Source: Aequorivita sp. CIP111184 (GTDB lineage Bacteria; Bacteroidota; Bacteroidia; Flavobacteriales; Flavobacteriaceae). From it: a DNA stretch of 64,000 nucleotides. Both the position numbers and the translations under genes were made by a program. The notes under the pieces were generated by a model, which worked only from the letters and a program-made list of their open reading frames with translations, did no database searches and had not been told where the DNA came from. Location of the stretch: NCBI RefSeq assembly GCF_900489465.1, contig NZ_UEFQ01000024.1:248001-312000 (forward strand), in the 5' to 3' direction. This document shows positions 1 through 64,000 of the stretch, one piece after another. The stretch's first letter is position 1; every line of letters starts with the position of its first letter.

Positions 1-194
1 TCTATAAAAACACCTTCGTTTATCTGTTTCATGTCTGCCATCAGTCGATACATGATTGGTAAAAGTTCATCAGATTCCGTTAACTGTTTGTTTTGAGCAT
101 TGCTTTGCTCTTTTTTACTGTCTTTACAAGACATTGCTGTTAGGCTTACAAAAACCATTACCATAATTGTTATTGTTAATTTTACCCTTTTCAT
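1..194 (-). CDS. Truncated lipoprotein gene (N-terminal part only)
   Basis: The reading frame starts at the ATG ending at 194 and stays open to the window edge, giving about 64 residues. It begins with a basic, hydrophobic signal peptide and a lipobox-like LTAMSC, so the product is probably a lipoprotein. The mature part is polar (KDSKKEQSN) and then has a Met-containing stretch, LPIMYRLMADMKQINEG. I do not recognise the family. It lies at the end of the leftward copper gene block, which suggests a periplasmic metal-related role, but this is inference only. Confidence 0.65.
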   Translation of the reverse strand, partial: MKRVKLTITIMVMVFVSLTAMSCKDSKKEQSNAQNKQLTESDELLPIMYRLMADMKQINEGVFI

Positions 195-252
195 TTTGTC
201 TTGATTTAAGTTTATGATTATAATTTGTTGTTTATCTATTCTTTAAAAGGAT

Positions 253-640
253 TTATAATTTTTTAATTACATTTTCTAGCATTGAAGTTATTTCATTGGC
301 AACATCGTTCAATTTTTCATTTTCTACAGCCTGCATTGATGCCATTGGGTTTACCGCGGCTACCTCAATAACTCCATCTTCAATTTCCTGTACTATGACA
401 TTGCAGGGCAACATCGTTCCAATTTTATCTTCTGCCTGCAAGGCTTTATGCGCATATGGCGGATTACAAGCTCCAAGGATCCTATACTTTTTAAAGTTCA
501 CATCCAATTTTTTCTTTAAGGTTGCGGTTACATCAATTTCTGTGAGTTTACCAAAACCTTCATCTTTTCAATCCTTTTGTAACTTTATCGATTACTTCTT
601 CAAAAGTGCCTTTTACATTTTTATTAAAATAATAGTTCAT
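253..640 (-). pseudogene. DUF302 protein gene interrupted by a frameshift
   Basis: The first frame starts at 640 (MNYYFNKNVKGTFEEVIDKV...) and hits a stop after about 26 residues. Shifting by one base at the A-tract (TTTT on the plus strand at 565-568) restores a continuous protein: DEGFGKLTEIDVTATLKKKLDVNFKKY and onward to 253. The downstream part carries typical DUF302 features: an ILGACNPPYAHKAL stretch, a LPCNVIV segment and a Met-rich centre. One extra A in the homopolymer explains the break. DUF302 proteins are often found with metal-resistance and sulfur genes; their function is unclear. The shift may be a real mutation or a sequencing error. Confidence 0.75.
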
Positions 641-646
641 AATTTT

Positions 647-838
647 TTAATTTTTAGTGTTCAACGTTCGTTTTTGTTCTTCATATTCTTCTTTGGATAT
701 TTCGCCCTTGGCGAATCGGTTGTCCAGAGTATCCATAGGATTTTCTCTTTTCCCTGTATTTTGTCTATTTCTTCCATTATACAGAAATACGACCAATACA
801 AGCACAACTGGTATCAGTATCCACGACCACATCATCAT
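647..838 (-). CDS. Short SHOCT-domain membrane protein
   Basis: A 63-residue protein with one N-terminal membrane helix (residues about 3-20) and a C-terminal SHOCT-like motif (MDTLDNRFAKGEISKEEYEEQK). SHOCT domains are short oligomerisation helices found at the ends of many bacterial proteins. Two further copies of this architecture are at 14439-14675 and 14687-14893, with the same RFAKGEISKEE core, so they are paralogs within the copper island. It lies just upstream of the DUF302 gene on the same strand and is probably cotranscribed. Its role is unknown. Confidence 0.8.
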   Translation of the reverse strand: MMMWSWILIPVVLVLVVFLYNGRNRQNTGKRENPMDTLDNRFAKGEISKEEYEEQKRTLNTKN

Positions 839-916
839 AATTGTATCGTTTTAGTAATTAACTAATTGTTTTTATTTGTAAATATCCCAATCCTTAGGGC
901 AGGAATTTATGATCCT

Positions 917-1522
917 TTATTTTTTCATTTTCCCTTTCATCTTCTTCATCATTTCAGGATTTTTCTCCATCATTTTCTGCATCATTTCTTCCATCATTTC
1001 AGGGTTTTCATACATCATTTGCACCATCTTTGCTTTCATCTCGTTTTTCATCATTTTGTTGTTTTGGATTTCATCCATCAGCATTTTCCGGCTCTCTTCA
1101 TTCTCCATCATTTTACCGAGCATTTTGGATTGCATCTTTTGCATCATTTCAGGGTTTTTATCCATCATCATCTGCATTTTGGATTGCATCATTTGCATCA
1201 TTTCTGGATTTTTTTCCATCATCATCTGCATATGGGCTTGCATTTTTCCCTTCATTTCGGGGTTTTTGTCCATCATCATTTTCATGTTTCCGGATTCCAT
1301 CTTTTCCATATGTTGCTGCATCATTATCTTTTGAGCCCCTGCATTTTGTTGCGCCAGGCCGATAAATTCACTAAGTTGGCTTGGGTTCGCAATTATTTCC
1401 TGGTACACAGCATTTCGATTGGCTTGAGTTTCCATTGTTTCAGTGGCATTAAATGTTGATTTACAGCTAACCAATGTGCCTACTGCTCCGATAATCATTA
1501 AGGTTTTTACAATTGTTTTCAT
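917..1522 (-). CDS. Met-rich repeat lipoprotein, copy 1
   Basis: A 201-residue protein with a signal peptide ending in a lipobox-like LVSC (Cys about residue 20). The mature part starts with a short non-repetitive region (residues about 25-65) and then consists of five imperfect repeats built on KNPEM or ENPEM, separated by runs of Met, Lys and Gln. Methionine clusters of this kind bind Cu(I) in periplasmic copper proteins such as CopA/PcoA, so a periplasmic copper buffer or carrier is the likely role. It is nearly identical to the neighbour at 1641-2252 and shares its N-terminal pattern with the protein at 13423-13923. The antisense strand also shows long open frames, which are an effect of the biased codons. 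Confidence 0.85.
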   Translation of the reverse strand: MKTIVKTLMIIGAVGTLVSCKSTFNATETMETQANRNAVYQEIIANPSQLSEFIGLAQQNAGAQKIMMQQHMEKMESGNMKMMMDKNPEMKGKMQAHMQMMMEKNPEMMQMMQSKMQMMMDKNPEMMQKMQSKMLGKMMENEESRKMLMDEIQNNKMMKNEMKAKMVQMMYENPEMMEEMMQKMMEKNPEMMKKMKGKMKK

Positions 1523-1606
1523 TTTATTTTGAATTTAGATTAATACTCTTTTATATAAAATTGTTGTTTATTCGTTTTTTGAATCAATGTTCCGTTTCAT
1601 TTGTAG

Positions 1607-1629
1607 CCTGCCCAAATCCTTAGGGCAGG
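1607..1629. repeat. GC-rich inverted repeat between the Met-rich paralogs
   Basis: Arms CCTGCCC (1607-1613) and GGGCAGG (1623-1629) enclose AAATCCTTA. A degenerate copy that has lost most of its left arm lies at 885-903, in the same position downstream of the other paralog. Each follows the stop codon of a Met-rich lipoprotein on the minus strand, so it may act as a transcript-end hairpin. The arms resemble the GC-rich elements inside genes at 5139, 13833 and 25584. Confidence 0.6.
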
Positions 1630-1640
1630 AGTTGAGTCTA

Positions 1641-2252
1641 TTATTCTTTATTTTTCATTTTCCCTTTCATCTTCTTCATCATTTCAGGATTTTTCTCCAT
1701 CATTTTCTGCATCATTTCTTCCATCATTTCAGGGTTTTCATACATCATTTGCACCATCTTTGCTTTCATCTCGTTTTTCATCATTTTGTTGTTTTGGATT
1801 TCATCCATCAGCATTTTACGGCTCTCTTCATTCTCCATCATTTTACCGAGCATTTTGGATTGCATCTTTTGCATCATTTCAGGGTTTTTCTCCATCATCA
1901 TCTGCATTTTGGATTGCATCATTTGCATCATTTCTGGATTTTTTTCCATCATCATCTGCATATGGGCTTGCATTTTTCCCTTCATTTCGGGGTTTTTGTC
2001 CATCATCATTTTCATGTTTCCGGATTCCATCTTTTCCATATGTTGCTGCATCATTATCTTTTGTGCCCCTTCATCTTGTTGTGCCAAGGCGATAAATTCA
2101 CTAAGTTGGCTTGGGTTCGCAATTATTTCCTGGTACACCGCATTTCGATTGGCTTGAGTTTCCATTGTTTCAGTGGCATTAAATGTTGATTTACAGCTAA
2201 CCAACGTGGCTATTGCTCCGATAATCATTAAGGTTTTTACAATTGTTTTCAT
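1641..2252 (-). CDS. Met-rich repeat lipoprotein, copy 2
   Basis: A 203-residue near duplicate of the gene at 917-1522, differing by only a few residues (for example MEKNPEM for MDKNPEM in the third repeat, and an extra NKE at the C terminus). I start it at the ATG ending at 2252, because MKTIVKTLMIIGA matches the paralog and gives a proper signal peptide with LVSC; an upstream in-frame Met would add nine polar residues in front of it. Five NPEM repeats dominate the mature part. As for copy 1, periplasmic Cu(I) binding is inferred from Met composition and from the neighbouring copper genes. It follows a multicopper oxidase gene in the same direction. Confidence 0.85.
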   Translation of the reverse strand: MKTIVKTLMIIGAIATLVSCKSTFNATETMETQANRNAVYQEIIANPSQLSEFIALAQQDEGAQKIMMQQHMEKMESGNMKMMMDKNPEMKGKMQAHMQMMMEKNPEMMQMMQSKMQMMMEKNPEMMQKMQSKMLGKMMENEESRKMLMDEIQNNKMMKNEMKAKMVQMMYENPEMMEEMMQKMMEKNPEMMKKMKGKMKNKE

Positions 2253-2321
2253 ATTCTTCATTTTTAGATAATTAAACATTTATTTTAAACTGATTTTTTA
2301 TTTTTTGGGAATTGATTTATT

Positions 2322-3983
2322 TCATTCAATTTTAAAGTTCCTCATCATTCCCATATCTTCGTGTTCTAAATTATGGCAATGATATAGGAACAATCCTTTG
2401 AAATCCTCAAAACGCATTACGAGATCCATGTACATTCCAGGTAGTAGGTACACGCTATCCTGCCATCCTTCGTCTATGAACCCGTCTTTAACGGCATTCC
2501 ATAGGTTTTGGTCAACATTTTCAATATTTCTGTTTATAATATTGAACTGCAATTGATGAATGTGCACAGGATGTGGCATCTGCATCATATTCCCCATACC
2601 ACGATTGTTTCCCATCATACCACCTCCATCATTTTGACCTTCAATAGAAATGTTCCCTCCATTGTTAATTCGCCAAATCTCAGTTGTATTTAGCTTTACG
2701 ATTTCATCATCCGCTACTTCCATACCGTTGTAGGTTCTTCCGTTTATTGTCCATTTCATCATTCCCTCCATTCCAAAATTGAATGTTCTTGGGAAAGTCC
2801 TGTTCGTTGCATCGGCTAGGTTCAAAGTTGTAAAAGCTGATAATTCATCTGGCAGGCTGGCATCATTCTTTTTTGAAGTTCCTACATTGATTTTGAGAAC
2901 ATCAAATTGACTGTTGTAAGGCAGCGAATTATCACTTTGGTTTCCCATCATTCCACCACCCATCATCCCACTACCCATCATAGTGTCTAATGGTATGGGT
3001 AGGTGGACTAACTTTAACTCCTCATTTTCGGATTTTTTAGATAAATCGAGCCAAACGTCAACCCGTTGAGCGGGACCCAACAATAAATAAGGTAATGTTT
3101 TATGACTCGCCAAGAGCCCACCATCTACACCAATAACGGTAATGGATTCTCCTGTATTCCATGCCAATTTGTAAGCGCGGGAGTTAGAACCATTGAGCAG
3201 TCGTAAACGATATTTTCCATCTTTATTTAAAGAAAGACCTTTGTCTATTTTTCCATTAATAAGTATCCGATTACCCAAAAAGCCGCGCATTTGATCCATT
3301 CTTCCATTTGGCAAATAGACCAATTGGTGATTTTCATCAAAAGTTCTGTCCTGAATAACAACAGGAATATCAAAATCCCCAGTTGGCAGGTTCAAGGCTT
3401 TCTCCTCTTCATCCGTAACGATGAACAAACCTGCCAGCCCTTTATAAACCTGTTCTCCAGTATGACCGTGAGGATGCGGATGAAACCAATAGGTGCCCGC
3501 CCTGTTCATAACTTCAAACTCATAGATATAAGTTTCCCCTTTGTCTATTACGTGTTCCGGATGACCGTCATTCTCGTGCGAAACGTGCAGCCCGTGCCAG
3601 TGAATTATGGATTTGGCGGGAATTTCATTTTCAAACCGTATCCGTACTCTGTCTCCTTTATTTACCCGTATTATGGGGCCGAGAGCACTTCCTACTAAAT
3701 GTTGTAAGGTTTGTTTACCCCCTTTTATTAAAGAACCCTTGTATGAATAGGTATCCGTATTTTTGTCGGATAGAATTTTAGTACTTGACTGCACCGCCTT
3801 TAACTGTATATCGATGTCGGGATTGAAATCGTTATTGACAGCGTTTCCAACATTGGGATGAGCGGAAGCCGTATCGGATCTACAGGAGCTAATTAATGGC
3901 ATAAAGTATAGACCGCTTGTTGCAAGACCTACAGTCCCTACAAAATTTCTTCTGGTATATTGTTTTTTGTCTTTCATCTTCAA
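2322..3983 (-). CDS. Multicopper oxidase with twin-arginine signal
   Basis: A 553-residue three-domain multicopper oxidase of the CueO/SufI type. A twin-arginine signal (RRNFVG, residues 11-16) is followed by a hydrophobic stretch and ISSC, which may be a lipobox. Copper motifs are present in order: HWHG (128-131), WFHPHPH (166-172), HPVHIHQ near the C terminus, and the final HCHNLEHEDMGMM, which supplies type 1 and trinuclear ligands. Two Met/Gly-rich insertions (MMGSGMMGGGMMG and a similar one before HPVHIHQ) resemble the Met-rich regions that bind Cu(I) in CueO. The likely role is oxidation of Cu(I) to Cu(II) outside the cytoplasm. It is adjacent to a second multicopper oxidase and to cusA. 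Confidence 0.9.
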   Translation of the reverse strand: MKMKDKKQYTRRNFVGTVGLATSGLYFMPLISSCRSDTASAHPNVGNAVNNDFNPDIDIQLKAVQSSTKILSDKNTDTYSYKGSLIKGGKQTLQHLVGSALGPIIRVNKGDRVRIRFENEIPAKSIIHWHGLHVSHENDGHPEHVIDKGETYIYEFEVMNRAGTYWFHPHPHGHTGEQVYKGLAGLFIVTDEEEKALNLPTGDFDIPVVIQDRTFDENHQLVYLPNGRMDQMRGFLGNRILINGKIDKGLSLNKDGKYRLRLLNGSNSRAYKLAWNTGESITVIGVDGGLLASHKTLPYLLLGPAQRVDVWLDLSKKSENEELKLVHLPIPLDTMMGSGMMGGGMMGNQSDNSLPYNSQFDVLKINVGTSKKNDASLPDELSAFTTLNLADATNRTFPRTFNFGMEGMMKWTINGRTYNGMEVADDEIVKLNTTEIWRINNGGNISIEGQNDGGGMMGNNRGMGNMMQMPHPVHIHQLQFNIINRNIENVDQNLWNAVKDGFIDEGWQDSVYLLPGMYMDLVMRFEDFKGLFLYHCHNLEHEDMGMMRNFKIE

Positions 3984-3994
3984 ATCCTTTTTAA

Positions 3995-6337
3995 TTAAAA
4001 TCTCACGGATAGTCCTCCACCTGCACCAAAACGGTTATCATAGCTTGCCATCAATGAAAAGTTGCGCGATAAAAAATATTCTACACCGGCACTCCAAGTA
4101 ATTTCCTTGGAGAAATTATCTCCTGCGGGAAGATCATCCACCCATCCAAAATCTGCTTGATATTCATACTTTCCGAAGATCGCCGTTCGTGGAAATATGA
4201 GAATCTCACGGCTCAAACTAATCTGTGGTCTTAATTTATTATCGATTCGCACATCGAGATCAAATAGATAAGGGGTTAAAAATCGTATCCCCGCAATGGC
4301 AGTCGTTGTTATCTCGTCCATACTATCTCTCACATCATTTTCAATATTCACACCACCAAAAACCCTTAAATAATCATGAAGGTAACGTTCGTAGGTCACT
4401 TCAGATTCCAGGTTTTGGTTCCAGCCATATTCTGCCGAAACATTAAATTGATTACGAATATTGGAAGCAACAAAATCAAATGATGTCTTGTGTGAAGCAG
4501 CATCTACCAATGACCAAGCGTAGAATGGATCCGTTTCATTAATTAATTTTGAAACAGGATGTTTTTCCATTCTCGGATCGCGTGGTGTGTCGTAACTTAT
4601 GATCCTGTCCATTCCCGCATTCATATGGTAGAGGATGTGGCAATGTAAAAACCAATCGCCGTATTCATCACCATTGTTGCCACTAAACTCTATGGTAACT
4701 TCCTGCATTGGAGGTACGTTTACCGTATGTTTTAAGGGAGAATACTCGCCGTTTTTGTTGATGACCCTAAAGAAATGGCCGTGCAAGTGCATAGGATGGT
4801 GCATCATCGTTAGGTTGTTATAAGTAATTCTGGTTATTCCGTTGCCATTTATCTTTATCTTATCGGTCTCGCTCAACGGAACACCGTTCATACTCCATAT
4901 ATAACGGTTCATATTTCCTGTAAGGTTCAGCAGTATTTCCTTTACAGGAAGATTTTGATCATAGGAAGTTTTTTCTGGTGCTTTGAGATAATCGTAATTA
5001 TATTCTGAAAACATACCTGCCCGTCCCTGCCCGACGGAGTCATTCAGGCGGGCGGCAGGCGGGTCCATTCCATCCATTTGCATATCATCTTTCTTCATAA
5101 TCATACCATCCATATTTGTAGATGAATCCTTCTTCATTCCTGCCTTGCCGGCAGGCAGTTCCATTTGTGAGTGGTCCATTTTACCATTATCCATATCCAT
5201 CTTCATTCCGTATTCTTCCTTCATCTCATAACGCTCATCTTTTTTAGGTTGGAATTTTAAGGCGTGTGCACCCATCTTCATATCCATTTTTGCCATTTGC
5301 TGCATCATCTTGATTTTATCGGGTTTCGGAATGACTTCCGCCGGAAGGGTTTTGCCCTTTCCAATATATGCTGTGGTAGTTCCCGAACCATCCTGCGCCA
5401 TTGCCCGGAACTCAATCTTTCCGTTTTGTGGAATGGTTACTATAAAGTCGTAGGTTTCTGCGGTGCCGATAAACGTTTTATTGTGGGCAACGGGAACAAC
5501 GTCCTTTCCGTCGGATGAAACCAACATTGGGGTTTCGCCACCGAAGGTCATCCAAAATTGGGAAGATGCCGAACCGTTTATAATCCGCAACCGTACTTTT
5601 TCGCCTGATTCAAATTCCGGGTATTCCACTGATTCTTCTCCATTAATCAAAAATGCGGGATAATAGACATCGGCAATGTCCGCGCCTTCCATCCGTTGCC
5701 GCCAAAAATCGAGCTGTGCCCCAAATGCTCCTCGGGCAACAACTTGATTCAAGGGTGTGGAAGTACCCTTTTTCATTTGATACCATTCATTCCCACGTTT
5801 AAGATTACGCATAACGTTTTTAGGATTTTCGTTGGTCCAATCAGAAAGCATCAACACCAAATCTTTATCATAGTCCAATGTTTTTTCTTTTGGATTGATT
5901 AAAAGAGACCCAAAAACACCACTTTGTTCCTGAAACATGGTGTGCGAATGATACCAGTACGTTCCATTTTGTCTTATAGGAAATTCATATTTAAAGGTGG
6001 TGCCGGCTTTTATGGGTGGCGTTGTTAAATAGGGCACTCCATCAAAAAAGTTGGGCAATAGTAATCCGTGCCAATGCACCGAAGTTTCAACGCTCATTTC
6101 GTTTTTCACGTAAATGACCGCATATTCGCCTTCAGTAAATTCAAGTGTTGGCCCGGGGACCGTTCCGTTTACGGTCATTCCCATAACTTCCTTTCCAGTT
6201 TTGTTTACCATTTCTTCCTTAAGAGTCAATGTATATTCGTGAACCGGTAAATTATCAACATTGCCTTCTACCGACTGCGCAAAGAGAGTCTGACCAGTGA
6301 TTGCGATAAGAATTATAACTAATTGGATATTTTTCAT
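3995..6337 (-). CDS. CopA/PcoA-type multicopper oxidase fused to a barrel-like domain
   Basis: I start at 6337 (MKNIQLVIILIAI...), which gives a clean signal peptide ending FAQ; the in-frame Met 18 bases upstream only adds polar residues. The oxidase part (residues about 25-590) has HWHGLLLPNFFDG, YWYHSHTMFQEQSG, HPMHLHGHFF and HCHILYHMNAGM, plus a long Met/His/Asp-rich linker (about residues 350-440). The last 180 residues are a different domain: alternating strands such as FNVSAEYGWNQNLESEV, ending in FGAGGGLSVRF with a C-terminal Phe, as in outer-membrane barrels and in CopB/PcoB. The two functions are separate genes in pco/cop operons. The linker also contains two GC-rich palindromic elements. 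Confidence 0.88.
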   Translation of the reverse strand: MKNIQLVIILIAITGQTLFAQSVEGNVDNLPVHEYTLTLKEEMVNKTGKEVMGMTVNGTVPGPTLEFTEGEYAVIYVKNEMSVETSVHWHGLLLPNFFDGVPYLTTPPIKAGTTFKYEFPIRQNGTYWYHSHTMFQEQSGVFGSLLINPKEKTLDYDKDLVLMLSDWTNENPKNVMRNLKRGNEWYQMKKGTSTPLNQVVARGAFGAQLDFWRQRMEGADIADVYYPAFLINGEESVEYPEFESGEKVRLRIINGSASSQFWMTFGGETPMLVSSDGKDVVPVAHNKTFIGTAETYDFIVTIPQNGKIEFRAMAQDGSGTTTAYIGKGKTLPAEVIPKPDKIKMMQQMAKMDMKMGAHALKFQPKKDERYEMKEEYGMKMDMDNGKMDHSQMELPAGKAGMKKDSSTNMDGMIMKKDDMQMDGMDPPAARLNDSVGQGRAGMFSEYNYDYLKAPEKTSYDQNLPVKEILLNLTGNMNRYIWSMNGVPLSETDKIKINGNGITRITYNNLTMMHHPMHLHGHFFRVINKNGEYSPLKHTVNVPPMQEVTIEFSGNNGDEYGDWFLHCHILYHMNAGMDRIISYDTPRDPRMEKHPVSKLINETDPFYAWSLVDAASHKTSFDFVASNIRNQFNVSAEYGWNQNLESEVTYERYLHDYLRVFGGVNIENDVRDSMDEITTTAIAGIRFLTPYLFDLDVRIDNKLRPQISLSREILIFPRTAIFGKYEYQADFGWVDDLPAGDNFSKEITWSAGVEYFLSRNFSLMASYDNRFGAGGGLSVRF
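5014..5062. repeat. GC-rich palindromic insert inside the multicopper oxidase gene
   Basis: A GC-rich block in an AT-rich gene, with CCTGCCCG and CGGGCGGCAGGCGGG segments that can pair. On the coding strand it is translated as DPPAARLNDSVGQGRAGM, unlike the surrounding Met/Asp linker. It keeps the reading frame. It appears to be a longer, more diverged member of the element set at 5139, 13833 and 25584. Confidence 0.55.
5139..5158. repeat. GC-rich palindromic insert encoding LPAGKAG
   Basis: A core of TGCCGGCAGGCA with flanking CCTGCC forms a near-perfect palindrome. In the frame of the multicopper oxidase it encodes LPAGKAGM. Elements with the same core encode LPAGKTGM at 13833-13853 and PPAGRAGI at 25584-25604. 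Confidence 0.65.
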
Positions 6338-6414
6338 TTTTAAAATTTTTATCAAGTTTATTGATTATAAATTTACGTTGTTCTGATGTTTTATTTACTA
6401 TACAACACTCATAA

Positions 6415-7626
6415 TTAGTTGGTCAAGTAGTTAATAAGAGCAGATTGAACATAATAAAGTTTTATGGTCTCTATCTGTCCCATTTGAAACTTCAATTGCA
6501 GTTCCTGAATATCCAGAACATCATTAAAATCGATAGTTCCAGTTTCATAATTTTTGATGAGGATTTCTTCGGCGTCTTCAGCTTGTTTCAGGTTATTCTC
6601 TTGTGTGTTGAACTTGATTCGGGACTGGTTACGTTGCGATATGGCTTTAGACAAATCCGCTCTAAGCACATTCAGGCGTTCATCTTTTTGGGATTGTATT
6701 TCCTGTTTGCGCAGTTCATTCTGTTTGGTTTGTGATTTATATTTATTATTGAAAATTGGTATTGACACCGACACCATTGGCATTATCATATCTTTGTAAG
6801 AACTGGTAATCATTGGACTATTTTCTTGATTGATATACTCCACTCCAAAACCTATCATCGGACCACTTTCCTTTTGGTTTAACAACTCTGACTGCTCAAC
6901 AGACTCATAAAGTTTATCATATTTAAGCAACTCTGGGTTTACAGCCAAGCTCTCGTAGCTATAAAAATTGTCGTTTTCTGGAATCTCCAGAGCGGAAACC
7001 ACTGAGACATCTTTATCATATTGGCGGTTCATTAAACTGTTCAAAGCTGCCTGTATGCCCTTGTTTTGTTGAATTAAAACATCTTTTTCCTGTTTTAGCT
7101 CGTTCTGTCTAATCTGTAATCGCAACACATCCACTGCCGAAGCCTTACCCACTTCTAAAGAAGTGAGCGCAAGGCGTTCATAGGTCTCCAAGAGTGTTAT
7201 GTTTTCATCAAGCACTTCCTGTTTGGCCCTGATATCATAGAGGAGATAATAGAATTGTGAAACGGAAAGCGCGAGCTTTCGTTTAGCAATAGTTACTTCC
7301 ACAAATTGAGCGTCTGCCATTGACGACGCATAATCTTCCCTTGCGGAAATAGTCCCAAACCACGGTAACATTTGCATTACGGAAACTTTAAAACGTTCCA
7401 TAGGCATATCCATCTCAGGAGCGATGGCCATAACACCAAAATTAAATTCGGTATTTGGTAAAGTGTTAACTTCGTTTACTTTTTCAGAAGCAATCTTATA
7501 CTGAAGATCAAACTTTTGAATCTCTGGACTATTGGATATTGCTTCCTGAATAAGGTTTTCTAAATCTTGTGCTTTTGCGAAAGTTGAAACAAACAACACA
7601 CAGATTAAAATTATTATACGTTTCAT
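6415..7626 (-). CDS. TolC-family outer-membrane channel of the copper efflux system
   Basis: A 403-residue outer-membrane efflux protein with a signal peptide (cleavage near FAKA) and the two-fold repeated long helical regions typical of TolC/CusC. Coiled segments such as EVLDENITLLETYERLALTSLEVGKASAVDVLRLQ and the matching C-terminal repeat (NYETGTIDFNDVLDIQELQLKFQ) carry the family pattern of a glycine turn followed by DVL. It overlaps the end of the cusA-like gene by four bases, so the two are translationally coupled. It would carry metal ions from the RND pump to the outside. The length is near that of other Bacteroidota CusC homologs. Confidence 0.88.
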   Translation of the reverse strand: MKRIIILICVLFVSTFAKAQDLENLIQEAISNSPEIQKFDLQYKIASEKVNEVNTLPNTEFNFGVMAIAPEMDMPMERFKVSVMQMLPWFGTISAREDYASSMADAQFVEVTIAKRKLALSVSQFYYLLYDIRAKQEVLDENITLLETYERLALTSLEVGKASAVDVLRLQIRQNELKQEKDVLIQQNKGIQAALNSLMNRQYDKDVSVVSALEIPENDNFYSYESLAVNPELLKYDKLYESVEQSELLNQKESGPMIGFGVEYINQENSPMITSSYKDMIMPMVSVSIPIFNNKYKSQTKQNELRKQEIQSQKDERLNVLRADLSKAISQRNQSRIKFNTQENNLKQAEDAEEILIKNYETGTIDFNDVLDIQELQLKFQMGQIETIKLYYVQSALINYLTN

Positions 7627-10600
7627 TTTGCTGTGTTTTTAAGTTTAACTTCGGCTCTCCAACTATACAATACCGGAACCACAAATAAGGTAATCAATGC
7701 TATTAGCATACCTCCAAAACTTGGAATTGCCATAGGAATCATAATATCGCTTCCACGCCCAGTGGATGTTAAAACCGGCAATAGTGCCAATATGGTTGTT
7801 GCGGTGGTCATCAAACAAGGACGAATACGTTTTTCTCCAGCTTCAACTACAGCGGCTCTTATTTCCTGTTTTGTTTCGGGTGTATTTCTATCAAAGGTTT
7901 GGGTCAGGTAAGTTGCCATTACAACCCCATCATCTGTTGCAATACCGAACAAAGCAATAAAACCAACCCAAACGGCAACACTTAAATTTATAGTGTGCAT
8001 TTGAAAGAGGTCTCGCAAATTTTCTCCAAAGAAATTAAAGTTTAAAAACCAACCCTGTCCATAGAACCAAATCATTATAAAACCACCTGCAAATGCTACG
8101 GCAATGCCCGTAAAAACCATTAAGGAGGTTGCTACAGAGCGGAATTGGAAATACAAAATCAAAAAGATAATCGCCAACGCTAAAGGCACAACAACTGATA
8201 AGGTTTTCTCTGCTCGTAATTGGTTTTCATACGTTCCCGTGAACTGATAGTTGATACCTTTAGGCACAATCAATTCTCCTGAATCGATTTTCCCTTGAAT
8301 AAGTGCTTGTGCATTTTCCACCACATCCACTTCAGCAAACCCATCAATTTTATCAAAAAGAACGTATCCAACTAGGAAAGTGTCCTCACTCTTTATTACT
8401 TGCGGCCCTTGCTCATATCTAATAGTAACAAGCTCACTTAGTGGAACCGGACTTCCATTTTCCACAGGAACATAAATGTCATTTAGATCATTTGGATTGG
8501 CACGCAACTCCCTTGGATAACGCACTCGGATACCATAACGCTCTCTTCCTTCTACGGTTTGTGTTAGTACCATCCCTCCCACGGACACCTGTATAACTTG
8601 CTGCACTTGTTCTACGGTAATTCCATATCGGGCAAGTCGGTCTCTATCTATATCCAATAATAGATATGGTTTACCTACAATACGATCAGCAAATACGGCT
8701 TCATTCTTGACACCTTCTGCTTGTTTTAATAATCCTTCCAACTTCAGTCCAAAGGCTTCAATTTCTTTTAAATCCTGCCCTTTTACCTTAATTCCCATTG
8801 GTGCTCGCATCCCTGTTTGCAACATCACTAATCGTGTTTCAATAGGTTGTAACTTAGGTGCTGAAGTAACTCCGGGAAGCTTTGTAACCCTAACAATCTC
8901 CTTCCAAATATCATCTGGGGATTTAATTTCTGGCCTCCAGTTTCTAAAGTATTCCCCATCATCATCTGGAATAAGTTGTGAATTAGTCACAGAGAAAGGG
9001 TTTTTAATTTTGGATGCTTCGTAATTAGAATTGTTATCCTCTATTTCGTTATTTGGATTTGTAACCAAACTTCCATCCTTGAGAACAAATAATCCATCTT
9101 TATTTACTTTAAAGCGCTGTCTTTTTCTTTTGTCGTTTAGTTTGTATTCTGATTTGTATTGAATTATGTTTTCATACATCGATAAAGGTGCTGGATCTAA
9201 TGCCGATTCTGTACGACCTGATTTACCAACGACTGTTTCAATCTCTGGAAGGCTTGCTACTGCCATATCCAGTTGCTGTAAAACACGTTTATTCTCTTCA
9301 ACTCCAGCGTGTGGCATTGATGTGGGCATCAACAGAAAGGAACCTTCATTAAGAGAAGGCATAAATTCTTTACCGGTATCGCGCATAATCAACACCCCTA
9401 AAATTATAATGACGGTAGGTACGGAAAGAAATAACAGCTTATTCCGCAATGCCCAATTTAAGATTCGCACATAATACTTTCTAAAAAGTGTAAACACTCC
9501 CAAAAGACCAAAACAGATAAGACCTACAAAAATAAAATTTATAAAAATGGTTCGATCTACTCCCAATGGTCTCCAGTACTCAGCCAATAAAAATATAATA
9601 GCAAAGGCAGACACAAATATGTTAATGATATTGGCACGTTTTGGGGTAATCTTTTCCTTTAACGAGAGGATACCAACTACACCAAATGCCACCAATATTA
9701 ATCCTAGGGGGTATCCAAAAACAACTGCCAAAATACCTAGAATGACCAATGCCCCATTTAACATATAACTAAAGGATGTCTTTATGTTACGCTTTTTAAA
9801 CAAATAAGCTGCAAACGGTGGAATTAAAAATAAGGCCACAATTAGGGAGGCGGTTAAAGCAGAAGTTTTGGTAAATGCCAATGGCCTAAACAATTTACCT
9901 TCAGCTCCAATCATTGTGAATACAGGAATGAAACTTATAATAGTGGTCATAACCGCCGTCAATATAGCTCCAGAGACTTCGGCAGTCGCATTATAAACGA
10001 CGGTGTTCATTGGCACGTTCTCATCGTTTTCATCAATATGCCGCAGTATATTTTCCGTGAGAATAACACCCACATCAACCATAGTACCAATAGCAATTGC
10101 AATACCAGATAGTGCAACAATATTGGCATCTACATTAAACAGTTTCATCGAAATGAAAACCATTAATACCGCTACTGGCAAGAGACCAGATATTAATATT
10201 GAAGCTCTTAAATTGAATACCATTATGACTATTACGAAAATGGTAATTAAGATTTCTAATGATAGTGCCTCGTTTAGTGTCCCCAATGTTTCTTGAATAA
10301 GTTCTGTTCTGTCATAAAAGGGTACAACTGTAAGCTGCGACGTTCTACCATCACTCAATGTTTTAGAGGGTAAACCTGAACTTAATTCATTAATTTTTTC
10401 TTTTACGTTATTGATGACTTCCATAGGGTTTGCCCCATAACGTGCCACCACAACACCACCAACAACTTCTGCTCCTTCCTTATCCAAAAGTCCCCTCCTA
10501 GTGGCAGGTCCGTGAGAAACTTTTGCAATGTCCTTTAAGCGTATTGAGGTGAAATTTTCTGAGGTAACCACAGCATTTTCTAGATCAGCAATGGATTTGA

Positions 10601-11363
10601 CGTATCCTAAGCCACGTATAAGATATTCTGCTTGATTTATTTCTAGGGTTTGCGCCCCAACATCTTTATTACTTTGTTTAACTGCTTTAACAACTTCGTT
10701 TAAACCAATCTTATACTGTTTCATCAACTCTGGGTTGACATCTACTTGGTATTCCAAAACATAGCCACCAATAGAAGCTACTTCAGAAACTCCGCTTGCC
10801 GAAGACAACGCGTATTTCACGTAGAAATCTTGAATACTTCGCAATTCCTGTAAATCCCATCCACCAGTTACATTTCCGTCTTTATCACGACCTTCAAGGG
10901 TGTACCAATAAATTTGCCCCAGACCAGTTGCATCTGGCCCTAATGCTGGATTCACTCCTTCAGGTAGGAGTCCAGCTGGTAAGGAATTTAACTTCTCTAG
11001 TATTCGACTTCGGCTCCAGTAAAATTCAATATCTTCTTCAAAAATGATGTAGATACTAGAAAAGCCAAACATAGAAGAACTACGTATGGTCTTGACTCCC
11101 GGGATCCCAAGAAGCGAAGTGGTTAAAGGATAAGTAATTTGGTCCTCAATATCTTGTGGGGAACGACCATCCCATTTTGTAAATACAATTTGTTGATTTT
11201 CGCCTATATCAGGGATGGCATCAACGGCTACAGGGTTACGTGGAAGCGAGCCAGTATTCCATTCAAACGGGGCATTTATAACACCCCAACCCACAAATAA
11301 AACAAGTAGTAAAACGGCTACAAGTTTATTCTCTATGAGAAATTTTATGCTTTTATTTAGCAT
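7623..11363 (-). CDS. cusA: CusA-type heavy-metal RND efflux pump
   Basis: A 1246-residue inner-membrane RND transporter of the heavy-metal (HME) branch. The helix IV region AIGTMVDVGVILTEN resembles the CusA-type signature, which favours Cu(I)/Ag(I) over Zn(II); GIATDDGVVMATYL near the C terminus is also characteristic. It is about 200 residues longer than E. coli CusA. The extra length comes from an additional group of membrane helices in the middle (about residues 530-640) and a longer periplasmic loop (about residues 760-830). It uses the proton gradient to expel metal through the TolC partner encoded next to it. No membrane-fusion protein (CusB) is encoded next to it or elsewhere in this window. 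Confidence 0.9.
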   Translation of the reverse strand: MLNKSIKFLIENKLVAVLLLVLFVGWGVINAPFEWNTGSLPRNPVAVDAIPDIGENQQIVFTKWDGRSPQDIEDQITYPLTTSLLGIPGVKTIRSSSMFGFSSIYIIFEEDIEFYWSRSRILEKLNSLPAGLLPEGVNPALGPDATGLGQIYWYTLEGRDKDGNVTGGWDLQELRSIQDFYVKYALSSASGVSEVASIGGYVLEYQVDVNPELMKQYKIGLNEVVKAVKQSNKDVGAQTLEINQAEYLIRGLGYVKSIADLENAVVTSENFTSIRLKDIAKVSHGPATRRGLLDKEGAEVVGGVVVARYGANPMEVINNVKEKINELSSGLPSKTLSDGRTSQLTVVPFYDRTELIQETLGTLNEALSLEILITIFVIVIMVFNLRASILISGLLPVAVLMVFISMKLFNVDANIVALSGIAIAIGTMVDVGVILTENILRHIDENDENVPMNTVVYNATAEVSGAILTAVMTTIISFIPVFTMIGAEGKLFRPLAFTKTSALTASLIVALFLIPPFAAYLFKKRNIKTSFSYMLNGALVILGILAVVFGYPLGLILVAFGVVGILSLKEKITPKRANIINIFVSAFAIIFLLAEYWRPLGVDRTIFINFIFVGLICFGLLGVFTLFRKYYVRILNWALRNKLLFLSVPTVIIILGVLIMRDTGKEFMPSLNEGSFLLMPTSMPHAGVEENKRVLQQLDMAVASLPEIETVVGKSGRTESALDPAPLSMYENIIQYKSEYKLNDKRKRQRFKVNKDGLFVLKDGSLVTNPNNEIEDNNSNYEASKIKNPFSVTNSQLIPDDDGEYFRNWRPEIKSPDDIWKEIVRVTKLPGVTSAPKLQPIETRLVMLQTGMRAPMGIKVKGQDLKEIEAFGLKLEGLLKQAEGVKNEAVFADRIVGKPYLLLDIDRDRLARYGITVEQVQQVIQVSVGGMVLTQTVEGRERYGIRVRYPRELRANPNDLNDIYVPVENGSPVPLSELVTIRYEQGPQVIKSEDTFLVGYVLFDKIDGFAEVDVVENAQALIQGKIDSGELIVPKGINYQFTGTYENQLRAEKTLSVVVPLALAIIFLILYFQFRSVATSLMVFTGIAVAFAGGFIMIWFYGQGWFLNFNFFGENLRDLFQMHTINLSVAVWVGFIALFGIATDDGVVMATYLTQTFDRNTPETKQEIRAAVVEAGEKRIRPCLMTTATTILALLPVLTSTGRGSDIMIPMAIPSFGGMLIALITLFVVPVLYSWRAEVKLKNTAK

Positions 11364-11400
11364 TGGTATTGATTTTTAAACAGTTATACTTGGTGTAACA

Positions 11401-11417
11401 TTCTGATGCAATCAGAA
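11401..11417. promoter_or_regulatory. Operator-like palindrome upstream of cusA
   Basis: TTCTGAT (11401-11407) and ATCAGAA (11411-11417) are perfect inverted arms around GCA, about 38 bases upstream of the cusA start. A further inverted repeat, AATGGT/ACCATT, lies at 11444-11459. Position and symmetry fit a regulator-binding site for the leftward copper operon; no binding protein is shown by the sequence. Confidence 0.4.
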
Positions 11418-11468
11418 AATTAAACACAACGAAATGACCCCAGAATGGTGATAACCATTGGGATAATC

Positions 11469-11488
11469 TTTCCGATAGTTATCGGAAA
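11469..11488. repeat. Perfect 20-bp palindrome between HYC gene and cusA
   Basis: Arms TTTCCGATA (11469-11477) and TATCGGAAA (11480-11488) flank GT. It lies 10 bases beyond the stop codon of the HYC_CC_PP gene and about 105 bases upstream of cusA. It lacks a T-tract, so it is not a classical terminator; it may be a dispersed palindromic repeat or a processing/termination hairpin. Confidence 0.5.
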
Positions 11489-11498
11489 CTGTTTAAAA

Positions 11499-11915
11499 TC
11501 AAATTAAATAAGTCTCGTGTAGCTTTTGTATATCCCGTATGAGAAAGGGAGCTGCATAATCTCTAAAAGGAACGATGTTCGTATCCAGAACATCAAAGAG
11601 ATTAATATAAGAATGGAAAAAAGTTGCAACAAAGACTTGTTGCTCAAAATTTAATGTGTTAAAAGATATTTTTAAGTCATCTTGACCTTCAATAACTGCT
11701 TGCGTTTCTGAACAGCATGAATCATCCTGAACTTTACTTTTACAATCATTTTCAGATTGTTGTTGCTCCATTCCGCAGGTCTCAACGTGTCCAAATAAAG
11801 AAGAATCAACTAAAATATCGCCACAATAATGACTAGCAACAGTAAAAGACACAGTTGATAGCAGCACTATAAGTGCCATACTAAAAGATAATATTTTATG
11901 GAGAACCTCTTTCAT
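11499..11915 (-). CDS. HYC_CC_PP family small exported protein
   Basis: A 138-residue protein with an N-terminal hydrophobic segment (residues about 8-27) and the family landmarks: HYC at residues 29-31, a second Cys in GMEQQQSENDC, CC in DDSCCSE near residue 69, and a conserved C-terminal part ending YAAPFLIRDI, where the family usually has a PP pair. The name of the family comes from these motifs; the function is not established. Its Cys/His content and position next to cusA suggest a metal-related role. It is first in the leftward operon and faces a paralog at 12186-12608. Confidence 0.8.
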   Translation of the reverse strand: MKEVLHKILSFSMALIVLLSTVSFTVASHYCGDILVDSSLFGHVETCGMEQQQSENDCKSKVQDDSCCSETQAVIEGQDDLKISFNTLNFEQQVFVATFFHSYINLFDVLDTNIVPFRDYAAPFLIRDIQKLHETYLI

Positions 11916-12032
11916 TAATACTACAAATGTATATAAAAAAAATATACCAGCGTACGTTTAACACTTTTTTCGGATTTAAGGACATAAGTATTCCGTCGTG
12001 AGGCTTCTATAGGTTTGTCAAGAAAAAGTATA

Positions 12033-12075
12033 TGACGAAGGTCATATACTAGTCGAAACTTTAAAATTATCTTAG
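12033..12075 (+). promoter_or_regulatory. FNR-type palindrome with -7-like box in the divergent region
   Basis: TGAC-GAAG-GTCA (12033-12044) lies inside a longer palindrome with 10-bp arms (12027-12036 and 12041-12050). A TATCTTAG box, close to the Bacteroidota TAnnTTTG, follows at 12068-12075, giving the same 43-base arrangement as the modules upstream of hemN, ccoS and others. The next gene starts 110 bases further on, a longer leader than for the other modules, so the promoter assignment is weaker. Confidence 0.5.
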
Positions 12076-12185
12076 CAGACACTAATTTTATAAACTAACC
12101 GCAAACTATTGAAAATTAATTAATTGAAAAATCATACGAAATTTAAAAAAGCTGAATATTAAATAAAATACCATATCTTTAAAAC

Positions 12186-12608
12186 GTGAAACCTTTATTT
12201 ACTAGAATATTATCCTTCTTTTTAGCAGTTTTCATACTGTTCTCTACCTCTTCTTTCTCGGTAGATATGCACTTTTGTTGTAATGAATTGGTGGATATGG
12301 CTTTTTTTGGTAAAGCAGAATCTTGTAAGGGCATTGTTAATATAAAAGATAATACCTCCAAGCAATGCAATTCAATGCAAGAAAAAGAATGCTGTGATAA
12401 TCAGACTTTGTTGAAGCAAGGAGATGATACCTTCAAAAAATCAAATACCATATTAGAAAACGAGACTCTCGTTTTCATCAATACTTTCTTTTATACCTAT
12501 ATCAATCTCTTTGAGGGACTAGATAGAAATGTAATTTCTTTTCAGACCTATAGGCCGCCTCTCCTATCTTTAGATATAATTATTCTCAACGAGACCTTCT
12601 TAATTTAA
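12186..12608 (+). CDS. HYC_CC_PP family small exported protein, divergent paralog
   Basis: A 140-residue paralog of the protein at 11499-11915. I use the GTG start at 12186, since the signal peptide (MKPLFTRILSFFLAVFILF) begins there and no in-frame ATG lies nearby upstream. Motifs are HFCC (in place of HYC), a KQCNSMQEKECCDN cysteine group, and YRPPLL near the C terminus, the PP of the family name. Divergent arrangement of the two paralogs around a shared 270-base intergenic region suggests they mark the two arms of the copper island. Function unknown; metal binding is inferred from Cys/His content. Confidence 0.8.
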   Translation: MKPLFTRILSFFLAVFILFSTSSFSVDMHFCCNELVDMAFFGKAESCKGIVNIKDNTSKQCNSMQEKECCDNQTLLKQGDDTFKKSNTILENETLVFINTFFYTYINLFEGLDRNVISFQTYRPPLLSLDIIILNETFLI

Positions 12609-12765
12609 AATTCTACATCGCAGGTTAAATTTAATCTGTACCACCTCTATAGCCAAAGTATCACTTCTGGCTAACATTTGTTGTACCCTATTCTCAACAA
12701 ACCTCCATCACAAACCCGGACATTAAACCATTGGCTTAAAACCCAATGACAACACATTCATTACT

Positions 12766-13347
12766 ATGAGCAAATCAATAGAATTTTGGATTAAAAATAT
12801 GGTCTGTAATCGTTGCCTTAAAGTTATTGAACAGGAATTACAGGAACTTGGAGTGACCGTACTTTCGTTGGAGTTGGGAAGACTATTGGTAGAAGCACCA
12901 GAAAAAACCAACAATGAAATCCTCGATGCAGTAACAATTGTACTACACGCTAATGATTTCGAAATCGTGCAGAATGAAGAAGAAATGCTCACAGAAAGAA
13001 TCAAGATTATTCTAATTGAACAATTACAAGAGTTACCACTACACATTAAGGTAAAAATATCTGAACTATTGGCATCAAGTCTTCATAAGGATTACAAGGC
13101 ATTAAGCAAATTATTTTCTGCCAATGAAAAGACAACCATCGAAAAATACTTTATCAAACTTAAGATAGAGAAAGTCAAAGAGCTCATTCAGCTTAAACAA
13201 CATTCATTTTCAGATATAGGATACTTATTGGACTACAGCAGTGTCAACCATTTGTCCAGACAGTTTAAAGAAATAATTGGAGTGAGTATGACCGATTATA
13301 AAAATACGGAAAATTGGAAACGGAATTTTTATGATGAAATTATATAG
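12766..13347 (+). CDS. AraC-type regulator with N-terminal HMA-like domain
   Basis: A 193-residue protein. Residues 1-70 resemble a heavy-metal-associated (HMA) ferredoxin-like domain with MVCNRC (Cys14, Cys17) in the metal-loop position and the expected alternation of strand and helix. Residues about 100-185 form an AraC-type helix-turn-helix: YFIKLKIEKVKELIQLKQHSFSDIGYLLDYSSVNHLSRQFKEIIGVSMTDY is split across two helical motifs with the usual hydrophobic spacing. The arrangement suggests a copper sensor that controls the surrounding genes directly. The domain link is read from the sequence; the sensing role is inference. Confidence 0.8.
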   Translation: MSKSIEFWIKNMVCNRCLKVIEQELQELGVTVLSLELGRLLVEAPEKTNNEILDAVTIVLHANDFEIVQNEEEMLTERIKIILIEQLQELPLHIKVKISELLASSLHKDYKALSKLFSANEKTTIEKYFIKLKIEKVKELIQLKQHSFSDIGYLLDYSSVNHLSRQFKEIIGVSMTDYKNTENWKRNFYDEII

Positions 13348-13422
13348 ATAACAACGAAAGTTATGCAGACAATAAAAATTCAAAATAAATAATTTTAACT
13401 AATAAATTTAAAACAAACAACT

Positions 13423-13923
13423 ATGAAAACACTAGCAATTATTTTATCGACAATTGGACTTTTAAGCTTAAACAGTTGCAAACAAGAAACAGACCCTCAA
13501 TCATTAATGGATAATCCTGAAACTCGTTCGGAGGTTTTTAATACCATTACCCAAAATGACGATTATATGGCCGAGTTTATGGAAAGTATGCCGGACAACC
13601 AACACACAATGCAAATGATGCAGGGCAATAAAAAAATGATGGGCTCTATGATGAAGGGAGAAGGAATGCAAATGATGATGAAAGACAGTACAATGATGCG
13701 CTCAATGATGAACGGAATGATGAATGACGGAAAAATGATGGGAACTATGATGAAAATGATGCACCAAAAAGGCATGATGAGCGAAGATTGCATGAAGTCT
13801 TGCAAGAAGATGATGGCTGAAAAAGGTATGGACCTGCCTGCCGGCAAGACAGGTATGCAAGGAATGAATATGAGCGACAATATGAATAGCCCAACCAAAG
13901 ACGATCATACCGAGCATCATTAA
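13423..13923 (+). CDS. Met-rich lipoprotein related to the tandem pair
   Basis: A 166-residue protein with signal peptide and lipobox-like LNSC (Cys about residue 19). The region DNPETRSEVFNTITQNDDYMAEFM matches the N-terminal pattern of the two Met-rich lipoproteins at 917-2252. The rest is dense in Met (for example MMKGEGMQMMMKDSTMMRSMM), has a CMKSCKKMM pair of cysteines, and ends in HTEHH. These are expected Cu(I)/Cu(II) ligands, so a periplasmic copper-binding role is likely. A GC-rich element encoding LPAGKTG is inserted near the C terminus. It heads a run of small metal-related genes. Confidence 0.8.
   Translation: MKTLAIILSTIGLLSLNSCKQETDPQSLMDNPETRSEVFNTITQNDDYMAEFMESMPDNQHTMQMMQGNKKMMGSMMKGEGMQMMMKDSTMMRSMMNGMMNDGKMMGTMMKMMHQKGMMSEDCMKSCKKMMAEKGMDLPAGKTGMQGMNMSDNMNSPTKDDHTEHH
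13833..13853. repeat. GC-rich palindromic insert encoding LPAGKTG
   Basis: CCTGCC and TGCCGGCA segments followed by AGACAGG form an imperfect palindrome within the Met-rich lipoprotein gene. It is in frame and encodes LPAGKTG between KKMMAEKGMD and MQGMNM. It matches the elements at 5139-5158 and 25584-25604 in core and in coding frame. Confidence 0.65.
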
Positions 13924-13950
13924 TTTATGACAACTTAAAAAACTAAAATT

Positions 13951-14190
13951 ATGAAAAATCACTGGTTATGGATGGTTCTGGGTTGTGGATTACCACTCCT
14001 ATTTATATTCCTTGCCCCTTCATTGGGTATTGGAGGTGGCACGGCACTGTTTACTTTTTTCATAGTGATGTTTGCCTTTCACTTAATGATGCCAATGAAA
14101 CACGGCGGCCATACCCACGGGTTGTCTGATGAAAATATGAACAGAAAAAGAAAAGAGGATGACCCAGAACACAAAGACCATCATCATTAA
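13951..14190 (+). CDS. Small membrane protein with His-rich tail
   Basis: A 79-residue protein with two membrane helices (residues about 5-25 and 29-47), followed by MMPMKHGGHTHGL and a charged tail ending in HKDHHH. It resembles the DUF2933-type small membrane proteins found in metal-resistance loci, but I assign this only tentatively. His and Met residues after the second helix suggest metal binding. It lies between a Met-rich lipoprotein and an HMA protein with short spacing, as part of an operon. Confidence 0.65.
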   Translation: MKNHWLWMVLGCGLPLLFIFLAPSLGIGGGTALFTFFIVMFAFHLMMPMKHGGHTHGLSDENMNRKRKEDDPEHKDHHH

Positions 14191-14200
14191 AAACAAAACA

Positions 14201-14419
14201 ATGAAACAAAAATTTCAAATAAACGGAATCGGTTGTGGCGGTTGTGTCGCTAGGGTCAAAAAGACTTTAGAAGAACACCCCAGCATTGAGAAAGTCGAGA
14301 TTTTCCTGGCGCCAAAAGGTGCTACACTTATCACAATGAAAGAAGTTCTTTCAGTAGCTGAGCTACAAAAACAGCTCAGTGACCTTGACGGATATACAAT
14401 AACTGAAACAAATCAATAA
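14201..14419 (+). CDS. HMA-domain heavy-metal chaperone
   Basis: A 72-residue single HMA domain. The start at 14201 (MKQKFQINGIGCGGC) is chosen over an upstream in-frame ATG that overlaps the preceding gene and adds 14 unrelated residues. The metal loop is GIGCGGCVARV, and the fold pattern (strand, helix KKTLEEHP, strand KVEIFLAP) matches copper chaperones and the N-terminal domains of copper ATPases. Likely role: binding and transfer of Cu(I) in the cytoplasm. A second chaperone lies at 18019-18273. Confidence 0.85.
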   Translation: MKQKFQINGIGCGGCVARVKKTLEEHPSIEKVEIFLAPKGATLITMKEVLSVAELQKQLSDLDGYTITETNQ

Positions 14420-14438
14420 CAATTTAAAACTAAAAATT

Positions 14439-14675
14439 ATGCACTATTACGACGGAAGTTTTTGGGGAATGCACCTAATATGGTGGATTATATGGGTCAT
14501 ATTAATCGCTTGGATATTCTTTATCCCAGCAGACATCCCTTATCAAAAATCAAAGAAAGAAAGCCCACTGGATATTTTGAAAATGCGTTTTGCCAAGGGC
14601 GAAATATCCAAGGAAGAATTTGAAGTGTCAAAAAAGATTTTGACTTCAGGCAGTACTAAAAACATTAATTCTTAA
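14439..14675 (+). CDS. SHOCT-domain membrane protein, paralog A
   Basis: A 78-residue protein: a Trp-rich membrane helix (residues about 8-30, MHLIWWIIWVILIAWIFFI) followed by a SHOCT-like motif, SPLDILKMRFAKGEISKEEFE. The gene 11 bases downstream encodes a close paralog, indicating tandem duplication. The single copy at 647-838 shares the RFAKGEISKEE core. Role unknown; probably a membrane-anchored small oligomerising protein associated with the copper genes. Confidence 0.8.
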   Translation: MHYYDGSFWGMHLIWWIIWVILIAWIFFIPADIPYQKSKKESPLDILKMRFAKGEISKEEFEVSKKILTSGSTKNINS

Positions 14676-14686
14676 AAACTAATATT

Positions 14687-14893
14687 ATGGATCACTACGG
14701 TGGTATGCATTTTACATGGTGGATTGTCTGGTTCATTTTCTTGGCCTGGATATTTTTCATTCCCACAGACATACCTTATCAAAAAATAAAGAAGGAAAGC
14801 CCATTGGATATTTTAAAAAAGCGATTTGTGCAAGGCAAAATATCCAAGGAAGAATTTGAAGAATCAAAAACGATTTTAAAATCAGAAAACTAA
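14687..14893 (+). CDS. SHOCT-domain membrane protein, paralog B
   Basis: A 68-residue tandem paralog of the preceding gene, with the same order of elements: short N-terminal region with His, membrane helix (MHFTWWIVWFIFLAWIFFI), PTDIPYQKIKKESPLDILKKRF and the SHOCT-like KISKEEFEESK. It differs mainly by a shorter C-terminal tail. Probably cotranscribed with its neighbours; function unknown. Confidence 0.8.
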   Translation: MDHYGGMHFTWWIVWFIFLAWIFFIPTDIPYQKIKKESPLDILKKRFVQGKISKEEFEESKTILKSEN

Positions 14894-14910
14894 CTCAAAA
14901 ACATAAAACT

Positions 14911-15189
14911 ATGTATCGATTAAACATAAAAAAACTCGGTTTTGCCTTCGGGCTAACAGGTGCTATAATTTATTTAGGCTGTATGATAGTAATGGCAACA
15001 GCAGGACAGGAAGGGACAATCATCTTTTTCAACAGCCTATTGCACGGCCTAGACACTTCAAATCTCATCAGAATGGACGTTCACTTATTGGAAGCCTTCT
15101 TTGGTATCGTTCAAACCTTCATTCTGGGCTGGTTGATTGGTGCTTGCATTGCAGCTTTTTACAATGCTCAAATAAAGGTTGAAAAATAG
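14911..15189 (+). CDS. DUF5676 family membrane protein
   Basis: A 92-residue protein with two or three membrane segments (residues about 10-30, 60-85). The pattern KKLGFAFGLTGAIIYLGCMI followed by HLLEAFFGIVQTFILGWLIGACIAAFYN matches the DUF5676 family, which is found near heavy-metal resistance genes in many bacteria. It ends the group of small genes that starts with the Met-rich lipoprotein. No enzymatic motif is seen. Confidence 0.75.
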   Translation: MYRLNIKKLGFAFGLTGAIIYLGCMIVMATAGQEGTIIFFNSLLHGLDTSNLIRMDVHLLEAFFGIVQTFILGWLIGACIAAFYNAQIKVEK

Positions 15190-15290
15190 AGGTGCTTTTT
15201 AGCATTTATGCAGTATGCCTGGTTCATATAGGCGCTAATTATTATTGCTCTTTGGACAGGTCTATACGTGTCCGATAAAGGTATATAAAA

Positions 15291-16640
15291 ATGAAACACG
15301 CGAAAAACAATATAGAAGAATCCACTTGCAAGATAGCAGATGAAATCTGCCTTCCAGATTCAACATTGCCCTGTGTGGTTATCATTGGTGGTGGTTTTGC
15401 AGGTTTGGCATTGGTAGAAAAATTGAAGAACAAAGAATTGCAAGTGATTTTGTTTGATAAAAACAACTTCCATCAATTTCAACCTTTACTTTATCAAGTG
15501 GCAACAAGTGCCCTGCAACCGGACAGTATTGTTTTTCCTTTCAGAAAACAAATCAACGGATACAAAAATGTATTGTTTCGTTTAGCTGAAGTTGAAGAAA
15601 TTCAATCCTCATCGAACACCATTATAACCAATAAGGGAAAGGTTCATTACGACTACCTCATATTGGCAACGGGAACAACCACAAATTTTTTTGGAATGGA
15701 TAACGTAGAGTCCCACAGTCTTGGGATGAAGGATATCCGTGATTCCCTCAACATCCGCCATCTGATGTTGCAGAATCTGGAACAGGCTGCCATTACCTGC
15801 GATGAAAAAGAACGGGATGCCTTGACCAATTTTGTTATTGTCGGTGGTGGTCCTGCTGGCGTAGAGATGGCTGGGGCATTGGCTGAATTCCGTAAATACA
15901 TTCTACCGAAGGATTATCCAGAGTACCCCTCTTCCATTATGAATATTTATTTAATAGAGGCCATTGATGAATTGTTAAGCACGATGTCTGACAAAGCATC
16001 TTCAATGACCCTAAAATATTTGAAAGACTTGGATGTACAAGTATTAGTCAATGAATCAGTGAGTGATTACGATGGCACACAAGTCACTACAAAAAGTGGT
16101 AAAACTATTTTAGCCAAAAACCTAATCTGGACTGCTGGTGTGAAAGGACAGTTCCCAAAAGGGATTGATGAAAAACACGTGGTTAGAGGTAACCGCATCA
16201 AGACTGATGCTAATTTAAAAGTAGAAGGTTACGAAAACATTTTTGCCATAGGGGACATAGCGGCTATAATTACAGAGCAAACGCCAAAAGGGCATCCGCA
16301 AGTAGCACAAGCCGCTATTCAACAAGGGAAATATCTTGGCGACACATTATTGAAACTTATGAAAGATGAGCCCATAAAACCTTTCGAATATAAAGATAAA
16401 GGTTCATTGGCAACAGTAGGAAAACGTAAGGCAGTAGCTGATTTGGGCAAGTTCAAGTTTGCTGGTTATTTCGCTTGGTTGCTATGGTCAATCGTTCATC
16501 TTATGTCCATAAGCGGATTTAGAAATAGATTGATGGTTGGTTTTAATTGGACAGTTAGCTATTTCAGTTACGAAAAGAGCAACCGTGTGATTATTAGAAA
16601 TTTTAAACCAAAAGCTTCAGTTAAGAACACGAAGAAATAA
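15291..16640 (+). CDS. ndh: NDH-2-like FAD-dependent NADH dehydrogenase
   Basis: A 449-residue single-subunit flavoprotein. The FAD-binding motif VIIGGGFAGLALVEKL is at about residues 30-46, a second Rossmann motif, VIVGGGPAGVEMAGAL, at about 182-197 binds NAD(P)H, and IFAIGDIAAI near residue 318 closes the FAD site. C-terminal amphipathic and hydrophobic segments (FAGYFAWLLWSIVHLMSI) fit membrane attachment, as in type II NADH:quinone oxidoreductases. The reaction would be NADH oxidation with quinone reduction without proton pumping. A 27-residue Cys-containing N-terminal extension precedes the FAD motif. The gene ends seven bases before the permease gene. In a copper island it could replace copper-sensitive complex I; that is inference. 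Confidence 0.82.
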   Translation: MKHAKNNIEESTCKIADEICLPDSTLPCVVIIGGGFAGLALVEKLKNKELQVILFDKNNFHQFQPLLYQVATSALQPDSIVFPFRKQINGYKNVLFRLAEVEEIQSSSNTIITNKGKVHYDYLILATGTTTNFFGMDNVESHSLGMKDIRDSLNIRHLMLQNLEQAAITCDEKERDALTNFVIVGGGPAGVEMAGALAEFRKYILPKDYPEYPSSIMNIYLIEAIDELLSTMSDKASSMTLKYLKDLDVQVLVNESVSDYDGTQVTTKSGKTILAKNLIWTAGVKGQFPKGIDEKHVVRGNRIKTDANLKVEGYENIFAIGDIAAIITEQTPKGHPQVAQAAIQQGKYLGDTLLKLMKDEPIKPFEYKDKGSLATVGKRKAVADLGKFKFAGYFAWLLWSIVHLMSISGFRNRLMVGFNWTVSYFSYEKSNRVIIRNFKPKASVKNTKK

Positions 16641-16647
16641 TTTAACT

Positions 16648-18006
16648 ATGAAAAAAAGCAAAGGCGAAAATAATAAGCTATCCCTAATAGGTTCCATATC
16701 TCTTGGTACAGGCGTAATGATTGGCGCTGGCATATTCGTGCTTATGGGACAAATAGCAGAGTTGGTAGGCGATTTATTCCCGATTGCTTTTATAGCTGGT
16801 GCCATTGTGGTAGGTTTCAGTTCCTATTCCTATGTAAAGTTCTCAAGCGCTTTTCCTTCCTCTGGAGGGGTCGTCAAATTTTTAAATAAATCTTACGGGC
16901 CAGGAACAACAACAGGAGTTTTTTCTTTATTGATGTATGTCTCTATGGTGGTTTCAGAAAGTTTGGTAGCAGGCACTTTCGGCGCATATACACTTCGGTT
17001 GTTTCCAGAGAGTTTTGCCGGTTACGCATCGGTTCTTGGTATTCTGCTTTTGGTAACAGCATATATCGTGAATATTTTAGGTAATAAAGTAATTGGCGCA
17101 ACAGCCACCTTTACAGCAATTATCAAAGTTCTGGGTATTGCATTGCTCGCCATTGCAGGTCTTATAGCTTCCGGATTTGCAGATATTACAGGAAATTACA
17201 TTCCTCAAAACACCGAAGCATTGCCACAAGGATTAGGCTTTGTAGCTGCATTGGCATTAGCAATCCTCGCCTATAAAGGGTTTACAACCATTACAAATCA
17301 GGGTGGGGATATTAAAAACCCACATAAAAACCTGGGACGATCCATTATTATTTCTATTCTAATCTGTACGATCATTTATGTAGCACTGGCTTTGGCAGTG
17401 GCCGGAGGCTTAACCATTCCTGAAATTATTGCTGCAAAAGATTATGCCCTTGCGGCGGCCGCGAAACCTGTTTTTGGGGAATGGGGTTCTTGGTTTACCA
17501 TTGGCATTGCAATAATTGCCACAGTATCTGGTGTTATTGCCAGTGTTTTTTCATCATCGCGCCTGTTGGCTATGTTGAGCAATATGAAGCAAGTACCTTC
17601 CTTAAAAAGAATGGGGAACTTTAAAAATCCTGCCCTCATATTCACGGTTTCACTTGCCATTTTACTCACTGCGCTACTCGATTTAACAAGGATTGCTTCC
17701 ATAGGAGCTATATTCTATCTCATTATGGACATTGCAATTCACTGGGGGCTTTTCCGCCACCTAAAAAAAGAAGTGAAATTTCAACCTCTCATTCCCTTAA
17801 TAGCCATAGTAATGGATATCGCGGTGCTCACTGCCTTTCTATATTTAAAATACTTGAACGATCCATTGGTTCTTATCGTTGCAGCTATTGGGATTATTTT
17901 AATAATTGTTGCGGAACGTTTATTTATGATTTCACATACAGACGATGAAGGTAATATGCCGATGGGAATGGAAACTACGAGTAATAATAACAATAATAAC
18001 AATTAA
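16648..18006 (+). CDS. APC-family amino acid permease
   Basis: A 452-residue integral membrane protein with about 12 helices. The start of the first helix, GSISLGTGVMIGAGIFVLMGQIAE, carries the GAGIF motif of the APC superfamily. It resembles cationic or general amino acid permeases; the substrate cannot be told from the sequence. The C terminus ends in a run of seven to eight Asn encoded by an AAT/AAC repeat (17978-18003), probably slippage-derived. It is closely spaced with the ndh-like gene and the chaperone gene that follows. Confidence 0.8.
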   Translation: MKKSKGENNKLSLIGSISLGTGVMIGAGIFVLMGQIAELVGDLFPIAFIAGAIVVGFSSYSYVKFSSAFPSSGGVVKFLNKSYGPGTTTGVFSLLMYVSMVVSESLVAGTFGAYTLRLFPESFAGYASVLGILLLVTAYIVNILGNKVIGATATFTAIIKVLGIALLAIAGLIASGFADITGNYIPQNTEALPQGLGFVAALALAILAYKGFTTITNQGGDIKNPHKNLGRSIIISILICTIIYVALALAVAGGLTIPEIIAAKDYALAAAAKPVFGEWGSWFTIGIAIIATVSGVIASVFSSSRLLAMLSNMKQVPSLKRMGNFKNPALIFTVSLAILLTALLDLTRIASIGAIFYLIMDIAIHWGLFRHLKKEVKFQPLIPLIAIVMDIAVLTAFLYLKYLNDPLVLIVAAIGIILIIVAERLFMISHTDDEGNMPMGMETTSNNNNNNN

Positions 18007-18018
18007 AAAATCAAGATT

Positions 18019-18273
18019 ATGAAACAACAAGTAGCAATTAAAGGAATGACCTGTGGCGGTTGTGCAAAGACCGTTGAAAAAGCATTGAGTCAAATAGAAG
18101 GGGTAAAAGCAGTATCGGTAAGCCTGTCCCCACCACAAGCAGTGATACAAGCAGATAGCGCCATCAGTATGGCGCAATTGCAGGCGGTATTATCAAAAGC
18201 CGGCAATTATAGCATTGAAGGAACCCAAGCGGCCAATGAACAAAAAAAATCTGGTGGTGGATGCTGTGGATAA
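18019..18273 (+). CDS. HMA-domain copper chaperone with Cys tail
   Basis: An 84-residue HMA protein with the loop GMTCGGCAKTVEKAL and a full domain (residues 1-70), followed by a tail KKSGGGCCG that offers a second pair of cysteines. Single-domain chaperones of this type deliver Cu(I) to P-type ATPases, and the CopB-type ATPase gene lies 7 kb downstream on the same strand. The start is directly after the permease stop (12 bases). The Cys tail is uncommon in CopZ proteins; a similar CCGGH tail ends the protein at 22256-22510. Confidence 0.88.
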   Translation: MKQQVAIKGMTCGGCAKTVEKALSQIEGVKAVSVSLSPPQAVIQADSAISMAQLQAVLSKAGNYSIEGTQAANEQKKSGGGCCG

Positions 18274-18292
18274 TTGTCAGTTCTGGAAACTT

Positions 18293-18315
18293 CGGCCTCT
18301 TATTGATGGAGGCCG
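18293..18315 (+). terminator. Hairpin after the copper chaperone gene
   Basis: Arms CGGCCTC (18293-18299) and GAGGCCG (18309-18315) enclose nine bases, 20 bases downstream of the chaperone stop codon. No T-tract follows, so termination is possible but unproven. Confidence 0.45.
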
Positions 18316-18400
18316 TAATAGATAACTTAAAATCAAAACCCATCAGAATAAACGTATTGAAACAGTAACATAAATTTTAGTCAATTAAAATTAAGAATAC

Positions 18401-19411
18401 ATGAAAAATATAGCAGTTATAGGTTACGGAGTCATAGGAAAAAGAGTAGCCGACGCCATCAATCTACAAGACGATATGAAACTTGTGGGAGTGTGCGATA
18501 TCATTAGCGATTGGCGCATTCAAAATGCCGTAAGAAAGAAGTATGACATCTATGCAGCTACCGAAGATGCAGCTGATAAAATGAAGTCCGAAGGTATTTC
18601 AGTAAAAGGCAATATGCAGGAACTTTTAAACAAATCAGATCTCGTCGTGGACTGTACGCCTAAAAAAATTGCGGCTCAAAATGTAGAAATATATAAAGAA
18701 AAAGGCATCAAATTTATTCTTCAGGGTGGCGAAAAACACGAAACTACAGGCCATTCCTTTAGTGCCGAAAACAATTATGAATCAGCAATAAATATAAATG
18801 CTACAAGGGTTGTTTCCTGCAACACCACCTCTATCCTAAGAACATTGACCGCTTTAAAGAGAGCCGAATTATTGGATTATGCCAGAGGTACACTTCTAAG
18901 AAGAGCTACAGATCCTTGGGAAAGTCATTTAGGAGGCATTATGAACACAATGGTTCCCGAAAGAGATATTCCGAGCCATCAAGGTCCTGATGCTCAAAGT
19001 GTCGATCCAGATTTAGATGTAATCACTTCCGCAGTAAAAGTACCCGAAACCTTAAGTCATTTGCATTACTGGAATGTAAAATTAAAAAAGCAGACCACAA
19101 AGGAAGAAGTACTAAAGGCTTTTAAAACCTCCAGCCGTATTAAATTGATTCAATATGACCAAGGTTTGGTTTCCAACAATACCATTAAGGAAATGTTCTT
19201 GGATATGGGAAGGCCTTGGGGCGATATGTATGAAGTTGCCCTTTGGGAAGATATGCTGAAAGTAGTGGGCGATGAACTGTTCTATGCCTATGTGGTGGAT
19301 AACCAAGCTATTGTTATACCGGAAACTATCGATGCCATTAGAGCACTTACCGGAATCGAGACCGATGGTAAAAAATCCATCGCCAAGACCAATAAAAGTT
19401 TAGGAATCTAA
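18401..19411 (+). CDS. Type II (archaeal-type) glyceraldehyde-3-phosphate dehydrogenase
   Basis: A 336-residue protein that matches archaeal-type GAPDH, not the GapA family: N-terminal nucleotide-binding [31 protein letters not shown], and the catalytic Cys140 in SCNTTSILR, followed by [10 protein letters not shown]. It oxidises glyceraldehyde 3-phosphate to 1,3-bisphosphoglycerate with NAD(P)+ or runs in reverse for gluconeogenesis. The next gene encodes a class I aldolase with short spacing, so the two form a small sugar-phosphate operon. Its presence inside a copper island is unusual; copper is known to damage classical GAPDH in other bacteria. Confidence 0.87.
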
Positions 19412-19425
19412 TAAATAATTATGTT

Positions 19426-20487
19426 ATGGATGTTTATAAAAATATAGTTGAAAATTTAGGGAACAAGGCTTCCTTCTATTTAGACCACGTTTGTGAAAAA
19501 ATTACAAAGGACGAACTGCAAACCCCGAGCAAAAATAGTTTTGAAAAGGTATTTGCCAACAGCAACAGAAATCCACAGGTGCTTCGAAGTCTTGCCCAAT
19601 TATACAATCACGGAAATCTGGGTGGTAGTGGTTATTTAAGTATTCTTCCTGTGGACCAAGGCATTGAGCATAGTGCCGCATTTTCATTTTATAAAAACCC
19701 AGATTATTTTGACCCTGAAAACATTATAAAACTCGCTATTGAAGCTGGATGCAACGGTGTGGCGTCCACCTTTGGCGTTTTGGGGCTCAATGCCCGAAAA
19801 TATGCCCATAAAATTCCGTTTATCGTAAAGATTAACCATAACGAGCTTCTTACCTATCCCAATAAATATGACCAAACCCTTTTTGGCAAGGTAAAAAATG
19901 CTTGGGATATGGGAGCCGTTGCCGTAGGTGCCACTATTTATTTTGGTTCAGCTGAAAGCAACAGACAGCTTAAGGAAATAGCCGAAGCCTTTGAAGAAGC
20001 CCACAATCTAGGAATGGTTACAATTTTATGGTGCTATTTGCGTAATGAAGCCTTCAAAACAGAAAAAATAGATTATCACGCGGCTGCCGATTTAACAGGA
20101 CAGGCCAATCATTTGGGGGTAACCATTCAGGCAGATATCATCAAACAAAAATTACCAACCAACAATTTCGGGTTCAAAGAAATTGGGTTTGGAAAATACG
20201 ATGATGCAATGTATAAAACGCTTACCACAGACCATCCCATTGACCTATGCCGATTACAAGTGGCCAATTGCTATATGGGAAAAATAGGATTGATCAATTC
20301 AGGAGGAGGTTCTAAAGGGGAATCAGATTTGACCGAAGCTGTGACAACGGCCGTCATCAATAAAAGAGCTGGAGGATCCGGATTGATTATGGGTAGAAAA
20401 GCGTTTCAAAAACCTTTTAGTAAAGGAATTGAATTATTGCAAACGGTGCAACAGGTATATCTGGAAAATAGCATCACAGTAGCCTAA
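19426..20487 (+). CDS. fbaB: Class I fructose-bisphosphate aldolase (FbaB/DhnA type)
   Basis: A 353-residue aldolase with the DhnA-family pattern: [41 protein letters not shown] (Schiff-base lysine region) and [13 protein letters not shown] near the phosphate site. Class I enzymes use a lysine, not a metal ion, so they are not exposed to mismetallation. It condenses dihydroxyacetone phosphate and glyceraldehyde 3-phosphate. It starts 14 bases after the GAPDH stop codon, which supports cotranscription. Confidence 0.87.
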
Positions 20488-20537
20488 TAATAATCTAAAA
20501 AATTAAGTATCGCAGAACACCTAAAAATCAATAAACT

Positions 20538-21368
20538 ATGAAAAACATACTCGTACCTACAGACTTCTCAGAAAACTGCAATAAAGCAGCAGAACTCGGA
20601 ATTAAATTAGCTAAGCTTTATAATTCCGAAATCCATTTTTTTCATTTGATAAAAACCCCTGTTGAATGGGTAAAGTTGGATAAACAAAAAGAAATGCAGT
20701 ACCCCGAAACAGTGAAGCAAATTGGGAGCGCTAAAGCAGCTTTACGCGAACTGGAAAAAGAAGCGGAACGTGAAGGGCTTGAATGCAGAACCTTTTTGAC
20801 ATTTGATGTCGGACAGGAAAATATCCTAAAACATTCTGGTCACTTCCATCACGATTTTATTGTTACCGGAAGTAGTGGTGCCAGAGGAGGAGTACGTGAG
20901 TTACTTGGAAGCAACGTAGAAAAAATTGTAAGAAAAGCTGATGTTCCAGTAATTGTGGTTAAGGACCGAGAAGTATCCTTTCCTTTCAAGGATATCGTAT
21001 TTGTTTCAGATTTTCTTCAAGATGTGAACGAAGCATTTAAGAAGGTCATTTCGATAGCCGATAAATGCGAAGCGAATATCCATTTATTGAGAGTCAATAC
21101 TGACACAGACTTTAATAGTATTGATCAAGGTTTAAACCCCATAAAGGAGTTCCTGAAAAAGTTCCCCGATTTGGATAAGTATTCAATGAATGTATATAAT
21201 GAGCCTGACGTGGAAACCGGAATAAACAACTTCTTAAAGTACAAAAATGCCGATTTGATTGCTATGTGTACCAGCGGACGTACTGGTTTTTTAAGCTTGT
21301 TCTCCAAAAGTATAGCTGAAGGTGTAACAAATCATTCCGAATTGCCCGTGATGACCATTAAAGTATAA
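20538..21368 (+). CDS. Universal stress protein with two Usp domains
   Basis: A 276-residue protein with two UspA domains. The first (residues 1-145) opens with KNILVPTDFSENCNKAAELG and has the ATP-type motif GSSGARGGVRELLGSNVEKI; the second (146-276) is more diverged but keeps the fold pattern and CTSGRTGFLSLFSKSIAEG. Such proteins help survival during stress. The next gene follows after two bases. A related gene begins at 63610. Confidence 0.87.
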   Translation: MKNILVPTDFSENCNKAAELGIKLAKLYNSEIHFFHLIKTPVEWVKLDKQKEMQYPETVKQIGSAKAALRELEKEAEREGLECRTFLTFDVGQENILKHSGHFHHDFIVTGSSGARGGVRELLGSNVEKIVRKADVPVIVVKDREVSFPFKDIVFVSDFLQDVNEAFKKVISIADKCEANIHLLRVNTDTDFNSIDQGLNPIKEFLKKFPDLDKYSMNVYNEPDVETGINNFLKYKNADLIAMCTSGRTGFLSLFSKSIAEGVTNHSELPVMTIKV

Positions 21369-21370
21369 CG

Positions 21371-22213
21371 ATGAATGAATCAGTCCTAATAAAAAAATAT
21401 TCCGGTGAGCTCCAGGCCTTTGATGTCAACAAACTCATCAACTCCTTACACCGTTCAAAAGCAGAGGAAGACATTGTTCAGGATATAGCCCATAAGGTAC
21501 AAGAGCAACTCGAAGAGGGAATGACCACCAAAAAAATCTATCAAATGGCATTTAAAATGCTAAAGGGAAAATCCAGAGTAAGTGCTTCAAAGTACAAACT
21601 CAAAAAAGCCTTGATGGAACTGGGCCCAACAGGTTTTCCTTTTGAAAACCTTGTGGGAAAATTATTTGCGCACGAAGGATATACAACAAAAGTTGGCGTG
21701 ATTCTACAGGGAAATTGTGTCCAGCACGAAATAGATGTGATAGCACAAAAAGATAACAAACATTATATGATTGAATGTAAATATCATAGCGATCAAAGAA
21801 GGACTTGTAATGTGAAAATCCCACTCTATATCCAGTCTAGATTTTTGGATGTTAAAACGAAGTGGGAACATCAAAAAGGCCACGAGGCTAAAATTCATAA
21901 AGGAGGTTTGTACACCAATACACGATTTACAACAGATGCGATACAATACGGTAAGTGTGTGGGATTGTTATTGACAAGTTGGAATTATCCAAAGGGAAAT
22001 GGTCTTAAAGAACGAATAGATAAGTCTGGCTTCCACCCACTAACCGCTTTAACAACTCTAACAAAAGCCGAAAAAATAAAATTATTGGATAAAGGCATTG
22101 TGCTCTGCAAAGAGCTTCACGAAAACCCAATGCTATTAAACCAAATAGGAATTAGTGAAAAGAGACACAAAAAGATATTAGATGATTCAGAAGCACTATG
22201 TAAAAGCACTTAA
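21371..22213 (+). CDS. ATP-cone and Mrr-like nuclease fusion
   Basis: A 280-residue protein. Residues 1-82 form an ATP-cone-like domain (KKYSGELQAFDVNKLINSL, SRVSASKYKLKKAL), known from ribonucleotide reductases and NrdR as a nucleotide sensor. Residues about 90-170 form a PD-(D/E)xK nuclease core of the Mrr/restriction-endonuclease-like type: E120-I-D122 and E135-C-K137. The C-terminal 100 residues are helical, with a possible helix-hairpin-helix. A DNA-cleaving activity gated by nucleotide binding is a reasonable guess. It is translationally linked to the Usp gene, so it may act in stress-induced DNA handling. Confidence 0.75.
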   Translation: MNESVLIKKYSGELQAFDVNKLINSLHRSKAEEDIVQDIAHKVQEQLEEGMTTKKIYQMAFKMLKGKSRVSASKYKLKKALMELGPTGFPFENLVGKLFAHEGYTTKVGVILQGNCVQHEIDVIAQKDNKHYMIECKYHSDQRRTCNVKIPLYIQSRFLDVKTKWEHQKGHEAKIHKGGLYTNTRFTTDAIQYGKCVGLLLTSWNYPKGNGLKERIDKSGFHPLTALTTLTKAEKIKLLDKGIVLCKELHENPMLLNQIGISEKRHKKILDDSEALCKST

Positions 22214-22255
22214 TGAATAATGATAAAAAGCGCAACAATCCTAAAAACAAAACTT

Positions 22256-22510
22256 ATGAAAACTGAAGAATTGAAACAACAGAACAGCATAGATTTCGAA
22301 CCATTTTACCAAGCCTTGGAAGATGACCCAAAATTACTTGAAGAGGCCCTTGAAATATTATTGGGGATGGTAAATTTTGAACCTAAATCCATAAAGAAGT
22401 TAGCGCTTTTTATCAAAGAAGACTCCCGTAATCTATACAATGAAATAGCGGAAATGAACCAATCGAGCCAAGACAAAGGAAACACGTCCTCTTGTTGTGG
22501 TGGCCATTAA
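22256..22510 (+). CDS. Small acidic protein with CCGGH tail
   Basis: An 84-residue protein from the ATG at 22256; an in-frame ATG 36 bases upstream would add a basic segment, which I think is less likely. Most of the protein is helical and acidic (FYQALEDDPKLLEEALEILLGMVNFEPKSIKKLALFI). It ends in SSCCGGH, which could bind metal and resembles the GGGCCG tail of the chaperone at 18019-18273. I do not recognise the family. Confidence 0.65.
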   Translation: MKTEELKQQNSIDFEPFYQALEDDPKLLEEALEILLGMVNFEPKSIKKLALFIKEDSRNLYNEIAEMNQSSQDKGNTSSCCGGH

Positions 22511-22525
22511 ATAAATTCTATAAAA

Positions 22526-23899
22526 ATGAAAAACAATAAAATAAACATCCACTTTTTGGGTGCAGCAGGTACAGTAACCGGCTCAAAATATCTTGTGGAC
22601 ACGGGAGAGAAAAAAATACTGATAGATTGCGGACTTTTTCAAGGGTTGAAAGAATTACGTCTTAAAAACTGGGAATATCCACCTGTGAAAGTTTCAGAAA
22701 TTGATATGGTTTTGCTTACACACGGCCATTTAGACCACACAGGATATTTACCAAGACTGGTCAAACAAGGATTTAAAGGCCCTATTTATGGCACCAATCC
22801 AACCTTGGACATCGCAAAGATCATACTTAATGATAGTGGCAAAATCCAGGAACAGGAAGCCGAACGTGCCAACAAAGAAGGCTATTCCAAACACAGTCCT
22901 GCTGAACCACTTTACGACTTGAAGGATGTGGAAAAAACCATTCCACATTTTAAGGGCGTTCCGCAAGCACAATGGATTCCATTGTTTGATGGTATAAGAG
23001 CTCGATTTCAATATAACGGACATATTCTGGGTGCAACTTACATCGAGTTAGATGTACACGGAAAACGCTTCGTTTTTTCAGGTGATATCGGAAGAACAAA
23101 TGATTTATTGCTCTATCCACCTCTAAAACCAAAAAAGGCAGATGTTCTTTTCATTGAATCTACCTACGGAGGAAGATTTCATCCTGATGAAGTGGAAGCT
23201 ATTCCGCAGATTGAAAAATTAGTCAAAGACACTTTTGATAGAGGTGGCAGCCTATTTGTCCCAAGCTTTTCTGTAGAGCGTGCACAATTGATGATGCTTA
23301 TTTTTTGGAAATTACTCAAGGAGAACAAAATACCCAAAGTACAGATGATTATGGATAGCCCAATGGGCGCTAGTGTATTAGAACTGTTCCACCGCACAAG
23401 GGATTGGCATAGGTTGGAAGACAATGAATGCGATGAAATGTGTTCGCACTTTACTGTCGTAAGCAGCTATCGTGAAACTATGGAACTACGGGCTGATAAT
23501 AAACCAAAAATAGTGATTGCAGGAAGTGGAATGCTCACTGGTGGAAGAATGCTCAACTATCTTGAAACCCAAGCCCAAAATCCTAATAATACTTTGCTTT
23601 TTGTGGGTTATCAAGCTGAAGGCACTCGCGGAAGAAAATTATTGGAAGGCGATAAAGAATTAAAGGTATATGGAAAATGGGTGCCATTTAATATGGAGGT
23701 AGCTGAAATTCAAGGCCTGTCAGCACACGCAGACCATGCTGAACTTATGGATTGGATGCGTAAAATAAAAAATAAACCCGAACGGATATTTATTGTACAC
23801 GGCGAGAAAGAAGGCGCAGAAGCCGTTCAAAAAGGCATCAAAGAAACCTATGGTTGGGATGCTGAAATCCCGCAATTATATACTATCGAAAATGTATAA
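22526..23899 (+). CDS. Beta-CASP metallo-beta-lactamase-fold hydrolase
   Basis: A 457-residue member of the CPSF73/YSH1-like group. The metallo-beta-lactamase core starts with IHFLGAAGTVTGSKYLVDTG and has the zinc motif HGHLDH (66-71), a later DIGRTNDL segment and, in the beta-CASP part, IAGSGMLTGGRMLNYLE, followed by the C-terminal GLSAHADHAELMDW. Such proteins are RNA nucleases or related phosphodiesterases. The gene lies between the CCGGH protein and an NTPase, with short spacing, so it is part of the island operon. Confidence 0.85.
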   Translation: MKNNKINIHFLGAAGTVTGSKYLVDTGEKKILIDCGLFQGLKELRLKNWEYPPVKVSEIDMVLLTHGHLDHTGYLPRLVKQGFKGPIYGTNPTLDIAKIILNDSGKIQEQEAERANKEGYSKHSPAEPLYDLKDVEKTIPHFKGVPQAQWIPLFDGIRARFQYNGHILGATYIELDVHGKRFVFSGDIGRTNDLLLYPPLKPKKADVLFIESTYGGRFHPDEVEAIPQIEKLVKDTFDRGGSLFVPSFSVERAQLMMLIFWKLLKENKIPKVQMIMDSPMGASVLELFHRTRDWHRLEDNECDEMCSHFTVVSSYRETMELRADNKPKIVIAGSGMLTGGRMLNYLETQAQNPNNTLLFVGYQAEGTRGRKLLEGDKELKVYGKWVPFNMEVAEIQGLSAHADHAELMDWMRKIKNKPERIFIVHGEKEGAEAVQKGIKETYGWDAEIPQLYTIENV

Positions 23900-23917
23900 C
23901 TTTTTTATCATACAAAA

Positions 23918-24457
23918 ATGCAAATAAAGAGAGCATACACCAACTGGCATGTTATAACTGGTGGGCCGAGCACTGGAAAAACTACTGTAATAAATATGTT
24001 AGATGAAAGAGGCTACAATACAACTATTGAGCATGCGAGGCACTATATAGACACCATGCGTATCGAAGGTCAAACGGTCGAAGTCATAAAAAACAATAAA
24101 AGAAAATTTCAATTTGGTGTTTTGGATATGCAAATAGAACAAGAAAACGCCATCCAGCCAGAGGCTTTAGTTTTTTTGGACAGGGCCATACCAGATGCTA
24201 TGGCATACTATCAATTTCTAATGCTGGACTATGATGAGAAATTACTTAATGCAGTTAAAAATACCTGTTATAAAAAAATATTCATTTTAGACCGATTGCC
24301 ATTCATCAAAGACTATGCAAGAACCGAAGATGAGGAAGATCAAAAGAAAATACATCAATTAATAATAAAGGTTTACACGTCTTTGGGTTTTCCAATTATT
24401 CTTGTTCCGGTTTTACCGCCAAATGAACGTGTAGAATTTATTTTGAATAATATATAA
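23918..24457 (+). CDS. P-loop NTPase of the AAA_28/NadR-like type
   Basis: A 179-residue ATPase-like protein. The Walker A motif GGPSTGKTTVINML is at residues about 14-27, and the later pattern of helices fits a small nucleotide kinase; FLDRAIPDAMAYY includes a DR motif typical of AAA_28/NadR-like kinases. The substrate is unknown. It follows the beta-CASP gene with an 18-base gap. Confidence 0.72.
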   Translation: MQIKRAYTNWHVITGGPSTGKTTVINMLDERGYNTTIEHARHYIDTMRIEGQTVEVIKNNKRKFQFGVLDMQIEQENAIQPEALVFLDRAIPDAMAYYQFLMLDYDEKLLNAVKNTCYKKIFILDRLPFIKDYARTEDEEDQKKIHQLIIKVYTSLGFPIILVPVLPPNERVEFILNNI

Positions 24458-24528
24458 TAGCAATGATTATAAAGATAATTGAACCTGTATTTAGATTTAA
24501 TCTATAAAGTAAATTATTTCGAATAACG

Positions 24529-25227
24529 ATGAAAATATTTATCAACTTTAATGCAAAACATCATAGATCATATACTAAATCTATAATGTTATCTGCAATA
24601 TTATTCTATCTTATTTTAGGTATCACAAGTATAATGGCCCAAAACGAAATGCTCATTGGGCAGGTTTCAGGGAGGTTTGTCGTTCGGGAGAATTTTGATG
24701 AAAAAGATGCTTTTTTAAACAAACAAACTTTTGAAGCTGGAAAAATTACCACTAAAAATGGATATTATGAAATTGAGGTAATCACAGAATTGTTTGACAA
24801 AAACAAAAAATCTACCGACAAATACACCACAACCTACCGCTGCAAACCAGAAGATGGAAATATAATGATAATAGCTTTTCCGTTTTTCAACCCAAAGTCC
24901 AAGGAAACCGAAATCAGCACGACTTCTAAAAATTTCAAACAACTATACGACTTGGAAAACTTAAGAGATATTGAACTTGAAATGAGTTTTGACTCAGGCT
25001 TATTAAATTTTTTTGATTCAAAAAGCAGTATCAAAATTTATGATAGAAAATTGGACGGCAATAGAAATAATATCAAATCAAAGATCAATATTAAGGCCAA
25101 TGCGTGGGGAATTCGCATTAAGCAACTCAACTATTCTGTCAATGAAAAATTAAACGATAACGGTTTATTGACCTTTCAGAGATTCACCGAAGCCGATGGT
25201 AGTTATTTTACAATGAACTATAAATAA
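24529..25227 (+). CDS. Exported protein of unknown function
   Basis: A 232-residue protein with a long N-terminal region and a hydrophobic signal-like stretch ending in IMAQ (residue about 37). An internal start at MLSAILFYLILGI would give a more usual signal peptide. The mature part is rich in beta-strand patterns (GYYEIEVITELFDKNKKSTD, IKIYDRKLDG) and resembles TapB/DUF3108-like proteins only weakly. No enzymatic motif is seen. Confidence 0.6.
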   Translation: MKIFINFNAKHHRSYTKSIMLSAILFYLILGITSIMAQNEMLIGQVSGRFVVRENFDEKDAFLNKQTFEAGKITTKNGYYEIEVITELFDKNKKSTDKYTTTYRCKPEDGNIMIIAFPFFNPKSKETEISTTSKNFKQLYDLENLRDIELEMSFDSGLLNFFDSKSSIKIYDRKLDGNRNNIKSKINIKANAWGIRIKQLNYSVNEKLNDNGLLTFQRFTEADGSYFTMNYK

Positions 25228-25233
25228 AGAAAA

Positions 25234-25527
25234 ATGAAAAATTACGATACACTTTCAGAAGCTATTAACGATCTACAGGCAAATGAATACACCTATGATT
25301 TCAACTTAACGCCTGAATGTTTGGAATGCGCTACCCTAAAAATTGAAATCCGGCCAGAAGATTTTAAAGTAGATAAAACCTATCGCTTTGAGGGAATGAG
25401 CAGCACTGATGACAATAGTATTTTATATGCAATATCTTCTAAAGATGGAATTAAAGGACTTTTGGTAGATGCCTACGGTGTGTATGCAGAAAACATTTCA
25501 GAAGCAATGCGGAAAAAATTACGATAA
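25234..25527 (+). CDS. Conserved small protein (TYDFNL/LECATL family)
   Basis: A 97-residue protein common in Bacteroidota, with TYDFNLTPECLECATLKI, a YRFEGMSSTDDNSILYAISS segment and GLLVDAYGVYAENISEAM. Homologs are often labelled phosphoribosylpyrophosphate synthetase, but the protein is far too short and has no PRPP-binding motif, so I do not use that name. The Cys pair in ECLECA could bind metal. It lies seven bases after the preceding gene and 19 before the copper ATPase gene. Confidence 0.75.
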   Translation: MKNYDTLSEAINDLQANEYTYDFNLTPECLECATLKIEIRPEDFKVDKTYRFEGMSSTDDNSILYAISSKDGIKGLLVDAYGVYAENISEAMRKKLR

Positions 25528-25545
25528 CACTTAAACAACACTATA

Positions 25546-27606
25546 ATGGAAAATCAAAAACACGAAGAAATGGACCATTCAAACCCGCCTGCCGGTCGGG
25601 CAGGAATAGATCATTCCAATCATGACGGTAATGCACCCATGGGAATGGCTGGCCACGACCATCATAAAATGATGATTGCCGACTTCAAGAAACGCTTTTG
25701 GGTAACGCTTGTACTTACAATTCCCATATTGATATTCTCGCCAATGATCCAAGGATTTTTCGGATATGAATTTTTACTTCCGGGTAATCCATATATACTT
25801 TTTGCTCTTTCTACTATTGTGTATTTCTATGGTGGATGGCCTTTTCTGAAAGGTATTGTTTCAGAAATAAAGAGTGGTGCACCAGGAATGATGACGCTTA
25901 TATCTATGGCAATTACCGTAGCTTATGTATATAGTTCCGCCACGGTATTTGGTTTAGAAGGTGTCGACTTTTTCTGGGAACTGGCTACACTTATCGCAAT
26001 TATGCTCATTGGGCATTGGATAGAAATGAAGAGTGTTTTGGGTGCTTCAAAAGCCCTACAGCTTCTCGTAAGTATGATGCCAGCTGAAGCACATCGCGTA
26101 AAAGGCGATACTATTGAAGATATTCCTCTCGAAGATTTATTGAAAGATGATGTGATATTGGTTAAGCCCGGAGAGAAAGTTCCTGCCGATGGGATTATTG
26201 TAGAAGGCTCAAGCTATTTAAATGAATCTATGCTTACCGGAGAATCGAAACCAGTAAAAAAAGAGGAAAAAGATAAAGTAATAGGAGGTTCAGTAAACGG
26301 TAATGGCAGCATAAAGGTAAAAGTAGAGCATACAGGTAAAGATAGCTATCTCAACAAAGTAATCACAATGGTTGAGGAAGCTCAAAAAACCAAGTCCAAA
26401 ATGCAAAACCTTTCGGATAGGGCTGCAAAATGGTTGACATATATTGCTTTGGGGATCGGTTTTGGAACATTGGCAGTTTGGTTGATTTTAGGCTTCCCAT
26501 TTGTATATGCATTGGAACGAATGGTTACTGTAATGGTCATTGCTTGTCCACATGCACTTGGTCTTGCAATTCCTTTAGTAGTTGCTATTTCTACCTCAGT
26601 ATCAGCACAAAATGGATTATTGATTCGTAATAGAACGGCTTTTGAAGAATCACGTAAAATTTCAGTGCTGCTTTTTGACAAAACAGGAACATTGACGAAA
26701 GGTGATTTCGGCGTTACCAGAATAGAATCTGTAAATGAATCTTATTCAAACGAAGAAATTTTGAGACTTTCCAGTGCCTTGGAACAAAGTTCAGAACATC
26801 CTATTGCTGTAGGAATTATTAAAAAAGTTAGAGAAGACAAAATTGACATCCCAAAACTTGAAAACTTTAATGCGATTACCGGTAAAGGTGTGGAGGCAAA
26901 TGTAGAAGGAAAGCAAGTAAAAGTGGTTAGTCCAGGCTTCTTAAGAGATGAAAAAATAGAAATTCCAAAAGATGCTTTTAGTGATGCTGCTGAAACGGTT
27001 GTTTTCGTTTTGATTGATGGGCAACTAGCTGGATACATTGCTCTTGCTGATGAAATAAGACCAGAATCTGCTGAAGCTATTAAAATATTCAAGAAGAACA
27101 ATATCAAAGTCATAATGGCAACAGGAGACAACGAAATAACAGCCAAAGCAGTGAGCGATAAGCTTGGTTTAGATGGCTACTATGCAGAAGTTTTACCTCA
27201 TCAGAAAGTTGAACTAGTTAAAGAATTACAAGGAAAAGGTGAGTTTGTGGCTATGACGGGAGATGGTGTAAACGATGCGCCTGCCTTGGCACAAGCAAAC
27301 GTTGGTATTGCCGTTGGGTCAGGTACAGATGTAGCCGCTGAAACAGCCGATATTATTTTGGTAAATAGCAATCCACAGGATATTGCCAATTTAATTTTAT
27401 TCGGTAAGGCGACCTACAACAAAATGATTCAAAATCTAATATGGGCAACAGGATATAATGTTGTGGCCATTCCTTTAGCTGCTGGCGTATTATATTCCTC
27501 AGGCTTTGTTTTAGGACCAGCGGTAGGAGCTGTGTTAATGAGTTTGAGCACCATAATTGTAGCTATTAATGCCCAATTATTAAAGCGGAAAATTGGTAAA
27601 AAATAA
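25546..27606 (+). CDS. copB: CopB-type copper-transporting P1B ATPase
   Basis: A 686-residue P-type ATPase with a His/Met-rich N terminus (HSNHDG, MGMAGHDHHKMM) and no HMA domain. The membrane metal site is C334-P-H336 (ACPHALGLAIPL), the CPH variant that marks CopB-type pumps linked to Cu(II)/Cu(I) export. The phosphorylation site is D378 in DKTGTLTKGD; GDGVNDAPAL and the TGES motif are also present. A GC-rich palindromic element is inserted in frame in the N-terminal region (25584-25604). It exports copper from the cytoplasm, and the MFS gene starts right after the stop codon. Confidence 0.92.
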   Translation: MENQKHEEMDHSNPPAGRAGIDHSNHDGNAPMGMAGHDHHKMMIADFKKRFWVTLVLTIPILIFSPMIQGFFGYEFLLPGNPYILFALSTIVYFYGGWPFLKGIVSEIKSGAPGMMTLISMAITVAYVYSSATVFGLEGVDFFWELATLIAIMLIGHWIEMKSVLGASKALQLLVSMMPAEAHRVKGDTIEDIPLEDLLKDDVILVKPGEKVPADGIIVEGSSYLNESMLTGESKPVKKEEKDKVIGGSVNGNGSIKVKVEHTGKDSYLNKVITMVEEAQKTKSKMQNLSDRAAKWLTYIALGIGFGTLAVWLILGFPFVYALERMVTVMVIACPHALGLAIPLVVAISTSVSAQNGLLIRNRTAFEESRKISVLLFDKTGTLTKGDFGVTRIESVNESYSNEEILRLSSALEQSSEHPIAVGIIKKVREDKIDIPKLENFNAITGKGVEANVEGKQVKVVSPGFLRDEKIEIPKDAFSDAAETVVFVLIDGQLAGYIALADEIRPESAEAIKIFKKNNIKVIMATGDNEITAKAVSDKLGLDGYYAEVLPHQKVELVKELQGKGEFVAMTGDGVNDAPALAQANVGIAVGSGTDVAAETADIILVNSNPQDIANLILFGKATYNKMIQNLIWATGYNVVAIPLAAGVLYSSGFVLGPAVGAVLMSLSTIIVAINAQLLKRKIGKK
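25584..25604. repeat. GC-rich palindromic insert encoding PPAGRAG
   Basis: CCCGCCTGCCGG joined to TCGGGCAGG forms an imperfect palindrome within the N-terminal His/Met-rich part of the copper ATPase gene. It is in frame and encodes PPAGRAG between MDHSN and IDHSN. The core matches the elements at 5139 and 13833. Confidence 0.65.
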
Positions 27607-28863
27607 ATGAAAAGGAAAGAAAAAATCAACAGGATATTTTTAATCCTGTTGAGTTTATTCGTAGTGATGTTGGGCTATGGTATATTACTGCCAACCCTTC
27701 CCTACTATACCGAAAGATTAGCATTAGCAGGTAATCTCGATCCAGACCGTATCAATTTTCATATAGGATTGCTCACAAGTATTTATCCTTTTTTTCAACT
27801 ACTCTTTGTAGTAGTTTGGGGAAAGCTTTCAGATAAATATGGTCGCAAACCTATTATCATCTGTGGACTCATTGGTTTTGTAGTTATGCAATTACTGACG
27901 GGCTTAGCCACATCTCTGACAATGCTATATGTTGCTCGGATTTTTGGTGGTATATTCACTTCTTCGGTTATTCCTGTCAGCAACGCATATTTAAGTGACA
28001 TTACTTCTGAAAAACGAAGAACAAAAATAATGGCCTGGTCTGGTGTTGCCATTAGTTCAGGAGTTATTTTCGGCCCCGTTATTGGAAGCTTTCTTTCCCA
28101 GACTGATTTTCATTTACAATATTCTATGGGTTTGCTACATTTAGACCGATTTTCAATACCATTTTTATTCGCTGCCCTACTCGGATTGATTGTTCTATCT
28201 ATTGTGATGAAATGGCTTAAAAACACCACTCGTGTACATAAGTTCACGACACAGAAAGTAAGCTTGCGATTCATATTTTCCAAATACTTTATCGTATTAC
28301 TGATAGTATCCTTTATAATCCAATTTATATTGACCTTATTTGAAACGGTTTTTTCAATTTACGGAAAAGATGACTTAGGTTTTAACAGCAATCAAGTGGG
28401 TATTGGCTTTATGTTATGCGGCGCTATAATGGCTGTTCTACAGCCCGTTTTTGCTACTTACGGAGAGAAATTTTTATCCACAAAGAAACAAATCACTCTA
28501 GGATTATTCATATCTGGAATTTCCTTGATCATCTTTCCATTTTTTACAAATGAATTTTTCGTATATGGACTAATCGTTGTTTTTGCTACTGGTATTGCTA
28601 TGGTAATACCTAATTTATTATCAGCCGTTTCATTAACTTCTAAAAAAAATACGGGTCGAAATATATCCATACAGAGCTCGACCAATAGTATTGGTCAGAT
28701 TTTAGGTCCCGTTTTAGGAACTTGGCTTCTTGCTGGTGGTTTTTACTATCCATTCATAATTTCTGGAAGCATAACCTTGGTTGCTATTGGCTTTGTGTTC
28801 TTTCTTAAGAATTCCTACGAACATAAAAAAGACCAACCAAGTGTTGCACTTATTGATAACTAA
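27607..28863 (+). CDS. MFS efflux transporter (TetA-like)
   Basis: A 418-residue transporter with 12 predicted helices. GYGILLPTLPYY in helix I and the loop 2-3 motif GKLSDKYGRKPII are typical of drug:H+ antiporters of the DHA1/TetA group; a second such motif, YGEKFLSTKKQ, is weak. The start codon directly follows the stop codon of the copper ATPase gene, so it is translationally linked to it. The substrate cannot be told; the linkage suggests a role in the same metal or stress response. Confidence 0.82.
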   Translation: MKRKEKINRIFLILLSLFVVMLGYGILLPTLPYYTERLALAGNLDPDRINFHIGLLTSIYPFFQLLFVVVWGKLSDKYGRKPIIICGLIGFVVMQLLTGLATSLTMLYVARIFGGIFTSSVIPVSNAYLSDITSEKRRTKIMAWSGVAISSGVIFGPVIGSFLSQTDFHLQYSMGLLHLDRFSIPFLFAALLGLIVLSIVMKWLKNTTRVHKFTTQKVSLRFIFSKYFIVLLIVSFIIQFILTLFETVFSIYGKDDLGFNSNQVGIGFMLCGAIMAVLQPVFATYGEKFLSTKKQITLGLFISGISLIIFPFFTNEFFVYGLIVVFATGIAMVIPNLLSAVSLTSKKNTGRNISIQSSTNSIGQILGPVLGTWLLAGGFYYPFIISGSITLVAIGFVFFLKNSYEHKKDQPSVALIDN

Positions 28864-29486
28864 CTCAATTCTAAAGCCTAAATATTCCATATAGGATAAT
28901 TACAAAGAACGATGAATATTGAAGGTGCCGACCCGATACTGTATGGTTAGAAACAACCGATCGTAAATAAACATAACAACACTGTTTGGTCAAACACTAA
29001 AATAATATTTGAAATTCCTAAATTAGAGAGACGAGGATAACTTACGGAAGTGTGATTACCAATTTTTCCATACGCATTGAATATTTATTCTTTAAAGAGG
29101 TAAAAGGAGAATTGAAGGTTAAAAAAATTATAGAGTAATCCAAAAAATCTAACATGGAATAAATGAAATATGTTAAATTTTGATATGAGGTGCGTAATTC
29201 GGTGCGTATAAAATTAGAGAAGTTTGGGAAGCCCTTTAAATACTATAAATTTAAAATATTGGATAGTTCCTCTTTCACAGAAGAGAAAAGTTTGACTAAC
29301 AGAATAAAGAATATATTATCCAATTATTTTCGTATTTTTATAAAGTAAAAGACGTATAGAATTTGCAACTAAATGTGCTAATTTGAACCGAGTTTAGAGT
29401 TCGGTTAATTCAATAAATGTAACAGCACAATCTATTGACAATCAATTATTTGAATACAATTAGATAATCTTGTCATCCCGACTTAC

Positions 29487-29514
29487 AAAAGACACTTTCG
29501 GGTGTCTTTTTTTT
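29487..29514 (+). terminator. Rho-independent terminator
   Basis: Arms AAAAGACAC (29487-29495) and GTGTCTTTT (29502-29510) enclose a six-base loop, followed by more T. It is a classic intrinsic terminator. It lies about 620 bases downstream of the MFS gene, so its transcript could be the island operon or a short RNA. The preceding TCATCCCGACTT is repeated as TCATCTCGACTT before the second copy. Confidence 0.75.
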
Positions 29515-29523
29515 ATTTGGGGT

Positions 29524-29562
29524 GGTACAATGAAACCACCATAAAAGTGGTTTCATTGTGCC
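29524..29562. repeat. Long perfect hairpin between terminator copies
   Basis: A 16-bp stem (29524-29539 with 29547-29562, one G-U pair) encloses seven bases. The arm is built on ACAATGAAACCAC. No T-tract follows directly. It could be a small inserted palindromic element or a structured RNA element. Confidence 0.6.
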
Positions 29563-29583
29563 GTTCAACTTACCCAAGCAAGT

Positions 29584-29629
29584 TCATCTCGACTTTTAAA
29601 AAGATAGCTTCATTGATGTCTTTTTTTTT
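29584..29629 (+). terminator. Second terminator-like copy
   Basis: TCATCTCGACTT followed by AAAAAGATAG, a short loop region and GATGTC, then nine T. It mirrors the copy at 29473-29514 in order and sequence but with a weaker stem. The arrangement looks like two related ends 110 bases apart. Confidence 0.5.
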
Positions 29630-29643
29630 GAGAATTGACAAGG

Positions 29644-29686
29644 TGATATTTATCATTTCATAAAAAACGCAACAAAGGTACTTTTG
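29644..29686 (+). promoter_or_regulatory. FNR-type promoter module of hemN
   Basis: TGATATTTATCA (29644-29655) is a perfect FNR-like palindrome, and TACTTTTG at 29679-29686 fits the Bacteroidota -7 box TAnnTTTG. The centre of the palindrome is 29.5 bases from the box, which places it near -42 of the expected start. The same spacing recurs at six further modules in the right half. Confidence 0.75.
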
Positions 29687-29704
29687 GCTCATAAATTTAA
29701 AGCC

Positions 29705-31069
29705 ATGCAAAGTCGTTTAGTTTCAAAATACAACGTTCCCGGTCCGCGATATACAAGCTATCCCACAGTTCCGTACTGGAACAACGAAAAATTTTCGTTA
29801 AGTGAATGGAAGAAAAATGTAGTTCAAAGTTTTTCAGAAAGTAATTCTACAGAAGGCATAAGTCTTTACATCCACCTCCCGTTTTGCGAAAGTCTCTGTA
29901 CTTTTTGTGGATGCAATAAACGAATAACCAAAAACCACGGTGTTGAAACTCCCTATTTAGAATCTATTCTAAAAGAATGGCGACTCTATTTGAAACTCTT
30001 TCCTGAACGTCCAATTATAAAAGAATTACACCTTGGCGGTGGCACACCCACTTTTTTTTCGGCTGAAAATTTAAAATTGCTTTTACGGGAAATTTTTTAC
30101 GATGCAACCATAGCTGAAAACCCTTCCTTCAGTTTTGAAGGACATCCAAACAATACTTCAGAAGAACATTTACAAACGCTATTTGATTGTGGATTTACCC
30201 GGGTTAGTTACGGCGTGCAGGATTATAATACTACGGTACAAATTGCTATACACAGACTGCAACCATTTGCCAATGTAAAACGCGTTACCGAAACTGCCCG
30301 TGAAATTGGTTACACTTCTGTAGGCCACGATATTATTTTTGGACTTCCATTTCAAAAAAAGGAGCACGTAATCCATTCAATTGAAAAGACAAAAGAACTA
30401 ATGCCAGACCGTATTGCCTTTTACAGCTACGCACATGTTCCGTGGATAAAAGGAAACGGCCAGCGTGGTTTTAAAGATGAAGACTTGCCCAGTGCCGAAG
30501 AAAAGCGCAATATGTACGAAACTGGTAAAAGCATGCTCGAAGAAGCTGGATATATTGAAATTGGGATGGATCATTTCGCCCTAAAAACCGATAGCTTATA
30601 CAATGCGCTAGAAGAAAAAAAACTGCACCGTAATTTTATGGGGTATACAGATAGCAAAACTCAATTAATGATCGGCTTAGGTGTTTCTGCAATTGGAGAT
30701 AGCTGGTACAGTTTTGGTCAAAACTCAAAAAATGTGGAGGAATACCAAGAATTGGTGGAACAAGGAATTCTTCCCGTGTATCGAGGCCATATGTTGAACG
30801 AGGAAGATCTTATTATCCGTAAACATATTCTGAATATGATGTGCCGTTTGGAAACTTCTTGGGAAGATGACTCCCTCCTATTTGATGAGTTGCCGGAAGT
30901 TCTTCTTAAATTAAAAGAAATGGAAGATGATGGTATATTACAATTCGGTTCCAAAAAACTTCAAATAACCGAAAAAGGGCGTCCTTTTGTTCGTAATGTC
31001 TGCATGGCTTTTGATGTGCTTTTACAACGAAGCAAACCAGAAACGCAACTGTTTTCAATGACTATTTAA
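29705..31069 (+). CDS. hemN: Oxygen-independent coproporphyrinogen III oxidase
   Basis: A 454-residue radical SAM enzyme. I start at the ATG at 29705 (MQSRLVSKYNVPGPRYTSYP), since the upstream TTG frame begins inside the -7 box. The iron-sulfur motif is C61-x3-C65-x2-C68 in PFCESLCTFCGC; the N-terminal YNVPGPRYTSYPT is a HemN hallmark. It converts coproporphyrinogen III to protoporphyrinogen IX without oxygen, which supplies heme for the cbb3 oxidase and cytochromes under low oxygen. It has its own FNR-type promoter and is followed by the porin gene. Confidence 0.92.
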   Translation: MQSRLVSKYNVPGPRYTSYPTVPYWNNEKFSLSEWKKNVVQSFSESNSTEGISLYIHLPFCESLCTFCGCNKRITKNHGVETPYLESILKEWRLYLKLFPERPIIKELHLGGGTPTFFSAENLKLLLREIFYDATIAENPSFSFEGHPNNTSEEHLQTLFDCGFTRVSYGVQDYNTTVQIAIHRLQPFANVKRVTETAREIGYTSVGHDIIFGLPFQKKEHVIHSIEKTKELMPDRIAFYSYAHVPWIKGNGQRGFKDEDLPSAEEKRNMYETGKSMLEEAGYIEIGMDHFALKTDSLYNALEEKKLHRNFMGYTDSKTQLMIGLGVSAIGDSWYSFGQNSKNVEEYQELVEQGILPVYRGHMLNEEDLIIRKHILNMMCRLETSWEDDSLLFDELPEVLLKLKEMEDDGILQFGSKKLQITEKGRPFVRNVCMAFDVLLQRSKPETQLFSMTI

Positions 31070-31099
31070 AGTAAAAAGTTTCAAGAAAACTTCACATTG

Positions 31100-31142
31100 T
31101 GACTTTGGTCATATTTTATAAAAACAGCAAATAAGACATTTG
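31100..31142 (+). promoter_or_regulatory. FNR-type promoter module of the porin-nirK operon
   Basis: TGACTTTGGTCA (31100-31111) and GACATTTG (31135-31142) are spaced exactly as in the other modules. The box differs from TAnnTTTG at one position. The porin ATG follows at 31166. Since nirK starts 21 bases after the porin stop, this module may control nirK, nirV and SCO as well. Confidence 0.7.
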
Positions 31143-31165
31143 TATCCTAAATTAATTATAGTTCA

Positions 31166-32455
31166 ATGAAACTGGCAAAATGTACTTTAGTTTTAATTTT
31201 ATTTTTTTCAATAAACATCACATATTCACAATTTACGGTAGAGACTCAGCTACGTCCACGTTTTGAGTTTCGTCACGGTTACAAAACGCTTTTCCCAAAT
31301 GATGTAAATCCAGCTGCTTTTGTTTCACAAAGAACAAGATTAAATTTTAGCTATAAAACCGAAAAACTTCAGTTCTATTTAAGTCCGCAGGACGTTCGGG
31401 TTTGGGGTGATGTACCGCAACTTAACATAGCAGATGAAAACGGTTTTTCCCTTCATCAAGCTTGGGCAGAAATACAGTTAATTTCAGATCTCAACTTAAA
31501 AATAGGTCGACAGGAAATTGTTTATGACGATCAGCGTTTCTTCGGAAATGTAGACTGGGCGCAGCAAGGCCGAAGCCATGATGCGGCAATTTTAAAATTT
31601 GAGCCAAATTTCATGGAACTTCATTTTGGAGCAGCCTACAATCAAAACGGCGAAGCTTTGACTGGAAATGTGCTAACTAAAAATACTTACAAAAGTTTTC
31701 AATATCTATGGTTTCATAAGGATTGGGAAAAACTTTCAGCCAGTTTTCTATTCTTAAATAATGGCCTGCAATATATTGATGAAATTGATGAATCTAAAAA
31801 CGACACACGCTATAGCCAAACCGCAGGAATTCACTTAAAGGCGAAGGCAAATAAATTCGGTTTTGCTTCAAATTTATATTATCAATTTGGAAAAGATATC
31901 GCCAATAATGATTTGAGCGCTTATTTGGTTTCGTTGGAAGCAAATTATTCTGCAATGGAAAATCTCAATTTCACTTTAGGTGGTGAGCTACAAAGCGGAA
32001 ATGATTTTGGCGCACCTTCAAATGGAAAGAATAAAGCTTTCAATCCGCTATATGGAACAAATCACAAATTCAATGGATTTATGGATTACTACTATGTTGG
32101 CAATCATATTGACAATGTTGGGTTGGTGGATTTTTACGGAAATTTAAAATACTCCTTCAATAAAAAATCAAACTTAGCTGTAGGGCTTCACAAGTTTTTG
32201 GCCGCTGCTGAGATTTTAAACGAAAACTCAAAAAATTTGGGTTATGAAATAGATTTAGTAATTTCACATAAATTGAGTGAATTTGTTGCTGTTCAAGCCG
32301 GATATTCTCAATTTTTTGCGTCAAACGGCATCGAAACCGTAAAAAATAATTTTGACGGTAATTCAAATAATTGGGCTTGGGCAATGTTAACCATTGATCC
32401 TGTGCTTTTTACTTGGCAAAAACAAGACGAACAAATTAACAATCAAAACCAATAA
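31166..32455 (+). CDS. Alginate-export-like outer-membrane porin
   Basis: A 429-residue beta-barrel protein with signal peptide (cleavage near TYS-Q). Strand patterns such as FTVETQLRPRFEFRHGY and GRQEIVYDDQRFFGNVDW match the alginate_exp family of porins, also seen upstream of nir genes in other Bacteroidota. Being in front of nirK with an FNR-type promoter, it may let nitrite or copper complexes pass the outer membrane; that is inference. The product does not need alginate as substrate. Confidence 0.8.
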   Translation: MKLAKCTLVLILFFSINITYSQFTVETQLRPRFEFRHGYKTLFPNDVNPAAFVSQRTRLNFSYKTEKLQFYLSPQDVRVWGDVPQLNIADENGFSLHQAWAEIQLISDLNLKIGRQEIVYDDQRFFGNVDWAQQGRSHDAAILKFEPNFMELHFGAAYNQNGEALTGNVLTKNTYKSFQYLWFHKDWEKLSASFLFLNNGLQYIDEIDESKNDTRYSQTAGIHLKAKANKFGFASNLYYQFGKDIANNDLSAYLVSLEANYSAMENLNFTLGGELQSGNDFGAPSNGKNKAFNPLYGTNHKFNGFMDYYYVGNHIDNVGLVDFYGNLKYSFNKKSNLAVGLHKFLAAAEILNENSKNLGYEIDLVISHKLSEFVAVQAGYSQFFASNGIETVKNNFDGNSNNWAWAMLTIDPVLFTWQKQDEQINNQNQ

Positions 32456-32476
32456 ATCAACATTAAACATTAAGCT

Positions 32477-33943
32477 ATGACATTAACTTTCAAAAAAAAT
32501 CTTGTAACAAAAATGCTTCTCTGTTTAGGAGGAGTGGTTTTCCTTTCAGGCTGTGTAAACGACCAATCCGACAAAAAATACAATGATACGGTAGATATTC
32601 CCGTGAATCAAGAAATGATTGCGGAACTAACCTCACCGCCATTTGTTCCAACTCCGGTTGGAAAACGTATGGCGAAAAAACTGATCGTCGATCTTGAAAT
32701 TCAAGAACGTGAAGGCGAAATGACTGGCGGCGTTAAATATGTTTATTGGACGTTTGGCGGAACTGTTCCTGGTAGTTTCATAAGAACCCGTGTAGGCGAT
32801 GAAGTGGAATTTCATTTGAAAAATCACCCAGACAACAAGCTTCCCCACAACATTGACCTTCACGCAGTGAACGGTCCAGGTGGTGGTGCAGAATCTTCAT
32901 TTGTTGCTCCGGGGCACGAAAAAGTGTTCTCTTTTAAAGTACTTAATCCTGGACTTTATGTTTACCATTGTGCAACCGCGCCTGTGGGAATGCACATTGC
33001 AAACGGAATGTATGGTCTTATCTTAGTAGAGCCTGAAGGGGGTTTGGAACCAGTTGATAAAGAATATTATATTATGCAAGGTGATTTTTATACCGAAGGA
33101 AAATATGGCGAACGTGGCCTGCAAGCTTTCGATATGCAGAAAGCAATCAACGAAACTCCGGACTATGTAGTATTCAACGGCCACGTTGGTGCTATGACTG
33201 GCGATAATGCACTTACTGCAAAAGTGGGTGAAAAAATACGTCTCTTTGTTGGTAATGGCGGACCTGGTCTTGTTTCATCCTTCCACGTAATTGGAGAAAT
33301 TTTTGATAAAGTTCATATTGAAGGTGGAAGCATGATTAATGAAAATGTTCAAACAACAATGATACCCGCGGGAGGTGCTGCAATTGTAGAATTTCGCGTA
33401 GATGTTCCCGGAACATTTATATTGGTTGACCACTCTATTTTCAGAGCTTTTAACAAAGGCGCTTTGGCGATGCTTAAAGTAGAAGGTGAAGAAAACAAAG
33501 CAATTTATTCGGGAGAGATTCGTGATGGTATTTATCTTCCGGAAGGTGGCGCAATTCAATCCATGCCTACAGATGGTGTAAAAAAGGAAAAAGAGGAAGT
33601 GAAAGCTTTTACTTTTGAAGAACGAATGAAATTCGGGAAAGACAAATTTACAGCTACTTGTGTTGCCTGCCATCAAGCAAATGGCCAAGGAATTCCCGGA
33701 GCCTTTCCTCCTTTGGCAAAATCTGATTACTTAAATGCCGATGTAAACCGCGCTATCGATATTGTTTTACACGGAAAAACTGGAGAAATAACAGTAAATG
33801 GCAAGAAATACAACAGTGTAATGACTGCCCAAGCACTTTCTGACGAAGATGTTACCAACGTACTTACTTACGTTTATAACAGCTGGGGTAATTCTAAAAA
33901 AGAAGTTACGCCAGAAATGGTTCAAGCCGTTAGAAATAAATAG
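32477..33943 (+). CDS. nirK: Copper nitrite reductase fused to C-terminal cytochrome c
   Basis: A 488-residue protein with lipobox-like LSGC (Cys26). The NirK part (about 50-370) has LPHNIDLHA (H124, H129), [16 protein letters not shown] (H164, C165, H173, M178; type 1 and type 2 copper ligands) and [12 protein letters not shown] in the second domain. The last 100 residues form a class I cytochrome c with CVACH at 395-399, providing an internal electron donor site. The reaction is NO2- to NO in the periplasm. The cytochrome part closely resembles the second heme domain of the protein at 49936-50949. Confidence 0.95.
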
Positions 33944-33955
33944 ATATTGTATACT

Positions 33956-34723
33956 ATGAAATTATTTAACACCGCACTTTTCCTAGTCAGTACCCTATTA
34001 TTTTGTAAAGTCACAGCCCAAAATAATGAAATGGCTACCGTAAAGGGCGGTGTTTATCTTCCGCTTTATGGCACTGCAGACAAAACTGTAAAAGTAGATT
34101 CATTTATGATGGATGTCTATCCCGTTACAAATGCTGACTTTTTAAAATTTGTAAAAGAAAATCCGCTATGGAAAAAAAGCAATATAAAGAGACTCTTTGC
34201 AGATGAAAGTTATCTAACAAAATGGACCACTGATGAAAATTTCAGCGGTCTTCCAAATGCTCCAGCAACAAACGTTTCTTGGTTTGCCGCAAAAAAATAC
34301 TGCGAATGTCAAGGCAAACGTTTACCAAAAATGGACGAATGGGAATATGCTGCAATGGCGAACGAAAATGTACCCGATGCAAGAAAAGTAGAATCCTATA
34401 ACCAATATATTTTGAACTGGTACGAAACTCCAAAAACCTTCAATAAAACGGTTGGTTCAACTTTTAAAAATTATTGGGGAATTTATGACTTGCACGGCTT
34501 GGTGTGGGAATGGACGCAGGATTTTAACACAGTACTCATCTCCGGCGAATCCCGAAAAGATGTAGATAAAGATTCTAATCTTTTCTGCGGAAGTGCCGCA
34601 ATTGGCGCTTCAGATTTAATGAATTATGCCGCCTTTATGCGCTATGCATTCCGCGGAAGTATGAAAGCGCGCTACTCTTCCCAAAATTTGGGTTTTCGAT
34701 GCGCAAAGAATTTAGAAAACTAA
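33956..34723 (+). CDS. nirV: NirV-like formylglycine-generating-enzyme family protein
   Basis: A 255-residue exported protein. I start at the ATG at 33956 (MKLFNTALFLVSTLLF), giving a good signal peptide ending VTAQ. The FGE-sulfatase domain has VTNADFLKFVKENPLWKKS, PVTNVSWFAAKKYCECQGKRLPKMDEWEYAA and GLVWEWTQDF, and ends in NLGFRCAKN. FGE-domain proteins next to nirK are known as NirV; their role in nitrite reductase maturation is not settled. The gene starts 13 bases after nirK, so cotranscription is likely. Confidence 0.87.
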   Translation: MKLFNTALFLVSTLLFCKVTAQNNEMATVKGGVYLPLYGTADKTVKVDSFMMDVYPVTNADFLKFVKENPLWKKSNIKRLFADESYLTKWTTDENFSGLPNAPATNVSWFAAKKYCECQGKRLPKMDEWEYAAMANENVPDARKVESYNQYILNWYETPKTFNKTVGSTFKNYWGIYDLHGLVWEWTQDFNTVLISGESRKDVDKDSNLFCGSAAIGASDLMNYAAFMRYAFRGSMKARYSSQNLGFRCAKNLEN

Positions 34724-34734
34724 AATAAATTGTT

Positions 34735-35352
34735 ATGAAAAATTTCAAATATATATTAATTGCACTTTCGCTGTTCGCAATTTCTTGCAACGACACTTCA
34801 AAAAAAGATACTGAAATAACAGCAGAAAACAGTTCTGAAAACAGCACGGATAACAAAATTTCAGATATGTCCATTTACAACCTTCCCTCCCAATGGACAA
34901 CTCAGGACGGCAACGAAATTGAACTGAAACAGTTACAGGGCAAAGTGCTCGTAATGGTTATGATCTACACATCTTGCCAAGCTGCGTGCCCGCGATTGGT
35001 GGCCGATATGCGCAATATTGAAAAACAAATTCCTGAAAATAAAAAAGACGGAATTCAATATGTTTTTGTGAGTATTGATCCGAAAACTGATACGCCAGAA
35101 CGTTTGACTGCCTTTGCAAAAGAAAATGAAATGGAAGATGCCAAATGGCTTTTTCTGCGCGGTAGCGAGGATGATACTCGTGAATTTGCAGCTGTTTTGG
35201 CAGTAAACTACAAACAGATTTCACCAATGGATTTTTCGCACTCAAACATTATAAGTGTTTTTAACAAAGCTGGCGAACTTGCACATCAACAGGAAGGTTT
35301 GGGAGTGAATAATAAAGAAACAGTACAGGCCATTATTGATTTGACGAAATAA
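34735..35352 (+). CDS. SCO1/SenC-type copper chaperone
   Basis: A 205-residue lipoprotein (FAISC, Cys18) with a thioredoxin-like SCO domain. The copper-binding C81-x3-C85 (YTSCQAACPRL) and the later His in MDFSHSNIIS are present, as in SCO proteins that metallate CuA or copper enzymes. VSIDPKTDTPERL is a family hallmark. In this operon it probably supplies copper to NirK or to NosZ CuA. It starts 12 bases after nirV. Confidence 0.9.
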   Translation: MKNFKYILIALSLFAISCNDTSKKDTEITAENSSENSTDNKISDMSIYNLPSQWTTQDGNEIELKQLQGKVLVMVMIYTSCQAACPRLVADMRNIEKQIPENKKDGIQYVFVSIDPKTDTPERLTAFAKENEMEDAKWLFLRGSEDDTREFAAVLAVNYKQISPMDFSHSNIISVFNKAGELAHQQEGLGVNNKETVQAIIDLTK

Positions 35353-35381
35353 TTTCTTAAAATAAAAGAGCCTTAGAAGTT

Positions 35382-35549
35382 CTATAAATTATCTTTTTCG
35401 GAAGGTGTTACTTCATCATCATTCTTCTTTTTTCCGCTAAAAACAAAGCTAAGCACCATCGCTGAAAGTACAACGCAAAGGATTGCGAAGAAAATAATAA
35501 TTGCAGTTCCCATTCCCCAATTAGCAAGTGGTAAGATTGAATTTGTCAT
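35382..35549 (-). CDS. Small single-helix membrane protein
   Basis: A 55-residue protein from the ATG ending at 35549 to the stop at 35382. A Gly/Leu-rich N-terminal part is followed by one membrane helix (residues about 15-38: TAIIIFFAILCVVLSAMVLSF) and a charged tail, KKKNDDEVTPSEKDNL. It starts 13 bases beyond the stop codon of the TauE/SafE-like gene on the same strand, so it is likely part of the cco locus, as a small oxidase-associated protein. The family is unknown to me. Confidence 0.65.
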   Translation of the reverse strand: MTNSILPLANWGMGTAIIIFFAILCVVLSAMVLSFVFSGKKKNDDEVTPSEKDNL

Positions 35550-35561
35550 AATCTGATTATT

Positions 35562-36299
35562 TTAATTGTTATTGATTGGTTTATTTTCTGAAGCTGTTGT
35601 ATGGCAATTATAATTAGAATCTATCTTTTCCGTCATCGGTTTAGGCGAAATATATGGAATACCCAATCCCAAACCTCTTACGATGAATAGACATCCTATA
35701 ACTACAACAAGAACTGGAATCGCACGGCGAATACGCTGACGTACTTGGCCATTTAAAAAATTGCCTAGATAAATGGCAGAAGTCATAAGCGGGATAGTTC
35801 CAAGACCAAAAACCGCCATATATAAACTACCTTGTAGTGCATTTCCGGAAGCGATAGCTCCAAAAACAGCCATATAAACTAAGCCGCATGGAAGAAACCC
35901 GTTCAAAAATCCGATAGTTAAAAAAGTATCGGGAGTTTTCTTTTTGAGTTCTTTTCCTAAAGCTGATTTTACTTTTGAAATAATTTTAAAAACCGGTTTC
36001 GAAAAATTGTATTTATTGAAAGTTTTCTGCGGAAGAAAAATAACCCCTATCATCAATACTCCAATGATAATGGATAATTGCTGCTGAAACCCGAACAGGT
36101 TTAAGCTTTTGCCGACCAATCCAAAAACCAATCCTAGTAAACTATATGCTAAAATTCTTCCAAAGTGATAAAGAAATATCTGCCCAAGTTTTTTGAAATT
36201 ATTGGTTCTATCAACCGGCAACAAAAAAGCAATAGGCCCGCACATTCCCACACAGTGGAAACTTCCCAATAATCCGAATATAAGTGCGGTTGCAAGCAT
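35562..36299 (-). CDS. TauE/SafE-like membrane protein of the cco locus
   Basis: A 245-residue protein with about six membrane helices. FGLLGSFHCVGMCGPIAFLLP at the N terminus and FLNGFLPCGLVYMAVFGA in the middle are typical of the DsbD_2/SafE-like group that sits next to cco genes in many bacteria. Two pairs of cysteines lie in membrane segments, suggesting thiol or copper transfer in cytochrome c oxidase assembly. It is named sulfite exporter in databases, but no sulfite role is implied here. A His/Thr/Asn-rich tail ends the protein. Confidence 0.82.
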   Translation of the reverse strand: MLATALIFGLLGSFHCVGMCGPIAFLLPVDRTNNFKKLGQIFLYHFGRILAYSLLGLVFGLVGKSLNLFGFQQQLSIIIGVLMIGVIFLPQKTFNKYNFSKPVFKIISKVKSALGKELKKKTPDTFLTIGFLNGFLPCGLVYMAVFGAIASGNALQGSLYMAVFGLGTIPLMTSAIYLGNFLNGQVRQRIRRAIPVLVVVIGCLFIVRGLGLGIPYISPKPMTEKIDSNYNCHTTASENKPINNN

Positions 36300-36327
36300 T
36301 TTTAGTATTCAATTTTAGGTTTTTCTT

Positions 36328-36774
36328 TTAATAAAAAATCTCGTTTTTATACAGATAATCTTTTCCTTCATAGGTCCATTGAACTATTGTGTTCCATCTG
36401 CCCGCTACTAACCGGTCATCCGGTATTAATAAGTTTTGTCCTGAAAGTTTCAAAGGAAGTTGAAAATCCAGTTTTTTGTTGGAGGTTCTATAAAGGAATA
36501 CGGTACCTTCTATTTTTGTGTAATCTATATTTTTCGGAAAGGTAAGCATCCAACCTTCTTGGGTTTTTTCTCCAGAAATGTTACTTTCCAACGAATTGGA
36601 ATTTTCTTCGTCATCAATTTCTTTTTGGTAAACCATTTCTTTTTTATAATATTCTTCGGTTACCAAATCATAATCATACTTTTTGTCGGTACTTATTTTT
36701 ATAACGAAATACATTATGAATGTTATAAAAAGCGCCATTACAATTACTAATCCTGTGCCCCAATTTATTTTCAT
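36328..36774 (-). CDS. ccoH: CcoH/FixH family cbb3 assembly protein
   Basis: A 148-residue protein from the ATG ending at 36774 (MKINWGTGLVIVMALF); a longer frame runs into ccoG. One N-terminal membrane helix precedes a short extracytoplasmic domain with YDYDLVTEEYYKKEMVYQKEID, the FixH pattern, and an Ig-like remainder. CcoH is needed for stable assembly of cbb3 oxidase. It lies between ccoG and the TauE/SafE-like gene. Confidence 0.87.
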   Translation of the reverse strand: MKINWGTGLVIVMALFITFIMYFVIKISTDKKYDYDLVTEEYYKKEMVYQKEIDDEENSNSLESNISGEKTQEGWMLTFPKNIDYTKIEGTVFLYRTSNKKLDFQLPLKLSGQNLLIPDDRLVAGRWNTIVQWTYEGKDYLYKNEIFY

Positions 36775-36790
36775 AATTTTTATAGTTGAA

Positions 36791-38212
36791 TTATTTATAA
36801 CTTCTTGGTCCCAAAAAGGTAACACTCGTAGTTTCAATTAAATCTTTGCCACTGTAGACTTCAATCACCGCACGATTTTTATCGCCGCTTAAAACTGAAT
36901 TGTTTATTTCAATAAAGAGCGTTCCTTCTGCCAAATCTTGCGCGGGAACTACAATTTCTCCCTGCTTTACGGCGTGGATTGTTCCTTTTGGGGATTTCAG
37001 TTTAAAGTGAATATTTTCAATATTCTTCGTGGTTTTATTCAGTAATTTATAAGTAAAAACATTGCTGATAATGTTGTCTGCCTTGTGTTCGTATAACTGG
37101 CCGGGGAGACGTAAAATATTTGCTTCTACATCACTTCTTAAAAACAACATTCCTGTAAGCACACCAATTAAAATAACCAGAACTGCTATATAACCCTTCA
37201 ATCGTGGCGTAAACTTGAATGGTGCTTTCTTTTCAATATTTTCTTCACTGGCGTAGCGAATCAATCCTTTTGGAAGATTCACGGCTTCCATAATACTATC
37301 GCATTCGTCGATGCAGGCTGTGCAGTTTACACATTCCAACTGCGTTCCGTTTCGAATATCAATTCCTGTTGGACAAACATTTACACATTGAAAACAGTCG
37401 ATGCAGTCTCCTTTTCCGGAAGATTCGCGGTCTTCATTTTTCTTGAATTTAGCACGGCCAACTTCCTTTTCGCCCCGTTTATGATCATAGGCCACAATGA
37501 TGGATTTATTGTCGAGCAAAACGCCCTGCAATCTTCCGTAAGGGCAAGCTATAATACAGACCTGTTCGCGGAACCACGCAAAAATGAAATAGAAAACCGC
37601 AGTAAAAACAAACAGCGAAATAAGGGTGCTAATATGTTCCAGCGGACCTTCAAAAACATATTGTAACAGTCTGTCGCTACCTATAAAATAAGCCAGAAAT
37701 ATATTCGCAATCAAGAATGAAATGATAAAGAAAACGATCCATTTCAATACACGTTTTCTAATTTTTTCGGCATTCCACTTCTGTTTGTCCAAACGAATCT
37801 GTGCCCCACGATCACCATCAATCCAATATTCTATTCTTCGGAAAACCATTTCCATAAAAATGGTCTGCGGGCAGATCCATCCACAGAAAATCCTTCCAAA
37901 GGCTGCGGTGAAAAAGATAATGAAAACCACGCCAATGATCATCATTATTACAAAAAGATAAAAATCCTGTGGCCAAAACGGAAATCCAAAAATATTGAAA
38001 CGTCTCTCCAACACATTGAACAGCAAAAATTGATTGCCGTTAATTTTCACAAAAGGCGCAGCGAACAAAAAGGCGAGCAGAAAATAGCTTACGTATTTTC
38101 TGTATTGGTATAATTTGCCCGAGGGTTTTTTAGGATAAACCCATGCCCTTTTACCTTCTTCCGTTACCGTTCCTATACTGTCGCGAAACCTTTCGTTTTC
38201 TGGAGTATCCAA
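36791..38212 (-). CDS. ccoG: CcoG/RdxA ferredoxin-like cbb3 assembly protein
   Basis: A 473-residue membrane protein with four to five helices and a central polyferredoxin part. Motifs include GRIFCGWICPQTIFMEMVFRRIE, CIIACPYGRLQGVLLD and two clusters CIDCFQCVNVCPTGIDIRNG and CVNCTACIDECDSIM. These bind iron-sulfur clusters. CcoG has been implicated in copper reduction for cbb3 assembly. It precedes ccoH by 16 bases. Confidence 0.93.
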   Translation of the reverse strand: MDTPENERFRDSIGTVTEEGKRAWVYPKKPSGKLYQYRKYVSYFLLAFLFAAPFVKINGNQFLLFNVLERRFNIFGFPFWPQDFYLFVIMMIIGVVFIIFFTAAFGRIFCGWICPQTIFMEMVFRRIEYWIDGDRGAQIRLDKQKWNAEKIRKRVLKWIVFFIISFLIANIFLAYFIGSDRLLQYVFEGPLEHISTLISLFVFTAVFYFIFAWFREQVCIIACPYGRLQGVLLDNKSIIVAYDHKRGEKEVGRAKFKKNEDRESSGKGDCIDCFQCVNVCPTGIDIRNGTQLECVNCTACIDECDSIMEAVNLPKGLIRYASEENIEKKAPFKFTPRLKGYIAVLVILIGVLTGMLFLRSDVEANILRLPGQLYEHKADNIISNVFTYKLLNKTTKNIENIHFKLKSPKGTIHAVKQGEIVVPAQDLAEGTLFIEINNSVLSGDKNRAVIEVYSGKDLIETTSVTFLGPRSYK

Positions 38213-38253
38213 TTTTTAGATTTTAAATGTTATTGATTTGATATTAACTGTAA

Positions 38254-39234
38254 TTATTTACCTGATTCTATATTATCAATTACAGGATCGTTTGTTATTT
38301 TCACTTCAATTTCGGTAGAATCAACTTGTTTTACCTGCACATTATCAACCGGAGCATTTTCATCTACCCAAATATCACCCTCGGGATCTTTTGGATCTAC
38401 TGGGTTGGTGCCGTGAAGACTCAAAACATAGCTGGCCACTTGTGCCATTTCGCTAGGTTTAAGATCTGTTTTCCAAGATATCATTCCTTTTCCGGCACGG
38501 CCACCTTCGCTGATGGTGTGAAATACATTCTTGATGCCACCGCCTAAAATCCAATAATCATCCGTTAGGTTTGGACCAATTCCACCGGCTCCACCTACTT
38601 TGTGACAGGCCACACAATTTGCGGTAAATACTGCTTCTCCTGCTGCTAGGTCAGAAGATTCGGTTAAGAGTTCAACGGTGTTTACATCAATTAAATCTTT
38701 GTTATTTTTCTTGAATTCCGCAACATCCAGTTTTGCCTGTGCAACTTCAGTTTCATATTCATCTATTTGGTTGGGACCATCAAAAATCTCAAAACGTACC
38801 AAGTATATAGCTGCAAAAATTATAGAAGCATAAAACATATATACCCACCAAGGTGGAAGTTTGTTATCCAATTCGCGTATGCCATCATAATTATGATCCA
38901 AAACAATTTCCTGTTCGCTCTCCATTGGTTTGGAGCCAAGCATTTCTGTGTATTTTCTTTTGAACCATCCAAATCTGTTTTGTTCACGTAACGTTTCAGC
39001 GGCAATGTAACGTGCTTTCGCTTCTTCGGTAAGCCCACCAAAAAGAATTCGTTGCAGAGCTGAGGCAACAATTTCCAAAGCAATGGCGAAGAAAAAAACC
39101 ATTCCCAACACGGCCCAAATTATTGGATATTTCACTATTGCCCAATCTTCACCAGAATCAACGGTGAGTTCCAGTAAAAAAAAGGCGAGAATCATAAAGC
39201 CTATGACTCTTAAATAAGAGGCTGTGGTTTTCAT
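38254..39234 (-). CDS. ccoP: cbb3 oxidase subunit CcoP, single heme
   Basis: A 326-residue protein with two N-terminal membrane helices and a cytochrome c domain (about residues 195-290) holding one CVACH motif (ANCVACHKVGGAGGIGPNL). Proteobacterial CcoP usually has two heme c groups; only one is seen here, which fits many Bacteroidota. A Pro/Asp-rich tail ends the protein. It carries electrons from a soluble donor to the CcoNO core. It overlaps ccoQ by four bases. Confidence 0.92.
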   Translation of the reverse strand: MKTTASYLRVIGFMILAFFLLELTVDSGEDWAIVKYPIIWAVLGMVFFFAIALEIVASALQRILFGGLTEEAKARYIAAETLREQNRFGWFKRKYTEMLGSKPMESEQEIVLDHNYDGIRELDNKLPPWWVYMFYASIIFAAIYLVRFEIFDGPNQIDEYETEVAQAKLDVAEFKKNNKDLIDVNTVELLTESSDLAAGEAVFTANCVACHKVGGAGGIGPNLTDDYWILGGGIKNVFHTISEGGRAGKGMISWKTDLKPSEMAQVASYVLSLHGTNPVDPKDPEGDIWVDENAPVDNVQVKQVDSTEIEVKITNDPVIDNIESGK

Positions 39235-39428
39235 AGTATTTCTTCGTTTTGGTTATTAGTATCGTCTTCCAATGGAATATTGCTCACTTCGGTAATATGT
39301 GCTTTCTTCGCAGTGATTACCCAATAAAAAAGCACCACAAAAAAGATGAAGAATATTAAAAGTGAAATCAGTGGATATATTTGAACATTATCAATGTTCT
39401 CGAGGTTTCCTTTTATAAATCTTAACAT
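39231..39428 (-). CDS. ccoQ: cbb3 oxidase subunit CcoQ
   Basis: A 65-residue protein with one helix (residues about 18-40) and an acidic tail, in the position of CcoQ/FixQ between ccoNO and ccoP. The sequence is weakly conserved, so position and topology are the main support. It overlaps ccoP and starts two bases after the end of ccoNO. Confidence 0.82.
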   Translation of the reverse strand: MLRFIKGNLENIDNVQIYPLISLLIFFIFFVVLFYWVITAKKAHITEVSNIPLEDDTNNQNEEIL

Positions 39429-39430
39429 AA

Positions 39431-41632
39431 CTATTCGTTTTTAGCTGAAGTATTTTCAGCGTTATCTACTTTAATATCAGTTCCCAGACGTTGCAAATAG
39501 GCTATTACTGCTACTACTTCGCGATTTTTCATTTCTATGAAATCCTCACCATTGTCTTTGGCGTATTTCATATCTGCCTCGTAGGTTTTTACAAAATCAG
39601 GATCACTGTAGAGATTCTTCTCTATTTTGGCACCCTGTTCGTCCATCCACTTTTGAGCGTTTACTATTTCTTCTTCAGTATAGGGAACTCCCAGCGTAAC
39701 CATTACGCGCATTTTTGCCTCTGTGTCTGATTTGTCCAATTCTGAATTCACCAACCATCTATAAGAAGGCATAATGGAACCGGAAGACGTACTTTGTGGA
39801 TCATACAAGTGGTTCAAATGCCAGTTATCTGAATATTTTCCACCCACCCGATGCAAGTCGGGGCCTGTACGTTTACTTCCCCAAAGGAATGGGTGGTCGT
39901 AAACATATTCGCCAGATTTTGAATATTCACCATAGCGCTCTACTTCACTTCTGAAAGGACGAATCATCTGTGAGTGACAGGAAACACAACCTTCTCGAAT
40001 ATATATGTCTCGGCCTTCCAACTCTAGTGGTGTATAAGGCTTTACGCTAGAAATTACAGGCACATAATCATCTACCATTAATGAAGGAATAATCTGTACC
40101 ATCCCTCCAATCAAAATAGCAATGGTTGCATAAATTGTCAATTTAACAGGACGGCGCTCCAACCAAGTATGGTAGCCTTCGCCGGAAGTCTGTTTTTTAG
40201 TCACCGGTGCTAAAGGTGCAGCTTCTGCAAGTTCATCAGTAACCTTGCTACCTCTTCTAGCCGTCATTACAATATTGTATAATAAGATAAAAGCTCCTGT
40301 AATATATAATGTTCCTCCAATTGCACGCATCGTGTACATTGGCATAATTTGAGTAACTGTCTCTAGGAAATTTCCATAGGTTAGTGTTCCATCTGGGTTG
40401 AACTGATTCCACATGGAAGCCTGCATAAATCCTGCAACGTACATTGGAAGGGTGTACATAATAATACCCAAAGTACCTATCCAGAAATGGGCGTTTGCCA
40501 ATTTAATGGAATACAATTTTGTTTTAAAAAGACGCGGCACCAACCAATAAATCATACCAAAGGTTAAGAAACCATTCCAGGCAAGTGCGCCAACGTGAAC
40601 GTGCGCTATAATCCAGTCGCTAAAGTGAGCTATCGCGTTTACGTTTTTAAGAGAAAGCATTGGGCCTTCAAAAGTTGCCATACCATAACCGGTAATTGCA
40701 ACAACCATAAACTTTAAAACTGGATCAACACGTACTTTATCCCAAGCACCGCGAAGCGTCAAAAGACCGTTAATCATACCACCCCAAGATGGAGCTAAAA
40801 GCATTACCGAAAAGGCAACTCCCAAGTTCTGCGCCCATTCTGGAAGTGCGGAATATAAAAGGTGGTGTGGCCCTGCCCAAATATAGATAAAGATCAAAGA
40901 CCAAAAGTGAACTATGGAAAGACGGTAGGAATATACCGGTCTGTTCGCCGCTTTGGGTACAAAATAATACATCAATCCAAGGAAAGGTGTGGTAAGGAAA
41001 AATGCCACCGCATTATGCCCGTACCACCATTGCACTAGCGCATCCTGTACTCCTGCATACATAGAATAACTCTTCAAAGCCGAAACAGGTATTTCCATGC
41101 TGTTAACAATGTGAAGCACGGCAACGGTGACCCAAGTTGCCAAATAGAACCACAGAGCCACATACAAGTGGCGCTGGCGTCTTTTCACCATTGTCATTAT
41201 TAAGTTTACTCCAAACGCAACCCAAATTACTGCGATAGCAATATCAAAAGGCCACTCAAGCTCAGCATATTCCTTTGAAGTAGTATAACCTAAAGGAAGT
41301 GTGATTGCAGCACCAACAATAATAGCTTGCCAGCCCCAAAAATTCAAGTTACTAAGAAAGTCACTCCACATACGCGCTTTAAGTAGGCGCTGGGAAGAAT
41401 AGTAAACTCCAGCAAAAATTGCGTTCCCTACAAAGGCAAAAATAACGGCGTTGGTGTGCAAAGGTCGCAAACGACCAAAACTAAGCCACGAAATACCTTC
41501 CGTCATATTAGGGAACAAAAACATAAAAGCCAGCAATAAGCCGACACTCATACCAATGAGTCCCCAAAATATGGTCGCATTGATGAATTTTTTGACAATC
41601 TGGTTGTCGTAGTAAAACTGTTCTGTTTGCAT
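39431..41632 (-). CDS. ccoNO: Fused cbb3 oxidase subunits CcoN-CcoO
   Basis: A 733-residue fusion. The CcoN part (1-470) has RLRPLHTN (H59, low-spin heme), WYGHNAVA (H206, CuB), GPHHLLY (H256, H257, and Y260, the Tyr crosslinked to the CuB His in cbb3 enzymes) and DWIIAHVHVGALAWNG. The CcoO part (about 500-733) has CVSCH at 549-553, followed by SQMIRPF and GSKRTGPDLHRVGGKYSD, ending with a Met ligand region. The fusion is common in Bacteroidota. It reduces oxygen to water with high affinity and pumps protons. It starts 14 bases after ccoS. Confidence 0.95.
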   Translation of the reverse strand: MQTEQFYYDNQIVKKFINATIFWGLIGMSVGLLLAFMFLFPNMTEGISWLSFGRLRPLHTNAVIFAFVGNAIFAGVYYSSQRLLKARMWSDFLSNLNFWGWQAIIVGAAITLPLGYTTSKEYAELEWPFDIAIAVIWVAFGVNLIMTMVKRRQRHLYVALWFYLATWVTVAVLHIVNSMEIPVSALKSYSMYAGVQDALVQWWYGHNAVAFFLTTPFLGLMYYFVPKAANRPVYSYRLSIVHFWSLIFIYIWAGPHHLLYSALPEWAQNLGVAFSVMLLAPSWGGMINGLLTLRGAWDKVRVDPVLKFMVVAITGYGMATFEGPMLSLKNVNAIAHFSDWIIAHVHVGALAWNGFLTFGMIYWLVPRLFKTKLYSIKLANAHFWIGTLGIIMYTLPMYVAGFMQASMWNQFNPDGTLTYGNFLETVTQIMPMYTMRAIGGTLYITGAFILLYNIVMTARRGSKVTDELAEAAPLAPVTKKQTSGEGYHTWLERRPVKLTIYATIAILIGGMVQIIPSLMVDDYVPVISSVKPYTPLELEGRDIYIREGCVSCHSQMIRPFRSEVERYGEYSKSGEYVYDHPFLWGSKRTGPDLHRVGGKYSDNWHLNHLYDPQSTSSGSIMPSYRWLVNSELDKSDTEAKMRVMVTLGVPYTEEEIVNAQKWMDEQGAKIEKNLYSDPDFVKTYEADMKYAKDNGEDFIEMKNREVVAVIAYLQRLGTDIKVDNAENTSAKNE

Positions 41633-41645
41633 AGTATTAATGGAA

Positions 41646-41852
41646 TTATTTTTTTGGATTGGTTATTTTTTCTTTTGAAGTTTCACTTTTGGACGAAGTA
41701 CCTTCCTTTACAAGTTCATCTTCAAAAAGCATTCTTACGGAAGGTGTGTAAGTATCGTCATATTGCCCTCTTTTAACCGAATAAATAAACAGAGCAAAAA
41801 AAATGAGCGCTACGAAAACACTGATTGCCAATAGCATATAAATAATGTTCAT
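41646..41852 (-). CDS. ccoS: CcoS/FixS cbb3 maturation protein
   Basis: A 68-residue protein with one membrane helix and the CcoS pattern: MNIIYMLLAISVFVALIFFALFIYSVKRGQYDD. It is needed for cofactor insertion into cbb3 oxidase. Its gene lies between ccoI and ccoNO with its own FNR-type promoter module at 41870-41912, so it heads the ccoS-NO-Q-P unit. Confidence 0.9.
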   Translation of the reverse strand: MNIIYMLLAISVFVALIFFALFIYSVKRGQYDDTYTPSVRMLFEDELVKEGTSSKSETSKEKITNPKK

Positions 41853-41869
41853 ACCTGAAATTTATAATT

Positions 41870-41912
41870 CAAAAATATTATTGTGCGTCCCTTTAAAATA
41901 TGACATCCGTCA
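41870..41912 (-). promoter_or_regulatory. FNR-type promoter module of ccoS-NO-Q-P
   Basis: TGACATCCGTCA (41901-41912) overlaps the last bases of ccoI. On the minus strand TATTTTTG (41877-41870) fits the -7 box TAnnTTTG, with 29.5 bases between palindrome centre and box. The ccoS ATG follows at 41852. Confidence 0.75.
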
Positions 41913-44324
41913 ACTTTGCTTATTTATATCCATTCTTAATTTCTTCCCAATATATTGGGTTGCTATTGTTGTAAAAACCACAATACTTATGGAACTCAAA
42001 GGCATTAAAATAGCAGCAACTACCGGACGTAAATGTCCCGTAACAGCAAAAGAAAGTCCTATTAAATTGTAAATCAACGAAAGTAGAAATGCCCATTTTA
42101 TAATTTTGACACTACTTTTTGAAAAGTTTAAATAATCTCCGATTTTTTTGAATTGGGAAGCATCAAGAATTCCATCACAAGCGGGTGAGAAAACGTTGGT
42201 ATTTTCTGAAATTACAAAACCTACATTGCTCTGCTTTAAAGCTCCGGCATCGTTAAGACCGTCGCCTATCATCAATACTTGTTTTCCGTTTTGCTGAAGG
42301 GTTTTTATAAAATTGAGTTTATCGTCCGGTTTTTGGTTGAAGTAGAGTTTTGTGCCTTTGGGAAGTAGGGTTTCCAATCGTTCTCGCTCGCCTTCATTAT
42401 CTCCGGAAAGCACCACTACTTCTTTATCATTTCCTAATTGTTCAAAAATTTCAGAAACGCCTTTTCGGTATTCGCTATTGAAAATATAACACCCTTTGTA
42501 AACCTGATTGGTGCTAATATGTACAGTTGTTCTGTTCTTTAATTCTGAGGTTATTTCATCATAAAAACCTACAAATTCATAAGAACCAACTTTAATGGAA
42601 TTGTCATTGAAAGTTGCTGAAATCCCCTTCCCTACTTCTTCTTCAAAATCATCCAGGGTTTGAATATTGTTCTTATCCAAAATAGTATAAAGCGAACGGC
42701 TAAGCGGATGGCTGGAAGCGCGTAGGGTACTGGTAAGCAATTGTTTTTCTTCATTGGAAAGCGCAACGCCTTCGTAGGTAATCAAGTTTTTTTGATTGGT
42801 AGTAAGCGTACCCGTTTTGTCGAAAACAACTGTATCTACCTTTGCCATTTGTTCAATTACCGAAGTTTCCTTTAAATACAGTTTTTCCCTTCCGAAGATT
42901 CGCAACACGTTCCCCAAAGTGAATGGTGCCGCCAAAGCAATGGCGCACGGACAGGCAACAATCAACACCGAAGTAAAAACATTGAATGCCTTTGAAGGAT
43001 CAAAAACTAGCCAAAAAATAGTAGAAATAAAAGCCACGGAAAGAATTGCAACCGTAAAACGCTTGCTGATACTGTCAGTGATAGATTCAAAAATTCCTGT
43101 TTTATCCTTGCTGAAAACATCATTGCTCCAAAGTTGGGTCAAGTAGCTTTGCGCTACGGCTTTTAAAACTTCTACTTCCAAAATTCCGGCCTGTTGTTTT
43201 CCACCGGCAAAAAGTTTATCACCACTTTGTTTTGAAACTGGCTCAGCTTCACCGGTAACAAAACTGTAATCTATCAGCGCATTTCCTTTTATTAAAATGG
43301 CATCAACCGGAAGAATTTCATTATTGCGAATTAATAATCTATCGCCTTTTTTTATGGTGTAAACCTCAGCTTGTTCCTCCACAATTTTTCCTTCTGAATT
43401 TTTAAAAAGTTTGGTAACGGCGATTGGGAAATAGGATTTGTAATCGCGTTCAAAAGATAGATAACTGTATGTTTTCTGTTGGAAAAATTTCCCAATCAAT
43501 AAAAAGAACACAAGACCGGTCAAACTGTCAAAAAAACCGGAACCCCAATTCATCACAATATCCAGAGTGCTTCGTATAAAAAGAACCGCGATACCCAGAG
43601 CAATGGGAATATCAATATTCAAAATTTTTGAGCGAAGTCCTTTGTAGGCCGAAGTGAAATAACCGCTACCACTATAAAAAACAACTGGAAGCGAAAACGC
43701 AAACATCAACCAACGGAAAAAGGGTTTGAATTGGTCTAACCAAAATTCGGAATGTTCAAAATATTCGGGGAACGATAGAAACATCACATTTCCAAAGGCA
43801 AAACCCGCAACACCCAATTTATATATTAGACTTCTGTTGATGTTTTTTTCTTTTTTATCGGAATCGTCCAGTGAAATATAGGGTTCGTAACCAATTCGAC
43901 TTAAAAGAATAACCAGATTTTTAAGTGAATTTTCTTCCGAAGTAAAAGTTATACGAACTGTTTTTTCAGGAAAATTTACCTGTGAAGTTTTTACAGCTGG
44001 ATTGAGTTTATTGAGATTTTCAAGAATCCAAATGCAACTACTACAATGGATTGATGGAATTAAAAAAGAAACAATTTGTGTGTTGCCATCATTGAATTCA
44101 AGGAGCTTTTCAACAATAACTTCATTATCGAGAAAGTCGTATTTCCCAGCAATTTCCCTTGGTGAAATTCCTGGGGTTTTTTGAAGATCGTAATAATAGC
44201 TTAGGTCGTTATCGTGTAAAATATCATAAACAGTTTTGCAACCGTGGCAACAAAAGGATTTCTCCTCATGCTTAATTTCAATATCCGAACAGGGATCGCC
44301 ACAATGAAAACAGTTTACCATCAA
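41910..44324 (-). CDS. ccoI: CcoI/FixI copper-transporting P1B ATPase for cbb3 assembly
   Basis: An 804-residue P-type ATPase. The N terminus has a Cys-rich motif, CFHCGDPC and FCCHGCKTVYDIL, then an HMA domain with SIHCSSCIWILENL. The membrane site is CPC (VACPCAIALAAPFTLGN), the phosphorylation site DKTGTLTTNQ, with GDGLNDAGAL near the C terminus. This layout is typical of CcoI, which supplies copper to the CuB site and to other extracytoplasmic copper enzymes. It has a separate FNR-type promoter module upstream. Confidence 0.93.
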   Translation of the reverse strand: MMVNCFHCGDPCSDIEIKHEEKSFCCHGCKTVYDILHDNDLSYYYDLQKTPGISPREIAGKYDFLDNEVIVEKLLEFNDGNTQIVSFLIPSIHCSSCIWILENLNKLNPAVKTSQVNFPEKTVRITFTSEENSLKNLVILLSRIGYEPYISLDDSDKKEKNINRSLIYKLGVAGFAFGNVMFLSFPEYFEHSEFWLDQFKPFFRWLMFAFSLPVVFYSGSGYFTSAYKGLRSKILNIDIPIALGIAVLFIRSTLDIVMNWGSGFFDSLTGLVFFLLIGKFFQQKTYSYLSFERDYKSYFPIAVTKLFKNSEGKIVEEQAEVYTIKKGDRLLIRNNEILPVDAILIKGNALIDYSFVTGEAEPVSKQSGDKLFAGGKQQAGILEVEVLKAVAQSYLTQLWSNDVFSKDKTGIFESITDSISKRFTVAILSVAFISTIFWLVFDPSKAFNVFTSVLIVACPCAIALAAPFTLGNVLRIFGREKLYLKETSVIEQMAKVDTVVFDKTGTLTTNQKNLITYEGVALSNEEKQLLTSTLRASSHPLSRSLYTILDKNNIQTLDDFEEEVGKGISATFNDNSIKVGSYEFVGFYDEITSELKNRTTVHISTNQVYKGCYIFNSEYRKGVSEIFEQLGNDKEVVVLSGDNEGERERLETLLPKGTKLYFNQKPDDKLNFIKTLQQNGKQVLMIGDGLNDAGALKQSNVGFVISENTNVFSPACDGILDASQFKKIGDYLNFSKSSVKIIKWAFLLSLIYNLIGLSFAVTGHLRPVVAAILMPLSSISIVVFTTIATQYIGKKLRMDINKQS

Positions 44325-44352
44325 TCTAAAAATTTGCTCGTTATACCTGCTG

Positions 44353-44395
44353 CAAAGTTTAGTAATGTAAGCTATTTAAAAAATGATAAATATCA
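44353..44395 (-). promoter_or_regulatory. FNR-type promoter module of ccoI
   Basis: TGATAAATATCA (44384-44395) and, on the minus strand, AAACTTTG (44360-44353), which matches the -7 box except at its first base. The 29.5-base spacing is the same as upstream of hemN and ccoS. The ccoI ATG follows at 44324. Confidence 0.68.
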
Positions 44396-44420
44396 CTTAA
44401 ACTAATCGCATTTACGAAAA

Positions 44421-44630
44421 TTAACTCCTTTTAATGCTACAAGAATTTATCCCCAAAAGTGTATAAATCGGACAAAAACTAACGAAACTGGTTAAAACAA
44501 AAATTCCAGCAACTACAAGTAATACAATAGCCAATGTACCATCAATAACTTCAAAATAATATAAAGCCACAATAATTGCAGCTACCAAAAATCTAATTGT
44601 ACGGTCTGCGCCGCCCATATTTTTTTTCAT
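44421..44630 (-). CDS. DUF2892 (YgaP-like) membrane protein
   Basis: A 69-residue protein with two membrane helices. KKNMGGADRTIRFLVAAIIVALYY and SFVSFCPIYTLLGINSC match the DUF2892 family, the membrane part of YgaP-like rhodanese proteins. The rhodanese domain is absent. The two Cys residues near the end are conserved in the family. Role unknown; the neighbours deal with NO and copper. Confidence 0.85.
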   Translation of the reverse strand: MKKNMGGADRTIRFLVAAIIVALYYFEVIDGTLAIVLLVVAGIFVLTSFVSFCPIYTLLGINSCSIKRS

Positions 44631-44699
44631 ATCACGAAATTAGATTTGTTTATAAACATTAGTAAAAGTGGTAAATAAGGGAATTAAATGTACGCATTT

Positions 44700-45917
44700 T
44701 TACGCAGCTTTGAAATACTCTATAAAAGTATTCTTAAAAAAAAGGATTGCAATTGAGATGGGAAAAGCCAAACTTAACATTGCCAATAATAAATAATAAT
44801 TTGAAAAAAAAGGTAAGCCCAACCATAGCGCGGTAGCTTTATAAAAAATTAGAAGTTCCGTAGTTGTGAAAGCAAAAATGAAAGTCAATAAAAAACTTTT
44901 CGGAAGCTCAATAAGTTTAAAATATTTCAAAAAGGCGAGTAAAGTTGTGATTACAATCCCCAGGAAAACCAAATGCAAGTAGCCGATTACAAAATCCTTG
45001 AGTTGAAAAGCGAGGTTTGCGACATATGGAAATGCCGAAAACACTTGCATTAAAGTTTTTACAACCATTAAACTCCCCGAAATTTTCATAAGAAAGAAAA
45101 CTCTGGAGGAAAAGGATTTTTTTAAAATCGGGAAATGATTTTTCAGCATCAAATAGAGTTCGTAAAAAGCCAAACCTTGCGCCACCGCTCCTACCAATCC
45201 GAGTATATAAAAAATTAAGGGTGGAGCGAACCAGAGTACTGATAGAAACACGGTAAAGAGTATTCCGAAATTCAAAAGAAGGAAAAATGATTTCAATTTT
45301 TCGGGATTAAATAGGATTCCTTTTTCTTCAAAAATATAAAATAGAACACCCAAAAGTGCCAAAATAAACCAACCGTTATACTGAAAGTGAAGGTAGAAAT
45401 AAATGGAGGTTTTGTACCAAATGGAATCAGGCCCCAGCGTTGCCATCACCCACCCAATTGCCCACGGACCGATGCTGGAAAGCACTAAATATAAAAGTGA
45501 CGTCTTTATCAATTTCCACGAAAATCGGTTTTTAAAATGCTTCGGAATATGTTTTATAGCAAACCATGAAAACCAATAGGAGGCGAATAGAAAAAGACTT
45601 GAAAATATAATGGAAAACAGCGCGTAGCCTTGTATTGGAAACGTCACTAACATTCCAATAATACAAATGTTTGTAAAGATAAAAATACGTTTGTAAAGCT
45701 TGGGTTTATGCGCTTCAGAAAGGAAAATTTTATAAATCAGGGTCGTCAATCCCAAATAGACCCAACCCAATAGGGCTGTGTGCGAATGTGCGTGCAGGAT
45801 AAATTTATAATTCAGCGGAATGGGCGTAACGTAGAATAGCCGAAGCAACACTCCCATCAAGGCTACAATTAAGAAATAGACCAACGCAATGACTATATGT
45901 TTCTTTAAATCTATCAA
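44700..45917 (-). CDS. Heme-copper-oxidase-like multi-helix membrane protein
   Basis: A 405-residue protein with about 12 membrane helices. His-rich motifs lie in membrane segments: FILHAHSHTALLGWVYLG (residues about 39-56), YFYLHFQYNGWFILALLG (about 170-187) and FVIGYLHLVFLG (about 315-326). These resemble helix II, VI and X motifs of the heme-copper oxidase fold but without the HH pair of helix VII, so a classical CuB site is not present. The gene is next to ric and to other NO-related genes. It may be a heme-binding NO-stress protein analogous to NnrS; it is not an oxidase by these data. Confidence 0.65.
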   Translation of the reverse strand: MIDLKKHIVIALVYFLIVALMGVLLRLFYVTPIPLNYKFILHAHSHTALLGWVYLGLTTLIYKIFLSEAHKPKLYKRIFIFTNICIIGMLVTFPIQGYALFSIIFSSLFLFASYWFSWFAIKHIPKHFKNRFSWKLIKTSLLYLVLSSIGPWAIGWVMATLGPDSIWYKTSIYFYLHFQYNGWFILALLGVLFYIFEEKGILFNPEKLKSFFLLLNFGILFTVFLSVLWFAPPLIFYILGLVGAVAQGLAFYELYLMLKNHFPILKKSFSSRVFFLMKISGSLMVVKTLMQVFSAFPYVANLAFQLKDFVIGYLHLVFLGIVITTLLAFLKYFKLIELPKSFLLTFIFAFTTTELLIFYKATALWLGLPFFSNYYLLLAMLSLAFPISIAILFFKNTFIEYFKAA

Positions 45918-45933
45918 GCTTTAAAATTAAAAA

Positions 45934-45987
45934 AACAGTCCGGAATTTGGCTATAAACATTCATAATTGCCATTCTTCCGAACTGTT
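45934..45987 (-). terminator. Terminator after ric
   Basis: On the minus strand, arms AACAGTTCGGAA and TTCCGGACTGTT (one G-U pair) enclose about 30 bases, in which TGGC/GCCA can extend the stem. Seven T follow directly. It lies between the ric stop codon and the start of the membrane protein gene at 45917, and would separate the two transcripts. Confidence 0.7.
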
Positions 45988-46046
45988 GTATAAACCAATC
46001 AAAAAAAATACAAGATTTGGGGCCTTTGTTATTTGTATCAGTTCAA

Positions 46047-46769
46047 TTAATTTTTCAATATCTTTTCTAAATTCAAAGCCTTTGGGAAAAGGATATTGTT
46101 TTCTAAATGCACGTGTTGGTGCAAATCCTGTTCAAATTCATCCAGTTTTGAATAAAATGCACGATACGTATTACAAGCGCCTTGAGGTGGAGTAAAATTG
46201 TTGCTGAGCACAGCTATTCTACGTAATATCTCGCCGGCTTCTTCGTGCTCTTCTTCCATCATTTTAATGGGGTTTTCAACAGTTCCAAAATGTATTGAGG
46301 GAATTTCACTGCCTTCGCGCTCTGCTTTTACTAATTTTTTAATGAAGGGAAAAAGAATTAATTCTTCCTTTTTCATATGTGCCGCCAATGTCTGCACTAC
46401 TTTTTTCACTAAAATTTCTATTTCACCCAACTCAGTATAATGGTGGCCATGAACGTGATTCACCCTTTTGGAATACTGAAGAAGTAATGGACTGCTTTCT
46501 TCAACGTAACCGTGGTGTAGATTAATAATATGATCTGTAAGAAAATCAAGCTTCCAACTGTTGTAATCTGAAGCGCGATCTGGCACACTATCCAAACTTA
46601 AAAGTTCAGTTTCCAAGATATCTGGATTAATTTTCGCCTTTTCGCAGGCTCTTTTAATACTTATTCCACCGCCACAGCAGAAATCTATTCCGTATTTTTT
46701 AAATATATGGGCGGCTTTTATGTTTTCGGTAACCACGTCTGCCACGGTACGTTCTTGAAGTGTTGTCAT
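46047..46769 (-). CDS. ric: Iron-sulfur cluster repair di-iron protein (RIC/ScdA/YtfE)
   Basis: A 240-residue protein with the N-terminal DUF542 domain (residues about 1-60, with DFCCGGG at about residues 29-35) and a hemerythrin-like di-iron domain with HHGYVEESSPLLL, AAHMKKEELILFPFI and LHQHVHLENNILFPKA. RIC proteins repair iron-sulfur clusters after NO or oxidative damage. An FNR-type promoter module lies upstream at 46799-46842. Its presence next to denitrification genes fits protection against NO. Confidence 0.93.
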   Translation of the reverse strand: MTTLQERTVADVVTENIKAAHIFKKYGIDFCCGGGISIKRACEKAKINPDILETELLSLDSVPDRASDYNSWKLDFLTDHIINLHHGYVEESSPLLLQYSKRVNHVHGHHYTELGEIEILVKKVVQTLAAHMKKEELILFPFIKKLVKAEREGSEIPSIHFGTVENPIKMMEEEHEEAGEILRRIAVLSNNFTPPQGACNTYRAFYSKLDEFEQDLHQHVHLENNILFPKALNLEKILKN

Positions 46770-46798
46770 TTTTCTGAAGTTTTAAAAATAATATGAAG

Positions 46799-46842
46799 CA
46801 AATTTAAAAAAAAACGATGCCTTTAAAATATGACCTAAATCA
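46799..46842 (-). promoter_or_regulatory. FNR-type promoter module of ric
   Basis: TGACCTAAATCA (46831-46842), and TAAATTTG on the minus strand (46806-46799), a full match to TAnnTTTG. The spacing is 30.5 bases, one more than in the other modules. Confidence 0.7.
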
Positions 46843-46873
46843 TAAAAGGATTTATTTATCTTATTTTAATAAA

Positions 46874-47338
46874 TTATTCCCAAAATGGATCGTGATAATC
46901 TGGTGTTTTCCCAAGGTGAAGGTGTATTTCCTCAATTTTTTCAAGTTGTTCTTCCGTGGCAACTTTTTGTATTTCGTTGAAAAGAATGCGTTCCTCAAAC
47001 CGAATGTGCGCATCCAGTTCTTCCTCTAAACGGCTAAGCGATTTATCAGGATTTCTCGAGTCATTAAAAAGACGTTTTATACGGCGGTGCTCCTTTAATG
47101 CACGCTCTATTAATACATTATCTTTTCCGAGAATTGGAAAAACATATTTTTCTTCATCACTGAAATGTGGCTTTATTTCATGCTGAAAAAACCATTTTGC
47201 ATATTCGCTTAGTCTTTCTATTTCAATATTTTTATTGAAACCTTTTCGCAGTTTCCAACTGAAAAGTAACCCAAAATGATGTTGCCGGCTTAAGGCTTGT
47301 AATGCTTTGTGACGTTTTAAAGGTTTTTTCTTTTCCAT
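46874..47338 (-). CDS. Hemerythrin-domain protein
   Basis: A 154-residue protein from the ATG ending at 47338 (MEKKKPLKRHKAL); the longer frame overlaps the preceding gene. The hemerythrin-like pattern is RQHHFGLLFSWKLRKGF, FFQHEIKPHFSDEEKYVFPIL, LKEHRRIKRLFND and LDAHIRFEERILFNEIQ. These His and Glu residues can bind a di-iron centre. A role in oxygen or NO sensing/binding is likely given neighbours. Confidence 0.83.
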   Translation of the reverse strand: MEKKKPLKRHKALQALSRQHHFGLLFSWKLRKGFNKNIEIERLSEYAKWFFQHEIKPHFSDEEKYVFPILGKDNVLIERALKEHRRIKRLFNDSRNPDKSLSRLEEELDAHIRFEERILFNEIQKVATEEQLEKIEEIHLHLGKTPDYHDPFWE

Positions 47339-47342
47339 AGAT

Positions 47343-47633
47343 TTAGGATGTTTCAATATATTTTATTCGCTTGCCTCCACACTCGGGACAACGCTCAATT
47401 ATTCTCTTTTTGTTTTTAAATCCGTCTACGTGTTCCACCATAAATTTTCCCACTTTAACATGTTTATCGCGATGGTTCTTTACGTCTATTTGTTTGTCCT
47501 TGGACATTACGCGAGTTTTCTGATCATATTCTTGATAACCCCAACAAAAAGGGCAGTTTTCGCCAACTTCTTCTAAAAGCAACTCTTTCGGTTCTTTTCT
47601 GAAAAATTTCAATAAACGATGAATATAGTCCAT
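47343..47633 (-). CDS. Zinc-ribbon-like conserved protein
   Basis: A 96-residue protein with two CxxC-type knuckles: CPFCWGY (residues about 27-33) and CPECGGKRI near the C terminus, separated by a charged region (KNHRDKHVKVGKF). This is consistent with a zinc ribbon. It starts upstream of the hemerythrin gene on the same strand. Function unknown. Confidence 0.7.
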   Translation of the reverse strand: MDYIHRLLKFFRKEPKELLLEEVGENCPFCWGYQEYDQKTRVMSKDKQIDVKNHRDKHVKVGKFMVEHVDGFKNKKRIIERCPECGGKRIKYIETS

Positions 47634-47674
47634 TTCATTTGAATTAAAAATCAGTTTATTTTTCTAAAACACAA

Positions 47675-48388
47675 TCATTCCAGTGCTATCGGATTTAATG
47701 GTCTTACGGTTATTTCGCTTATCAACATATTGTCTGGTGTCTTCAGAATATGTAATAATGTTGAAGCAATATCTTTTGTCTGCAACATATTGCTATGAGA
47801 TTTAATTCCGGAGCTTTTAAAAAAAGAAGTATCAATGGAACCAGGATTTAAACAGGTTACCTTGATATTATATTCCCGCAATTCTTTAAAAAGTGCTTCA
47901 CTAAAGCCACTTATACCATATTTTGTGGCAGAATAGGCAGCACTTTCTGCTCTTGTTGTTATTCCAAGTATAGAACCAATATTTATTATATGGGAGCTCT
48001 CACTTTTTGCTTTCATAAATTTTACGGCTTCCGATGTGATGCAATACATTCCATTCAAATTGGTATTTATCATTCTATACCATTCTTCTGAAGGCATTTC
48101 ATCTATTTTACCAAAGAAACCTGCACCTGCGTTGTTTATTAAAATATCTGGTGCTATTTCTTCGGAAAAAGTTTCGGCAAGCCAATTTTGTACATCTTTT
48201 TCGTCAGAAATATCTAGCTGAACAGGAATGAAATTGCTTCCAATACTTTTTTGAAGTTCTTGAAGTTTATCATTATTTCGTGCAAGCCCATAAACCTTTG
48301 CGCCTTCTGCAACCAAAGCTTTGGAAATGGCTGCTCCCAAACCACTGCTAGCACCGGTAACGATTACTGTTCTATTTAAAATATTCAT
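47675..48388 (-). CDS. Short-chain dehydrogenase/reductase
   Basis: A 237-residue SDR with TGASSGLGAAISKAL at the cofactor site, NNAGAG, the catalytic Ser region INIGSILG and Tyr-x3-Lys in YSATKYG. The substrate is not predictable. It is close to NO-related genes but has no evident link to them. Confidence 0.87.
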   Translation of the reverse strand: MNILNRTVIVTGASSGLGAAISKALVAEGAKVYGLARNNDKLQELQKSIGSNFIPVQLDISDEKDVQNWLAETFSEEIAPDILINNAGAGFFGKIDEMPSEEWYRMINTNLNGMYCITSEAVKFMKAKSESSHIINIGSILGITTRAESAAYSATKYGISGFSEALFKELREYNIKVTCLNPGSIDTSFFKSSGIKSHSNMLQTKDIASTLLHILKTPDNMLISEITVRPLNPIALE

Positions 48389-48493
48389 TTTTTGGATTAT
48401 AACTTCCTAATTCTTTTCTAAAACCAATTGCCAATCGGTTTCAGAATTTCAAATATTTTCAATTTCTTCCTTTGGAATTTTACACAAAAATAT

Positions 48494-48832
48494 CTATTTA
48501 TTATGCTTTTCCATTTCCTCCATTGCAAGTGTGGCGTGGGCATAAGCGGCTCCCGCTCGCATTTCTGAGGCTACCCAGATAGCTTCCATTATTTCTTCTT
48601 TGCTTGCGCCTTTGCGCATGGCTTGTGGCGTGTGTGCGCGAATGCAGTAAGGGCATTGTGTAACATGTGCCACTGCAACTGCAATGAGCTGTTTCGTTTT
48701 TTCATCCAAAGCTCCTGCTTGAAAAACTGTTTTACTGAAGTTTCGCCAAGCCTCAATATTTTGGGGTGCTAGCGCTGCTTTTTTCTCTGCCAATTCACGT
48801 GTTGTATCGGGAAACATATTTGTATTTTCCAT
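48494..48832 (-). CDS. AhpD-like carboxymuconolactone decarboxylase-family protein
   Basis: A 112-residue protein; the ATG ending at 48832 (MENTNMFPDTTRELA) gives the best start. The family motif is QCPYCIRAHTPQAMRKGASKEEIMEA with CxxC and His, as in AhpD alkylhydroperoxidases. It is probably a small redox protein active against peroxides or nitrosative damage. Confidence 0.85.
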   Translation of the reverse strand: MENTNMFPDTTRELAEKKAALAPQNIEAWRNFSKTVFQAGALDEKTKQLIAVAVAHVTQCPYCIRAHTPQAMRKGASKEEIMEAIWVASEMRAGAAYAHATLAMEEMEKHNK

Positions 48833-48886
48833 AATTGTGTTCTTTAAAATTATCAATCTTTAAAGGAGATTCACGTTAAAAGTCTC

Positions 48887-49183
48887 TTAACTTTTAAATT
48901 CTATAGTTGAAGTATTTTCCATTATTGCAATTGCGTGAAAGTCTTTATTGATTTTTAAACTATGTTTAACCATTGCAGGAATTATAAAAGTTGTGCCCGA
49001 TGAAAGTGTGTGATTTTTGTCTTGCATTTTTAAAACAGCTTCACCTTTTAATACTACTATCACAGCTTCTTTTGTGCTATGGTGCAGTGGCATTTCCATC
49101 CCAGATTTTGCTATTATGTTAAGTGTTTTAAAAATCTCGCCAACACTTAAGGTTGTCATTTCTGGATTATTTGAATTTTCCAT
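48887..49183 (-). CDS. Small cupin-domain protein
   Basis: A 98-residue protein with a cupin core: MPLHHSTKEAVIVVLKGEAVLKM, GTTFIIPAMVKHSLKI. The HH and the later H form a plausible metal site. Its role is unknown. It is the last gene before the NO-reductase-like operon in the same direction. Confidence 0.8.
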   Translation of the reverse strand: MENSNNPEMTTLSVGEIFKTLNIIAKSGMEMPLHHSTKEAVIVVLKGEAVLKMQDKNHTLSSGTTFIIPAMVKHSLKINKDFHAIAIMENTSTIEFKS

Positions 49184-49236
49184 ACTAATTAAGTTTCAAA
49201 TTTTATTATATACTTCTCTTACGCTATAATCATTGT

Positions 49237-49659
49237 TTAAAAAAAAGATTTATACAATTCTGGACTCCAATACATAATTAGGTAGAACAATCCGAAAGCG
49301 AAAAAGGCAATCAACAATGCCCAAACCCAGGCTGGAATTGCTTTTGGAGTTTCAGAACCTTTTATAACAAAAAAATCTTTTGTTTCACTTCCGTAAGCAT
49401 TGATTATTAAAGGTACTTGGGTGTCTACCGTTTCATTATCCTTTAAGCCCACTATGGAAATAGAAGGACCGTTGCGCACTACGAAAGGAACTTCGCGAAT
49501 ACCTTCAATTCCGTTAGAGGACTTTGCTACAATTTTTAAAGTGTGTTTACCGTCGGAAATTTTGGTTGTATCCAAAACAACTTTTACAGGTGGAGCAAAA
49601 GAGGCAAATGGCTTTGGATCTTCATCCAAAAAAACTTTTATGATTCTATTATCTTCCAT
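49237..49659 (-). CDS. Membrane-anchored Ig-like protein of the candidate NOR operon
   Basis: A 140-residue protein without a signal peptide. Two beta-rich segments (VKVVLDTTKISDGKHTLKIVAK and SISIVGLKDNETVDTQVPLIINAYG) resemble Ig-like folds. One C-terminal membrane helix (PAWVWALLIAFFAFGLFYLIMY) follows. It lies three bases from the next gene of the operon, so it is probably a small subunit or assembly factor of the enzyme at 49936-52769. No family is recognised. Confidence 0.7.
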   Translation of the reverse strand: MEDNRIIKVFLDEDPKPFASFAPPVKVVLDTTKISDGKHTLKIVAKSSNGIEGIREVPFVVRNGPSISIVGLKDNETVDTQVPLIINAYGSETKDFFVIKGSETPKAIPAWVWALLIAFFAFGLFYLIMYWSPELYKSFF

Positions 49660-49662
49660 AAT

Positions 49663-49932
49663 TTAAAATCCTTCATTTTTAACGATATTTTTTATATGAT
49701 CTGGATTGCCTTCTTTGGGTTTTATTAAATATTTGATACTTAAAAATAAAGTAGCAACCACTATTACCACACCAGACCATATAATTATATAATCCATAGG
49801 TCCCGAAGGACCGGAGCCGTGTGTTATATTCTCAAAGCCCGCTGGCTGATTTTTTTTACATAGATCACAAGCCCAACTTAGCTGATTCCCTAAAAAAAAT
49901 AAGATTGTAAAAACTGATAATATCTTTTTCAT
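49663..49932 (-). CDS. Small exported membrane protein with CDLCKK motif
   Basis: An 89-residue protein with a signal-like helix, then ACDLCKKNQP right after the cleavage site, one membrane helix (about residues 47-67) and a charged tail. The CxxC pair could bind metal or heme-adjacent copper. It is directly downstream of the diheme subunit gene (four bases), so it belongs to the same operon. Function unknown. Confidence 0.7.
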   Translation of the reverse strand: MKKILSVFTILFFLGNQLSWACDLCKKNQPAGFENITHGSGPSGPMDYIIIWSGVVIVVATLFLSIKYLIKPKEGNPDHIKNIVKNEGF

Positions 49933-49935
49933 CTT

Positions 49936-50949
49936 TTATTGATTTAATTCGTTCTTTACCATTTCTCTAATTTTCTTCACATCTTCTTCTTTCACGGCTG
50001 GTGCATTATTACCCCAACTGCTACGCTCATGGGTAGTTATGGCTGCAATTTCTGCATCGCTCAATTGGTCTCCAAAGGGTGGCATTACGCCATAATCAGC
50101 TCGGGCATCATAGCCTTGTAGGATAATTTTTATGAGCATTTCTGGGCTTTCATCATTTACAATTTTACTGCCTGCCAAGGGAGGAAATGCGCCAGCAATA
50201 CCTTTTCCATTATCTTGGTGACAAGCAGCGCAGGTTTGTTTAAACAGATTAGCACCATCAAGACCACCACTCGCTTTATCGCTTCGCATTCCCTCTTCCT
50301 GAATTTTCCGTAATGCGGGAATAAAATCACTGACATTACCCCCAGGTAGCTCCATTTGTTTTAGGGATTTTAAATATTCTACCAATAGCAGGGCATCTTT
50401 TGTTGCAACAATTTTTGTTCCTGGGTTATTAAAATATTCTTTCGGAACGGCAACGATTTTGTCATTTTCCCCTACCAAGGTACTATCCACTTCCCGAAAT
50501 AACCAAGGGTATGATGGCATAACAGATTCTGAAACCACTGCTCTTGGATTGTACAAATGTAAGAAATGCCAATCATCACTTGGTTGGCGTTTTCCAATAT
50601 TAGTAAGGTCTGGACCTGTACGTTCGCTTCCCAAAAGTGAAGGCGATTGTCGCCAAACATCCAAGCGTTGCTTGCTGAAAAAATAATCTGATGGAATTGA
50701 GGGGCGATTTCCCCACATATTATCCATCTCAATATTCCGGACCTGTTGCGTATGGCATGCCATACAGTTTTCTGAAACATAGATTCGTAACCCTTCCTGT
50801 TCATTTGCCGTTAATGGTTTTTGGTTTGGAATAGGTTGAGTTTCCTGCATCTGATATGCAGGAAGTATCGCTACCATTATACTCAAGGCTATAAACACAA
50901 CTCCCGCTGTGAGTACTAAATTTTTATGTTCTTTATGAAAATTGAGCAT
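49936..50949 (-). CDS. CcoO-like subunit fused to a cytochrome c domain
   Basis: A 337-residue membrane-anchored diheme protein. One N-terminal helix precedes a CcoO-like domain with CMACH at 62-66, and SLLGSERTGPDLTNIGKRQPSDDWH, a CcoO signature. A second cytochrome c domain has CAACH at 240-244 and resembles the C-terminal domain of NirK at 32477-33943 (QDNGKGIAGAFPPLAGS against [17 protein letters not shown]). It would carry electrons to the catalytic subunit encoded directly upstream. Proteobacterial CcoO has one heme; the fusion is notable. Confidence 0.85.
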   Translation of the reverse strand: MLNFHKEHKNLVLTAGVVFIALSIMVAILPAYQMQETQPIPNQKPLTANEQEGLRIYVSENCMACHTQQVRNIEMDNMWGNRPSIPSDYFFSKQRLDVWRQSPSLLGSERTGPDLTNIGKRQPSDDWHFLHLYNPRAVVSESVMPSYPWLFREVDSTLVGENDKIVAVPKEYFNNPGTKIVATKDALLLVEYLKSLKQMELPGGNVSDFIPALRKIQEEGMRSDKASGGLDGANLFKQTCAACHQDNGKGIAGAFPPLAGSKIVNDESPEMLIKIILQGYDARADYGVMPPFGDQLSDAEIAAITTHERSSWGNNAPAVKEEDVKKIREMVKNELNQ

Positions 50950-50960
50950 TTTTAATCTTA

Positions 50961-52769
50961 TTAAACAGTTATTTTCTCTACTTCTTTTAACTTAACTTCG
51001 GTTTCTACTTTTCTATAATTTTTTACCATATAATAGAAATTATAGACAAAAACAAGATGCGATATGAACATTAAAGAACCACCAATGGCGCGCCATACCC
51101 AATAAGGCCGCATAAGAATCACCGATTCAATAAATGCATTTCCTTCTATCCAGCTAAGCCCTTTATAAGTTCCGCCTGCCATAAGTGAAACCATATAAGC
51201 AAAAAGCCCTATAAACGCCAACCAGAAATGTGCCCCAACCAAAACTTGTGGCGGTTCCTTTCCTGTTATTTTTGGTAAAATGGCATAAATGGAAGCCCAT
51301 AAAAAGAAGGCTATAATTCCATACATCGTCATATGGCTGTGCGCCACATTGAAATCTGTAAAGTGCCAAACATAATTGGTAAAACGAAAGGCCTGCAGAC
51401 TCCCTTGCATAGAGCCAACGAAGTAAAAGATGGTTCCAACCAAAAAGAATGGCAGCACATAACTCTTGGAAATATGACTCCAACTACCTCGCATTGTCAT
51501 AAAGAAATTTGTGGTTCCCGCAATAACTGGAATTGCCATTCCTGCACTGAAAACAATTGCAACTGTTTGTAGCCACCAAGGCAACGGACTAAAAACGAAG
51601 TGGTGCGTGCCTATCATAGTGTAAAACAGCATTTGTGTCCAGAATGCAAGTACGCCCAAGGAATAGGAATAAATCGGTTTGTTTAGAGATGAAGGTAAAT
51701 AGTAATAAACTAGACCTAATGTAAAGGTCATAAACCACATTCCCACCCCTTGGTGCATATAATATCCTTGAATCACAGTTTCTCCCAGACCGTCTTGATA
51801 AAATGGCAAATAACCAATGATTGCCAAAACTATAGTCCAGATTAATGCAGCGAGAATAAACCAATTTGATATATATATTTCTGAAATTTTACGCTTTGCA
51901 ACTGTTTTGTAGAAATTGAAAAATGTGATGATCAAAGCAATTGCAAAAAGCAGCATAATGGGCCAGATATATTCGCGATACTCCCCGCCTCCATTATTGA
52001 TACCCGCCATTAGGCTCAAGCTTCCCAATGTTATAGTCGCATTAATAAGAAACCATCCCGTCCAAGCTAATTTTGGACTGTGAATTACTGTATTGGACGT
52101 TCTCGCAATAACGAAATAACCCAATCCAATCATGGCGAGCGAGGACCATCCCCAAAAGACCATATTTGTATGAACGGGTCGCAACCTACCAAAGGAAAGC
52201 CAAGATTGATGATCCATTTCTGGCCATAGAAATTTCATTCCCAGATATTGCCCAATAAAAGTTCCCAAAACCAACCAAAAGGCGGCGGCCCCTATATAAT
52301 AAATTACAATTTTCTTTAACGCTTCTGGAGTTTCAATGCTAAGCGTTGTTTTCTTTTTTTCATCAAAAAAAGCATTGTTAGGCTTATTGTCAATACGATG
52401 TATTAATCCCTTTTCATCTTCCGCCTCGTTCTCACCTCCCAATTCGTCTCCGGACAATTTATAGGTAAGAGCGGCTTTTCTTTTTTCGAGAATAAAATCA
52501 ATTTCTCCTTTATCCATTGCAATAATCTCGTCATCGAAAGCCATTTTGTTTTTATTATGCTGTTTACGCTTCAGCGTGTCTATATAGCCATTTAGTTTCA
52601 CCAATAGGATTATAACCGCAACTACCATCACAATAGCAATTAATACGAAAGTGCCAATAATACCAGGACTTGACAACCAATTTTCTGTTGAAATATTTGT
52701 GTTCTGCGACATCATAAATTGGGGAATCCAACCTAGAATCAATAGCATTGACCAATTCTTTTTTCTCAT
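50961..52769 (-). CDS. cbb3-like catalytic subunit without active-site Tyr; candidate NO reductase
   Basis: A 602-residue heme-copper-oxidase superfamily protein of the CcoN type. It has an N-terminal extension (1-150) with a signal-like helix, a second helix and a charged coil. Ligands are H200 (RLRPVHTN), H339 (YMHQGVG), H389 and H390 (GTHHFVF), H477 and H479 (VAHSHMTM), so all six histidines are kept. The Tyr after the HH pair, which is crosslinked in cbb3 oxidases (Y260 in the CcoNO of this window), is replaced by F393. NO reductases lack this Tyr as well. Together with an NsrR-like operator and NO-related neighbours this makes a NO reductase the best guess; a non-standard oxidase remains possible. 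Confidence 0.8.
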   Translation of the reverse strand: MRKKNWSMLLILGWIPQFMMSQNTNISTENWLSSPGIIGTFVLIAIVMVVAVIILLVKLNGYIDTLKRKQHNKNKMAFDDEIIAMDKGEIDFILEKRKAALTYKLSGDELGGENEAEDEKGLIHRIDNKPNNAFFDEKKKTTLSIETPEALKKIVIYYIGAAAFWLVLGTFIGQYLGMKFLWPEMDHQSWLSFGRLRPVHTNMVFWGWSSLAMIGLGYFVIARTSNTVIHSPKLAWTGWFLINATITLGSLSLMAGINNGGGEYREYIWPIMLLFAIALIITFFNFYKTVAKRKISEIYISNWFILAALIWTIVLAIIGYLPFYQDGLGETVIQGYYMHQGVGMWFMTFTLGLVYYYLPSSLNKPIYSYSLGVLAFWTQMLFYTMIGTHHFVFSPLPWWLQTVAIVFSAGMAIPVIAGTTNFFMTMRGSWSHISKSYVLPFFLVGTIFYFVGSMQGSLQAFRFTNYVWHFTDFNVAHSHMTMYGIIAFFLWASIYAILPKITGKEPPQVLVGAHFWLAFIGLFAYMVSLMAGGTYKGLSWIEGNAFIESVILMRPYWVWRAIGGSLMFISHLVFVYNFYYMVKNYRKVETEVKLKEVEKITV

Positions 52770-52805
52770 TTGTATATAATATTTGCTTTAAATTTATATT
52801 TTAAA

Positions 52806-52829
52806 ATTTCTGACAAAATTGTCAGAAAT
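52806..52829 (-). promoter_or_regulatory. Rrf2 operator upstream of the candidate NOR operon
   Basis: A 24-bp palindrome: arm ATTTCTGACAA, two central A, then the complementary arm. It is 37 bases upstream of the ATG at 52769. On the minus strand its centre reads CAATTTTG, near to a -7 box, so a bound repressor would block transcription. It matches the palindrome at 53315-53338 except for one base per arm. Confidence 0.72.
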
Positions 52830-52841
52830 AGATAAAAAAAA

Positions 52842-53276
52842 TTATCTCCTCAAAAAGGACATTCCCACATCTAGTCCATTTGCTAATTCATAAAGACTTG
52901 TGTTTTCTAACATTATTTTAAGATTATCTCTAATATCAACAAATTTATTGTGCATAGGACAAGGTTTTTGCGAATCGCAACGGTCAAATCCAAGAGCGCA
53001 ACCATTGTAAATTGAATCCCCATCAATTGCTGCAACTATATTGCTTAAATTAATTTTTTCTGCCCTGCCCTTTGGGATTTCAAAACCGCCAGTTGGCCCT
53101 TTAAGCGATGTCAGTATGTTCTGCTTGGCCAACTGGTGCAGAATTTTGGCAGTAAATGCCTCAGGAGATTTTATGCTTGAAGCTATTTCCTTTAAACTGA
53201 CACGATTGCCCATAGACGACTGCGATGCAATATACACCGAAGCTTTTATCCCATATTGGCATGCTTTTGAAAACAT
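52842..53276 (-). CDS. Rrf2-family iron-sulfur regulator, copy 1
   Basis: A 144-residue regulator with the Rrf2 winged helix (KACQYGIKASVYIA, SPEAFTAKILHQLAKQNILTSLKGPTGGF) and cysteines C93, C100 and C106 in CALGFDRCDSQKPC, the place of cluster-binding cysteines in NsrR and IscR. It probably senses NO or redox state. Its own operator-like palindrome lies 39 bases upstream, and the same palindrome controls the operon that follows; autoregulation is likely. A paralog is encoded next to it. Confidence 0.87.
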   Translation of the reverse strand: MFSKACQYGIKASVYIASQSSMGNRVSLKEIASSIKSPEAFTAKILHQLAKQNILTSLKGPTGGFEIPKGRAEKINLSNIVAAIDGDSIYNGCALGFDRCDSQKPCPMHNKFVDIRDNLKIMLENTSLYELANGLDVGMSFLRR

Positions 53277-53314
53277 AATTTGTTTTTAACGCTGCAAAGA
53301 TATACAAAAATCCT

Positions 53315-53338
53315 ATTTCTGATAAAATTATCAGAAAT
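53315..53338 (-). promoter_or_regulatory. Rrf2 operator upstream of the Rrf2 gene
   Basis: A 24-bp palindrome with arm ATTTCTGATAA, two central A and the complementary arm. It lies 39 bases upstream of the ATG at 53276, mirroring the position of the palindrome at 52806-52829. On the minus strand the centre reads TAATTTTA, close to a -7 box. Confidence 0.72.
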
Positions 53339-53378
53339 AAAAAATTCATTTAATTTTTCAGACCTATTTATTGAAGAA

Positions 53379-53807
53379 TTATAGTTTTAAAAATGTTTCC
53401 CCTTTCTGAAGTTTATCGGCAAGCTGAAGTATTGTAGTATTTTCGCACATTTTTTTTAACCCAATACGAACTTCCTGAAATTGATCGTGTACAGGACATG
53501 GTTTTTCCGAAGAACATTCGCGAAGCCCCAGTCCACAGCCATTAAAAATAGCATCACCATCAATCACTGCAACAATTTCAGCCAATTTTAAGGTAGAATC
53601 CTTCTCCAAATAAAATCCGCCATTTGGTCCTTTTCTGGAACGTATCATATTTTCCCTTGCCAACTGCTGGCAAACTTTTGCTGTAAATGGTTCGGGAGAA
53701 TCTACTGCTTTTGCTATTTCTGTAATATTTGGACGCAAATTCTGTTGCGATTGTTGTGCTATAAAAAGAACGGCCCTTATGCCGTATTCACATGCTTTTG
53801 AAAACAT
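53379..53807 (-). CDS. Rrf2-family iron-sulfur regulator, copy 2
   Basis: A 142-residue paralog of the regulator at 52842-53276, with the same opening (MFSKACEYGIRAVLFIA), winged helix (SPEPFTAKVCQQLARENMIRSRKGPNGGF) and cysteines C91, C98 and C104. No 24-bp operator is seen in front of it, so it may be controlled differently. It may bind the operators of copy 1 or act on other promoters. Confidence 0.87.
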   Translation of the reverse strand: MFSKACEYGIRAVLFIAQQSQQNLRPNITEIAKAVDSPEPFTAKVCQQLARENMIRSRKGPNGGFYLEKDSTLKLAEIVAVIDGDAIFNGCGLGLRECSSEKPCPVHDQFQEVRIGLKKMCENTTILQLADKLQKGETFLKL

Positions 53808-53888
53808 ATTTTTTGTTTTATTTAAAAGTAAACATTCACACGACTATTTAAAGACTAGATTATCCTATAAAATCTTCTTTAAATAGGA

Positions 53889-55157
53889 TTAATTATTAAA
53901 TCTTTTTCGGGCTTCAATTTCCAAAGCTTCACGATGGTCGGGATGTGCAATGGATATTAATGCTTTGGCTCGTTGTTCTAATCCTTTTCCAAAAAGATTC
54001 ACCACTCCGTATTCTGTAACAATAAAATGAACATGCGCGCGGGTTGTTGTAACACTTGCACCTTCTTTTAAAAATGGAGTGATTTTAGAAATACCTTTAT
54101 TAGTCACAGAGGGCATTGCTATTATTGGTTTTCCACCTTCTGAGAGTGAGGCGCCGCGAATAAAATCCATTTGCCCACCTACGCCTGAATATTGAAACAT
54201 TCCAATACTATCGGCACACACCTGACCCGTTAAGTCAATTTCAATAGCACTGTTTATCGCCGTTACTTTGGGGTTTCTGCGAATGATTGCAGTATCATTT
54301 GTATAAGCCGCCTCCTTGAAATGCACGATTGGGTTATCATCGATAAAATCGTATAATTTTTGAGTGCCCATCGCAAAACAGGTTACTATTTTTCCCGTTT
54401 TTATAACTTTGTCTTCACCAGTAATAATTCCTTTTTCTACCAAAGGAAGAATGCCGTCGCTAAACATTTCAGTATGGATTCCCAATCTTTTATGATTGTA
54501 CAAATTGTGAAGTACAGCATTGGGAATATTGCCAATACCCATTTGTAAAGTAGCGCCATCTTCTACCAAACCCGCTACGTGCTTACCAATCGTGGCTTCA
54601 ACCTCTGTAGGTGTTCCCAATAGGGAAGCGTGAATAGGCTCATTTACTTCTACTGCAAAGTCAATATTTTTTATATGAATAATGCCATCGCCATGAGTTC
54701 TAGGAACTTGTGGATTTATTTGCGCCACTACTTTTTTTGCGGTTTCAATAGCGGGCAAAGTAACATCCAGTGAAACACCCAGCGAGCAGTAACCATGTTT
54801 ATCTGGTGGTGAAACCTGAATGAAAGCAACGTCTAACGGAAGAATATTTCTTCTAAAAAGCCAATGGATTTCACTTAGAAAAACTGGAATATAATCACCG
54901 TGAATCGTATTCACACCCTTGCGAACGTTATCACCTACAAAGCAACTAGATAGTTTGAAAGTATCATTGTATGGCGCATGAGTATATTTGGCCTCACCGT
55001 GGGTATGGATTTGAATGATATCAATATTTTCAAGTTCGCGATATCTTTCACATAACTTGTCTATTAATAAACTAGGTGTCATTGCAGCACCCTGAAAAAA
55101 CACCCGATTATTAGATTTTACTATAGATACAGCCTCTTCGGCAGAAACAATTTGCAT
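53889..55157 (-). CDS. Acetyl-CoA hydrolase/CoA-transferase family protein
   Basis: A 422-residue protein of the 4-hydroxybutyrate CoA-transferase / acetyl-CoA hydrolase family. Features are QVSPPDKHGYCSLGVSLD, GATLQMGIGNIPNAVL, HTEMFSDGILPLVEKG and the C-terminal VHFIVTEYGVVNLFGKGLEQRA. It moves CoA between short-chain acids. A TGATAATTATCA palindrome with a weak -7 box (55173-55215) precedes it, suggesting oxygen-dependent control of fermentation or acetate handling. Confidence 0.87.
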   Translation of the reverse strand: MQIVSAEEAVSIVKSNNRVFFQGAAMTPSLLIDKLCERYRELENIDIIQIHTHGEAKYTHAPYNDTFKLSSCFVGDNVRKGVNTIHGDYIPVFLSEIHWLFRRNILPLDVAFIQVSPPDKHGYCSLGVSLDVTLPAIETAKKVVAQINPQVPRTHGDGIIHIKNIDFAVEVNEPIHASLLGTPTEVEATIGKHVAGLVEDGATLQMGIGNIPNAVLHNLYNHKRLGIHTEMFSDGILPLVEKGIITGEDKVIKTGKIVTCFAMGTQKLYDFIDDNPIVHFKEAAYTNDTAIIRRNPKVTAINSAIEIDLTGQVCADSIGMFQYSGVGGQMDFIRGASLSEGGKPIIAMPSVTNKGISKITPFLKEGASVTTTRAHVHFIVTEYGVVNLFGKGLEQRAKALISIAHPDHREALEIEARKRFNN

Positions 55158-55172
55158 AATTTTAATTTTACA

Positions 55173-55215
55173 CGAAATTCGGTAATTTAAAAAAGAATGA
55201 AAATGATAATTATCA
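55173..55215 (-). promoter_or_regulatory. FNR-type module of the CoA-transferase gene
   Basis: TGATAATTATCA (55204-55215) is a perfect palindrome. The box at the expected distance on the minus strand, GAATTTCG (55180-55173), is a poor match to TAnnTTTG, so this is the weakest member of the set. The CoA-transferase ATG is at 55157. Confidence 0.5.
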
Positions 55216-55818
55216 CAAAGTGTCTTTTAATGAACCAACCATTTTTGAAAGTTCATTAACTATAGAAACTCCTTTATCTTTATTATACCACGTTTGAAGC
55301 ATCTCTTTCAAGACATCATCAATCTTTCCATGCTGGTTTATATAATCGTTTATTAATTTTGTTGCAGCTTTGGAACGGGGACCAAAAGTTTGAAGCACAT
55401 TTAAATCCTCATCCAACATGATAATTACAGGAATGGAACGTGAACCGTTTGTTAAAAAAGAATCCATCAATGGAAGATTTTCATCGCGAAGAACAATTTT
55501 TAGATCAATATTCTTTGAAAATTGTGCGATTTTATTCAAAAAAGGAAGCGTTTGCGAAGCATCACCACACCAAGGTTCACTGATTACGAGCCAAGTTTGT
55601 TTTTCGGAAACACTTTTAAAAGCCTCAATGTTATTAACAGAAATTTCAGCAGTTTTATCCAGCCTTTTGGTACGACTGAAATTGAGCTTTGTGTAATTTA
55701 TTTTTTCGGGAGTTTGTTCTCCAGTCGTTCTGCCCTCTTCCACTAATTGTTTAAAAAGCAAGTTATACTGACTGTAATCCATTGCTTTTAAAAGGTTCAT
55801 TTCAATCAACTTCTTCAT
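55213..55818 (-). CDS. Thioredoxin-like protein (Thioredoxin_9 type)
   Basis: A 201-residue protein with a thioredoxin-fold domain: WLVISEPWCGDASQTLPFLNKIAQ (WCGDAS in the place of the CxxC) and RSIPVIIMLDEDLNVLQTFGPRS. Only one active-site Cys is present, so it is not a standard disulfide reductase. Such proteins are widespread in Bacteroidota; the role is unknown. Confidence 0.82.
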   Translation of the reverse strand: MKKLIEMNLLKAMDYSQYNLLFKQLVEEGRTTGEQTPEKINYTKLNFSRTKRLDKTAEISVNNIEAFKSVSEKQTWLVISEPWCGDASQTLPFLNKIAQFSKNIDLKIVLRDENLPLMDSFLTNGSRSIPVIIMLDEDLNVLQTFGPRSKAATKLINDYINQHGKIDDVLKEMLQTWYNKDKGVSIVNELSKMVGSLKDTL

Positions 55819-55908
55819 ACTATTTTCTTTTGTACATTTAGTTGTAAAATTATATATTTCATTACAAAGCTTGAATGGTAATAGTCAGTGAAGGATAATG
55901 CGACAATC

Positions 55909-56691
55909 TTAAAAATCTTTCCGCTTCGCAATTCGCCAAATAAAGAAGGTTGGTACCAAAACCCAAAGAATTAATATGCCAGACGATAGAATTAATCCAA
56001 AATTAGTTCCGAAGAATTTTTGAAAAACTGCTCCCGTATAGCCCAAAAGTGCTGAAATATCAAGTTTTAATAGAATCATTACCCGCGACAAATCAATGGG
56101 GTTAAGCATCGTTGCCAAAAGTGAAAATTTGTCCAAGGGATACTCTTCAAAATAGAGCAACGACATCAAAAAGATACCGTCATAAATTACCGCCATAAAC
56201 AGCCAAAGTAAAATGGCATAGCCAAAACCTTTAATCCTATTTTCATTGGAAAGTGCAATTACAAAAGCTAGTGCCGTAAAAATAAAGGTCAAAAATGCAC
56301 CCGTAACCAGTAAAAGGGAAAAATCCCAAATGGCATTACTATTGAAAATTCCATAAAAAATAAAAGGGATTCCCAGGCCAATAACCAAACTCATTGAAAG
56401 CGATGTAGCCACCCCAAAATACTGCCCTAAAAAGATAGAACTTCGTTTTACGGGTTGCGCCAAGAGTAGTTCGGTAAATTCACGGGAATTGTAGTAATAC
56501 ATCACTCCAAATATAGTCCCAATAAGCGGTACCAAAATAATAATTACGTTCATTAAAGTGATGACTGCTTTAGAAAGGTCGTTGTTCAAAAACAACAGTA
56601 CGGCGCCCAATAGCAAATAGAATAAAAAATAGACGTAACTCCAGCGGCTGCGTACTAAATCGTAAAAACTATACTTTAATATTTTAAACAT
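55909..56691 (-). CDS. nosY: NosY ABC transporter permease
   Basis: A 260-residue membrane protein with six helices (ABC2 type). FYYNSREFTELLLAQPVKRSSIFLGQYFGV and the position directly downstream of nosF support NosY. With NosF it forms the ABC transporter that supports copper-site assembly in NosZ. It overlaps nosF by eight bases. Confidence 0.88.
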   Translation of the reverse strand: MFKILKYSFYDLVRSRWSYVYFLFYLLLGAVLLFLNNDLSKAVITLMNVIIILVPLIGTIFGVMYYYNSREFTELLLAQPVKRSSIFLGQYFGVATSLSMSLVIGLGIPFIFYGIFNSNAIWDFSLLLVTGAFLTFIFTALAFVIALSNENRIKGFGYAILLWLFMAVIYDGIFLMSLLYFEEYPLDKFSLLATMLNPIDLSRVMILLKLDISALLGYTGAVFQKFFGTNFGLILSSGILILWVLVPTFFIWRIAKRKDF

Positions 56692-57394
56692 AACTTGAGG
56701 ATAAAATGGAGGCTATGGCGTGTTCAAAATCGGGTTGTTCCGTTTTCTTTTTCAATTCTGAAATGCTTCCCTTGAAATAGATCTTTCCTTCCAAAAGGAA
56801 AACGATTTCATCAGAAATTTCTTCTACAAAACTCAAAATATGGGAAGTGATAAGAATAGTCTTTCCTTTTTCCCTTTCAGAATTGATCAAATTTTTCAAC
56901 CGCAAATGTGAGATTGGATCCAACCCATTTGTAGGTTCGTCCAAAATCAACAGTGGACTGTCAAACATAAAAGTTAGCACCAAGTTTACTTTCTGTTTGG
57001 TTCCCCCGGAAAGGTTCGCCAGTTTTTTATTGAGAAAAGGCTGGAGTTTAAAAAGTGCTATTAATTCTTCATCCTTAGTGGCTTTTGAATCGCGTAAATC
57101 CTTTATCATCGCAATAAGTTCGCTCACTTTTAAGTTTCCAGGGAAGTTTGCTATTTGAGGCAAATAATCGATTTCTTGTCGGTATTTAAAATTGTTTTTC
57201 AGCGGTTTCCCATTGATGGAAATCTGTCCAGAATCTTGTAAAACCATTCCCAAAATACACTTTATAAGCGTGGTCTTTCCAGAACCGTTTGGTCCCAGTA
57301 CTGAAAAAATACCGCCACGGTTTATGGAAAGGTCGATGCCCTTGAGCACTTCGTTTTTTCCAAATTTTTTGTACAGTTCCTTAACTTCTATCAT
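56684..57394 (-). CDS. nosF: NosF ABC transporter ATP-binding protein
   Basis: A 236-residue ATPase with Walker A GPNGSGKTTLIKCI, signature LSGGTKQKVNL, Walker B LLILDEPTNGLDP and the H-loop in ILITSHILSFVEE. It overlaps nosD by 14 bases, typical of the nosDFY unit, and it provides ATP hydrolysis for NosY. Confidence 0.92.
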   Translation of the reverse strand: MIEVKELYKKFGKNEVLKGIDLSINRGGIFSVLGPNGSGKTTLIKCILGMVLQDSGQISINGKPLKNNFKYRQEIDYLPQIANFPGNLKVSELIAMIKDLRDSKATKDEELIALFKLQPFLNKKLANLSGGTKQKVNLVLTFMFDSPLLILDEPTNGLDPISHLRLKNLINSEREKGKTILITSHILSFVEEISDEIVFLLEGKIYFKGSISELKKKTEQPDFEHAIASILSSSYV

Positions 57395-58655
57395 GGTTTA
57401 TCTTTCTCATTTTTGGATGTTCGTCCACTAAATTATCGGGAGTAAAAACAGGGGAAACTTTTTCTGAAAAATCAATTATATCTATAAACAGGCTGCGCAA
57501 CATAATGATGGCCTCCGGCGTACGGTTTACGATGTAAGAAAATAATTTTACAGGCCGATACGGCACATCGCCAACCCCATTTTTATCAAGGTCGTAACCC
57601 GCGTAATTGCTCCAATAATTACTGTTGAAAACATTGTCGTTTATACCGCTGTTATATGAAATATCAAAAGAGTTGTACATAAAATTGTTCTGTACATACG
57701 AGTTGGCATAACAGGCGCCACGCACCTTTATAGCCCAACCGTTACTAATAAAATCATTGTGTGAATAATCAATACGGTTACTGCCTTCAACATTGATGCC
57801 TACAGTGTTTTCTTGAAAAACATTATTAGTAATCTTGGCGTCGTTTATTTCCTTTAACAATAGTCCAAATGCTGTTGTGCCCCAGTTTTCCTTAAAAATA
57901 TTATGGTTCATATCTACAAATTTTGAAAACATAACAGCCACTCCTGCTCCATTATTTTCAAAAGTATTATACTCATAAATGTCGTGGTTACTGAACATAA
58001 AATGCAAGCCGTATCGCAGATTATTTTTACTGTGGTTATGGCTTATCAATATATTGTCTGAAAATTCTAAGTAAATTCCGTCACGAACGTTTTCTACTGT
58101 GTTTCCACGAACCTCAACACCTTTGCAGTACCAAAGTTGGATACCATTTCCGGAATTATATTCGTTTACAGCATCGCCTTTTATTTTGTTGTTCAGTACT
58201 TTTCCGTTGTTGGATTTTTCGAGATAAATGCCGAAAAAAAGTTTTTCAAGTTCTAAATTCTGAATTAAAAAACCATCTCTTTTAATTACACGAACCGCAG
58301 CATAATCTTCAGTATAACTGGTACCGACGTTTATAATTTTGAAACCGTCCACAGTAACATTGTCTGCCACAATCTTTATTATTTCGCCTCTGTCTTCGCC
58401 ATCGATGGTTGGAAGATTTTCACCTAAAAGAACGATGCTTTTGTTTATAGTAATATTTATTTCTTTATAAATTCCTTGCTTCACCAAAACCGTATCTCCT
58501 TCCGAAGCTTGAGCAATTCCCTCCTGAATGGTTTTCACGGAACAAGAACTGCAAACCGTTATGGTTTTAGCCCAACCCGCTGCAGTGCAAAATAGCAGCA
58601 AAAGAAAAACGAAAATATGAAGTGCTTTTTTCAAGTTTATAATGAAATTAGTCAA
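57381..58655 (-). CDS. nosD: NosD periplasmic copper-site assembly protein
   Basis: A 424-residue exported protein with signal peptide and a right-handed beta-helix made of repeated parallel turns (NGKVLNNKIKGDAVNEYN, VEVRGNTVENVRDGIYLE, ILISHNHSKNNLRYGLHF), the NosD/carbohydrate-binding fold. ITVCSSCSVKTIQEGIAQASEGDTVLVKQG near the N terminus, split by CSSC, is typical. It works with NosFY and NosL in CuZ assembly of NosZ. Confidence 0.92.
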   Translation of the reverse strand: MTNFIINLKKALHIFVFLLLLFCTAAGWAKTITVCSSCSVKTIQEGIAQASEGDTVLVKQGIYKEINITINKSIVLLGENLPTIDGEDRGEIIKIVADNVTVDGFKIINVGTSYTEDYAAVRVIKRDGFLIQNLELEKLFFGIYLEKSNNGKVLNNKIKGDAVNEYNSGNGIQLWYCKGVEVRGNTVENVRDGIYLEFSDNILISHNHSKNNLRYGLHFMFSNHDIYEYNTFENNGAGVAVMFSKFVDMNHNIFKENWGTTAFGLLLKEINDAKITNNVFQENTVGINVEGSNRIDYSHNDFISNGWAIKVRGACYANSYVQNNFMYNSFDISYNSGINDNVFNSNYWSNYAGYDLDKNGVGDVPYRPVKLFSYIVNRTPEAIIMLRSLFIDIIDFSEKVSPVFTPDNLVDEHPKMRKINHDRS

Positions 58656-58676
58656 CGAAAAAGTGCGCGTTTGAAT

Positions 58677-58967
58677 TTAACGAATAATCAGAAATTTGGA
58701 ATTTTCCATGGCTTTCACCCAATGGGGAATATCTTTTGGAAACTTAAAATCCTGATGGGTTTTGATAGGATATACTTCTGAATTAATATGAAAATTAATT
58801 TCGCCTTCCAAAACAATTATCTGTGCATCCCGCGGGGCGGTATGTTCGGGGAAAGTGGCGTCCTTTTCAAGACTGATAAGAAGGGTTTCTGCAGGGCCGT
58901 CGTTCAGTTTTGAAACTTGAAGTTTGTTGAAAGCCTGATTTTTAATGGTGTCGTTTATTTGATACAT
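58677..58967 (-). CDS. Small cupin in the nos cluster
   Basis: A 96-residue single cupin domain (FPEHTAPRDAQIIVLEGEINFHINSEV, FPKDIPHWVKAMENSKFLI) with two plausible His ligands. It is between nosL and nosD with short gaps, so it is part of the nos operon; its role is unknown. Confidence 0.75.
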   Translation of the reverse strand: MYQINDTIKNQAFNKLQVSKLNDGPAETLLISLEKDATFPEHTAPRDAQIIVLEGEINFHINSEVYPIKTHQDFKFPKDIPHWVKAMENSKFLIIR

Positions 58968-58971
58968 TGTG

Positions 58972-59406
58972 TTATTTTTTTAAATGATCTTGGATTTCTT
59001 CCCAAGAAAACAATTCTCCTGTAAATTTTTCTTTTCCATTTTGGGCGGCCGTTTCATTTTCAAAAGCGGAAAGATTTGCGCCCATCGGGCTGGAAATTTG
59101 AGTGCTCACCAAATAAGTAGCCATCGTGGCATCCATCAATTGTCCCGGTTGGTTGAAATCTGCAGTTAAATACAAGGCAATTTCAGTGTCCTTCAATTCG
59201 TCCTGTAAGGAATGAACCATACATTCTATGGCGTCATATTTATAAGCTTTTCCTTTTGTAGTTACAAGTTGTGATGCGTGCTGCCTGTCCACAATAGTCA
59301 TATTGCAGTAATGGCAGGCATCGGTTCCGTATGCTATTTGTTGGGGGCTTACATTGCAAGAAACCAACAAAGTACTTATTATACTTAAAATGATGAAAGT
59401 TTTCAT
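58972..59406 (-). CDS. nosL: NosL copper chaperone lipoprotein
   Basis: A 144-residue lipoprotein (LLVSC, Cys17) with a Cu(I)-binding pattern in the mature N terminus, ACHYCNMTIVDRQHASQL, and ELFSWEEIQDHLKK at the end. NosL delivers copper to apo-NosZ. It overlaps the upstream gene by one base. Confidence 0.92.
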   Translation of the reverse strand: MKTFIILSIISTLLVSCNVSPQQIAYGTDACHYCNMTIVDRQHASQLVTTKGKAYKYDAIECMVHSLQDELKDTEIALYLTADFNQPGQLMDATMATYLVSTQISSPMGANLSAFENETAAQNGKEKFTGELFSWEEIQDHLKK

Positions 59407-60050
59407 TATACAGTCGCGGTTTTTAAAGATGATTTTTTAACTACTTTCTTGTATTCTTTCTTTCCGACGAAGAAAGCGACAATGGTCAACATCATTCCCA
59501 CAAACATCATATATGCACCGGTTGCGGGCCAAGAATCTACATCGAAGTTAAGCATTTTTTGATAGCCCATCAGTGGTGGCTTGTAGGTCATTGGGGTACC
59601 GTCTGGGTTTAGCAATTTCATAATAGCTTTTGGATTTAGATCGGTTCCATATTCCATAAGCCAAGAATTGAAATCGTACATTCCCATTATACCAAGCACG
59701 GACATTAACAAGAACCAACCAATAAACCATTTGTAACTCACTTTTCCGAAGAAACCTAGTAATCCAATAAGAACACCTAGGGCGACCATTCCCCCAATTA
59801 CCATCGGAAACGTTTGAAATTCCCACATATCTTTTGGTTCGGGAATTGTTTTCATACCAATATAATGGTTCAAACCGTCAATATTTTGGATATCAAATTC
59901 CTGTACTCCCTGTATTCCTTCAATATAAATATCCATGCCAAGGGGATCCGGATATTGCGGAGCACCGAGCATAATATTCCACAATGGGAATTTAAAAAGT
60001 CCCAACAACAGCAAAGAGCCAATAATCATTATTATTCCTGCTTTTTTCAT
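59406..60050 (-). CDS. Multi-helix membrane protein of the nos cluster
   Basis: A 214-residue protein with four to five helices and an extracytoplasmic N-terminal part (GLNHYIGMKTIPEP, EFQTFPMVIGG). It lies between nosZ and nosL, overlaps nosL by one base and so is translationally coupled to it. The place matches NosB-type membrane proteins of clade II nos clusters, but I have no sequence basis to name it so. Confidence 0.7.
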   Translation of the reverse strand: MKKAGIIMIIGSLLLLGLFKFPLWNIMLGAPQYPDPLGMDIYIEGIQGVQEFDIQNIDGLNHYIGMKTIPEPKDMWEFQTFPMVIGGMVALGVLIGLLGFFGKVSYKWFIGWFLLMSVLGIMGMYDFNSWLMEYGTDLNPKAIMKLLNPDGTPMTYKPPLMGYQKMLNFDVDSWPATGAYMMFVGMMLTIVAFFVGKKEYKKVVKKSSLKTATV

Positions 60051-60152
60051 TTTGAATGTATTTGAGATGTGGGAAGTGAGATATTCGAAATGGAGGAGTA
60101 AAAGTTTTAGAACATAATTCCCACGGCTATATTCTAAAATTTAAAATCTTTT

Positions 60153-60186
60153 AAAAGACGGGGGAAATCAACAACCCCCGTCTTTT
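60153..60186. terminator. Strong hairpin after nosZ
   Basis: Arms AAAAGACGGGGG (60153-60164) and CCCCCGTCTTTT (60175-60186) enclose ten bases; T follows on both strands. It lies 54 bases beyond the nosZ stop codon and 103 bases before the start of the membrane protein gene at 60050. It would end the nosZ transcript, or attenuate read-through into nosL-DFY. Confidence 0.8.
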
Positions 60187-60239
60187 TGTTGAAAATACAC
60201 TGAATCACTAATCAGGTATTTCATCACTAAAAACTTCTT

Positions 60240-62207
60240 TTAATCTTCGCCTAAAGACCATTTAAGCTCTGTTCCAGAACCTGCAGGGCTTACGCGAACA
60301 TAACCTTGCATTTCTTGGTGTAATGCAGAACAGAAATCGGTACAGTAAAATGGCCATACCCCGGGAAGTTTTGGTTCCCAAATAAAGGTTTCTGTCTGTC
60401 CTGGCATAATCAACAATTCTGAAGTATTAGCGCCAATCATACTAATTCCATGTGGTACATCGTAATCCTGTTCGTGGTTTGTAACGTGGAAGAACACTTT
60501 GTCGCCCACTTTTACACCTTCAATATTATCTGGGTTAAAGTGGCTTCGAATCATGGTCATATAAATATGTACTTCATTTCCTTTGCGCTCCACTTTTGCA
60601 TCACCATCAGTAATTGTGGCGTAAGGGTGTTTATTTTCAGAAAGCTTGAATATCTGTTTTGAATTTTTTGCAACTATATCTGCAGGAATACCAGCAGCAT
60701 AGTGAGGCTCCCCAATGGTTGGGAAATCCAATAACAGTTCCATTTTATCACCGCTTATGTCAAACAACTGTGCAGACTGTGTAACCTCTGGTCCTGTTGG
60801 CAAATATCTGTCTTTTGTAATTTTATTCATTGAGAGCAAATATTTTCCAAAAGGCTTACGAGAATTTCCGCCCGGAATCATTACGTGTCCCACAGAATAA
60901 AATACGGGTTGTCTATCTTCAACTTCCCAAGATCCCAATTTCCATTTTACAACTTCAGAAGAAATAAAGAACGAGGTATAAGCATTTCCTTTATCATCAA
61001 ACTCTGTGTGCAATGGACCAAGACCTGCTTGTTTTACAGTTCCTGCAAGTACATCTTCGAATTTTAAGATTGGAATACCGTAAGCTTCTCCATCAAATTT
61101 CTTGTTTTCAATAGCGGCAAGCATTTTTGTGAAAGAATGCACTGTTAAATCGGCAGAAAGTTTTCCGTTACCAACAATATACTCTCCCGTTGGATCAACA
61201 TCACAACCGTGAGGTGATTTTGGCGTTGGAAGGAAAAATATAGCGCCCGGTACATCCAATGGATTAACCGTAAGAACTTCATCCATTATTGTTGAAGTGG
61301 CCGAATGTGTTTCATCACTATAAACATTGTGTGCGTATTTCGCTGGAACTTTTGTTCCTCCACCGTTATTTACATATTCTTCAATTTTCTTCCAGTTTAC
61401 GGCTGCAATAAAATCTTTATCGTTTTGGGAAGCGTTTACTTCCAACAATGAGTTTGCTTCTTCGGTATTATAAGTAGTAAAGAAGAACCAACCGTGAGAT
61501 TTGTCGCGACCGGGATGCGAAAGGTCATAATCAAAACCAGGCATTAATAATTGAAATTTAATAGCCATACGCCCTGTTTCGGGTGCAACACTTATAAATG
61601 AAAGTGCTCCTTTAAAGTTTCCTTTATAATCCTTAATAGGCATATCGCGCTGTGGAATTGGCACTGAGAAACGAGTTCCCGCCACTACATATTCCGTATT
61701 TTCAGTAACGAAAGAAGAACTGTGGTTCCCGGCGCTGTTTGGCACTTCAAGAATTTCTGCAGTTTCAAAAGTGGTTAAATCAATACGCGCAATACGGGGG
61801 GTGTTGTTTTCATTAATAAAAACCCAACGTCCATCAAGTTCTCCATTCGTTTGTGATATATCTGGGTGATGCGCATCTCCCCAAGGCACAAATCCATAAG
61901 AAGTTTCTAACATAGGTTTACTTTCTTCATTGTATCCATAAGCCTTTTCAGGATCTTGTGAAAATACGGGAATCACTTTAAACAATCGCCCTGATGGCAA
62001 TCCGTAAACAGCAAGCTGTCCACTAAAACCCCCTGAAACGAAAGCATAAAACTCATCGTGTTCGCCTGGAGCTACATACACTTTTTCAGCGGCGTTGCCA
62101 GCCAAACCACCCTGGCCTTTGTTTCCTCTTTTGTTTCCGTCATTGTTACAGCTCACCAAACCGGCGACCATAATTAGGGAAACCAAAATATTAATTGCTT
62201 TTTTCAT
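60240..62207 (-). CDS. nosZ: Nitrous oxide reductase, clade II type
   Basis: A 655-residue enzyme with a Sec signal and lipobox (LVSC) rather than a twin-arginine signal, as in clade II NosZ. CuZ ligand regions include GDAHHPDISQTNGELDGRW, FLPTPKSPHGCDVDPTGEY and GLGPLHTEFDDKGNAYTSFF. The C-terminal cupredoxin has the CuA motif C622-TDF-C626-SAL-H630-QE-M633. It reduces N2O to N2 in the periplasm. It is downstream of a fasciclin gene and a cytochrome c gene. Confidence 0.95.
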   Translation of the reverse strand: MKKAINILVSLIMVAGLVSCNNDGNKRGNKGQGGLAGNAAEKVYVAPGEHDEFYAFVSGGFSGQLAVYGLPSGRLFKVIPVFSQDPEKAYGYNEESKPMLETSYGFVPWGDAHHPDISQTNGELDGRWVFINENNTPRIARIDLTTFETAEILEVPNSAGNHSSSFVTENTEYVVAGTRFSVPIPQRDMPIKDYKGNFKGALSFISVAPETGRMAIKFQLLMPGFDYDLSHPGRDKSHGWFFFTTYNTEEANSLLEVNASQNDKDFIAAVNWKKIEEYVNNGGGTKVPAKYAHNVYSDETHSATSTIMDEVLTVNPLDVPGAIFFLPTPKSPHGCDVDPTGEYIVGNGKLSADLTVHSFTKMLAAIENKKFDGEAYGIPILKFEDVLAGTVKQAGLGPLHTEFDDKGNAYTSFFISSEVVKWKLGSWEVEDRQPVFYSVGHVMIPGGNSRKPFGKYLLSMNKITKDRYLPTGPEVTQSAQLFDISGDKMELLLDFPTIGEPHYAAGIPADIVAKNSKQIFKLSENKHPYATITDGDAKVERKGNEVHIYMTMIRSHFNPDNIEGVKVGDKVFFHVTNHEQDYDVPHGISMIGANTSELLIMPGQTETFIWEPKLPGVWPFYCTDFCSALHQEMQGYVRVSPAGSGTELKWSLGED

Positions 62208-62233
62208 TGTTCTATTATTTTATAATTAATTGA

Positions 62234-62812
62234 TTAGTTTACTGGCAATATCACTTTATCCACTACGTGTACAATCCCGTTACCGGCTGGAATGCTTGCA
62301 AGAATTTTAGCTCCTCCCACATAAACATCTTCGCCTTTTACCTCTACGGAAATGCTTTCTCCTCCTGCTTGACCAAGTTTTTTAAATTTCTTTAGAAATT
62401 CTTTTGAATAATTACCCGGAGTAACATGATTTTTCAAGATGCTAGCCAGTTGATCCTTGTTTTCAGGTTTCAATAGGTTTTCAACCGTACCAGCGGGTAG
62501 CGCATCAAAAGCAGCATTTGTTGGAGCAAAGACCATCAATGGTCCAGCATTTACAAGTGAATTTTCCAAGCCTGCAGCTTTAACAGCGGCCACAAGCGTT
62601 GTATGATCTGACGAGCCTATAGCAATTTGAAGTACATTGGGTTTTGACTCATCATTTTCAATAAATGCTTGCCCTTGTTTGGCAGTTTCGGCATTACTGT
62701 TTTCAGTGCTTTCTAAAACTGTTCCAGTAGCTTCATTTTTTGGTTCGTTTTTACACGCTGAAAACACGAGTAAAACACCTAGTACAAATAGGGATTTGAT
62801 AATAGTTTTCAT
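62234..62812 (-). CDS. Fasciclin-domain lipoprotein of the nos cluster
   Basis: A 192-residue protein with signal and lipobox-like FSAC, a short polar linker and one FAS1 domain: DHTTLVAAVKAAGLENSLV, MVFAPTNAAFDALP, HVTPGNYSKEFLKKFK and GNGIVHVVDKVILPV. FAS1 domains occur in adhesive proteins and, in Bacteroidota, near nosZ. Its role in N2O reduction is unknown. It starts 27 bases before nosZ and is probably cotranscribed with it. Confidence 0.85.
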   Translation of the reverse strand: MKTIIKSLFVLGVLLVFSACKNEPKNEATGTVLESTENSNAETAKQGQAFIENDESKPNVLQIAIGSSDHTTLVAAVKAAGLENSLVNAGPLMVFAPTNAAFDALPAGTVENLLKPENKDQLASILKNHVTPGNYSKEFLKKFKKLGQAGGESISVEVKGEDVYVGGAKILASIPAGNGIVHVVDKVILPVN

Positions 62813-62832
62813 CTTGTTTGTTGGTTTTAAAA

Positions 62833-62859
62833 CCTTGCAAGGCTATTCACCTTGCAAGG
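62833..62859. terminator. Hairpin of two CCTTGCAAGG copies
   Basis: The self-complementary ten-mer CCTTGCAAGG occurs at 62833-62842 and 62850-62859. The two copies can also pair with each other around a seven-base loop. On the minus strand four T follow. It lies between the cytochrome gene and the fasciclin gene and could reduce read-through. Confidence 0.6.
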
Positions 62860-62882
62860 AAAGTTGGTTGTTTAAGTGTGTA

Positions 62883-63389
62883 TTAAAGTGTTCTAAAATA
62901 TTCAAGTACTTGTCTGGCCTCTTCTTCGGTCAAGTTTTGATTTGCCATGGGCGAACCGTTAAACTCCATCAATAATGCTTTTGCAATAGGATCTTTTTGC
63001 ACCATTTCCTCAGGATTTAGAATCATATTCATAATCCATTCAGGGGTACGTCTTTCCAAAACTCCAGTTGGAGCGGGACCAATAAACTTTTTGTCCGGTT
63101 TATGGCAGGCCATACATTTGTTTTTGTAAACTTCCATTCCTTTGGCCGCCATTGCCTGGTCAACAGTAGCTGGCAACTCTAAATTTTTAATTGGCCCAAT
63201 ACCTTTATTAGTTAAGTCAATTGTTTCTGAAGCTTTCAAAGTAGCTGCTGCTACTTCCTCTTTCGGAGTTTCTGTTGTGGTTGGTTTTTGACCTATTTGA
63301 ATACCTTCACTCTTTTTCTCTTCCTTACCACCGCAGCTTATTAAAGCTAAAATTGCTATCGCGGTTATTGATTTCATTATATTTTTCAT
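62883..63389 (-). CDS. Cytochrome c lipoprotein of the nos cluster
   Basis: A 168-residue protein; I start at the ATG ending at 63389 (MKNIMKSITAIAILALISC), which gives a lipobox (LISC) and follows the -7 box at the right distance. The cytochrome domain has CMACHKPDKKFIGPAPTGVLERRTPEW and, for the sixth ligand, a Met around GSPMANQNLTEEEARQVLEYF. It is a likely electron donor to NosZ. The FNR-type module upstream probably drives it and the following fasciclin and nosZ genes. Confidence 0.88.
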   Translation of the reverse strand: MKNIMKSITAIAILALISCGGKEEKKSEGIQIGQKPTTTETPKEEVAAATLKASETIDLTNKGIGPIKNLELPATVDQAMAAKGMEVYKNKCMACHKPDKKFIGPAPTGVLERRTPEWIMNMILNPEEMVQKDPIAKALLMEFNGSPMANQNLTEEEARQVLEYFRTL

Positions 63390-63413
63390 AGTTGTTAGAA
63401 TTATTTTACTTGA

Positions 63414-63456
63414 CAAAATTAGCGCTACACTTGAAGTTAGAATATGATTTATATCA
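63414..63456 (-). promoter_or_regulatory. FNR-type promoter module of the nos cytochrome gene
   Basis: TGATTTATATCA (63445-63456), and on the minus strand TAATTTTG (63421-63414), a full match to TAnnTTTG. The spacing is 29.5 bases from palindrome centre to box. The ATG follows at 63389. Confidence 0.75.
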
Positions 63457-63553
63457 TATATAGGATATTTTTATCTTTTAATCTTTATTTTTAAATAGCT
63501 TGAAACAAACCTTTTACAAACAATAAAAATTTAGTTTTGCTAAAGTGCGATTA

Positions 63554-63596
63554 TGACGAAAATCATTTTAGAAAATATTTTTAAAAATTACTTTTG
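63554..63596 (+). promoter_or_regulatory. FNR-type promoter module of the universal stress protein gene
   Basis: TGACGAAAATCA (63554-63565) and TACTTTTG (63589-63596), a full match to the -7 box. The spacing is the same 29.5 bases. The usp ATG follows at 63610. Confidence 0.75.
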
Positions 63597-63609
63597 AAGA
63601 AATCTTATT

Positions 63610-64000
63610 ATGAAAAATATACTTTTACCGACAGATTTTTCAAAAAGCTCAAAAAATGCCATTCGTTATGCAATGAGGTTTTTTGAAGGGGAAACCTGTA
63701 CGTTTCATATTCTCAATTCGCAAAAGCCCTCGGGCTATATAACTGCAGATGTGCTTTATGGGGCTCCGGGTTCAACAATTTATGATGGTATTTTAAATGA
63801 CAATAAAAAGGAACTAGAGAAAATGGTTCTATTTTGTGAATCGAATTCAACTAAAGAAAATTTCACCTTTGTTCCAAAAATCGACTTTGACAATATTGTA
63901 GATGCCGTAAACCAAGCAATTACAAAGAATAATATTGAACTAATAATTATGGGTACAAATGGGGCTACGGGCGCTGCTGAAACTATTTTTGGAAGCAATA
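63610..64000 (+). CDS. Universal stress protein, truncated by the window edge
   Basis: The frame starts at 63610 (MKNILLPTDFSKSSKNAIRYA) and runs to the window edge. The UspA pattern of an ATP-binding domain is visible in MGTNGATGAAETIFGSN at the end. Low-oxygen-induced Usp proteins are common; the FNR-type module upstream fits that. It is a homolog of the tandem protein at 20538-21368. Confidence 0.88.
   Translation, partial: MKNILLPTDFSKSSKNAIRYAMRFFEGETCTFHILNSQKPSGYITADVLYGAPGSTIYDGILNDNKKELEKMVLFCESNSTKENFTFVPKIDFDNIVDAVNQAITKNNIELIIMGTNGATGAAETIFGSN

Follow-up and report, generated by a model that had tools for sequence, protein, structure and literature searches.

A conserved Bacteroidota clade of cbb3-like heme-copper proteins retains the catalytic tyrosine and is a candidate for NO reduction

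By alignment and phylogeny, the 602-aa catalytic protein encoded in the window (the whole 64,000-nucleotide stretch of Aequorivita sp. CIP111184 DNA analysed here) is a C-family (cbb3-like) heme-copper protein of a distinct clade found in Bacteroidota, and the enzyme of this clade may well carry out physiological NO reduction. The original prediction had named the protein a NO reductase of the cbb3 branch on the grounds that Phe replaces the active-site Tyr. The proposed function survives as a candidate reading that draws on other support, namely gene context, the nirK/NorB pattern, the loss of the K-channel Ser and a placement outside CcoN, while the Tyr argument itself has fallen, as the catalytic Tyr is, according to our alignments, present and not replaced, another Tyr having been mistaken for it.

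Results

A cbb3-like protein in a conserved operon

The features of the window on which the analysis draws are the following.

32477..33943, plus strand: nirK, Cu nitrite reductase with a C-terminal cytochrome c
39431..41632, minus strand: canonical CcoNO of the same genome, the comparison sequence (Y250 catalytic; Y260 the residue chosen by the original prediction)
46047..46769, minus strand: RIC/YtfE (ScdA) di-iron protein, TIGR03652 above cutoff
46874..47356, minus strand: hemerythrin-like protein
49237..49659, minus strand: 140-aa conserved operon member, membrane protein with a C-terminal hydrophobic stretch
49663..49932, minus strand: small membrane protein of 89 aa, conserved operon member, no family match
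49936..50949, minus strand: di-heme cytochrome c subunit, FixO/CcoO-like part with a fused CcoP-like c domain, two CxxCH
50961..52769, minus strand: catalytic subunit, C-family heme-copper protein with an N-terminal extension, 602 aa, intact ORF; key residues H339, H389 and H390 (CuB), Y383 (Tyr-II), G372 (K-channel Ser lost), M347 and F393
51591..51593, minus strand: codon of F393, formerly supposed active-site position (P. stutzeri Y261)
51621..51623, minus strand: codon of Y383, cross-linked-Tyr position (P. stutzeri Y251)
51654..51656, minus strand: codon of G372, C-type K-channel Ser position (P. stutzeri S240)
52807..52828, minus strand: palindromic operator-like site TTTCTGACAAAATTGTCAGAAA (plus-strand reading), upstream of the catalytic gene
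52842..53276, minus strand: Rrf2-family regulator with three Cys, C-x6-C-x5-C
53316..53337, minus strand: second operator-like copy, upstream of the Rrf2 gene
53379..53807, minus strand: second Rrf2-family regulator
60240..62207, minus strand: nosZ, nitrous oxide reductase

Profile searches identified the 602-aa protein as a PF00115/COX1 member (E 3e-81), one of just three such proteins in the whole genome at E 0.001, the others being aa3 and CcoNO, and its best solved structure by sequence was 3mk7, the CcoN of P. stutzeri (E 4.6e-68). With the NCBIfam equivalog model for ccoN it reached 254 bits, below the cutoff of 583, and the window CcoNO reached 652. A scan of a genome collection returned 420 relatives, the best 80 of which (L040-L119, at least 66% identity, all titled as Bacteroidota members) were used; all counts of variation cover these best 80 of the 420. 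Within the best 80 of 420, the di-heme cytochrome c gene is present in 80/80 loci, with two CxxCH in every case, the 140-aa gene in 79 and the 89-aa gene in 78. The relative of the 140-aa protein in one locus (L061) gave a weak, sub-cutoff match to FixP_N.

The catalytic Tyr precedes the His pair and is kept

Comparison with CcoNO in native numbering confirmed that F393 stands at the Y260 position, both being four residues after the His pair (HH+4), and that the six heme/copper His (H200, H339, H389, H390, H477 and H479) are kept in the alignment, as they are in 22 of 22 aligned members of the clade. The further step of calling Y260/F393 the active-site Tyr took the wrong position, since the catalytic Tyr lies six residues before the pair (HH-6) on helix VII and is kept as Y383. 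In the 602-aa protein the pair is H389-H390 (Y383 at HH-6, F393 at HH+4) and in CcoNO it is H256-H257 (Y250 and Y260, respectively). PMC3084760 places the Tyr that C-type enzymes cross-link to a CuB His on helix VII (‘Tyr-II’), unlike in A and most B types, and names a cross-linkable Tyr as a feature that sets oxygen reductases apart from NORs. The 3mk7 chain reads T-V-Y251-I-W-A-G-P-H257-H258, with H207 ahead of this stretch and Y261 beyond it (numbering taken here from the gap-free alignment). Y251 and H207, which we take to be the cross-linked pair in this Y251 numbering, agree with the aligned positions, and as Y251 stands six residues before H257-H258, the catalytic Tyr position is HH-6, which is Tyr in the 602-aa protein. 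This assignment is made by alignment, and the cross-link itself is predicted.

The wider comparison points the same way. HH-6 is Tyr in 80/80 of the best 80 of 420 relatives, in 23/23 Flavobacteriaceae CcoN and, in an alignment of 63 proteins, in 53/53 C-family rows, as against Ser, Gly or Thr in 9/9 NOR rows. At HH+4, 79 of the same best 80 have Phe and one (L119) has Tyr, as do 23/23 Flavobacteriaceae CcoN, and in the 63-protein alignment the residue is Tyr in 5/9 and Trp in 4/9 NOR rows and Gly in 4/4 rows of a second C-family clade. With Tyr retained at HH-6, and HH+4 variable and even Tyr in some NORs, F393 was rejected as the catalytic position.

Loss of the K-channel Ser and absence of the NOR motifs

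In 80/80 of the best 80 of 420 relatives, Gly takes the place of the K-channel Ser (P. stutzeri S240) and Met that of the helix-VI Thr215, both of which are kept in 31/31 other C-family rows; Ala takes the place of P. stutzeri H243, at a position that varies among the other C-family rows. The K-channel Tyr (P. stutzeri Y223) is kept in the clade. Thr215 and His243 presumably line the same K-channel route. The alternative K-channel of C-type enzymes consists of Tyr-II, Ser and Tyr (PMC3084760); in the clade both Tyr are kept and the Ser is gone, a combination that departs from this definition. Loss of a cytoplasmic proton route would be as expected for a cNOR-like enzyme.

The NOR signatures are missing as well. 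None of the best 80 of 420 relatives carries H-x-Arom-x-E, present in 9/9 NOR rows, and none carries HH-x-Arom-Arom (its X17-E tail left out), present in 7/9 NOR rows, the remaining two being SHN-type; the helix-VI Glu of the NOR iron site is also missing in the clade. Membership in cNOR/qNOR was rejected, as both motifs are absent from 80/80 of these best 80; Tyr-II is present as well, and the clade does not cluster with NorB in the outgroup-free tree (the aa3-rooted tree leaves the order open).

A separate clade among C-family proteins

In the tree without a distant outgroup, the 602-aa clade stands on a 100/100 branch and canonical CcoN (15 rows) on a separate 100/100 branch, and the 43 C-family rows are split from the 9 NOR rows by another 100/100 branch; this tree leaves the order of the C-family lineages open and, with several long rows, carries a long-branch warning. 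Rooting on the very long aa3 branch recovered the clade again at 100/100, with a long-branch warning and a root that is not trustworthy. The phylogeny with CcoN and NorB that the original prediction had called for thus sets the clade outside both oxygen-reducing CcoN and known NorB (100/100 branches), and the separate branches rule out a place within canonical CcoN. The aa3-rooted tree also brings NORs, the 602-aa clade and other odd C-family rows together away from CcoN (84/100), a grouping that we do not trust.

Clade members occur in 10 of 199 Flavobacteriaceae genomes, the window's own included (~5%). A sample of 100 genomes yielded seven orthologues besides the window's own, at 67-82% identity, the next matches being CcoN at 32-35%, confirmed as such by motif in 22 loci. 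The clade is apparently uncharacterised and well conserved; a search of open-licence PMC papers found no published description of it.

An Rrf2 regulator, a palindromic site and NO-stress neighbors

The expectation of an Rrf2-type operator is borne out to the extent that operator-like palindromes lie upstream of both the catalytic gene and the Rrf2 gene, their binding being predicted. The site at 52807-52828 is a perfect inverted repeat with 11-bp arms, of which the window holds two exact copies. A pattern scan of the window gave 3 occurrences (0.02 expected), the first site being counted once more when read in reverse. Among the best 80 of 420 relatives, an Rrf2 gene is found in 63 loci and immediately upstream in 56, and the C-x6-C-x5-C pattern is present in all 56 of these upstream proteins. 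A degenerate site, TTTCYGAYAAWWTTRTCRGAAA, allowed at most two mismatches, matched 28 times across 22 of these 80 loci, with 27 of the matches lying where rrf2 or the catalytic gene begins, and was not found in the other 58; three rounds of shuffling returned none. The pattern was drawn from the window and from the Algoriphagus sites of L099 and L108, so that 4 of the 28 matches, those in L099 and L108, are not independent. Looking for exact palindromes upstream of the genes in relatives yielded little, and when the best inverted repeat of every locus was scored, the values lay close to those of shuffled sequence. The window Rrf2 protein passes the superfamily cutoff, with 31.9 bits in the NCBIfam NsrR model (cutoff 182); as it passes the superfamily cutoff only, we infer, rather than assign, a role as NO sensor.

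Profile matches also confirmed the proximity of RIC and hemerythrin genes to the operon. In the neighborhoods of the best 80 of 420 loci, mostly on the same strand, RIC appears in 40-42 and hemerythrin in 31-34, a truncated-globin cluster (representative PF01152) lies near 46 and a Trp-dioxygenase-like gene near 12, all of these being lower bounds, as several contigs end early. The fetched flanks of the same 80 loci contain nosZ in just 3 cases and nirK in 2, lower bounds likewise, and physical linkage to nirK/nosZ was rejected as a general rule.

Co-occurrence with nirK, nosZ and NorB

The combination of nirK and nosZ with a missing canonical norB, noted earlier for the window, extends to the whole genome, which gave no cNorB/qNorB profile match at E 1e-70. 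The inventory for the NO step covered nirK, nosZ, NorB and heme-copper proteins. As background we used the 199 Flavobacteriaceae genomes (nirK in 38, nosZ in 90, cNorB/qNorB in 46). Here nirK is present in 5/10 clade-positive versus 33/189 clade-negative genomes (Fisher p 0.024), nosZ in 6/10 versus 84/189 (p 0.35, not significant) and NorB in 1/10 versus 45/189 (p 0.46), and among nirK-positive background genomes NorB is found in 28/33 without the clade and in 1/5 with it (p 0.0075).

The cases comprised 48 clade-positive genomes, from 50 loci hand-chosen out of the best 80 of 420, mainly isolates, with nirK in 33, nosZ in 38, NorB in 15 and neither nirK nor nosZ in 3. NorB is absent from 20/33 nirK-positive carriers compared with 5/33 nirK-positive clade-negative background genomes (p 3e-4), and 13/33 carriers hold both NorB and the clade enzyme. 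Requiring nosZ in addition, 18/26 carriers versus 3/21 clade-negative genomes are without NorB (p 3e-4), and 15 of the 22 genus-level labels with a nirK-positive carrier have one without NorB (p 1e-4). Across carriers overall NorB is not depleted (15/48 cases; 1/10 versus 45/189 in the background). These comparisons are to be read with the case genomes spanning several Bacteroidota families against a Flavobacteriaceae background of different taxonomic make-up, three case genomes (G013, G036 and G073) apparently repeating background ones, genomes treated as independent with the genus-level collapse as sole adjustment for kinship, and a NorB threshold of 1e-70 in the background and 1e-25 in the cases, which works against the effect.

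In a PF00115 search of 24 nirK-positive, NorB-negative carriers, 22 showed no heme-copper proteins other than aa3, CcoNO and the 602-aa type, as judged from score and frame length, and two (G107 and G117) had additional heme-copper genes. In nirK genomes the enzyme is often the only candidate for a NOR. Of the 5 nirK-positive genomes with neither NorB nor the clade, 4 have only two heme-copper proteins and no NOR-like one; since nirK genomes without any heme-copper NOR exist, the co-occurrence pattern is evidence and not proof.

The genome of a congener (G027) illustrates this further. Its island matches that of the window in nirK, the fix genes, CcoNO, RIC, hemerythrin, one Rrf2, an acetyl-CoA hydrolase and the nos genes, and it is without the second Rrf2, catalytic and cytochrome genes; searches of the genome gave no match to the 602-aa clade. 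Missing from an otherwise shared island, the operon resembles a cassette that can be removed and whose lack is tolerated. This genome is nirK- and nosZ-positive, and canonical NorB was not found in it. Together with the four nirK genomes without a NOR-like heme-copper protein, it indicates that the slot can stay empty. The third heme-copper protein of G027 is a NorB-like protein of 441 aa with an adjoining cytochrome c gene, and its only solved-structure matches are NorB; as a simple substitute for the enzyme it was rejected, its helix-VI H/E motif being lost in the alignment. Aequorivita capsosiphonis (L168) has both an operon of the 602-aa type and a NorB-like gene.

Discussion

In the mechanism that we propose, an Rrf2-family regulator of the Fe-S type would control the operon, with both repression and inducer presumed, as part of a nitrosative-stress/denitrification module. 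Electrons would arrive via the di-heme cytochrome c partner, and NO would be converted to N2O at the heme b3-CuB centre, where substrate, CuB metal and proton route are likewise presumed, in a protein that retains all six His ligands of the metals and, on helix VII, the cross-linkable Tyr, but has lost the K-channel Ser and the helix-VI Thr. The enzyme would fill the NOR slot in many NirK genomes that lack cNOR/qNOR. Several findings count against this reading, namely the kept Tyr and the absence of both NOR motifs and the helix-VI Glu from the sequences, and, in the genome comparison, the undepleted NorB overall, the non-significant nosZ association, the rare linkage to nirK/nosZ and the 3/48 carriers with neither gene. 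The Tyr as such does not forbid NO reduction, since the Tyr-bearing cbb3 of P. stutzeri reduces NO; C-type enzymes do so more slowly than NORs (PMC8780969), and ordinary CcoNO might therefore meet part of the demand.

A NO reductase appears more likely than its main competitor, an oxygen reductase of the C-family that is induced by NO or Fe-S damage and maintains respiration when NO inhibits aa3 and ordinary cbb3, which we regard as rather unlikely. Such an enzyme would agree with the retained six His (22/22 aligned) and Tyr-II (80/80 of the best 80 of 420), with a position on the C-family and not the NOR side of the 100/100 branch, with the missing iron-site Glu, and with the NorB counts and the three carriers without nirK and nosZ. 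It fits less well with the K-channel Ser being lost throughout these best 80 and kept in 31/31 other C-family rows, it would add to the apparent aa3 and CcoNO that 22/24 nirK-positive, NorB-negative carriers already hold, and it leaves the lack of NorB in many nirK-positive carriers unexplained. Improbable, in turn, is a bifunctional or other nitrogen-oxide enzyme (e.g., nitrite to N2O), or a low-capacity NO scavenger or sensor; the P. stutzeri cbb3 does turn nitrite into N2O (PMC8780969) and RIC and globin genes are linked to the operon, but the two-heme cytochrome subunit in 80/80 of the best 80 of 420 argues for turnover and against a sensor. The version in which Phe in place of the active-site Tyr makes the protein a NO reductase can be set aside as highly improbable, as its contrast between the HH+4 Phe of the clade and the Tyr of Flavobacteriaceae CcoN concerns a non-catalytic position, the HH-6 Tyr is kept and already contradicts it, NORs have Tyr or Trp and a Tyr-II-bearing clade has Gly at HH+4, and the genome of L119, the sole family member with Tyr there, is likewise nirK- and nosZ-positive and NorB-negative.

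Returning to NO reduction as the preferred function, we tentatively suggest, with somewhat less conviction than the function itself, that the clade represents an undescribed NO-reductase lineage that arose inside the C-family separately from cNOR/qNOR, retaining the His-Tyr pair unlike the NORs characterised in PMC3084760, giving up the K-channel Ser instead, and supplying the step from NO to N2O in many denitrifiers of the Bacteroidota that seem incomplete by norB searches. If this is true, loss of the catalytic Tyr is unnecessary for making a NO reductase, which bears on the mutual evolution of oxygen and NO reduction, and norB-based denitrification surveys miss the enzyme of ~5% of sampled Flavobacteriaceae genomes (10/199). 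Should the enzyme instead prove to reduce oxygen, a C-family clade that is conserved, lacks the K-channel Ser and is tied to NO-stress genes would still test the role of the channel and the Tyr.

Comparison with known systems

Canonical cbb3 (3mk7/5djq and the window CcoNO) shares with the 602-aa protein the six His, the Tyr-II six residues before the HH pair, the K-channel Tyr and a FixO-type cytochrome partner. The 602-aa protein differs in its identity of only 32-35% to sampled Flavobacteriaceae CcoN, Ser240 to Gly and Thr215 to Met exchanges, an N-terminal extension, a cytochrome with two c hemes rather than the three of canonical cbb3, and a separate clade. For the Tyr-bearing C-type cbb3 of P. 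stutzeri, conversion of NO as well as nitrite to N2O is described, NO reduction by oxidases being slower than by NOR and relevant where NORs are absent (PMC8780969). With cNOR/qNOR (NorB), the clade has in common the heme-copper kinship, a denitrification or NO-stress context and possibly the same pathway slot, whereas it keeps Tyr-II, is without both NOR motifs and lies on the other side of a 100/100 branch. The eNOR, sNOR, gNOR, nNOR and bNOR enzymes are likewise NORs, proposed or shown, apart from cNOR/qNOR, but they are B-family relatives as described in PMC11388526, and it is by this description that the C-family clade is set apart from them.

The regulatory arrangement resembles NsrR regulons, in which the Rrf2 repressor NsrR controls dnrN (RIC) and hmp and, in certain beta-proteobacteria, norB as well (PMC1274295), while the operator-like site of the window differs from gATGyAT-N5-ATrCATc and the window Rrf2 protein lies below the NsrR cutoff. 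Finally, a Gly-type cbb3-like clade on proteobacterial plasmids (Cupriavidus metallidurans CH34, Azoarcus KH32C, Paraburkholderia and Paracoccus) also keeps Tyr-II and has lost the HH+4 Tyr (to Gly), with FixO-like and cytochrome c genes adjoining in CH34, KH32C and Paraburkholderia and a SCO gene that is annotated as such in Azoarcus and was recognised by eye in CH34; unlike the 602-aa clade, it keeps the K-channel Ser, and it forms a separate 100/99 clade.

Genes around the family operon

A hydrophobic protein is encoded in the window between the RIC and CcoI-like genes, for which a Pfam and NCBIfam search gave zero matches and homologues were found in 10 of 80 family loci (the best 80 of 420 relatives). 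Downstream of the family operon and on the same strand, a tryptophan-dioxygenase-like gene recurs in 12 of these best 80; the PF03301 assignment is that of the L045 protein, with 11 other loci completing the 12.

Window 44700-45917 (-), hydrophobic protein of 405 aa containing HAHSH
L045:14033-14938 (+), tryptophan-dioxygenase-like protein, PF03301 match

Upstream of the family operon, 5 of the same 80 loci carry a cluster containing the L085 member of the following proteins.

qNorB-like proteins with Ser-His-Asn instead of paired His:
L085:6246-8579 (+)
L125:637-2985 (+)
L126:583-2988 (+)
L127:1372-3804 (-)

Other heme-copper proteins

The nos-side part of the island carries a NorB-like gene in G027 (a same-genus genome without the family operon) and in Aequorivita capsosiphonis.

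L167:5065-6387 (-), NorB-like 441-aa protein, G027
L167:6380-6847 (-), adjoining cytochrome c gene, G027
L168:14350-15672 (-), NorB-like 441-aa protein, A. capsosiphonis

NorB was the only kind of PDB match for this protein, but the helix-VI His/Glu motif is missing. It may be a relative of the NORs, either degenerate or new.

A second C-family clade, located on proteobacterial plasmids, has Gly at HH+4 (F393 in the window protein) and retains the helix-VII cross-linkable Tyr.

L034:4851-6518 (+), second-clade member; further members in L170, L171 and L173

Gelidibacter japonicus, the source of family locus L048, encodes another heme-copper protein.

L169:3901-5340 (+), 480-aa heme-copper protein

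Read by eye, it has Asn at +4 from the probable helix-VI His, occupying the A/B-type Tyr place, and it resembles nNOR.
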